Below are positions 1 to 26,793 of a stretch of 26,793 nt of DNA, piece after piece. A program made the position numbers and the translations under genes. Each line of letters starts with the position of its first letter. The stretch's first letter is position 1. The notes under the pieces are model-generated. The model was not told the DNA's origin. It made no database searches and saw only the letters and a list, made by a program, of their open reading frames with translations. Origin of the DNA: a virus; IMG/VR virus record IMGVR_UViG_3300030451_005683, positions 1 to 26,793 of that record. One strand, written 5' to 3'.

Positions 1-296
1 TGAGAGAAACTATATGCACCGCCTGCACTTGTTTGTGTCGCTGTAGAGATTGATCCTTGTCCAACTCCGTCAGTGAGTGTGCCTAGTCCACCAACGTTAC
101 CGTCAGCAGATCCACCGCCTCCAACGTCCATGGTCACACCAGAACCAGAGACCGAGTAGGTACTACCGATTCTTGATACCTGTGTTGCTGCAGCGTTAGT
201 GGTCAACTGAACACTTGACTGCATTTTATGTGTGATATCTGCAAATACAGGAGAACCAAATCCTGCCAATAATATAAGTGGTAAGTATTTCTTCAT
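1..296 (-). CDS. Secreted Ser/Gly-rich protein, N-terminal part (3' end outside window)
   Basis: An open frame on the minus strand starts at the ATG complementary to 294-296 and runs off the left edge of the window, so only about 98 residues are visible. The first 19 or so residues look like a signal peptide (MKKYLPLILLAGF, then PVFA before the probable cleavage site). The rest is low in charge and rich in Ser, Gly, Thr and Ala, with GGGG and repeated G-T-L-T/D-G patterns that resemble a beta-rich surface or fibre-like protein. Proteins with this type of N-terminus occur in T4-like cyanophages, but I know of no assigned function. The spacing to the next minus-strand gene is about 80 bases and contains a terminator, so it may have its own transcript. 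The function is unknown. Confidence 0.7.
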   Translation of the reverse strand, partial: MKKYLPLILLAGFGSPVFADITHKMQSSVQLTTNAAATQVSRIGSTYSVSGSGVTMDVGGGGSADGNVGGLGTLTDGVGQGSISTATQTSAGGAYSFS

Positions 297-332
297 GAAA
301 TTACCGATTATTTGCTAGCTCTATTTAGACAT

Positions 333-355
333 AAAAAAACCCTACTTGCGTAGGG
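333..355 (-). terminator. Intrinsic terminator of the 378-656 gene
   Basis: Read on the minus strand, a 6-bp stem (CCCTAC / GTAGGG, at 340-345 and 350-355) with a 4-base loop is followed directly by a run of seven T (complement of 333-339). It lies 22 bases beyond the stop codon of the minus-strand gene at 378-656. On the plus strand there is no T-run after the stem, so it works in one direction only. Confidence 0.85.
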
Positions 356-377
356 TAAGTACAGATGTACTCTTATA

Positions 378-656
378 TTATTTGAGTGCAACTAACTGCT
401 GACGCCATTTTTCTTTGACTGCTGTAGTCCAAACTGCATTTGCCACACCTTGAATCTCTGCTGAGTATCCAGAAATATCTGTGTCCACTAGAGCATCATT
501 GCCATCTAGTGTTCCTGATTTTAGAACTTCATACTTGAAATGAGTTCCTATTTCTGTCCCATCTTCAACAATTATTATTGCTGTTCTGAGTTCTATGTTA
601 TTATAAGGTCCTTTTATAGTCATCTTATCGATTGACTCTGCTTTGGTAAGTGCCAT
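378..656 (-). CDS. Hypothetical cyanophage protein, 92 aa
   Basis: A complete small minus-strand gene. The start at 656 has GGAG about 10 bases upstream (complement of the 667-671 area), and a late-promoter-like ATAAATA sits about 55 bases upstream. The protein starts MALTKAESIDKM, has no signal peptide or membrane segment, alternates short strands and charged turns, and ends in a basic helix with WTTAVKEKWRQQ. I do not recognise a domain. Its promoter type suggests late expression, and so possibly a minor virion or assembly role, but this is inference only. It is transcribed away from the sugar operon and ends at a clear terminator. Confidence 0.75.
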   Translation of the reverse strand: MALTKAESIDKMTIKGPYNNIELRTAIIIVEDGTEIGTHFKYEVLKSGTLDGNDALVDTDISGYSAEIQGVANAVWTTAVKEKWRQQLVALK

Positions 657-709
657 TAGGGTAATTCTCCGAATTAGACTTGTTTAGGTACGTACTGTTT
701 GTACTTCAT

Positions 710-716
710 TATTTAT
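710..716 (-). promoter_or_regulatory. T4-type late promoter motif (minus strand)
   Basis: The complement reads AAATAAATAAT and contains ATAAATA, matching 7 of 8 positions of the T4-like late -10 element TATAAATA. It lies about 55 bases upstream of the minus-strand gene at 378-656. No -35 element is expected for this class. It lies only a few bases from the plus-strand early-type promoter at 722-750, giving a divergent control region. Confidence 0.5.
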
Positions 717-721
717 TTTTA

Positions 722-750
722 TTGACATTCATGGTGTCTTATCTTATAAT
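722..750 (+). promoter_or_regulatory. Consensus sigma70 promoter for the large plus-strand operon
   Basis: TTGACA at 722-727 and TATAAT at 745-750 are separated by exactly 17 bases, which is the full consensus for the housekeeping sigma factor. The predicted transcript would start near 757, about 17 bases before the ATG at 774. Early promoters of T4-like phages resemble host sigma70 promoters, so early expression of the downstream array by host polymerase is the natural reading. A minor upstream effect on the opposite-strand late promoter is possible because the two overlap. Confidence 0.85.
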
Positions 751-773
751 ATATTTGAACTTTATATTCAATT

Positions 774-986
774 ATGATTCACCTACGAGACAGTCTCGTC
801 AATAATCTCATCAAGCATGCAGAAGGACAGATAGCAAAACACAAAGCGAATGTAGAGATTTACTTTACATATCCAACAGGTATAGGTGAACACCCTGATA
901 TCATGGGTGCCATCGAGACTGAGTTGAATGAGATCTCAAGATACCATGAACAAATTCAAGTACTAAAGGAGTATTTTGACGCATGA
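774..986 (+). CDS. Hypothetical protein, 70 aa, first gene of the operon
   Basis: The first gene after the strong promoter; it overlaps talC by 4 bases (ATGA). The 70-residue product is acidic and mostly helical. It starts MIHLRDSLVNNLIKHAEGQ and has the segment GIGEHPDIMGAIETEL, followed by a helix ending in VLKEYFDA. The alternating hydrophobic and charged pattern suggests a short helical hairpin or coiled coil. The leader is short and no strong Shine-Dalgarno sequence is visible. I recognise it only as the type of small protein found in T4-like cyanophages. Position as promoter-proximal partner of talC hints at early expression; no function can be assigned. Confidence 0.75.
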   Translation: MIHLRDSLVNNLIKHAEGQIAKHKANVEIYFTYPTGIGEHPDIMGAIETELNEISRYHEQIQVLKEYFDA

Positions 987-1654
987 AGATTTTCCTAGAT
1001 ACCGCAGAGACAGATCTGATCAAGAAATATTATGGAACTGGTCTTATTGACGGTGTTACTACAAACCCTACTCTTATCCGTAAGAGTGGGAGAGACCCAG
1101 AAGACGTATACCAAGAACTAGCAGACTATGGTGTCCGTGACATCAGCATGGAAGTTGTTGGTGACGAGGAGACTATGACTGCAGAAGGTAGGAGATTGCA
1201 TAGCAAGTATGCATTCCAAAGTAAAAAACTTAGTATCAATCCTACCACTATCAAAGTACCACTATCACCAGATGGTCTAAGGACATGTAGATCACTTGCT
1301 CTTGATGGGATCAAAGTAAATGTTACTCTTGTTTTCTCAGCAGCACAAGCAGTCCTAGCATCAAAGGCAGGAGCAGCATATGTTTCTCCATTTGTGGGTA
1401 GATTAGATGATCAATCAGTCAATGGTATTGGTCTTATAAATCAGATAGCAAGTATATATCGTATGCATGGATCTCAAACACAGGTCCTTTCTGCATCAAT
1501 ACGAAGTGTGCAGCATGTGACAGACTCTTTTCTAAACGGAGCAAACATATGCACAATGCCACCTAGTATTTTTGAGAAGATGTATAATCATATACTCACT
1601 GATAAAGGTCTTGAACTATTCGATCAGGACTGGGCACAAGTACAATCAAAATGA
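983..1654 (+). CDS. talC: Transaldolase-like protein TalC
   Basis: A 223-residue protein of the small transaldolase/fructose-6-phosphate aldolase family, which has a single TIM barrel of about 215-220 residues. MKIFLDTA at the N-terminus carries the conserved Asp of strand 1, and GVTTNPTLI (24-32) is a family signature. TIKVPL carries the probable Schiff-base Lys91, and VNVTLVFS and AGAAYVSPFVGR follow in the usual order. The family interconverts pentose-phosphate pathway sugars (sedoheptulose-7-P and glyceraldehyde-3-P with erythrose-4-P and fructose-6-P). Phage-encoded talC is a well-known auxiliary metabolic gene of cyanophages, thought to redirect host carbon toward NADPH and nucleotide precursors. 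Here it also sits at the head of a sugar operon, so supply of hexose phosphate to the next genes is possible. It overlaps both neighbours by 4 bases. Confidence 0.95.
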   Translation: MKIFLDTAETDLIKKYYGTGLIDGVTTNPTLIRKSGRDPEDVYQELADYGVRDISMEVVGDEETMTAEGRRLHSKYAFQSKKLSINPTTIKVPLSPDGLRTCRSLALDGIKVNVTLVFSAAQAVLASKAGAAYVSPFVGRLDDQSVNGIGLINQIASIYRMHGSQTQVLSASIRSVQHVTDSFLNGANICTMPPSIFEKMYNHILTDKGLELFDQDWAQVQSK

Positions 1655-2037
1655 TGTTCGTAAGAAGAGAGCGTCCTTGGGGGTGGTATGAAACCATCGT
1701 CGAGGACGATAACTATAAAGTGAAGAGACTTTACATAGCACCTGATCAGAGACTGTCACTTCAGTATCATAATCTGAGGACAGAGGACTGGGTGATTGTA
1801 GAGGGTGGTGGTATTATAACTCAGAATAGAATGGAGACTGAATGTAAGGTGGGTGACACTTTTCATATTGGCACAGAGATGAAGCACCGAGCAAAGGGTG
1901 GTGAGAAAGGATTATTGATTATTGAAACTCAGATTGGTATATGTAAAGAGAATGATATTATAAGACTTGAAGATGACTATGGTCGTATCAAGAAAGAAAA
2001 TACATATATGTGCATGAACGAATACGGGACTGAATAA
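1651..2037 (+). CDS. Stand-alone phosphomannose isomerase (ManC C-terminal-type cupin)
   Basis: A 128-residue single-domain cupin matching the phosphomannose isomerase half of type II PMI/GMP enzymes: RPWGWYE (8-14), LSLQYHN (35-41) then TEDWVIVEG, and ETQIG followed by DIIRLEDDYGR. Gln38, His40, Glu45 and His79 are the likely metal ligands. The reaction is fructose-6-phosphate to mannose-6-phosphate, the entry to GDP-mannose. The guanylyltransferase half normally fused to it is absent, and no phosphomannomutase is seen in the window. Those steps must therefore come from the host or from elsewhere in the phage. It fits with the GDP-mannose 3,5-epimerase at 5125-6252 and with GDP-sugar-using transferases downstream. 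A sugar-nucleotide cupin of other specificity is possible but less likely. Confidence 0.85.
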   Translation: MMFVRRERPWGWYETIVEDDNYKVKRLYIAPDQRLSLQYHNLRTEDWVIVEGGGIITQNRMETECKVGDTFHIGTEMKHRAKGGEKGLLIIETQIGICKENDIIRLEDDYGRIKKENTYMCMNEYGTE

Positions 2038-2969
2038 TGATTCTGATTACTGGTGGTGCCGGTTTTATAGGAAGTAACTTTGTAAATTATGTTCAGAGAG
2101 TTTATGATGATGAGATTATCGTCATAGATTCTTTATCATATGCTTCTGACGTAAATTATATCAAGAAAGATAGCAAGACGACATTCGTATGGTGTGACAT
2201 TGCAAACGAGAAACATGTCAATCATATATTCAAGACATACAAACCAAACAAAGTATTTCATTTTGCTGCTGAGAGTCATGTAGATAATTCAATCAAGAAT
2301 TACAAACCATTTCTAGAATCAAATGTGATAGGAACTATCAATTTGATGAACGCTGCATTAGAAGTGGGTGTAGAGAAGTTTCATCATGTATCTACTGATG
2401 AAGTGTATGGTTCACTAGAATATGATGACGAGAATATATTTACAGAGACCACACCATACGACCCAAGAAATCCATACTCTGCTAGTAAGGCAGCGTCAGA
2501 TTATTTTGTAAAAGCATGGCATAATACATACAAACTTCCTTATCTTATAACAAACTGTTCAAATAACTATGGACCACATCAACACCTAGAAAAACTCATA
2601 CCTCTTACTATTATAAACGCTATGAGATGTAAGAAAACTTACATGCATAGCGAAGGAAGATTGATTCGTGACTGGTTGTATGTTGAGGATCATTGTCGTG
2701 CTATCTGGATGCTAGAAGAACAAGGTATTATGAATGATACCTATAACATAGGTGGTGGTTGTGAACTTGATGTAGAAACAGTGGTCAAAAAAATACTTAC
2801 CATATTAGGTAAGTCACATGATCTTATTGGTGTGTCAGATGCAAGACCGGGTGTTGATAAAAGATATGCTATGAGTTATACTAAGTTATATGAAGCAACT
2901 GGGTGGAAACCGATCATGAATTTTGACACTGGTCTACAACATACTATACAATGGTATTTGAATAGATGA
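2037..2969 (+). CDS. rfbB: dTDP-glucose 4,6-dehydratase-like (RmlB/RfbB)
   Basis: An extended short-chain dehydrogenase of 310 residues. The NAD-binding GGAGFIGSNF is at 6-15 and AAESHVDNS at 78-86. VSTDEVYGS contains the Asp121-Glu122 pair typical of 4,6-dehydratases. Tyr147 and Lys151 form the YxxxK pair in NPYSASKAASD, and NNYGPHQ and RDWLYVEDHCRAI follow, as in RmlB. It would convert a nucleoside-diphosphate glucose to its 4-keto-6-deoxy form. The STDEVYG motif favours RmlB over CDP-glucose 4,6-dehydratase, yet the RfbH-type enzyme two genes downstream is classically CDP-specific, so nucleotide specificity is open. It is slightly shorter than the usual 330-360 residues. The start codon overlaps the stop of the PMI gene by one base. 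Confidence 0.9.
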   Translation: MILITGGAGFIGSNFVNYVQRVYDDEIIVIDSLSYASDVNYIKKDSKTTFVWCDIANEKHVNHIFKTYKPNKVFHFAAESHVDNSIKNYKPFLESNVIGTINLMNAALEVGVEKFHHVSTDEVYGSLEYDDENIFTETTPYDPRNPYSASKAASDYFVKAWHNTYKLPYLITNCSNNYGPHQHLEKLIPLTIINAMRCKKTYMHSEGRLIRDWLYVEDHCRAIWMLEEQGIMNDTYNIGGGCELDVETVVKKILTILGKSHDLIGVSDARPGVDKRYAMSYTKLYEATGWKPIMNFDTGLQHTIQWYLNR

Positions 2970-3781
2970 TTTCTTTATTTGGTCCGGGTTTTGTTGGTGG
3001 TAGATTTGCAGAAATGTATCCAACATTCACTCACGTTGAGGAAAGAGATGAGAGATGTCCTACACACAAGGATGTTTTATATTTTATTTCGACAACAAAT
3101 AATTATCATGTGCATAATCACATAACATTAGATGTAGATACTAATCTGAAAGTTCTATGCGAAACTTTAGATTTCTGTAGATCAGAAGACATCACATTCA
3201 ATTTTATATCATCATGGTTTGTGTATGGTCAAGGAGGAAATGTCCCTGCTAAAGAGGGAGATCATTGTAATCCTACAGGGTTCTATTCTATCACTAAGTA
3301 TTGTGCAGAAAATCTTATCAAGTCTTTTGCACAGACCACTGGTATGAAGTATAGAATACTGAGACTATGTAATGTCATGGGTGTTGGTGACACAAAGGCA
3401 AGTAAGAAGAAAAATGCCATACAATATATGATAAATGAGTTGAAAAATAACAGAGACATCAACATATACGATAACGGATCACATCAACGTGACGTCATGC
3501 ATGTTGATGATGTTTGTCGTGCTATTCATCTTGCTATAACTCATGGTGAGTTGAATGAAATTTATAACATAGGTTCTGGTAAACCTACAGCAGTTGGACA
3601 ACTCATTGATACTGCGATAAAGTATACTAATACAACAGGTGAGGTTCATAATATAGAACCACCTGAGTTTCATAATAATGTTCAGACCAGAAACTTCTGG
3701 TTAGACACCACCAAACTACAAGACCTTGGTTTCCGTCAAGCAGTCTCTAATGAATCTATCGTACACGAATTATGTCTATAA
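2966..3781 (+). CDS. NAD-dependent epimerase/reductase (short SDR)
   Basis: A 271-residue extended-SDR protein. The Rossmann motif is reduced to GPGFVGG (6-12) right at the N-terminus, and the adenine-side strand is short. The catalytic residues are visible as Ser83 in FISSWFVYG and Tyr107/Lys111 in FYSITKYCAEN. A later RDVMHVDDVCRAI motif and YNIGSG match the family. Placed between a 4,6-dehydratase and an RfbH-type 3-dehydratase, it could be the 4-keto reductase that completes a 3,6-dideoxyhexose, in the manner of abequose or paratose synthase, or an epimerase. That role is inferred from order only. It overlaps the next gene by 10 bases. Confidence 0.8.
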   Translation: MISLFGPGFVGGRFAEMYPTFTHVEERDERCPTHKDVLYFISTTNNYHVHNHITLDVDTNLKVLCETLDFCRSEDITFNFISSWFVYGQGGNVPAKEGDHCNPTGFYSITKYCAENLIKSFAQTTGMKYRILRLCNVMGVGDTKASKKKNAIQYMINELKNNRDINIYDNGSHQRDVMHVDDVCRAIHLAITHGELNEIYNIGSGKPTAVGQLIDTAIKYTNTTGEVHNIEPPEFHNNVQTRNFWLDTTKLQDLGFRQAVSNESIVHELCL

Positions 3782-5070
3782 AAGATAAAGTCTCTGATTT
3801 TATATCACAACTGGGAGATGATGGTGAGAATCTATTCCCATATCTTGCTAACAAAGATTGGAAACCCGGTGGTAACATCTACTATTCTGGTCCATATTGG
3901 GATGAGCAAGAACCTATTGCTGCAATAACAACTTTGTTGAAGGGTAAGTGGTTGCCTGCAGGAGAAGAAGTCAATAAGTTTGAACATCAATTTGGTAAGA
4001 GATTCGACTTCAAGTATAGTGTCATGGTGAACAGTGGTTCATCTGCTAATCTTGTGATGATTGCTGCACTGAAAAAATATTTTGGATGGAAAGATGGTGA
4101 TGAGATATTGGTATGTACATGTGGATTTCCTACTACCATCAACCCTATCATACAGAATAATTTGAAACCTGTATTTGTGGATATTGATTACACAGATTTG
4201 AATTGGGATCTAAGTATGTTAGAGTCCAAGATCACCAGTAGAACTAGAGCGTGTTTTTCTTCTCCTGTTCTGGGAAATCCCTACGACTTTGATAAGTTCC
4301 TCGAAATTTTGGATGTTCACGGACTCGAATACATCGCGGACAACTGTGACTCCTTGGGTAGCAAGTGGAGAGGTGAGTTTCTTACCAAAAACGCCATCGC
4401 TGCTTCTTGTTCTTTCTATCCAGCTCATCATATCTCCACTATCGAGGGTGGAATGGTTTCCTCTAATGTCGAGGAGATAATCCAGATTGCCAGATCGTAT
4501 GCTTGGTGGGGAAGAGGATGCTACTGTGTAGGATCCCAAAATAAATTGCCCAACGGTGTCTGTGGGCAACGCTTCGACCGTTGGTTGGAAGGGTACGACC
4601 ATGATGTCGATCATAAGTATGTCTTCGGAGTTCAAGGATATAACCTCAAACCCGCCGACTTGCAAGGGTCTATTGGTCTTGTACAATTGACTAAGCAAGA
4701 TGAGATACATCGCATCCGTCGTCTCAACAAAACTCGACTCCATGAGATCTTTTCTAAGATCGATGGTGCGAGGGTTATTGAAGAAAAAGAACATGCCGAG
4801 ACTTCTTGGTTTGGTGTACCTATAGTATATGAAGGAAACAAAGTACAACTTGTAAAATATTTAGAAGATAATAAGATACAAACTAGAAACTATTTTGCAG
4901 GAAATATTCTCATGCATCCGGGGTACAAACACCTTGAATCATATGCTAATTATCCTAACTCATGTAAGGTGTTAGATAATGTATTTTTCTTAGGATGTTC
5001 TCCTGTAATTACAGATCCTATGATAGACTACATAGAACAAGTAGTTACTAAGTTCAGAAATGGACTTTAG
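3772..5070 (+). CDS. rfbH: RfbH/E1-type PMP- and [2Fe-2S]-dependent 3-dehydratase
   Basis: A 432-residue member of the DegT/DnrJ/EryC1/StrS fold, close to the usual 437 residues of RfbH. The residue that is the PLP-binding Lys in aminotransferases is His220 (SFYPAHHIS), the hallmark of the C-3 dehydratases E1 and ColD. Cysteines at 192, 250, 252 and 264 reproduce the E1 iron-sulfur spacing C-x57-C-x-C, with a longer final interval (x11 where x7 is known for E1). The family removes the 3-hydroxyl of a 4-keto-6-deoxyhexose, giving 3,6-dideoxy sugars such as abequose, paratose, tyvelose and ascarylose. Its E3-type ferredoxin-reductase partner is not in the window. The middle of the gene (about 4230-4790) is richer in G+C and in CTC/TCC codons than its flanks, which suggests recombination. 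It is followed by one of the longest gaps in the array, 54 bases. Confidence 0.9.
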   Translation: MSIKDKVSDFISQLGDDGENLFPYLANKDWKPGGNIYYSGPYWDEQEPIAAITTLLKGKWLPAGEEVNKFEHQFGKRFDFKYSVMVNSGSSANLVMIAALKKYFGWKDGDEILVCTCGFPTTINPIIQNNLKPVFVDIDYTDLNWDLSMLESKITSRTRACFSSPVLGNPYDFDKFLEILDVHGLEYIADNCDSLGSKWRGEFLTKNAIAASCSFYPAHHISTIEGGMVSSNVEEIIQIARSYAWWGRGCYCVGSQNKLPNGVCGQRFDRWLEGYDHDVDHKYVFGVQGYNLKPADLQGSIGLVQLTKQDEIHRIRRLNKTRLHEIFSKIDGARVIEEKEHAETSWFGVPIVYEGNKVQLVKYLEDNKIQTRNYFAGNILMHPGYKHLESYANYPNSCKVLDNVFFLGCSPVITDPMIDYIEQVVTKFRNGL

Positions 5071-5071
5071 A

Positions 5072-5087
5072 TTCCCACTTTTGGGAA
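5072..5087 (+). other. Short perfect hairpin between rfbH and GME genes
   Basis: TTCCCA at 5072-5077 pairs with TGGGAA at 5082-5087 around a CTTT loop, directly after the rfbH stop codon. It is followed by AAAATTTT rather than a clean T-run, so it is at best a weak terminator or an RNA processing/stability element within the operon. Confidence 0.4.
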
Positions 5088-5124
5088 AAAATTTTCCGAC
5101 AAAAAATTCTTCATTAAGGTTTTT

Positions 5125-6252
5125 ATGAAAACAGCATTAGTACTAGGTGCCGGTGGTTTCATTGGAAGTCACATGGTCAAGAGACTCAAGAAAGAAGGTT
5201 ACTGGGTTAGAGGTGTAGACCTCAAGTATCCAGAGTTTTCTGATACAGAAGCAGACGAGTTCATTCAAGGAGACTTACGAGATAAAAGTTTTGTTGAAAG
5301 AGTCATACAATATAAAGGACAGCAAGGAAACTTCTATGAATCTGTTCCTTACAGATACATCGAACCATTCCATGAAGTATATCAGTTTGCTGCTGACATG
5401 GGTGGTGCAGGATTTATTTTTACAGGTGAGAATGATGCTGACATTATGCAGAACTCTGCAAGTATAAATCTGAATCTATTAGATGCACAGCAGAAGTTGA
5501 ATGAAACTTTTGATGGGTCAGAAGGGTGGAGTGAATGTAATAGACCATGCCTAGATTGGGTTACTAAGATCTTCTATTCTAGTTCAGCATGTATGTACCC
5601 AGAGTACAATCAATTAGACCCTAACAACCCTGATTGTCGTGAAGAATCCGCTTACCCTGCTAACCCTGACTCCGAATATGGATGGGAAAAACTCTTCTCG
5701 GAAAGATTATATCTCACTTATGGTCGTAACTACGGTATACCTGTTCGTGTTGCTCGCTACCATAACATTTTCGGTCCAGAAGGAACATGGAAAGGTGGAC
5801 GTGAGAAAGCACCGGCAGCAATCTGTAGAAAAGTTGCAAACGCAGGTCTCGCCGACACAATCGAAGTGTGGGGTGACGGAGAACAGACTCGATCTTTCTT
5901 GTTTATTGATGAATGCATTGAAGCAACTTGGAGATTGATGCAATCAGAATTCAAGGGACCTGTGAACATAGGTTCAGAAGAGATGGTTACAATCAATGAG
6001 TTAGTAAGAATAACTGCAAAAGTAGCAGGGAAATCCATAGGTAGAGATCACATACTAGATGCACCTCTTGGTGTTCGTGGACGTAACTCAAACAATGATC
6101 TAATTAGAAAGGAACTTGATTGGGATTACTCACAAACACTTGAAGAAGGTATCAGAAAGACCTATAATTGGATCGAGCAGCAGATATGTAAGGAAACTAT
6201 ATCATCTGCCACTCTTGAAAATGTAGAATACGATTTATTAGCATCAGGTTAG
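5125..6252 (+). CDS. GDP-mannose 3,5-epimerase (plant-like GME)
   Basis: A 375-residue extended SDR with near-diagnostic GME motifs: GAGGFIGSH (8-16), AADMGGAGFI (89-98), SSSACMYPE with Cys156, EYGWEKLFSE with Tyr185 and Lys189, and WKGGREKAPAA with Lys228, then WGDGEQTRSFLFIDECI. In plant GME the equivalent Cys and Lys are the acid/base pair for epimerisation at C3 and C5, turning GDP-D-mannose into GDP-L-galactose (and GDP-L-gulose). It would draw on GDP-mannose, to which the PMI cupin upstream contributes. The L-galactosyl product resembles GDP-L-fucose, so the GT10 and GT11 genes downstream are plausible users (inference). An AAGG before the ATG is a fair ribosome site. The stretch from about 5620 to 5910 is richer in CG and CTC/TCC codons than its flanks. 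Confidence 0.93.
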   Translation: MKTALVLGAGGFIGSHMVKRLKKEGYWVRGVDLKYPEFSDTEADEFIQGDLRDKSFVERVIQYKGQQGNFYESVPYRYIEPFHEVYQFAADMGGAGFIFTGENDADIMQNSASINLNLLDAQQKLNETFDGSEGWSECNRPCLDWVTKIFYSSSACMYPEYNQLDPNNPDCREESAYPANPDSEYGWEKLFSERLYLTYGRNYGIPVRVARYHNIFGPEGTWKGGREKAPAAICRKVANAGLADTIEVWGDGEQTRSFLFIDECIEATWRLMQSEFKGPVNIGSEEMVTINELVRITAKVAGKSIGRDHILDAPLGVRGRNSNNDLIRKELDWDYSQTLEEGIRKTYNWIEQQICKETISSATLENVEYDLLASG

Positions 6253-6253
6253 T

Positions 6254-7177
6254 ATGAGATCACTCGTTACTGGGGGTGCAGGATTCATAGGATCCCACCT
6301 TGTTGACAAACTATTAGACATGGGACATCAGGTTACTGTTGTTGACAACGAATCTTCAATATGTAATCAAGAGTTCTACTGGAATGATAGAGCATGGAAT
6401 GTCAAAGGAGATATTTCAGATGCAGATTTGATGGCACAAGTCTTCTCTTCACCGGACGGTATGGAGAAGATTGATTATGTGTTTCATCTTGCTGCTTATT
6501 CTAGAATACAAATTGCATTGAAGAATCCAGTTGGATGTGTGCAGACAAATGTTTTAGGAACAACAATCTTATTGCAGAATGCTCGTGAACATGGTGTCAA
6601 AGCATTCGTAAACTCATCCACATCATCATCTTATGGATTGAAAAATGAACCACCTCTTAGAGAGGACATGACACCTGATTGTTTGAATCCATACTCAGTA
6701 TCAAAGGTGGCAGCAGAGAATATGTGTAAGATGTATTCAGATCTATTTGATTTGAATACAGTAAATCTAAGATACTTCAATGTATATGGAGAAAGACAAC
6801 CTCTCATAGGACAGTATGCACCTGTTATAGGATTATTTTTAGAGCAATGGAAAAGGAGTGAAGCATTTACAATCGTGGGTGATGGTGAACAACGAAGAGA
6901 TTTCACACATGTAAGAGATGTAGTCAGAGCAAACATAGCAGCAGCAGAGAGAGCGAGTGACATATCTGGTGAGGTTATAAATGTTGGTACAGGAACTAAT
7001 CATTCTGTAAATCAAGTAGCGGATATGATTTGTGATTCCTATACTAAAAACTTTATACCACCTAGACCTGCAGAGGCAAGAGTAACTCTTGCTGATATTT
7101 CAAAAGCAAAAAACCTTTTGGGATATATGCCATCTATTGAAATTAGTGATTGGATTGATGAATACAAGGTACAATGA
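6254..7177 (+). CDS. GalE-like NAD-dependent sugar epimerase
   Basis: A 307-residue extended SDR with GGAGFIGSHL at 7-16, VFHLAAYSR near 77-84, the catalytic Ser in NSSTSSSYG, and Tyr147/Lys151 in NPYSVSKVAAEN. RYFNVYGERQ and DGEQRRDFTHVRDVV follow in the order typical of UDP-glucose or UDP-N-acetylglucosamine 4-epimerases. The length is in the range of bacterial GalE/WbpP relatives, though somewhat short. It would supply a C4-epimerised UDP-hexose or hexosamine for one of the transferases downstream. The specific substrate cannot be told by eye. The start lies one base after the GME stop codon, and the 3' end overlaps the next gene by 20 bases. Confidence 0.88.
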   Translation: MRSLVTGGAGFIGSHLVDKLLDMGHQVTVVDNESSICNQEFYWNDRAWNVKGDISDADLMAQVFSSPDGMEKIDYVFHLAAYSRIQIALKNPVGCVQTNVLGTTILLQNAREHGVKAFVNSSTSSSYGLKNEPPLREDMTPDCLNPYSVSKVAAENMCKMYSDLFDLNTVNLRYFNVYGERQPLIGQYAPVIGLFLEQWKRSEAFTIVGDGEQRRDFTHVRDVVRANIAAAERASDISGEVINVGTGTNHSVNQVADMICDSYTKNFIPPRPAEARVTLADISKAKNLLGYMPSIEISDWIDEYKVQ

Positions 7178-7799
7178 AAAAACTGATGAACTTATTCATC
7201 CAGTAAACATAAAAGAAAATCACTCCCAAGCATATCAGGATCTATTTGTCCTGACAATGTTGGGTAGTAAAAAGAATGGTAGGTATCTTGAGATAGGTGG
7301 CAATCATCCTAGTGCATTCAACAACACATATCTTCTTGAAAGTGAATTCAACTGGAAAGGAATATCAGTAGAGATAGACGAGCAATTTCAAAGTCAATGG
7401 ACATCTAGATCTAATGATTGTCATCTTGCAGATGCTACAACATTTGATTGGAAAGCAGCAATAAAAAAGAAGAGGTGGACAAAGAAAAGATTTGATTATG
7501 TTTCTATAGATTGTGAACCTCCTAATATTACACTCAAAGCATTAGAGAATCTACCATTAGATGAGTACAGATTTTCTGTGATTACATTTGAGTCAGATCT
7601 ATATGCACATGGGGTAGAGTGTAGAGATATACAAAGAAGAATATTGAATGATCTTGGTTATCAGATTGTAGCAAGAGATGTTGCAAACGGTGGCAATCCA
7701 TTTGAGGATTGGTGGGTAGACCCAGAAGTTGTAGATGAAATGACATGGGGACCATTTATATCACATCATGCTGAAGCGAGAACATTGTTCATCAAATGA
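7158..7799 (+). CDS. FkbM-like SAM-dependent methyltransferase
   Basis: I place the start at the ATG at 7158 (213 residues) rather than the upstream in-frame ATG at 7089, because the earlier start would lie 89 bases inside the epimerase gene and adds residues unlike the family. HSQAYQDLFVL and the SAM-binding GRYLEIGGNHP, then WKGISVEID and FDYVSIDCEPPN, are the usual FkbM-family landmarks. Such enzymes O-methylate sugars, among other substrates. In this setting, capping or decoration of a glycan residue is likely. It overlaps the next gene by 4 bases. The exact acceptor is unknown. Confidence 0.8.
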   Translation: MNTRYNEKTDELIHPVNIKENHSQAYQDLFVLTMLGSKKNGRYLEIGGNHPSAFNNTYLLESEFNWKGISVEIDEQFQSQWTSRSNDCHLADATTFDWKAAIKKKRWTKKRFDYVSIDCEPPNITLKALENLPLDEYRFSVITFESDLYAHGVECRDIQRRILNDLGYQIVARDVANGGNPFEDWWVDPEVVDEMTWGPFISHHAEARTLFIK

Positions 7800-8575
7800 T
7801 TGCAATTTCTCACTGGTACGGTAGACTAGGAAACAACATACAACAGTGTGCAGTCGGTACGATGGCAGCAGCACTGACACAATCAACATTTGAATCAATC
7901 GATCATGAGATTATCAGAAAACACAAGACATCGTTTGGACAGAATAGTCAGGAAGTACGATCAAAGTTCTTCTACTGGGAGGGTCCGTATAAGGAAGTCA
8001 ACATCGATGAAGAATTCATTTATGACAACATGCGTCACATTTGTAAGACGTATATTGAACCCCATATCCAAGCACCGAGAGTGGTACTTCCTGATGATTG
8101 GATTGTTATTCATATTAGGAGTGGAGATGTATTTGACAGGAGGGTATCTAACCCTAGCAACTATGTCCCTAATCCTCTTTATTTTTATATGCAATTGGTT
8201 GAACGATTTCAACAGGCGATTGTAGTAACAGAAGGAGATGATCACAACCCTATAATAAATGAACTTAGAAAGCATCCAAAGGTTACAATACAATCTAAAA
8301 GTGTGGCAGAAGATTTCGGTACGTTATTGTCAGCAAAACATCTTGCCAATTCTGGGGTTGGAACTTTCGGTATTGCTGCTGCTCTATGCAGTCATAATAT
8401 TGAAACCTTTCATTGTACTGATGTGAAAATGAGTGAGCATCTAAATTATGGGATGCTTCTTGGTAAAGATGTAGAGGTGCATTTGATGCCACTTGATGAC
8501 TACATAAACGTAGGAGAATGGACTAACAGTGACGAACAAAGAAAATTTATTCTTGAATACGATCCAATTTCCTAG
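7796..8575 (+). CDS. Fucosyltransferase-like glycosyltransferase
   Basis: A 259-residue protein with the two landmarks of the GT11/GT23/GT68 fold: YGRLGNNIQQ at 8-17 and IVIHIRSGDVF with HIRSGD at 106-111, which forms the nucleotide-sugar binding loop. A later TLLSAKHLANSGVGTFGIAAAL segment matches the C-terminal Rossmann part that holds the donor nucleotide. GDP-fucose is the usual donor in these families; GDP-L-galactose is conceivable here because of the GME gene. It is less canonical than the GT11 protein at 13175-13960. It overlaps the next gene by 47 bases, the longest overlap in the array. Confidence 0.75.
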   Translation: MIAISHWYGRLGNNIQQCAVGTMAAALTQSTFESIDHEIIRKHKTSFGQNSQEVRSKFFYWEGPYKEVNIDEEFIYDNMRHICKTYIEPHIQAPRVVLPDDWIVIHIRSGDVFDRRVSNPSNYVPNPLYFYMQLVERFQQAIVVTEGDDHNPIINELRKHPKVTIQSKSVAEDFGTLLSAKHLANSGVGTFGIAAALCSHNIETFHCTDVKMSEHLNYGMLLGKDVEVHLMPLDDYINVGEWTNSDEQRKFILEYDPIS

Positions 8576-9077
8576 GAAAATTGCTGACAAAATTGAACAT
8601 GCAGCAACGAATGGACCGTGGTGGTATCTTCCAGACTGTGCTCATCCAATAGGACATGAGTTACAGACTGATACGAATCCGTATTTTTCATGTACCTTGA
8701 TAAAAGATCGTATTCCCATTCATAATCTAGTAAGGCATTATGATATTGCATTTTTTAGTAAGTATATTAGAATGGAGAAGCATGTAATCTGTAGAGCACA
8801 TGTTACCATGCACTATCCAAACCCTAAAAAGTTTGGTGTGCCACACAACTTTCATATAGATCAACAGTTCCCACACATCGTGGCATTATATTATATCAAT
8901 GATGCTGATGGTGACACTATATTCTGTGACGAACACGATCATTCTAAGATTATACATAGAGAAACTCCTAAGAGAGGGAAGTGTGTAATCTTTGAAGGTC
9001 TGCATGCATATCATGCTAGTTCTTCACCGACTACAAACATTAGAATGACATTGAACATTAACTATGACCATCTTTGA
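8529..9077 (+). CDS. 2-oxoglutarate/Fe(II)-dependent oxygenase
   Basis: The GTG at 8529, with AGGAG 12 bases upstream, is the best visible start (182 residues); a TTG at 8553 is an alternative. The iron-binding facial triad is visible as His109-x-Asp111 in HNFHIDQQ and a distal His at 159 or 162 in GLHAYHAS, with Arg172 in the place of the 2OG-binding Arg. The double-stranded beta-helix core (HIVALYYIND, GDTIF, KRGKCVIF) matches prolyl-4-hydroxylase-like enzymes. Such genes are common in T4-like cyanophages, with substrates mostly unknown. Lying between two transferase genes, it could hydroxylate a sugar, lipid or protein. That is inference. Confidence 0.82.
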   Translation: MTNKENLFLNTIQFPRKIADKIEHAATNGPWWYLPDCAHPIGHELQTDTNPYFSCTLIKDRIPIHNLVRHYDIAFFSKYIRMEKHVICRAHVTMHYPNPKKFGVPHNFHIDQQFPHIVALYYINDADGDTIFCDEHDHSKIIHRETPKRGKCVIFEGLHAYHASSSPTTNIRMTLNINYDHL

Positions 9078-9903
9078 TACGTTCACTTTTTATAATGAAC
9101 TTGATTTATTGGAACTCAGACTTAATATACTGGGTGATGTTGTAGATTACTTTGTTATAAATGAAGCAACAATTACTTTTACTGGTAAAACTAAACCTTT
9201 ATATTACTTTGAAAATAAAGAACGTTTTAAAAAGTGGGAAGATAAAATAATACATCATGTCACACACGATGATAATAAAACATTAGAAAAATATTGGGAA
9301 GGTGTTCCTTATCATAGGAGCATGAAAGAGGAGAATATATACCAACTACCATTACACTATCAGAGAGCATGTTTCCATAAGGACTCTGCAATATATGCAT
9401 TGCTTGATAGGGCAGAGGATGATGACATCATACTAACAAGTGATGCTGATGAGATTGCAAATCCAGATGCTCTGCTTGCTATGGATGAGTGGTTCAAACC
9501 TGAGAATCATTATGTGTTGAGAGGTCCTGTATACTATTACTACCTCAATCTATTATGTGAAAAGGAATGGATGGGAACTAGAGTGTGCACAATGAAGACA
9601 CTCAAGACAATGAGTATAGATAAGTTGAGGCAATCACATCAAGACTCTTGGAAGATTGACAATGCATCATGGCATTGGAGTTTCTTTGGTGATGCTGACA
9701 CCGTACGTGCTAAGATGGATGCTTATGAACACCAAGAGAACAATTTACCTCAGTTCAGAGATACCATGGAACAACGTATCGAAGAAGGATCTGATCCATT
9801 TGGTAGAGATTATCTGTATAAACCAACTGTGGTACCTATCGATAGTACATACCCAGAGTATGTTAGAGCACATGAGAAAGAATTAGCGAGGTTTATCAAG
9901 TGA
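9064..9903 (+). CDS. GT17-family glycosyltransferase
   Basis: A 279-residue protein matching family GT17, the bisecting N-acetylglucosaminyltransferase-III fold: IFDTFTFYNELDLLELRL at 3-20, DYFVINEAT with FTGKTKPL, then DDIILTSDADEI with the Asp127-x-Asp129 metal and donor site, and WHWSFFGD near 200. Eukaryotic members transfer beta-1,4-GlcNAc to mannose; bacterial and phage members act on polysaccharides of unknown structure. It overlaps both neighbours and is of the usual size for a soluble bacterial member. No membrane segment is visible, so action at the cytoplasmic face is expected. Confidence 0.88.
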   Translation: MTIFDTFTFYNELDLLELRLNILGDVVDYFVINEATITFTGKTKPLYYFENKERFKKWEDKIIHHVTHDDNKTLEKYWEGVPYHRSMKEENIYQLPLHYQRACFHKDSAIYALLDRAEDDDIILTSDADEIANPDALLAMDEWFKPENHYVLRGPVYYYYLNLLCEKEWMGTRVCTMKTLKTMSIDKLRQSHQDSWKIDNASWHWSFFGDADTVRAKMDAYEHQENNLPQFRDTMEQRIEEGSDPFGRDYLYKPTVVPIDSTYPEYVRAHEKELARFIK

Positions 9904-10118
9904 AAATTGATACACAAGGAATGTCTTATGGAGATGGTAAAGGTGATGGAAGAACTTTGGAAGAACAACGTGCTGCTATTCCTCCATTCGATCCACCTAA
10001 GATACCTCTCATTACTGATATGTTGAAGAAGGAATTGAAAGAACTTATCAATGAGGTACTAGATGAGAGAGAACATGAGAAGAAACTCAATGGTCCATAT
10101 GATTTCCCAGAGTTATGA
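9900..10118 (+). CDS. Hypothetical protein, 72 aa
   Basis: A small gene starting at GTG 9900, whose start overlaps the GT17 stop by 4 bases (GTGA). The N-terminal third is rich in Gly and Asp (GMSYGDGKGDGR), followed by a Pro-rich linker (AAIPPFDPPKIP) and an amphipathic charged helix (LKKELKELINEVLDERE). No catalytic motif is visible. This disordered-plus-helix arrangement suggests an adaptor or oligomerisation peptide rather than an enzyme. Coupling to transferase genes on both sides suggests it helps one of them. I do not recognise it. Confidence 0.65.
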   Translation: MKIDTQGMSYGDGKGDGRTLEEQRAAIPPFDPPKIPLITDMLKKELKELINEVLDEREHEKKLNGPYDFPEL

Positions 10119-11041
10119 ATCTAATTGAAGGTGTAGCAGTATCTAATCACTGTGACTACTCATTTGGTGACCAGTCAGGTTGTATAGGAAACGTTGCCGG
10201 TGCCTACATGAAACAGGCAGACTCATGTAATACTGAGTTTGAAAAACTTGTGAAGGGCGGTAAACCATTCATGACACTTTTCATAGATAATATACGACTT
10301 TATAATAGACCACTCAAGGCAGACACTGAGAGTGACCAAAAATGGATAGATGGTTTGATGGAGACTAATGATCTTCTGAAGACTTGTGGCAACTATCCTG
10401 ACACGAAATTTTGTATATTTACAAACTTAGAAGACACTCCTATTACAGAAGACGTTCATGATAAAATTCCTGAGAACGTTGTTGCAATCTATGGAACAAA
10501 TGCTGTCGGGTTTGGTGGCAAGGTTCACCCATTCCCATATGGTGTACAGAGAATCATACATCCCAGTGACAATCGAATCGGAATACTCAAGAAGTACTTA
10601 CATCAGAAGAAAGTAAAACCTAAGAAGTTACTTTACATCAATCACTCAGAGCATACCAACCTCAGTGAGAGAGGAAATGTAAGACAACAATTTTCTGCTA
10701 TGCATTATGCTACAGTAGGTGAGAGAGTACATTATGATCTCTACTGTCAGCAGATACTGGATCATAAATTTATGATATGTCCACAAGGAAATGGTGTTGA
10801 TTGCCATAGGAACTGGGAGGTGTTATACTTAGGAAGAGTCCCCATAATGAAGAGGTCTGAATATCTCCAAGAGTTATATAAAGACTATCCTATCTTATGG
10901 GTCAATGATTTTTTAGAATGCACAAAAACTGTGTTGTCTGATAACAATCATCTGTTTGAAAAAGCACAAAAAATTGACAACAACTTACTTGATCTTTATA
11001 CTGTATTCAACCGTGCTGTAAAGAATGCTAAAAATTCCTGA
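10115..11041 (+). CDS. Exostosin-like glycosyltransferase
   Basis: A 308-residue protein whose clearest landmark is MICPQGNGVDCHRNWE followed by VLYLGRVPIM at 220-245. This matches the C-terminal donor-binding segment of exostosin/GT47-like and related LPS transferases. The N-terminal half has GDQSGCIGN and FMTLFIDNIRLYN, without a clear known motif. LLYINHSEHTNLSERGNVRQQF around 172-193 matches the hinge region where such proteins begin their second Rossmann domain. Donor and linkage are unknown. It overlaps the next gene by 17 bases. Confidence 0.75.
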   Translation: MNLIEGVAVSNHCDYSFGDQSGCIGNVAGAYMKQADSCNTEFEKLVKGGKPFMTLFIDNIRLYNRPLKADTESDQKWIDGLMETNDLLKTCGNYPDTKFCIFTNLEDTPITEDVHDKIPENVVAIYGTNAVGFGGKVHPFPYGVQRIIHPSDNRIGILKKYLHQKKVKPKKLLYINHSEHTNLSERGNVRQQFSAMHYATVGERVHYDLYCQQILDHKFMICPQGNGVDCHRNWEVLYLGRVPIMKRSEYLQELYKDYPILWVNDFLECTKTVLSDNNHLFEKAQKIDNNLLDLYTVFNRAVKNAKNS

Positions 11042-11693
11042 AGTTACATTGGTCATGCTCGCTGACCTTGACATTGAAGATGCTGTTTATGCAGTAAACA
11101 AATCATGTGAAGGTATTCACTGGGGTGCTGCTAAGTTTCTTAGTAGTAAGGGAAGACCTAAAGGTTTGAATCCCAATGTAGATTATGAGGAAGTATATCC
11201 AATTCAATCAATCAATGACTTTAATTTTTATTGTATTTACAATCTTACTAATCACGTCAGGACCTCGCATTGCCTTCTCATACATCCGGACGGCTACGTT
11301 ATTCGTCCTCACCTTTGGGATCCTAAGTTTCTTGATTACGACTATATCGGGGCACCGTGGAGAGATGATCCAAATGCCTACCTCGACCCGTGGGGAAAGA
11401 ATCATCGTGTCGGGAATGGAGGATTTTCCTTACGCTCCAAAAAATTACTCGATGTCCCCGCTAAAGTCACCGTCCCTTGGGAAGTAAATGTAGGAAACTT
11501 TTACAAACATATGGATGCCGGACTATATAATGAGGACGGGAACATATGCTGCCACAATAGACACATCTTCGAGGGACAGGGATGTGTGTATGCTCCCGTC
11601 GCGGTGGCGAGTAAATTCTCTAGAGAAGAAACTCTACCTGACAGTGAACAAGAAACTTTTGGTTTCCATTATCATTTTCAAGAAATACGATGA
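11025..11693 (+). CDS. DUF5672-like putative glycosyltransferase
   Basis: A 222-residue protein resembling the DUF5672 family: PEVTLVMLADLD at the start, HCLLIHPDGYV near 102-112, then LDYDYIGAPWRDD, and VGNGGFSLRSKKL, ending with a Cys/His-rich segment (ICCHNRH). Members occur in glycan clusters and are thought to be GT-A-like transferases; the IHPDG and NGGFSLR segments parallel the DxD and acceptor loops. The function is not proven for the family as far as I know. The part from about 11250 to 11620 has clearly higher G+C and more CG dinucleotides than the surrounding DNA. Confidence 0.75.
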   Translation: MLKIPEVTLVMLADLDIEDAVYAVNKSCEGIHWGAAKFLSSKGRPKGLNPNVDYEEVYPIQSINDFNFYCIYNLTNHVRTSHCLLIHPDGYVIRPHLWDPKFLDYDYIGAPWRDDPNAYLDPWGKNHRVGNGGFSLRSKKLLDVPAKVTVPWEVNVGNFYKHMDAGLYNEDGNICCHNRHIFEGQGCVYAPVAVASKFSREETLPDSEQETFGFHYHFQEIR

Positions 11694-12502
11694 AAGCAAC
11701 AATCAACCAACTGTGGTGGAACCCATGGGGTGAGGAAGGTTTAGATGTAGGTAACAGAAGAGTAAGTATATCAATAGACAATCTAACATTTGATAAGAAA
11801 GCAGACTATAGGATTTTATTTTTAGCAGAACCATATGCAGTAGCACCATCTGTGAACGAGGGTGCTCTTAGAAATTCACATAACTTCAATCGAATCTATA
11901 CATTTACACAATCAATACTAGAGAAATACCCACAGGCAGAGTTGTTCGAGTGGGGTTCTTCATGGTTGGACTTCAATGATCTCAATATAAAAAAGAAACC
12001 ACACATCACATTTGTTACCAGTTCTAAGTTGCAGACCACTGGACATAAGACTAGAAATCTTATCATGGATATGTTAGATGACATAGAAGATGTGAATGGT
12101 ATGGAAGTCTATGCACACAAGTCACCACCTTTCCATCAAAGAAGAAATGATTTCTTTGAGAATGCACTGTATCATATTACAGTAGAGAACTCAAGACAAA
12201 AGAATTATTTTACAGAAAAGATTATAGATTGTTTTGCTAGTAGAACCATACCAATTTACTGGGGTTGTCCTAATCTCAACAAGTGGTTTGATATGGATGG
12301 TGTAATTACATTCAATGATGTCAGCGAACTCAAGAAAATATTTGACAAACTAACTGAAGACTTCTACTATAGTAAGAAGGAAGTTATTGAAAAGAACTAT
12401 GAGATTGCCAAGCAATTTTATGGTGAGAATGATGTAGTTCCTCGATTGACCAAAACCATTATCGCTGATGTTGAGGAAAACGCTATAGTATATGAGAGTT
12501 AG
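11690..12502 (+). CDS. GT10-family (alpha-1,3-fucosyltransferase-like) protein
   Basis: A 270-residue protein with the characteristic GT10 donor-binding block at about 166-192: VENSRQKNYFTEKIID, then CFASRTIPIYWG. The N-terminal half, with FLAEPYAVAP and RIYTFTQSILEKYP, corresponds to the acceptor domain. GT10 enzymes use GDP-fucose and act in the cytoplasm in bacteria. No GDP-fucose synthesis gene is visible in this window, while GME could provide GDP-L-galactose, which differs from GDP-L-fucose only by the 6-hydroxyl. Use of that donor is a hypothesis. It overlaps the next gene by 11 bases. Confidence 0.87.
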   Translation: MKATINQLWWNPWGEEGLDVGNRRVSISIDNLTFDKKADYRILFLAEPYAVAPSVNEGALRNSHNFNRIYTFTQSILEKYPQAELFEWGSSWLDFNDLNIKKKPHITFVTSSKLQTTGHKTRNLIMDMLDDIEDVNGMEVYAHKSPPFHQRRNDFFENALYHITVENSRQKNYFTEKIIDCFASRTIPIYWGCPNLNKWFDMDGVITFNDVSELKKIFDKLTEDFYYSKKEVIEKNYEIAKQFYGENDVVPRLTKTIIADVEENAIVYES

Positions 12503-13178
12503 TTTTTGTATTCCAACTCATGATGGTAATGCAAGATGTCAAAATTATTTGTTTGATATTTTTCATGCTCTCTCACAACAAATCAATAAAGATTTCAACG
12601 TCTGGATATCAGACCATAGCAAATCTGACAAAGTTCTACAAGCATGCCAAGAGTATGCCGATCTATTTGAAATAAACTATGTTAGAAATCCGAATAATCT
12701 TGGGAACATTTCTGCTAACACTAATCACTCTCTTCGTAACGCAGATGGTGAGATACTAAAAGTTTTATTTTCAGATGATTTTATTCTGACAAATAATCTT
12801 GTAGTAGAACTTGACAAAGCATTCACCGGTGATGTCAAGTGGGCAGTCACAGGATATGCTCATACAATTGACGATGGTCAGACACATTACAATCCAAAGG
12901 TTCCCTTTTATAATGATAGATTATTAGAGGGTGTGAACACTTTGAGTTCACCTTCTATACTTGCATTGAAGAGAGGAATCGACATGTATTTTGATGAAGA
13001 TTTGACCATGTTGATGGACTGTGATATGTATTACAGACTCTATAAATATCATGGAGACCCAGTGATACTAAAGGATTATCACATCTCAAACAGAGAACAT
13101 AAGACTCAAACTCAGAGAACTTATGAACACCTCCTACCAAAGGAGATTGAATATTTGAAACAGAAACATTCATCATGA
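12492..13178 (+). CDS. GT2-like (GT-A fold) glycosyltransferase
   Basis: A 228-residue protein beginning MRVSFCIPTHDGN, the usual first strand of GT2, followed by FNVWISDHSKSD (the nucleotide-binding Asp), VRNPNNLGNISANTNHSL, and LKVLFSDDFIL, where the Asp-Asp pair stands for the metal-binding DxD. TMLMDCDMYYRLYKYHGD near the C-terminus matches the acceptor and catalytic-base region. It is short but complete for a single GT-A domain. The sugar and linkage cannot be read from the sequence. No membrane helix is visible. It overlaps the GT10 gene by 11 bases and the GT11 gene by 4. Confidence 0.85.
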   Translation: MRVSFCIPTHDGNARCQNYLFDIFHALSQQINKDFNVWISDHSKSDKVLQACQEYADLFEINYVRNPNNLGNISANTNHSLRNADGEILKVLFSDDFILTNNLVVELDKAFTGDVKWAVTGYAHTIDDGQTHYNPKVPFYNDRLLEGVNTLSSPSILALKRGIDMYFDEDLTMLMDCDMYYRLYKYHGDPVILKDYHISNREHKTQTQRTYEHLLPKEIEYLKQKHSS

Positions 13179-13960
13179 CTATAGGATTCAACCATCTAGG
13201 CAGACATGGCAGACTTGGAAATCAGATGTTCCAATATGCAGGACTACGAGGTATCGCAGCACATAAAGGATATGACTTTGCTATTCCTCCTAGTGACTTC
13301 ACTGATGAGTGGACAGACCATCAATTATTTGAAGCATTCAAACTTGTAGGTCTTACAAAGATAGAACAAGTTCCCGGACCATATGTGCAAGAAGCACATT
13401 TCCATTTCGATCAAAACCTATTTGATAATATGCCTGATGGACACAATGTCTATGCATATTTACAGAGCACAAAATATTTTGAGCATATAGAGGAAGATAT
13501 AAGAGAAGATTTTGAATTCAAAAATGATATACATTTACCATGTAAAGAGATGATGGATACTCTAGAGAATCCCATCGCATTGCATGTTCGTAGAGGTGAC
13601 TATATACAGAACTGTGATAATCATCCACCTTGCCCCAAAGAATATTATGACGCTGCACTGTCAAAGTTTGATAACAATCGTACAGTGGTTGTTTTTTCTG
13701 ATGATCCTAAATGGTGTAGTACTGAGTTCCCTGATGACAGGTTCCTTGTCTCAGAAGGTGGTGACAATCTTGCAGACTTGTGCATGATGACTATGTGTTC
13801 TGACTTTATCATTGCAAATTCATCATTCTCTTGGTGGGGATCTTACCTATCACGTAATCCTGATAAGAGAATCATTGCACCTAAGAAGTGGTTTGGTATA
13901 GGTTATACTAAGAACCACAATACATCTGATCTATACTGTGATAACTGGGAGGTATTATGA
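13175..13960 (+). CDS. GT11-family (alpha-1,2-fucosyltransferase-like) protein
   Basis: A 261-residue protein with the GT11 signatures in order: GRLGNQMFQYAGLRG at 12-26, IALHVRRGDYIQ with HVRRGDY at 137-143, VVVFSDDPKW, and NSSFSWWGSYL near 221. Bacterial GT11 enzymes transfer L-fucose from GDP-fucose in alpha-1,2 linkage to galactose in surface polysaccharides. As for the GT10 protein, a GDP-L-galactose donor is imaginable given the GME gene. This is the most canonical of the three fucosyltransferase-type genes of the island, and its length (261) is a little below the usual 280-300. Confidence 0.9.
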   Translation: MTIGFNHLGRHGRLGNQMFQYAGLRGIAAHKGYDFAIPPSDFTDEWTDHQLFEAFKLVGLTKIEQVPGPYVQEAHFHFDQNLFDNMPDGHNVYAYLQSTKYFEHIEEDIREDFEFKNDIHLPCKEMMDTLENPIALHVRRGDYIQNCDNHPPCPKEYYDAALSKFDNNRTVVVFSDDPKWCSTEFPDDRFLVSEGGDNLADLCMMTMCSDFIIANSSFSWWGSYLSRNPDKRIIAPKKWFGIGYTKNHNTSDLYCDNWEVL

Positions 13961-14892
13961 CTCAACAACCTGAATGGGAAGCACCTCAAATAGGTAATGA
14001 TCTAAAGATGAATGAGGACTTTAGTAAGATTGATTTACCTGTCTGCACATACCTAATTCCATTGAGGATTGAAAGTGCTGATAGGATGAGAAATATAATA
14101 ACTTCTGTTTGTTATTTGCTAAAGAATATTGATGCACCGATTATAATTAAGGAGTTTGATAAAGAATCCATATATGAAAGTGCTGTATTGCCACAGTTGA
14201 AGATAGCATGTAGTGAAGAAGAGTTGTCAAAGATAACTCATGTATTTGAACAAACTGATGAGTTTATATTTCATAGAACAAGACTAATAAATGACATGGT
14301 GATGATGGCAGAGACACCCTTTGTCTGTAATCATGATTCTGATATTATTTTACCTGCACAAACTCACTTTTTTGCAAATACATTCTTGAAGAATGGATAT
14401 CTAGCACCCGATGCACCAGAGGGAACTGAACCACAAGAAGTAGAGTGTGTGTATCCTTATGGGTATGGTGATTTTCAATTACGAGTCTTTGCTGATGATC
14501 AGATAGTCAGTAACTTTATAAATTCTAATTTTAATTTTCATGCTTTTGATGGTAAGTTGAAACAGCATGATGCTAAGTTTGGTTTCGCTCAGTTTTTTGA
14601 TAGAGAAGAATACATTAGACTAGGTATGGAGAATGAAAAGTTTATATCATATGGGTATGAAGATGATGAAAGATTCCATAGATTCAATACTTGTTCTAAA
14701 GTTATAAGAATCAATGATTACATATACCACCTTGAGCATTCAAGAACACAAAATTCATGGTTCACAAACCCACATATAGAGGACAATCGAAAAGAGTGGG
14801 AGAAGTTGAAGTTCTATGGTAAGAAAGCATTGACAAAATATTATGAAAACATTGATTATATGAAGGTGAGACGTGGACAAGAACAAAAGTAA
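13957..14892 (+). CDS. GT-A glycosyltransferase, galactosyltransferase-type C-terminus
   Basis: A 311-residue protein. After a disordered N-terminus (MTQQPEWEAPQIGND), CTYLIPLRIESADRMRNI resembles the first strand of GT2-type transferases. FVCNHDSDIILP gives a DxD site at Asp127-Asp129. Further on, SYGYEDDERFHRF matches the GWGxEDxE-type motif found in chondroitin-polymerase and beta-1,4-galactosyltransferase C-terminal domains, where the acidic residue is the catalytic base. A FFDREEYIRLG motif before it also fits this group. The donor is unknown. The last 20 bases overlap the GTG start of the next gene. Confidence 0.8.
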   Translation: MTQQPEWEAPQIGNDLKMNEDFSKIDLPVCTYLIPLRIESADRMRNIITSVCYLLKNIDAPIIIKEFDKESIYESAVLPQLKIACSEEELSKITHVFEQTDEFIFHRTRLINDMVMMAETPFVCNHDSDIILPAQTHFFANTFLKNGYLAPDAPEGTEPQEVECVYPYGYGDFQLRVFADDQIVSNFINSNFNFHAFDGKLKQHDAKFGFAQFFDREEYIRLGMENEKFISYGYEDDERFHRFNTCSKVIRINDYIYHLEHSRTQNSWFTNPHIEDNRKEWEKLKFYGKKALTKYYENIDYMKVRRGQEQK

Positions 14893-15670
14893 ATCAAAGT
14901 TAGATGGTTTCCCACCAGTCTTATGGTTGAACCTTGATCGCTATGTTGATAGGCAGGCATATATGGTTGAACATCTTGAGTATTGGGGTATCAAAGATCA
15001 CACTCGTATAGTAGGTATAGATGGTAAAGAAGATGATCCATCTTCATATCTAAAAGGAAGAGTTCCTGACAATATGAATTCTGGTGAGATAGGATGTGTC
15101 CTTACTCACTTGAGTGCACTCAATTATTTTGTAAATGAAACCACACATGATGAAGTGATCATCATGGAGGATGACATTGATTTGTCACCGGTCAAACACT
15201 GGACATTTACATGGAGAGAAATAAGGAAAAACCTACCAATCAATACTGATACATGTCAATTTACAATTATAAATCCTAATGGTATACATCTAAAGTTACA
15301 TCATAGATTTGTCAATGATTTCTCTGCTGCATGTTATCTTATAACTAGACATCATGCTGAGAAAGTGCTAAGATGTCATCAAAGAGGTGATCTATGGAAG
15401 ATAGATCAGAACATCAGACCTAGAGCAGTGTCTGAAGATTTGATTTTAGATAGTGGTAAGGGTTATGCTCTTCCAATACTAAACTATAGACTTGATATGG
15501 GTTCTGCAATACATGAAGAACACATTGACATCTTTCACAAAGATAGTAAGAAAGGATTAGAAGAATTTTGGTCATCAAGTGGTCAAGATATTCAACTCCA
15601 ACAACTTATGGAATTAGATGAATACGTTGGTCGTATTCCACCTTCTGTTTACCAACAACAACAATCATAA
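14873..15670 (+). CDS. GT25-family LPS glycosyltransferase
   Basis: A 265-residue protein starting with GTG at 14873. The N-terminus after a basic leader reads LWLNLDRYVDRQ, the family's usual first strand. NSGEIGCVLTHLSAL at 69-83 is the classic GT25 motif, and VIIMEDDIDL, with Glu99-Asp100-Asp101, is the metal-binding site. Bacterial GT25 proteins such as LgtB/LpsA add galactose or glucose to LPS core. CQFTIINPNG and ACYLITRHHAEKVL correspond to later parts of the fold. The C-terminus ends in a Gln run (YQQQQS) followed directly by another Gln/Pro-rich N-terminus in the next gene. Confidence 0.88.
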   Translation: MDKNKSKSKLDGFPPVLWLNLDRYVDRQAYMVEHLEYWGIKDHTRIVGIDGKEDDPSSYLKGRVPDNMNSGEIGCVLTHLSALNYFVNETTHDEVIIMEDDIDLSPVKHWTFTWREIRKNLPINTDTCQFTIINPNGIHLKLHHRFVNDFSAACYLITRHHAEKVLRCHQRGDLWKIDQNIRPRAVSEDLILDSGKGYALPILNYRLDMGSAIHEEHIDIFHKDSKKGLEEFWSSSGQDIQLQQLMELDEYVGRIPPSVYQQQQS

Positions 15671-16440
15671 TGACTGATTTACCTAACGCACCGTCACAAC
15701 AACCTGTGGCACCTCAACAAATTGAACTTTTGACACAGGGTGTAGAGCATAAGATGAAATTCAATGATGGTATCGGTGTCATTGAAAACTTTATGTCAAA
15801 AGAATATTGTGATATTTTGATTCAGTCATTTGAATACTTCAATGACCTCAAGTATGTCAAGAAAGGACTTATGGGTGGACACTTTGAGCATCAAGCAACA
15901 AACGATGGTAGTAAACAGTTTACTAGAGGTGCTATGGGTAGAAAGGATGAGCAATTATTTCTTGAAGTAGCAGATACATTGTTAGCATCACAATGTACAG
16001 AAGTAGTTGGTGCAGGGTTTGAACATTATTCAATGGAATACAAAGGTATACTAGACTCTGCTGATCCTGTAGCATCATGGACTTGTAAATTACAGAAGAC
16101 ACAAGCAGGAGGAGGATATCATATCTGGCACTGTGAAGATGGATCATTTATATACAGAGACAGAGTGTTGACATGGATGATTTATCTAAATGATATACCA
16201 GTAGAGAATGGTGGTGGAACTGATTTTCTACATCAGAAATGTTCTTTCCAACCGACAGCAGGAACAATAGTGTTTTGGCCTGCAACTTATACTCATATGC
16301 ATCGTGGTTCATTCTTGACAGGTGACATACCAAAGTACATTGCTACTGGATGGTTCCTAAGAGAACCCGGAAATGTAACTACTAGAATTATTCAAGAGCA
16401 GCGAGGTTTACCACAACAACCAGAAAAATTAAATGGATGA
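15670..16440 (+). CDS. Prolyl-4-hydroxylase-like 2OG/Fe(II) oxygenase
   Basis: A 256-residue protein with a Pro/Gln-rich N-terminus and the oxygenase core in the second half. YHIWHCEDGSF holds His154-x-Glu156, a tolerated variant of the usual HxD. The distal His is 209 or 211 in THMHRGS, followed by Lys222 in PKYIATGWF in the place where the 2OG carboxylate is bound. VLTWMIYLNDI, GGGTDFLHQK and AGTIVFWPA are typical of phage P4H-like proteins. WP in FWPA forces the only GGCC seen in the window. The substrate is unknown; similar genes occur widely in cyanophages. It overlaps the first DUF616-like paralogue by 4 bases. Confidence 0.87.
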   Translation: MTDLPNAPSQQPVAPQQIELLTQGVEHKMKFNDGIGVIENFMSKEYCDILIQSFEYFNDLKYVKKGLMGGHFEHQATNDGSKQFTRGAMGRKDEQLFLEVADTLLASQCTEVVGAGFEHYSMEYKGILDSADPVASWTCKLQKTQAGGGYHIWHCEDGSFIYRDRVLTWMIYLNDIPVENGGGTDFLHQKCSFQPTAGTIVFWPATYTHMHRGSFLTGDIPKYIATGWFLREPGNVTTRIIQEQRGLPQQPEKLNG

Positions 16441-17180
16441 TAATATTCACCACCAATATCAATGCTTATGATATAATACCGGATCACTATTATGATCCAA
16501 GTGTGAAATATTATATGTTCTATGATAAAGAGATAGAACAAAAAGGTCCATGGGAGTTTATAAAATTAGAAAGTGTACAGAAGTGTCCAGTTATAGAGAA
16601 GTATGATAGTCCTGTACTAAATTCATATCAACTTAGAACTATGTCACATTGGTTGTTCAGTGAACCCCATGTGTGGATAGATGGTTGTTATACAATGACA
16701 GAACAGTTTGTAAAAAATTCAAAAGAGTTTTTAGATACAAATGAAATTACATTGATGCATCATCCTGCAAAGAGAACATTCTTACAGGAGTTAATGAAGT
16801 TATACAGATGTGGATTTGTTCCAGAAGAAAGATTATATAAGTTCTGTAGGCAAGTTGCTGCAACAAAAATGCCGATGTCATTCTTTGATCACACAATCAA
16901 TTGTGTTATATGGAGAAACTATACACCACATGTTATAGATTGGAATGAACAATACTGGCACTGGTATCTTGACTATGAACTATATCATGGTTGTCAGTTG
17001 ACAAGTGCACTAGCAGAGTGGATGATATATCAGGAGAGATTACCTAGAGTTCCTCCACAGGTAGATTTAGATAAGTCTACTAGATCAAAGCACTGGAAAG
17101 AGTCATATGATTTCATAACTAATAATGACGAGAGAAATTTTATGCACAATATAAGGAGAATTCTGAAGGCAGCATTATGA
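16437..17180 (+). CDS. DUF616-like (TOD1/MUCI70-type) glycosyltransferase, paralogue 1
   Basis: First of three consecutive related genes (247 residues). The N-terminus MIIFTTNINAYDIIPDHYYDP is followed by GPWEFIKLE, HVWIDGCYTMTEQF and LMHHPAKRTFLQEL. The WIDG/A and HP-x-R pieces match the DUF616 family, in which plant members act on pectic glycans. HP followed by an acidic helix corresponds to the family's HPxRxxxxxE element. The region around VLNSYQLRTMSHWLF replaces the KxNPHKYF element seen in paralogue 2, so this copy has diverged there. No membrane segment is visible. It overlaps both neighbours by 4 bases. Confidence 0.7.
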   Translation: MIIFTTNINAYDIIPDHYYDPSVKYYMFYDKEIEQKGPWEFIKLESVQKCPVIEKYDSPVLNSYQLRTMSHWLFSEPHVWIDGCYTMTEQFVKNSKEFLDTNEITLMHHPAKRTFLQELMKLYRCGFVPEERLYKFCRQVAATKMPMSFFDHTINCVIWRNYTPHVIDWNEQYWHWYLDYELYHGCQLTSALAEWMIYQERLPRVPPQVDLDKSTRSKHWKESYDFITNNDERNFMHNIRRILKAAL

Positions 17181-17947
17181 TAATATATTCTTGCATCACG
17201 AATGGTTATGATGTAATACCAGATCATTACTACGATCCTGACGTCCGGTATGTAATGTTTCATGACGGAAGTGCGGTACCACAGGGACCATGGGAGTTTA
17301 TAAAACTTAATGAAGACATTGATTGCCCAAGAAGACTGTCAGCATATCCTAAGATAAATCCACACAAATATTTTGATGAAGGTGAGGACACAGTGTGGAT
17401 AGATGCATGCTATGTGATGACTAAAGAGTTTGTTGAATTGGCAAAGAAGAGATTCCCATTCACTATACTAAGACATCCTAATAGGTTTTCTTACTATGAT
17501 GAAATGTTAGAGGGATTTGAATGTTCTTTCTTTGGTTTCAATGAGGGTGTAGAACTCACAAGAATATTATTTGAAGATGGATATAATTTCAGACAGTATA
17601 GAAGTCCATTAGGAACTATAATATACAGAACGATCAATGATGATACAGTCAAGTTTGGAGATTCATGGTGGCATTACTTTGATGCAGGTGTCAACAGAGA
17701 TCAGATTTCATTTGATGCTGCATTACAACTCAATGATTTGAATCCAGAAATAGTAGAGGATAGAAACAATTGTGGTATTGCACTTGGATATCATAATAAG
17801 GTAGGACGTAGGGGGAAGCATCCTCAAAGAGGAGCAAAAGATCAGTGGAGAATCAGACACGAGTTTGTCAATGCCATGAGATCGTATGTAGGTATGTCAA
17901 GGATATATGTAAAACACAACCATGATTTCCTTAGAAGTGTACAGTGA
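17177..17947 (+). CDS. DUF616-like glycosyltransferase, paralogue 2
   Basis: The most canonical of the three tandem copies (256 residues). MIIYSCITNGYDVIPDHYYDP, GPWEFIKLN, CPRRLSAYPKINPHKYF, TVWIDACYVMTKEF and LRHPNRFSYYDEM follow in the order of the DUF616 family, which has a GT-A-like fold with an Asp at the WID site. The opening resembles paralogue 1 closely (IIPDHYYDP against VIPDHYYDP, and GPWEFIKL in both), which shows a fairly recent duplication of the N-terminal half. The C-terminal half differs more, with YRSPLGTIIYRT and GVNRDQISFDAAL. Its use of a sugar donor is likely but not shown. ATG start overlaps the previous stop by 4 bases. Confidence 0.75.
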   Translation: MIIYSCITNGYDVIPDHYYDPDVRYVMFHDGSAVPQGPWEFIKLNEDIDCPRRLSAYPKINPHKYFDEGEDTVWIDACYVMTKEFVELAKKRFPFTILRHPNRFSYYDEMLEGFECSFFGFNEGVELTRILFEDGYNFRQYRSPLGTIIYRTINDDTVKFGDSWWHYFDAGVNRDQISFDAALQLNDLNPEIVEDRNNCGIALGYHNKVGRRGKHPQRGAKDQWRIRHEFVNAMRSYVGMSRIYVKHNHDFLRSVQ

Positions 17948-18696
17948 TAATATACACCTGCATTACAAATAATTATTGTAAATTACCAGAGCACATGCCC
18001 GATGGTAATGAATACTATTGCTTTGGTGAAGCAGAAGCAGTGGGACCATGGAAGGTGATGCCCGGAAAAGATTGTGGTAATCCAATAAAGTCATCAAGAT
18101 TTTATAAAATCAACTGTCCTTTCAATGAAAGTGTGTATGTTGATGCCACTAAATTACATTTACTCAAAGAACCTTTCTTCAAGATAAGTCAGGAAATATT
18201 ATCTACCTATGATGATAAGATGTTTTGTTTACAGCATCCACATAAACATTCTTATCTAAATGAGATGATGGAATACTATAACAATGGATGGTGGAGTAAG
18301 AATCAGATTATGAATTACACAGCATTACTTATTGATCTAGGTTTTGATTTCAAAAGATTCTTTTCACCACTATGCACTATCTTATGGAGAAAGAATCGTA
18401 GAGAGTTCAATGAGATGTGGTGGACATGGTATGAGAAGGGTGGTGTCAGAGATCAGATGGCATATGCTACAGCATTGCAAGCATTGAAAATGAATTTTAG
18501 ATATGATGATGCTATCACATTCCTAAACAATTTTACTGATGCAGGATATGGTGGTGAGTGGTGGAATACAAGACAAGGTGATTATAATCTATTCAAACCA
18601 GATGACAAAGAAAAAGTATTAGATTTACTATGCAAAATGACTGGTTTGTCATCATTTAGATACAAACCATGTTGTCGTAGAAGACGTACTAAATAA
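17944..18696 (+). CDS. DUF616-like glycosyltransferase, paralogue 3
   Basis: The third tandem copy (250 residues, GTG start). It begins MIIYTCITNNYCKLPEH, has a shortened GPWKVMPGKDCG segment, then VYVDATKLHLL in place of WIDACYVMT, LQHPHKHSYLNEM, and FSPLCTILWRKN with WWTWYEKGGVRDQMAYATAL, which lines up with paralogue 2 in the C-terminal half. The Trp before the WID Asp is replaced by Tyr-Val. The protein ends in a cluster of Cys and Arg (CCRRRRTK). The donor-binding part is the most diverged of the three copies, so it may have another acceptor or be losing function. Confidence 0.68.
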   Translation: MIIYTCITNNYCKLPEHMPDGNEYYCFGEAEAVGPWKVMPGKDCGNPIKSSRFYKINCPFNESVYVDATKLHLLKEPFFKISQEILSTYDDKMFCLQHPHKHSYLNEMMEYYNNGWWSKNQIMNYTALLIDLGFDFKRFFSPLCTILWRKNRREFNEMWWTWYEKGGVRDQMAYATALQALKMNFRYDDAITFLNNFTDAGYGGEWWNTRQGDYNLFKPDDKEKVLDLLCKMTGLSSFRYKPCCRRRRTK

Positions 18697-18710
18697 AAGA
18701 AAAAATTGTT

Positions 18711-19154
18711 ATGGGAGCAATGACACCACCTAGCAGGAAGTCCTGCTATAACTTTAGAGTAACGGAGATTAACCGTGTTGTTGACGGGGATACTATTGAT
18801 GTCACCATTGATCTTGGGTTTGACTTATACAAGAAAGAAAGAGTTAGAGTTGCAGGAGTTGATACTCCGGAAAAAAGGACTCGTGACCTCGAAGAAAAAG
18901 CATTGGGTATCGATGCAACTAACTGGATTAAAGAGAAACTTGAGGGGGCAATAGATGGAGACGACGAACTTACTATTAGAACCGAACTCAAAGGTGGCAT
19001 GGGTAAGTATGGTAGGCTTCTTGGTTGGTTGTACATTGGCGATGATAATGTATCACTCAATGAACAAATGATTGAAGAAGGATATGCATGGGCATATGAT
19101 GGTGGAACTAAGAAGAAAGACTTTGCAGAACTAAGAGAAATAAGAGGTATATAA
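18711..19154 (+). CDS. Staphylococcal-nuclease-type endonuclease
   Basis: A 147-residue single-domain thermonuclease homologue. VVDGDTIDVTIDLG at 23-36 holds the calcium-binding Asp residues, RVRVAGVDTPE at 44-54 gives the catalytic Arg46 and Glu54, and KYGRLLGWLYIG gives the second catalytic Arg102. LNEQMIEEGYAWAYDGG matches the C-terminal helix of the fold. There is no signal peptide, so it would act in the cytoplasm, possibly on host nucleic acid or on RNA. The ATG at 18711 and the one at 18720 are both possible starts. The region from 18770 to 19010 is richer in G+C than the DUF616 genes before it. It follows a 14-base gap and begins a different functional block. Confidence 0.88.
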   Translation: MGAMTPPSRKSCYNFRVTEINRVVDGDTIDVTIDLGFDLYKKERVRVAGVDTPEKRTRDLEEKALGIDATNWIKEKLEGAIDGDDELTIRTELKGGMGKYGRLLGWLYIGDDNVSLNEQMIEEGYAWAYDGGTKKKDFAELREIRGI

Positions 19155-20476
19155 TGTTATCAGTACACCAGACTTGGGATCCTCTAAAAGTATGTTGTGT
19201 GGGTAGAGGTTTTCCTCCACACTTTTTTGATTATATAAAAGACGGTAGAGTAAGAGATGTTTTTCATAGGATAGCAGAAGAGACAGAAGAGGATTTATTA
19301 AAACTCTGTAGTATGCTTGAGGGTTTTGGTGTAAAGGTAATAAGAACAGACGTATCTGATGATCCAGAGGATTACTTTGCACAGGGAACTTTTGAGGGTA
19401 CAGTAACAGGAAGAATGTATGCTCCTCCATTGACACCGAGAGATCATACTGCGATGATAGGTAATAAATTCTTCATGCCTAGTAAAAATTATGGTGATGA
19501 TATTGATGTAGAACAGGAACTCAAAAATATATTTGGAAGCAGTGCAACACAGATGAGAAATGCATCTGATTTTCATAAGGAACTATTAGCATATGTGTAT
19601 GACTTGACTTACCCCGGAAGACCAGTGTCTCCGGCAACTCAGCACATGATGATGAATACTATCAAGTATATCAAGAAAGGAAACATCAAAGCATTCCTAG
19701 AGCATATTGATGTTGCAGATTTGAAAGAGTTAATAATGCAGGCACACACTAATACTATAGGGTCAAACACAAAGTATGCTAATAATAAAAACAATTATGC
19801 TTATGAAACACTAGAGAAGTTTCTACAAGAAGAAGGAACTCCTATTGTTTATGATGAGTATATCAATTCTGCTACAACAACAAGAGTAGGTAAGGATCTA
19901 TTCTTTGGTTATAATAATATAATTGCTAAGTTGAAAGAAGATGTTTATATGAAGAAGTGGAAGAGACTATTCCCTGATCATAGAATTAGACCAGTAAATC
20001 TACCCGGTCATGTTGATGGTGCATTCACACCAGTGAAACCCGGATTGATACTCAGTCTACGAGTAGGTGAAACATATGCAGAGACATTTCCTGATTGGGA
20101 AGTTGTATATCTTGAGGGTGAGAGTTGGGGTAAGATGGAGTCATTCCTCAAAGCAAAAGAAAAAACTAAGGGTAGGTACTGGGTTCCCGGAGAAGAACAA
20201 AATGATGCTTTCTATGAATATGTAAACACATGGATGAATGACTGGGTAACTTATGTTGAAGAGACTGTCTTTGATGTAAACATGCTTGTTATAGATGAAC
20301 ACAATGTAATATGTAATGGTTATAATAAGATAGCATTCGATGCATTTGAAAGACATGGTGTTACACCACATGTTCTAAACTTTAGACATAGGTATTTCTG
20401 GGATGGAGGATTGCATTGCATCACCTCTGACATCGCAAGGGAGGGAGAGCAAAAAGATTTCTTCGGCGATGTATAG
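19154..20476 (+). CDS. Amidinotransferase-family protein (glycine/inosamine amidinotransferase-like)
   Basis: A 440-residue protein of the guanidino-group-modifying superfamily. The conserved Asp in PPLTPRDHTAMIG (Asp97), the His-x-Asp pair in LPGHVDGAF (His286, Asp288) and the catalytic Cys422 in GGLHCITSDI near the C-terminus form the known triad pattern. Amidinotransferases move the amidino group of arginine to an amine such as glycine or scyllo-inosamine-4-phosphate. Its length is nearer to glycine amidinotransferase than to arginine deiminase alone, with an insertion at about 125-260 of unknown role. Being in a sugar-rich phage region, it could guanidinylate an amino sugar; this is inference. 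It overlaps the next gene by 8 bases. Confidence 0.85.
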   Translation: MLSVHQTWDPLKVCCVGRGFPPHFFDYIKDGRVRDVFHRIAEETEEDLLKLCSMLEGFGVKVIRTDVSDDPEDYFAQGTFEGTVTGRMYAPPLTPRDHTAMIGNKFFMPSKNYGDDIDVEQELKNIFGSSATQMRNASDFHKELLAYVYDLTYPGRPVSPATQHMMMNTIKYIKKGNIKAFLEHIDVADLKELIMQAHTNTIGSNTKYANNKNNYAYETLEKFLQEEGTPIVYDEYINSATTTRVGKDLFFGYNNIIAKLKEDVYMKKWKRLFPDHRIRPVNLPGHVDGAFTPVKPGLILSLRVGETYAETFPDWEVVYLEGESWGKMESFLKAKEKTKGRYWVPGEEQNDAFYEYVNTWMNDWVTYVEETVFDVNMLVIDEHNVICNGYNKIAFDAFERHGVTPHVLNFRHRYFWDGGLHCITSDIAREGEQKDFFGDV

Positions 20477-20741
20477 AGTAGTATTTGTAGGTAGTATAAA
20501 GGAGTTGACTCCTGAGTACGAAAAGTATAATGATGATCTGTATGCCAGTGCAAAAACATTAGATGGATTCATTGGTATTGATAGTGATGTGGTTGAAGGT
20601 ATTGAGATAACAATAAGCAAATGGAAAACTAAGAAAGATGTGATGGGGTGGGCGATGGACCCACTGCACATGGAAGCAAAAAAACAAGTAAATAAGTGGT
20701 ATAATTGGTACAAATCTTATCATCTTGACTGTGACTCCTAA
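20469..20741 (+). CDS. ABM-domain (antibiotic-biosynthesis monooxygenase-like) protein
   Basis: The ATG at 20469 gives 90 residues; an ATG further up at 20403 would lie far inside the amidinotransferase gene and adds residues unlike the family. MYRVVFVGSIK, a helix ending in LYASAKTLDGFIGID, then EGIEITISKWKTKKDVMGWAMDPLHMEAKK and WYNWYKSYHLD, follow the small ferredoxin-like ABM fold seen in quinone or heme monooxygenases (strand, W in the second half, H-x-E/M-A, and the final WY-x-WY). In such proteins a dimer holds the ligand between sheets. The true substrate is unknown. Confidence 0.75.
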   Translation: MYRVVFVGSIKELTPEYEKYNDDLYASAKTLDGFIGIDSDVVEGIEITISKWKTKKDVMGWAMDPLHMEAKKQVNKWYNWYKSYHLDCDS

Positions 20742-21180
20742 AGAAAAAATCGAAGAGTGGGTACTCAATACACTGAGTGAACCTCATAATAAATTTGGTG
20801 ACTTACCTCCATGTCCTTATGCTAAGAAGGCATGGTTAGATGGTAATGTAGAAGTCAAGATGTGGAAAGACTTTGGAAGTTTTAGATATGATAAGTGGGA
20901 GAAAGAAGTTACAATCTATGTCATGGATCCATACACTTCACCAGAGTTCTTGTCACAGATAGCAAAGAACTACAATAAGTTATACCCTGACTACCTATTC
21001 CTAGAAGAACATCCTGATCTTGTAGAAGATGTAGGTGGGTTTGTGGTCAATCAAGGAGAACTTATATTACTAATTGTACAAGAAAGAAAACCTTTAGAGG
21101 AAGCAAGAGATAAATTGCAGGGGACTACTTACTATGAACACTGGACTCCTGAGATGAAGGAGAGAATCATTGAGCGTTAG
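20731..21180 (+). CDS. Conserved hypothetical protein, possible DUF1415-like
   Basis: I prefer the GTG at 20731 (149 residues); a TTG at 20725 would add two residues. Landmarks are LPPCPYAKKAWLDGNVEVKMW, DPYTSPEFLSQIAKNYNKLYPDYLFLEEHPD and a C-terminal TTYYEHWTPEMKERI. The CPYAKKAW element and its position recall the LCPFAK segment of DUF1415 proteins, but the resemblance is limited. It has no signal peptide. Overlaps of 11 bases on each side keep it in the operon. The function is unknown. Confidence 0.7.
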   Translation: MTPKEKIEEWVLNTLSEPHNKFGDLPPCPYAKKAWLDGNVEVKMWKDFGSFRYDKWEKEVTIYVMDPYTSPEFLSQIAKNYNKLYPDYLFLEEHPDLVEDVGGFVVNQGELILLIVQERKPLEEARDKLQGTTYYEHWTPEMKERIIER

Positions 21181-21394
21181 AACAGTCAAGTGGTTTAGTG
21201 CCACAGTCATATTGACTGCTATGGTTTTTCATGTGTTGGGATTGACACCGTGGAATAGTATGCTACAATTAGTAGGTGCTACCGGTTGGACATACGTAGG
21301 TATCAAGTGGAGAGAAAGGGCAATAGTAATGAACTTCCTTCCACAATTTTTTATCATAGTCCCCGGTCTCATATACATGTTACTAAAATCATGA
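21170..21394 (+). CDS. Small membrane protein, 74 aa
   Basis: Starts with TTG at 21170, well supported by AAGGAG seven bases upstream (21157-21162). Two or three hydrophobic segments are visible: about 8-26 (FSATVILTAMVFHVLGL), 31-46 (around LQLVGATGWTYVGI) and 53-72 (MNFLPQFFIIVPGLIYMLL). The middle part, WNSMLQLVGATGW followed by VGIKWRERAIV, recurs in short membrane proteins of cyanophages and marine bacteria. No active-site motif is present. A role in the host membrane is likely from the hydrophobicity only. Confidence 0.72.
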   Translation: MSVRTVKWFSATVILTAMVFHVLGLTPWNSMLQLVGATGWTYVGIKWRERAIVMNFLPQFFIIVPGLIYMLLKS

Positions 21395-21636
21395 CTAAAC
21401 CTTACGATGATTCCAATTGGAGAGAAGAGTACAAAGGTTACGTAAGTAATAAAATGAAACTCAAACTATTAGAAGACGGACCTCATAGTTTGGCACAGGC
21501 ATGGTTACTAGGTGCAATGCATTCTGATTGGAAGAGGATCAAGGGTTACGATAAACTCGATCCCAAACCTAATGAAGGTCAGAATCAGTCCAGTATGAAA
21601 GAGTTCTTTGAGAGGTACAAAGATCAGGGAATATGA
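21391..21636 (+). CDS. Hypothetical protein, 81 aa
   Basis: The ATG at 21391, which overlaps the stop of the membrane protein by 4 bases, is preferred over an in-frame ATG at 21286 that lies inside that gene. The product begins MTKPYDDSNWREEYKGYVS and is hydrophilic and helical (LKLLEDGPHSLAQAWLLGAMHSDWKRIKGYD), ending in SMKEFFERYKDQGI. Proteins of this sort are common in T4-like cyanophages. No function can be proposed. Confidence 0.7.
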   Translation: MTKPYDDSNWREEYKGYVSNKMKLKLLEDGPHSLAQAWLLGAMHSDWKRIKGYDKLDPKPNEGQNQSSMKEFFERYKDQGI

Positions 21637-22187
21637 TTTTTCAATCCTATGAGTATCAAATATCAGAGAATGACAAAAAATATCTTTTAGAAACTTATAA
21701 GTCAGATAAGTATCTAAAGGGTAATTATTATACTGGGTATCACACACATTACCTTTCTCAAAGGAGAAAGACTAAGGGTGATGCAGTACATTCTGCCACT
21801 GGTAAAGAGGACGACAGAAGACTTGTCGGCATGTATTCCAAGTTCCTTGCCAAGTGTCTAAAAGATCAAGGATTATCCTTGCCAAAAATGATTTTATCTT
21901 ATAATCATATTTGGGCACAGATCTATCTCAAAGAGAAGGGATCTATGAATGCACCACACAATCACTTTCTATCAAGTAATACTGTGTGTTCTTGGATTCA
22001 TTTTGTGGACGTACCAGAAGATCAAGATTGTTTGTATTTCCAGATAGGAGACACCAAAGTCTACCCAAAGGAGCAAAGATCTGGTACACTGGTATTCTTC
22101 CCTGCATGGGCAATGCACGGTGTAGATCCAATCACAACTACATCTGAAAGGATGGTGGTTGCAGGCAATGTAAACAAAATTTTATGA
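21633..22187 (+). CDS. Putative 2OG/Fe(II) oxygenase of the cupin-like class
   Basis: A 184-residue protein whose second half shows IWAQIYLKEKG, then APHNHFLSSNTVCSWIHFVDVP, LVFFPAWAMHGVDPI and SERMVVAGNV. His109, His111 and the distal His162, with Arg173 for 2OG, follow the pattern of the putative oxygenase family PF13759, in which HxH replaces the HxD. It is the third oxygenase of the window. It overlaps glutaredoxin by 4 bases, so a redox partnership is conceivable but not shown. The substrate is unknown. Confidence 0.8.
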   Translation: MIFQSYEYQISENDKKYLLETYKSDKYLKGNYYTGYHTHYLSQRRKTKGDAVHSATGKEDDRRLVGMYSKFLAKCLKDQGLSLPKMILSYNHIWAQIYLKEKGSMNAPHNHFLSSNTVCSWIHFVDVPEDQDCLYFQIGDTKVYPKEQRSGTLVFFPAWAMHGVDPITTTSERMVVAGNVNKIL

Positions 22188-22420
22188 AAGCAGTCCTTTG
22201 GTCGAAAGACAACTGTCAGTGGTGTGAAAGAGTCAGACAACTCTTTGCTGCCACTAAAATAGAATACTTAGAATACAAACTGGATAGAGACTTCACTCGT
22301 CACCAGTTCTATGAAGAATTTGAGGAGGGTGCTACCTTTCCACAAGTTCAACTTGACAACGTACACATAGGTGGATGCAAGGAAACATTGAAACATCTCC
22401 AAGAAAAGAAATTGATCTAG
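22184..22420 (+). CDS. grx: Glutaredoxin
   Basis: A 78-residue thioredoxin-fold protein with the redox site Cys11-Gln-Trp-Cys14 in SKDNCQWCERV, the cis-proline motif TFPQVQLDN and the glutathione-binding HIGGCKETL. T4 and most T4-like phages encode a glutaredoxin that reduces ribonucleotide reductase, and this could be its role here. GGC in place of the common GGC/S-D pattern leaves a third Cys near the active site. The last part is followed by a late-promoter-like motif. Confidence 0.92.
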   Translation: MKAVLWSKDNCQWCERVRQLFAATKIEYLEYKLDRDFTRHQFYEEFEEGATFPQVQLDNVHIGGCKETLKHLQEKKLI

Positions 22421-22425
22421 GAGAA

Positions 22426-22432
22426 ATAAATA
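22426..22432 (+). promoter_or_regulatory. T4-type late promoter motif before the 22501 gene
   Basis: GAAATAAATAAG contains ATAAATA at 22426-22432, 7 of 8 positions of TATAAATA. A start near 22440 would place the ATG at 22501 about 60 bases into the transcript. This is inside the only sizeable gap (80 bases) between glutaredoxin and the next well-supported start, which favours a real promoter. Confidence 0.5.
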
Positions 22433-22500
22433 AGGGTGTAGAACTCTTGATGAGGAGACATACTGGTCTCCCTATTGAAAACCTTACTAGGAGAAAACAC

Positions 22501-22719
22501 ATGGAAGCAGCACTTATAACAATCGGTGTATTCACAGGCATTCTCACCCTTACCGTAGGGTTTCTTGTAGGATATATTCTACGCACCTATATACAGGACA
22601 ACAACCATCAAGCATACACATATCACCCAGAAATGTTTGATGAAAATGGACAATTAGTTCCCGACGAAATCATTTCATTCCGAATTGAAGGGGACGAAAC
22701 AACTGAACTTGAAGATTAA
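22501..22719 (+). CDS. Small membrane protein, 72 aa
   Basis: I choose the ATG at 22501 because AGGAG lies exactly 7 bases upstream (22489-22493). The frame is open from an ATG at 22375, but that start lies in the glutaredoxin gene. The protein has one long hydrophobic segment near the N-terminus (MEAALITIGVFTGILTLTVG then FLVGYILR), followed by a hydrophilic acidic tail (HPEMFDENGQLVPDEI, ending ETTELED). This is a typical N-anchored membrane protein with the tail in the cytoplasm or periplasm. No motif is known to me. The late-type promoter motif suggests late expression. Confidence 0.75.
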   Translation: MEAALITIGVFTGILTLTVGFLVGYILRTYIQDNNHQAYTYHPEMFDENGQLVPDEIISFRIEGDETTELED

Positions 22720-22721
22720 TT

Positions 22722-23171
22722 ATGGCAAAATTACCTCCAAATCCATTGGTATCAGAACTGTTCAAAGCAGTGCACGGTGCCAAGAACAAGACCTTGAAGT
22801 CTAAGATCCTTGGAGAGAACAAAAGAGATGATGTAAAAGCATTATTGATTTGGAACTTTGATAAGGAAATCCGAAGTGCTATTCCTGAAGGAGAAGTACC
22901 TTATAAAAAGAATGAAGCACCTATCAACTCAGGAGGACATACACGTTTAGTCCATGAGTGGAGAACCTTATACAATTACATCAAAGGTGGCAACGATTCT
23001 CTATCACAGATGAAAAGAGAAACCATGTTCATTCAATTACTTGAAAGTTTACATGAATCTGAAGCAGAATTAGTGATGCTTGTCAAAGACAAGAAACTTC
23101 AATCAAAATATAGAATCACTAGAAATCTTGTAGAGGAAGTCTACTCTGAGATAAATTGGAGAGATTCCTGA
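22722..23171 (+). CDS. Conserved T4-like cyanophage protein (DUF6433-like)
   Basis: A 149-residue, helix-rich and basic protein beginning MAKLPPNPLVSELFKAVHGAKNK. It contains a KSKILGENKRDDVKALLIWNF segment and a Leu-rich MFIQLLESLHESEAELVMLVKDK helix. From memory this resembles the family called DUF6433 in marine T4-like phages, but I cannot test this. The general composition (many Lys and Glu, no Cys) fits a nucleic-acid-associated or scaffold-like protein. It begins two bases after the previous stop and its last base overlaps the next start. Confidence 0.75.
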   Translation: MAKLPPNPLVSELFKAVHGAKNKTLKSKILGENKRDDVKALLIWNFDKEIRSAIPEGEVPYKKNEAPINSGGHTRLVHEWRTLYNYIKGGNDSLSQMKRETMFIQLLESLHESEAELVMLVKDKKLQSKYRITRNLVEEVYSEINWRDS

Positions 23172-23434
23172 TGGTCAAAGTGCTTCACGAGAAGTGTGAC
23201 AAGAAGGTAGCAGACGATCCCAAACTTCCATACAATGCATATCTCATAGAGTATAAAGAAGGAGAAGAACACTTCTTTGATATTGCTATAGGTGATAAGT
23301 CAGTTGACATATTTGATTACTATTATGATAAGAGTAGTAAGTTTGTCAACATGACTCAAGCAGGAGGTCTAGTTGATCCTAAAAGATGGGTAGATCCCTC
23401 TACACCACCCCCCAAGAAAAGGAGAAAAGGGTAA
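23171..23434 (+). CDS. Hypothetical protein, 87 aa
   Basis: The ATG at 23171, sharing one base with the stop of the previous gene and preceded by GGAGAG at a good distance, is better than a TTG at 23156. The product begins MVKVLHEKCDKKVADDP, has a beta-rich middle (YLIEYKEGEEHFFDIAIGD) with VDIFDYYYDK, and ends in a Pro/Lys-rich tail (TPPPKKRRKG). It is the last gene before the promoter-rich gap, and a short hairpin (GTAAC/GTTAC, 23431-23445) covers its stop codon. Function unknown. Confidence 0.72.
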   Translation: MVKVLHEKCDKKVADDPKLPYNAYLIEYKEGEEHFFDIAIGDKSVDIFDYYYDKSSKFVNMTQAGGLVDPKRWVDPSTPPPKKRRKG

Positions 23435-23463
23435 CGTATTGTTACAGATTTGTGAGGGATCAC

Positions 23464-23492
23464 TTGCATAAATATATTTGGTATGTTATGAT
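23464..23492 (+). promoter_or_regulatory. Sigma70 promoter with extended -10, overlapping a late motif
   Basis: TTGCAT at 23464-23469 and TATGAT at 23487-23492 are 17 bases apart, and TG at 23484-23485 gives an extended -10. Overlapping the -35 side is ATAAATA at 23468-23474, a T4-type late element. The gene at 23513 begins about 14 bases after the sigma70 start point (near 23499), or about 30 bases after the late start point. Confidence 0.65.
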
Positions 23493-23512
23493 ACCAGTAC
23501 GTTCATCCAAAC

Positions 23513-23719
23513 ATGCAAGGTATTGCACTGCTAGTACTCCTCTTCGCTGAACATGATTATTCTCATTGGGAAATTTCATGTGATGATTGGAACGAGGTAA
23601 GAATTGAAATACTTAGTGATAAGGAACTCAGTTCGGATGCTCATGAATATCTTATAGATTACTTGAGAACAAAAGTACCAGACGAACAGTGTGAACCATG
23701 GCAAATTGGACGCAAGTAA
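23513..23719 (+). CDS. Small acidic protein with hydrophobic N-terminus, 68 aa
   Basis: A 68-residue protein whose first 12 residues (MQGIALLVLLFA) are hydrophobic, followed by an acidic body: EHDYSHWEISCDDWNEVRIEIL, then AHEYLIDYLRTK. The hydrophobic stretch is too short for a sure signal or membrane segment. It is preceded by the strong promoter at 23464-23492 but not by a clear Shine-Dalgarno sequence. Its 3' end overlaps the 29-codon frame at 23698. It is of a kind seen often in cyanophages, with no function known. Confidence 0.7.
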   Translation: MQGIALLVLLFAEHDYSHWEISCDDWNEVRIEILSDKELSSDAHEYLIDYLRTKVPDEQCEPWQIGRK

Positions 23720-23787
23720 GTCAAGACTCGGAACGGATCGTTCATCCCTTATGGGACGCAAAAGTTGACCGAAGGAACGGGGACTAA
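23698..23787 (+). CDS. Tiny 29-codon reading frame of unusual composition
   Basis: ATG at 23698 to TAA at 23785-23787 encodes MANWTQVSQDSERIVHPL followed by WDAKVDRRNGD. The 22-base overlap with the gene upstream, and its end before AAGGAG of the next gene, fit the close packing of the window. The segment has markedly more G+C and CG dinucleotides than its surroundings (CGG ATC GTT, GTT GAC CGA). Two Trp and an ordered-looking pattern in 29 residues are unlike random sequence. It could be a real small protein, or a structured RNA, since AACGgatCGTT and TCCCttatGGGA inverted repeats lie within it. I do not recognise a family. Confidence 0.45.
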   Translation: MANWTQVSQDSERIVHPLWDAKVDRRNGD

Positions 23788-23814
23788 AAAACCCTACTAC
23801 TAAGGAGTAACACA

Positions 23815-23940
23815 ATGGCAAAAGTCACTTACAGAGGAGTCGAGTACGACTCAAAAGAATACAACGCTAAAGTGCTTGCAGAAGCAGCAAAGCGTCAGAG
23901 ACATGAACTAATGTATCGTGGTCTCAAGGTTGCAAAATAG
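23815..23940 (+). CDS. DUF4278-like small protein, 41 aa
   Basis: A 41-residue protein starting at ATG 23815 with an ideal AAGGAG seven bases upstream (23802-23807). MAKVTYRGVEYDSKEYN matches the conserved opening of DUF4278, a family of small proteins found in cyanobacteria and their phages with the pattern YRGxxY. The second half is a basic helix (AEAAKRQRHELMYRGLKV) in which YRG recurs. The role is unknown. The stop codon is followed directly by the promoter block at 23941-23969. Confidence 0.75.
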   Translation: MAKVTYRGVEYDSKEYNAKVLAEAAKRQRHELMYRGLKVAK

Positions 23941-23969
23941 TTGCTAAAAGGTATAAATACCTATATAAT
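23941..23969 (+). promoter_or_regulatory. Overlapping sigma70 and perfect T4-type late promoter
   Basis: TTGCTA at 23941-23946 and TATAAT at 23964-23969 are separated by 17 bases. Between them lies TATAAATA (23952-23959), the complete T4 late -10 consensus, placed in a small palindrome GGTATAAATACC. So two polymerase programmes could start here about 10 bases apart: early/sigma70 near 23976 and late near 23970. Downstream come a 28-codon frame and a strong terminator at 24103-24125. Confidence 0.7.
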
Positions 23970-23992
23970 AATATAAGTATTTCTACCCATAT

Positions 23993-24079
23993 ATGACAAG
24001 GTTATTTTACCAACTCTGTTTTTTAGCACTTGTATTTTCAAGCGTTGTTTATCTACCTAGATTTGCATACGCTGTGTAA
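23993..24079 (+). CDS. 28-codon signal-peptide-like reading frame
   Basis: ATG at 23993 to TAA at 24077-24079 encodes MTRLFYQLCFLALVFSSV followed by VYLPRFAYAV. It has one basic residue, a 15-residue hydrophobic core and AYA at the end, so it resembles a free signal peptide or a one-helix membrane peptide. No Shine-Dalgarno sequence is seen before it (the leader is TTCTACCCATAT), which weakens the case for translation. It lies between the double promoter and a strong terminator, so the transcript of roughly 150 bases could also act as RNA. No known photosystem small subunit could be assigned. Confidence 0.5.
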   Translation: MTRLFYQLCFLALVFSSVVYLPRFAYAV

Positions 24080-24102
24080 TCACAACTAAATATTTTTTTC
24101 TT

Positions 24103-24125
24103 GGGGGTGTTTACACCCCTTTTTT
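24103..24125 (+). terminator. Strong intrinsic terminator
   Basis: GGGGTGT (24104-24110) and ACACCCC (24113-24119) form a 7-bp stem with minimal loop, followed by six T. It lies 24 bases beyond the 28-codon frame at 23993-24079 and closes the short promoter-rich segment. A T-run also lies before the stem, but the minus strand then lacks a T-run after it, so the terminator is for the plus strand. Confidence 0.88.
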
Positions 24126-24139
24126 ATCCGCTATAATAT

Positions 24140-24325
24140 ATGAATACACTCAAAAAAACTGCCAAACTAATTAAAGAAGCACTAAAACACAGACACCTTT
24201 ATTCCAAATCCGAAGTCTTCTACATGAAGAATGCTTTGAAGGAAACAAAGAAGGAAATCAAGGCGATCAAGTCTGTGAAGTCACTAAAAACAAATGAAAG
24301 TACAACTGATAACAGTAACTCCTGA
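24140..24325 (+). CDS. Small basic helical protein, 61 aa
   Basis: A 61-residue Lys-rich protein: MNTLKKTAKLIKEALKHRHLYS, then SEVFYMKNALKETKKEIK, then a polar tail (TNESTTDNSNS). The AKLIKEALKHRxLYSxxEVxYMK core is shared by small proteins of many T4-like cyanophages as far as I recall. There is no known function; the composition suggests nucleic-acid or protein binding. A TATAAT sits at 24132-24137, only a few bases from the ATG, so if it is a -10 element the transcript would be nearly leaderless or start inside the frame. The 3' end overlaps thyX by 32 bases. Confidence 0.7.
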   Translation: MNTLKKTAKLIKEALKHRHLYSKSEVFYMKNALKETKKEIKAIKSVKSLKTNESTTDNSNS

Positions 24326-24923
24326 TGCTGAAAAGAACATGGCATTTGTTGCCAGAGTATCTAACCCAAACAATCAGGACAACGAGAATTTTTCTGGACT
24401 GTTGAAGTATTGTATCAAGCATCAGCATTGGTCTGTGTTTGAGCAAGCACACATGACACTTGAGATTGAAACTACTCGTGCTATCGCAGCACAAATTCTA
24501 CGACACCGTAGTTTTACATTCCAAGAGTTCTCTCAACGATATGCACAGAGTCATGAACTCGGAGAGATACAACTACCAGAACTAAGAAGACAAGACGTAA
24601 AGAATAGACAGAATAGTATAGATGATCTAGATGAAAAAGTTGTTGATAAACTCAACCGTCAAATGATTACACTATTCAGTTCTGCAGAGAGTCTTTACAA
24701 ACAGATGATCGAAGAAGGAGTCGCCAAGGAGTGTGCAAGAATGGTTCTACCATTATGTACTCCAACTCGGATATATATGACAGGATCAGTTAGATCTTGG
24801 ATACATTATATCAACTTACGTTCGGCACATGGCACCCAGAAGGAGCACATGGAGATTGCTGAGTCATGTAAGGATGTATTCACAAAACAATTTCCTGTTG
24901 TATCTGAAGCACTTGAATGGTAA
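24294..24923 (+). CDS. thyX: Flavin-dependent thymidylate synthase ThyX
   Basis: A 209-residue protein with the ThyX signature: RHRSFTFQEFSQRYAQ at 70-85 (RHRx7-8S), preceded by HWSVFEQAHMTLEIETTRAIAAQILRH in part and followed by ECARMVLPLCTPTRIY and SWIHYINLRSAHGTQKE. The enzyme methylates dUMP to dTMP with methylene-tetrahydrofolate and FAD/NADPH, supplying thymidine for phage DNA. Prochlorococcus and many cyanophages use ThyX instead of ThyA. Its length is typical for the family (about 210-230). It overlaps the carbamoyltransferase C-domain gene by 7 bases. Confidence 0.96.
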   Translation: MKVQLITVTPDAEKNMAFVARVSNPNNQDNENFSGLLKYCIKHQHWSVFEQAHMTLEIETTRAIAAQILRHRSFTFQEFSQRYAQSHELGEIQLPELRRQDVKNRQNSIDDLDEKVVDKLNRQMITLFSSAESLYKQMIEEGVAKECARMVLPLCTPTRIYMTGSVRSWIHYINLRSAHGTQKEHMEIAESCKDVFTKQFPVVSEALEW

Positions 24924-25537
24924 ATTTATTTCTAGGACCAACTCATGACTTGAGTTTTTTATATAATGATCAAGAAGCACAGAGAGTAACACCACAAGAG
25001 ATTGCCACCTTCATCATGCAAGATGAAATTATAGCAGTCTACAATGGTAGATCAGAAGCAGGTCCTAGAGCACTAGGAAATAGGAGTATATTATATGACC
25101 CAAGAGATAACTGTACAAAAGAAACCATAAACAAGGTCAAGAAAAGAGAGCATTTCCGACCCTTTGCTGCTGCTGTATTGAGAGAACATGCAGAGGAATG
25201 GTTTGATATGTCTGGACTGAATAGATCCCCTACAATGTCATATGCGGTGCAGGCAAGAGAAGATAAGAAAGATTTGATACCCGGAGTTGTTCATATCGAT
25301 GATACATGTAGAGTTCAAACAGTAGAGAAAGATATACCTCATCTTTACGAAGTCATAGAAGAGTTCTACAAGTACACTAAGGTTCCTATGGTGTTGAATA
25401 CATCATTCAATCTCGCCGGTCAACCTCTTGTAGAGTCTCCACAAGATGCCATAGATACATGGAAGCAATCTGATATTCATGTACTCTGGTTCCCAGAAGC
25501 AAGACGAATGTATAAGAGTTCATCACTAGGAGATTGA
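24917..25537 (+). CDS. Carbamoyltransferase C-terminal domain as a separate protein
   Basis: A 206-residue protein equal to the C-terminal (YrdC-like) domain of NodU/CmcH carbamoyltransferases. GRSEAGPRALGNRSILYDPRD, HFRPFAAAVLRE, SYAVQARED and VPMVLNTSFNLAGQPLV are the well-known elements; this domain binds carbamoyl-phosphate/ATP and makes carbamoyl-AMP. The first domain of the enzyme, normally fused before it, is encoded by the next gene, so the order is inverted relative to the single-chain enzyme. The two proteins together should make one enzyme that carbamoylates a hydroxyl, perhaps on a sugar. They are separated by one base. Confidence 0.9.
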   Translation: MVNLFLGPTHDLSFLYNDQEAQRVTPQEIATFIMQDEIIAVYNGRSEAGPRALGNRSILYDPRDNCTKETINKVKKREHFRPFAAAVLREHAEEWFDMSGLNRSPTMSYAVQAREDKKDLIPGVVHIDDTCRVQTVEKDIPHLYEVIEEFYKYTKVPMVLNTSFNLAGQPLVESPQDAIDTWKQSDIHVLWFPEARRMYKSSSLGD

Positions 25538-25538
25538 T

Positions 25539-26378
25539 ATGAGAATTTTAGGAGTAAATTTATCTAACAATGGTTCTATATGTCTACTCAATGATGGTGA
25601 GATAGAACTATACTTAGAAGCAGAAAGACTTACGAGAAAGAAAAGAGATTATAACTGCACAAAACTATTCAACTTGGTAAAAGATGTAGATCAAATTGCT
25701 ATAAGTGATGCCTGTTGGATTCATAATAAAACGAAGAGACTTATAAACTCAAAGAATATATCTACACTCAAAAGAAAGTTTCCTAATGCTGAGTTACATG
25801 ATTTTAGAGACAGACATCATCTAACTCATGCTGCATGTGGTTTTTATAACTCTGAGTTTGAGGAGGCAGCAGTCATTGTGGTTGACTCAAGTGGTTCTAA
25901 TTATGATGAAGGAGATGAGTGTGAAACTATACTACATGTCAAAAGAGGAAGAAGATTTCATTGGAAGAGAATACATAAGAGATATAATACGGAGGATGAT
26001 ATTGGTTCAGGTCTACAGTTTGATCTAGTATCAGAGAAATGTAATTGGGGAAGACAAGAAGCAGGTAAAGTCATGGGTCTTGCTCCCTATGGACATTATG
26101 TTGAAGGGCATTACATGTCATCGAACATGGAGAACGCTGCTGCAACTGTACAAAAGGATTGGGAGGACAGAGCAGTTGAGTTGGTCAAGATAGCATCAGA
26201 GAAATGTAATAATATTGTGCTGACAGGTGGATGTTTTCTCAATGTTGTGGTAAACTATAAACTATTGAAGGAATTTCCTGATTTGAATTTCTATGTTGAC
26301 CCAATCGCTTTCGATGGAGGAACCGCTATTGGAGCAGCATATATACTTCACCACAATCCCAAAATAAAATCTTATTAA
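25539..26378 (+). CDS. Carbamoyltransferase N-terminal domain as a separate protein
   Basis: A 279-residue protein equal to the N-terminal (ASKHA/Kae1-like) domain of O-carbamoyltransferases. MRILGVNLSNNGSICLL gives the phosphate-binding first strand, RDRHHLTHAACGFYNS the His-His-x3-His metal-binding and catalytic region, VIVVDSSGSNYD and KVMGLAPYG follow, and IVLTGGCFLNVVVNYKLL with DGGTAIGAAY closes the domain. This part transfers the carbamoyl group from carbamoyl-AMP made by the other domain. It ends at the natural domain border and nothing of the C-domain follows, so this is a clean split rather than a frameshift. Confidence 0.9.
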   Translation: MRILGVNLSNNGSICLLNDGEIELYLEAERLTRKKRDYNCTKLFNLVKDVDQIAISDACWIHNKTKRLINSKNISTLKRKFPNAELHDFRDRHHLTHAACGFYNSEFEEAAVIVVDSSGSNYDEGDECETILHVKRGRRFHWKRIHKRYNTEDDIGSGLQFDLVSEKCNWGRQEAGKVMGLAPYGHYVEGHYMSSNMENAAATVQKDWEDRAVELVKIASEKCNNIVLTGGCFLNVVVNYKLLKEFPDLNFYVDPIAFDGGTAIGAAYILHHNPKIKSY

Positions 26379-26379
26379 C

Positions 26380-26631
26380 ATGCCAACATACCCTGTAAAA
26401 AATTTGAAGACTGGCGAAACTAAAGAGATCATTATGACCATGAAAGAATATGATCAGTGGAGAAAGGACAACCCTGATTGGGATAAGGACTGGTCACAAG
26501 GAGCACCTGCAGCAGTGAGTGCTACTGGGGACGTGTACAGTAGGACAGATGGAGGATGGAATGAAGTTCTATCAAGAGTCGCTAAGACACCCGGTTCAAA
26601 TGTAAAACCTCAGAAAACGGTACACTTCTAA
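26380..26631 (+). CDS. Small FmdB-like phage protein, 83 aa
   Basis: An 83-residue protein starting MPTYPVKNLKTGETKEIIMTMKEYD, with the WRKDNPDWDKDW segment and a C-terminal GGWNEVLSRVAKTPGS. The opening (a strand, a KTGE turn, then a helix) and the conserved GW/GF-x-EVL-x-K/R-A-K element occur in small phage proteins related to FmdB zinc-ribbon regulators; here the metal-binding Cys pairs are absent. The link is based on pattern memory and is uncertain. It overlaps the phoH start by one base. Confidence 0.65.
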   Translation: MPTYPVKNLKTGETKEIIMTMKEYDQWRKDNPDWDKDWSQGAPAAVSATGDVYSRTDGGWNEVLSRVAKTPGSNVKPQKTVHF

Positions 26632-26793
26632 TGCCTGCTAGAAAGAAGAAGACTTCCAATCAAGTTGGGGTAGGTATGACTGCCAAACAAATGAGAAGGA
26701 AGAAACCTTACAATGCTGACATGATGATTCCCATCGATGCATTGACTGAGAATCAGAAAAAACTATTTGCATCACTCAATGAAGGTAAGAATG
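26631..26793 (+). CDS. phoH: PhoH-like ATPase, N-terminal part (runs off the window)
   Basis: ATG at 26631 shares its A with the previous stop codon (TAATG). The 54 residues visible begin MPARKKKTSNQVGVGM with a basic leader and then show IPIDALTENQKKLFASLNEGKN. This is the segment that directly precedes the Walker A motif in cyanophage PhoH proteins; the P-loop itself lies beyond the edge. PhoH is a near-universal gene of T4-like cyanophages with an unsettled function (putative RNA-associated ATPase). The call would fall if no GxxGxGK(T/S) motif follows within about 20 residues. Confidence 0.75.
   Translation, partial: MPARKKKTSNQVGVGMTAKQMRRKKPYNADMMIPIDALTENQKKLFASLNEGKN

Follow-up and report, generated by a model that had tools for sequence, protein, structure and literature searches.

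The DNA analysed here (the window) is a 26,793-nucleotide part of a 49.6 kb record of a marine cyanobacterial virus, which contains a thyX-like gene as well as a thioredoxin-like gene and others in a gene order common to T4-like cyanophages. In the window, a DUF4278 gene is followed by a small transcription unit and then by an operon made up of a gene coding for 61 amino acids and thyX. A glutamine (glnA) riboswitch aptamer (Rfam RF01739, 36.4 bits) is located at 23737–23783, 5′ of the DUF4278 gene, which codes for 41 amino acids (span 23737–23940). Elsewhere in the window, two adjoining frames at 24917–26375 resemble first the C-terminal and then the N-terminal part of a single Nol-like carbamoyltransferase family (phrog_1601), so that the order of the parts is reversed. 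The initial annotation had described a sigma70 promoter overlapping a late motif, a 28-codon frame lacking a ribosome site, and a terminator, and all of these are present, as listed below.

23941–23946, + strand: −35 hexamer TTGCTA, from a promoter scan; TTGCTA or TTGAC(A/T) is found 5′ of 100 of 107 related units
23951–23960, + strand: left GTA-N4-TAC site, GTATAAATAC, recognised from relatives, which includes the late motif TATAAATA at 23952–23959
23964–23969, + strand: −10 hexamer TATAAT, from the promoter scan and conserved in an alignment of relatives
23977–23986, + strand: right GTA-N4-TAC site, GTATTTCTAC, recognised from relatives, over the predicted transcript start and 5′ untranslated region
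23993–24079, + strand: frame for a 28-amino acid hydrophobic peptide, MTRLFYQLCFLALVFSSVVYLPRFAYAV, a predicted single-span membrane peptide (homologues, a pN/pS of 0.30, and hydropathy)
24103–24126, + strand: intrinsic terminator, GGGGGTGTTTACACCCCT-TTTTT, retained in relatives that lack the unit
24110–24137, + strand: promoter of the next operon, TTTACA-16-TATAAT, with its −35 within the terminator hairpin (promoter scan and relatives)

The promoter of the unit is sigma70-like, its TTGCTA and TATAAT hexamers being separated by 17 nt and matching the consensus at 10 of 12 positions. Promoter-like sites are close to expectation in the 4.8 kb region around the unit (18 found, 13.6 expected) and ATAAATA is below it in the window (5 copies where 9.8 are expected), so a sigma70 or late match alone is weak evidence. 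The −35 and −10 hexamers are conserved in relatives at a separation of 16–18 nt, the behaviour of a host sigma70-type promoter.

The 28-codon frame is not preceded by a Shine-Dalgarno sequence, and the predicted peptide is a single hydrophobic stretch that has a basic residue close to its start (best 19-residue hydropathy 1.84). A search of IMG/VR with YLPRFAYA, the end of the peptide, gave 15 stretches, 12 of which have the same small frame in similar surroundings, and further copies were recovered through the downstream 61-amino acid gene, a search blind to the peptide. In 11 distinct homologous sequences (the window and IMG/VR contigs) the frame is kept at 26–28 amino acids, with length differences of whole codons only, and the YLPRFAYA end is retained with few changes; twelve columns (F5, Q7, F10, L11, A12, F15, S17, L21, P22, A25, Y26 and A27) are invariant in ten homologues. 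Variation among the 11 sequences is concentrated at third codon positions (23 of 27, versus 15 and 11 at the other positions), and when the frame is shifted pN/pS rises from 0.30 to 1.09 and 1.51, a pattern of purifying selection such as a gene for the predicted small membrane peptide should show. Judged by these substitutions, the 28-codon frame is a real, unannotated gene; the frame is conserved and not the promoter DNA alone, a comparison for which the initial annotation had called, and the small transcription unit for a micropeptide that it proposed is borne out. No recognised group was found for the peptide: tblastn against 50,697 phage records gave no match, a variant from one relative (L012) gave only four in the same kind of search (E 5 to 8), and neither PHROGs nor Pfam yielded a family for the peptides.

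The two GTA-N4-TAC sites are part of a recurrent arrangement. In 107 distinct units the sites are 5–20 nt apart and the right one lies 2–12 nt before the ATG, with one group having its left site on top of the −10 itself (gap 5). The stretch at 23951–23989 matches intergenic DNA of P-RSM6, P-TIM68 and one single-cell phage, where a hydrophobic frame of 24–26 amino acids also follows. A search of viral sequences with the pattern AAATACCTATA-N6-18-GTATTTNTACC identified 105 places, and at 100 of them a hydrophobic frame of 22–30 amino acids follows within 14 nt, compared to 2% of random places; the five exceptions have no good −35 and look like chance matches. The element is present once per genome in each of seven records carrying it, and once in the contig of the window. 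Four matches to the pattern in a collection of 84,980 cellular genomes, none of them cyanobacterial, are taken as chance.

Many of the related units are in the hli-psbA cluster of T4-like cyanophages, directly 5′ of phrog_17067, a gene coding for 33–42 amino acids. When 113 loci were drawn by phrog_17067, independently of the promoter, a tiny frame was present in 82; 30 of these 82 have the paired promoter, and in the others the frame comes straight after the upstream gene. The paired sites accompany every relative of the window's frame that was recovered through the downstream gene. P-SSM2, P-SSM4, P-SSM7, P-HM1, P-HM2, P-TIM68 and P-RSM6 resemble the window in containing unannotated hydrophobic frames of 24–27 amino acids, theirs adjoining hli or psbA genes and phrog_17067; P-TIM68 and P-RSM6 also share the paired GTA-N4-TAC promoter, whereas in the other five the paired element is missing and the upstream gene lies directly before the frame. 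The window's unit departs from the hli-cluster frames in its location between the DUF4278 gene and thyX and in the YLPRFAYA(V) ending of its peptide, and comparison of the two peptide families gives a probability of 42% over 15 columns, which does not establish homology. We note that the P-SSM7 (L126, 2501–2578) and AG-345-L05 (L131, 2501–2581) clusters encode MKVLVQTLFLGIVSATVVYAPSVAYV and MKTFIQTSFLLIIFGVIIYVPSIAYNV, which broadly resemble the window peptide, at non-significant E values of 5 to 8.

The outer GTA and TAC are retained in both arms and the centres vary, although the GTA/TAC counts derive from searches which themselves required GTA and TAC. The fixed outer bases, the centres that vary without extra pairing, and the position of the left site over the −10 in one group suggest that the two GTA-N4-TAC sites are candidate protein sites. 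The arms are also complementary, and the best-surviving alternative is a hairpin-guarded mini-gene, in which the arms would pair in RNA reading through from DUF4278 and hide the start codon, and RNA from the internal promoter, without the left arm, would be translated. The phage T4 genes e, soc and I-TevI are hairpin-guarded late genes of this kind and, as in the unit, have complementary arms around an internal promoter and a right arm that closely precedes the start codon; the unit differs in that its promoter is of the sigma70 type, those of T4 being of the gp55 type, and in that its pairing support is mixed. The region at 23948–23992 folds with a z of −3.3, the right arm ends 2–12 nt before the ATG, no terminator separates DUF4278 from the unit, and an arm spacing varying from 5 to 20 nt is one that a loop would tolerate. 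Within the window's family (family B) the gap extends the arm helix beyond chance (mean z −2.4), but family A gaps extend it little (mean z −0.44) and some members have several mismatches. Exchanging partners between arms worsened the fit (0 of 100 swaps being as good) and yet the centres pair no better than shuffled among 20 distinct arm combinations (P 0.48), the relatedness of the sequences weakening both tests. We regard the hairpin as a possible but rather doubtful explanation, and it could act together with protein binding.

Less well placed is the proposal, made in the initial annotation, that overlapping early and late promoters provide expression in both phases, an overlap of the sort put forward for the middle genes of S-PM2 (PMC2984593). 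The octamer TATAAATA does overlap the sigma70 promoter in the window, but it is lost in most relatives: the left-site centres are mostly GAAA or AAAA, the TAAA that creates TATAAATA occurs in only 8 of the 107 units, which is not the distribution of a T4-type (gp55) late promoter, and L246 (on the same contig as L003), L247, L252, L270, L271 and L273 lack it in spite of belonging to the same family. Expression from both promoters is thus improbable. From the alignments, TATAAATA is the left half of the GTA-N4-TAC pair, and the pair persists where the late octamer does not; the sigma70 promoter, the frame and the terminator are the elements of the initial annotation that relatives conserve.

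At its right boundary the unit is not entirely its own. The terminator hairpin holds the −35 of the next promoter (TTTACA in the window, TTGACA in relatives) with TATAAT 16–17 nt further on, so the T-run doubles as promoter spacer, and by this layout the terminator is shared with the next promoter and not private. Of the 220 strong terminators that the examined loci contain, 55 are built this way (32 distinct hairpin sequences, some nested); TTGACA is the commonest hexamer at that spacing, in 20 of 150 hairpin cores when a −10 with at least 5 of 6 matches is required, and the reversed hexamer is found in 0 of 150 at the same spacing. Hairpins with the next promoter's −35 (TTGACA, or TTTACA in the window) in the loop or 3′ arm are seen at 24103–24137 and in loci L028, L067, L112, L234, L238, L257, L294 and others; one search of a literature library, made for cyanophages, found no description of terminator hairpins carrying the −35 of the next promoter.

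Comparison at the thyX locus separates these parts further. In L257, L258, L261, L263, L265 and L266 the DUF4278 gene leads directly to the terminator and the unit is absent; in L245–L255 and L270–L274 the promoter and frame lie between them. With empty sites among its relatives the unit behaves as a presence/absence cassette, and because promoter and frame are absent together and the terminator is retained, the first two appear to be gained or lost jointly and independently of the third. The description of the unit as self-contained therefore holds for promoter and frame, but not for the terminator, which stays without the unit and carries the next −35. L262, L270, L271, L273 and L275 have a different tiny membrane frame (about 30 amino acids, ...LIYVEIKLFKLRR-like) after DUF4278 at this locus, in some cases alongside the window's unit and in others without it.

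A short frame just 5′ of a terminator, with its last eight residues among the best conserved, also invites comparison to a TnaC-like leader-peptide attenuator governing the 61-amino acid gene and thyX. However, the terminator itself holds a separate promoter for the next operon, both persist in relatives without the frame, and the hli-cluster look-alikes overlap the next gene, with no room for a terminator; attenuation is very improbable. A small non-coding RNA some 150 nt long, its frame incidental, is just as hard to credit, since despite its own promoter and terminator and a whole-transcript fold of z −3.2, that fold owes much to the terminator (without it, leader and frame do little better than shuffled sequences, z −1.7) and substitutions follow codons, so that the small RNA acting as such, also offered in the initial annotation, is not upheld. 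A type I toxin-antitoxin arrangement with antisense RNA over the frame is not supported by a consensus scan, which revealed no minus-strand promoter-like site at 24000–24490.

We therefore favour, with reasonable though not full confidence, the interpretation that the unit is a cyanophage mini-gene for a single-span membrane peptide, driven by host sigma70 and controlled by an operator. Host RNA polymerase would read it from the host-type promoter, with the two GTA-N4-TAC palindromes around the −10 serving a dimeric DNA-binding protein that would switch the unit. A start 7 nt past the −10, at about 23976, would give a 5′ untranslated region of about 17 nt, without a Shine-Dalgarno sequence, leading into the 28-codon frame, and an mRNA of about 150 nt ending at the intrinsic terminator whose hairpin supplies the −35 for the 61-amino acid gene and thyX. 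One candidate binder of the paired sites, the cyanophage MarR regulator, was set aside; the passages on it in PMC9692554 give no consensus for comparison.

The peptide would form one helix in the host membrane, and its hydrophobicity and the hli-psbA neighbourhood of the look-alikes point to a host membrane complex as its probable target. Ycf12/Psb30 and PsaI are likewise tiny single-span membrane peptides, but the matches are non-significant (Ycf12, E 0.11 and 4.2; PsaI, E 0.1), as is the one match, to Ycf12, in a profile search of solved structures, and on this evidence the peptide is not assigned to the photosystem small subunits. Yfr6 and the Downstream-peptide units of marine cyanobacteria are short transcripts with one conserved short frame (PMC2864571). 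The unit shares that organisation, but its own leader has no riboswitch, the nearby glutamine riboswitch belonging to the DUF4278 gene.

Annotation usually passes over phage genes of fewer than about 40 codons, and here a single type of mini-gene recurs in about 100 contigs of ocean cyanophages, linked to a stereotyped promoter and often with hli and psbA genes as neighbours. More speculatively still than the hairpin, ocean cyanophages may maintain a dedicated cassette, about once per genome, in which a sigma70 −10 with two GTA-N4-TAC sites around it serves essentially only membrane peptides of 24–28 residues, which would adjust the working of a host membrane complex in infected cells. To our knowledge cyanophages lack MotA and AsiA, and the regulator of the paired sites could be part of their missing middle-mode switch. 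Through this recurrence two questions become testable: the identity of the protein controlling early or middle promoters in cyanophages, and the effects of these phages on host membranes beyond the supply of D1 and Hli proteins.
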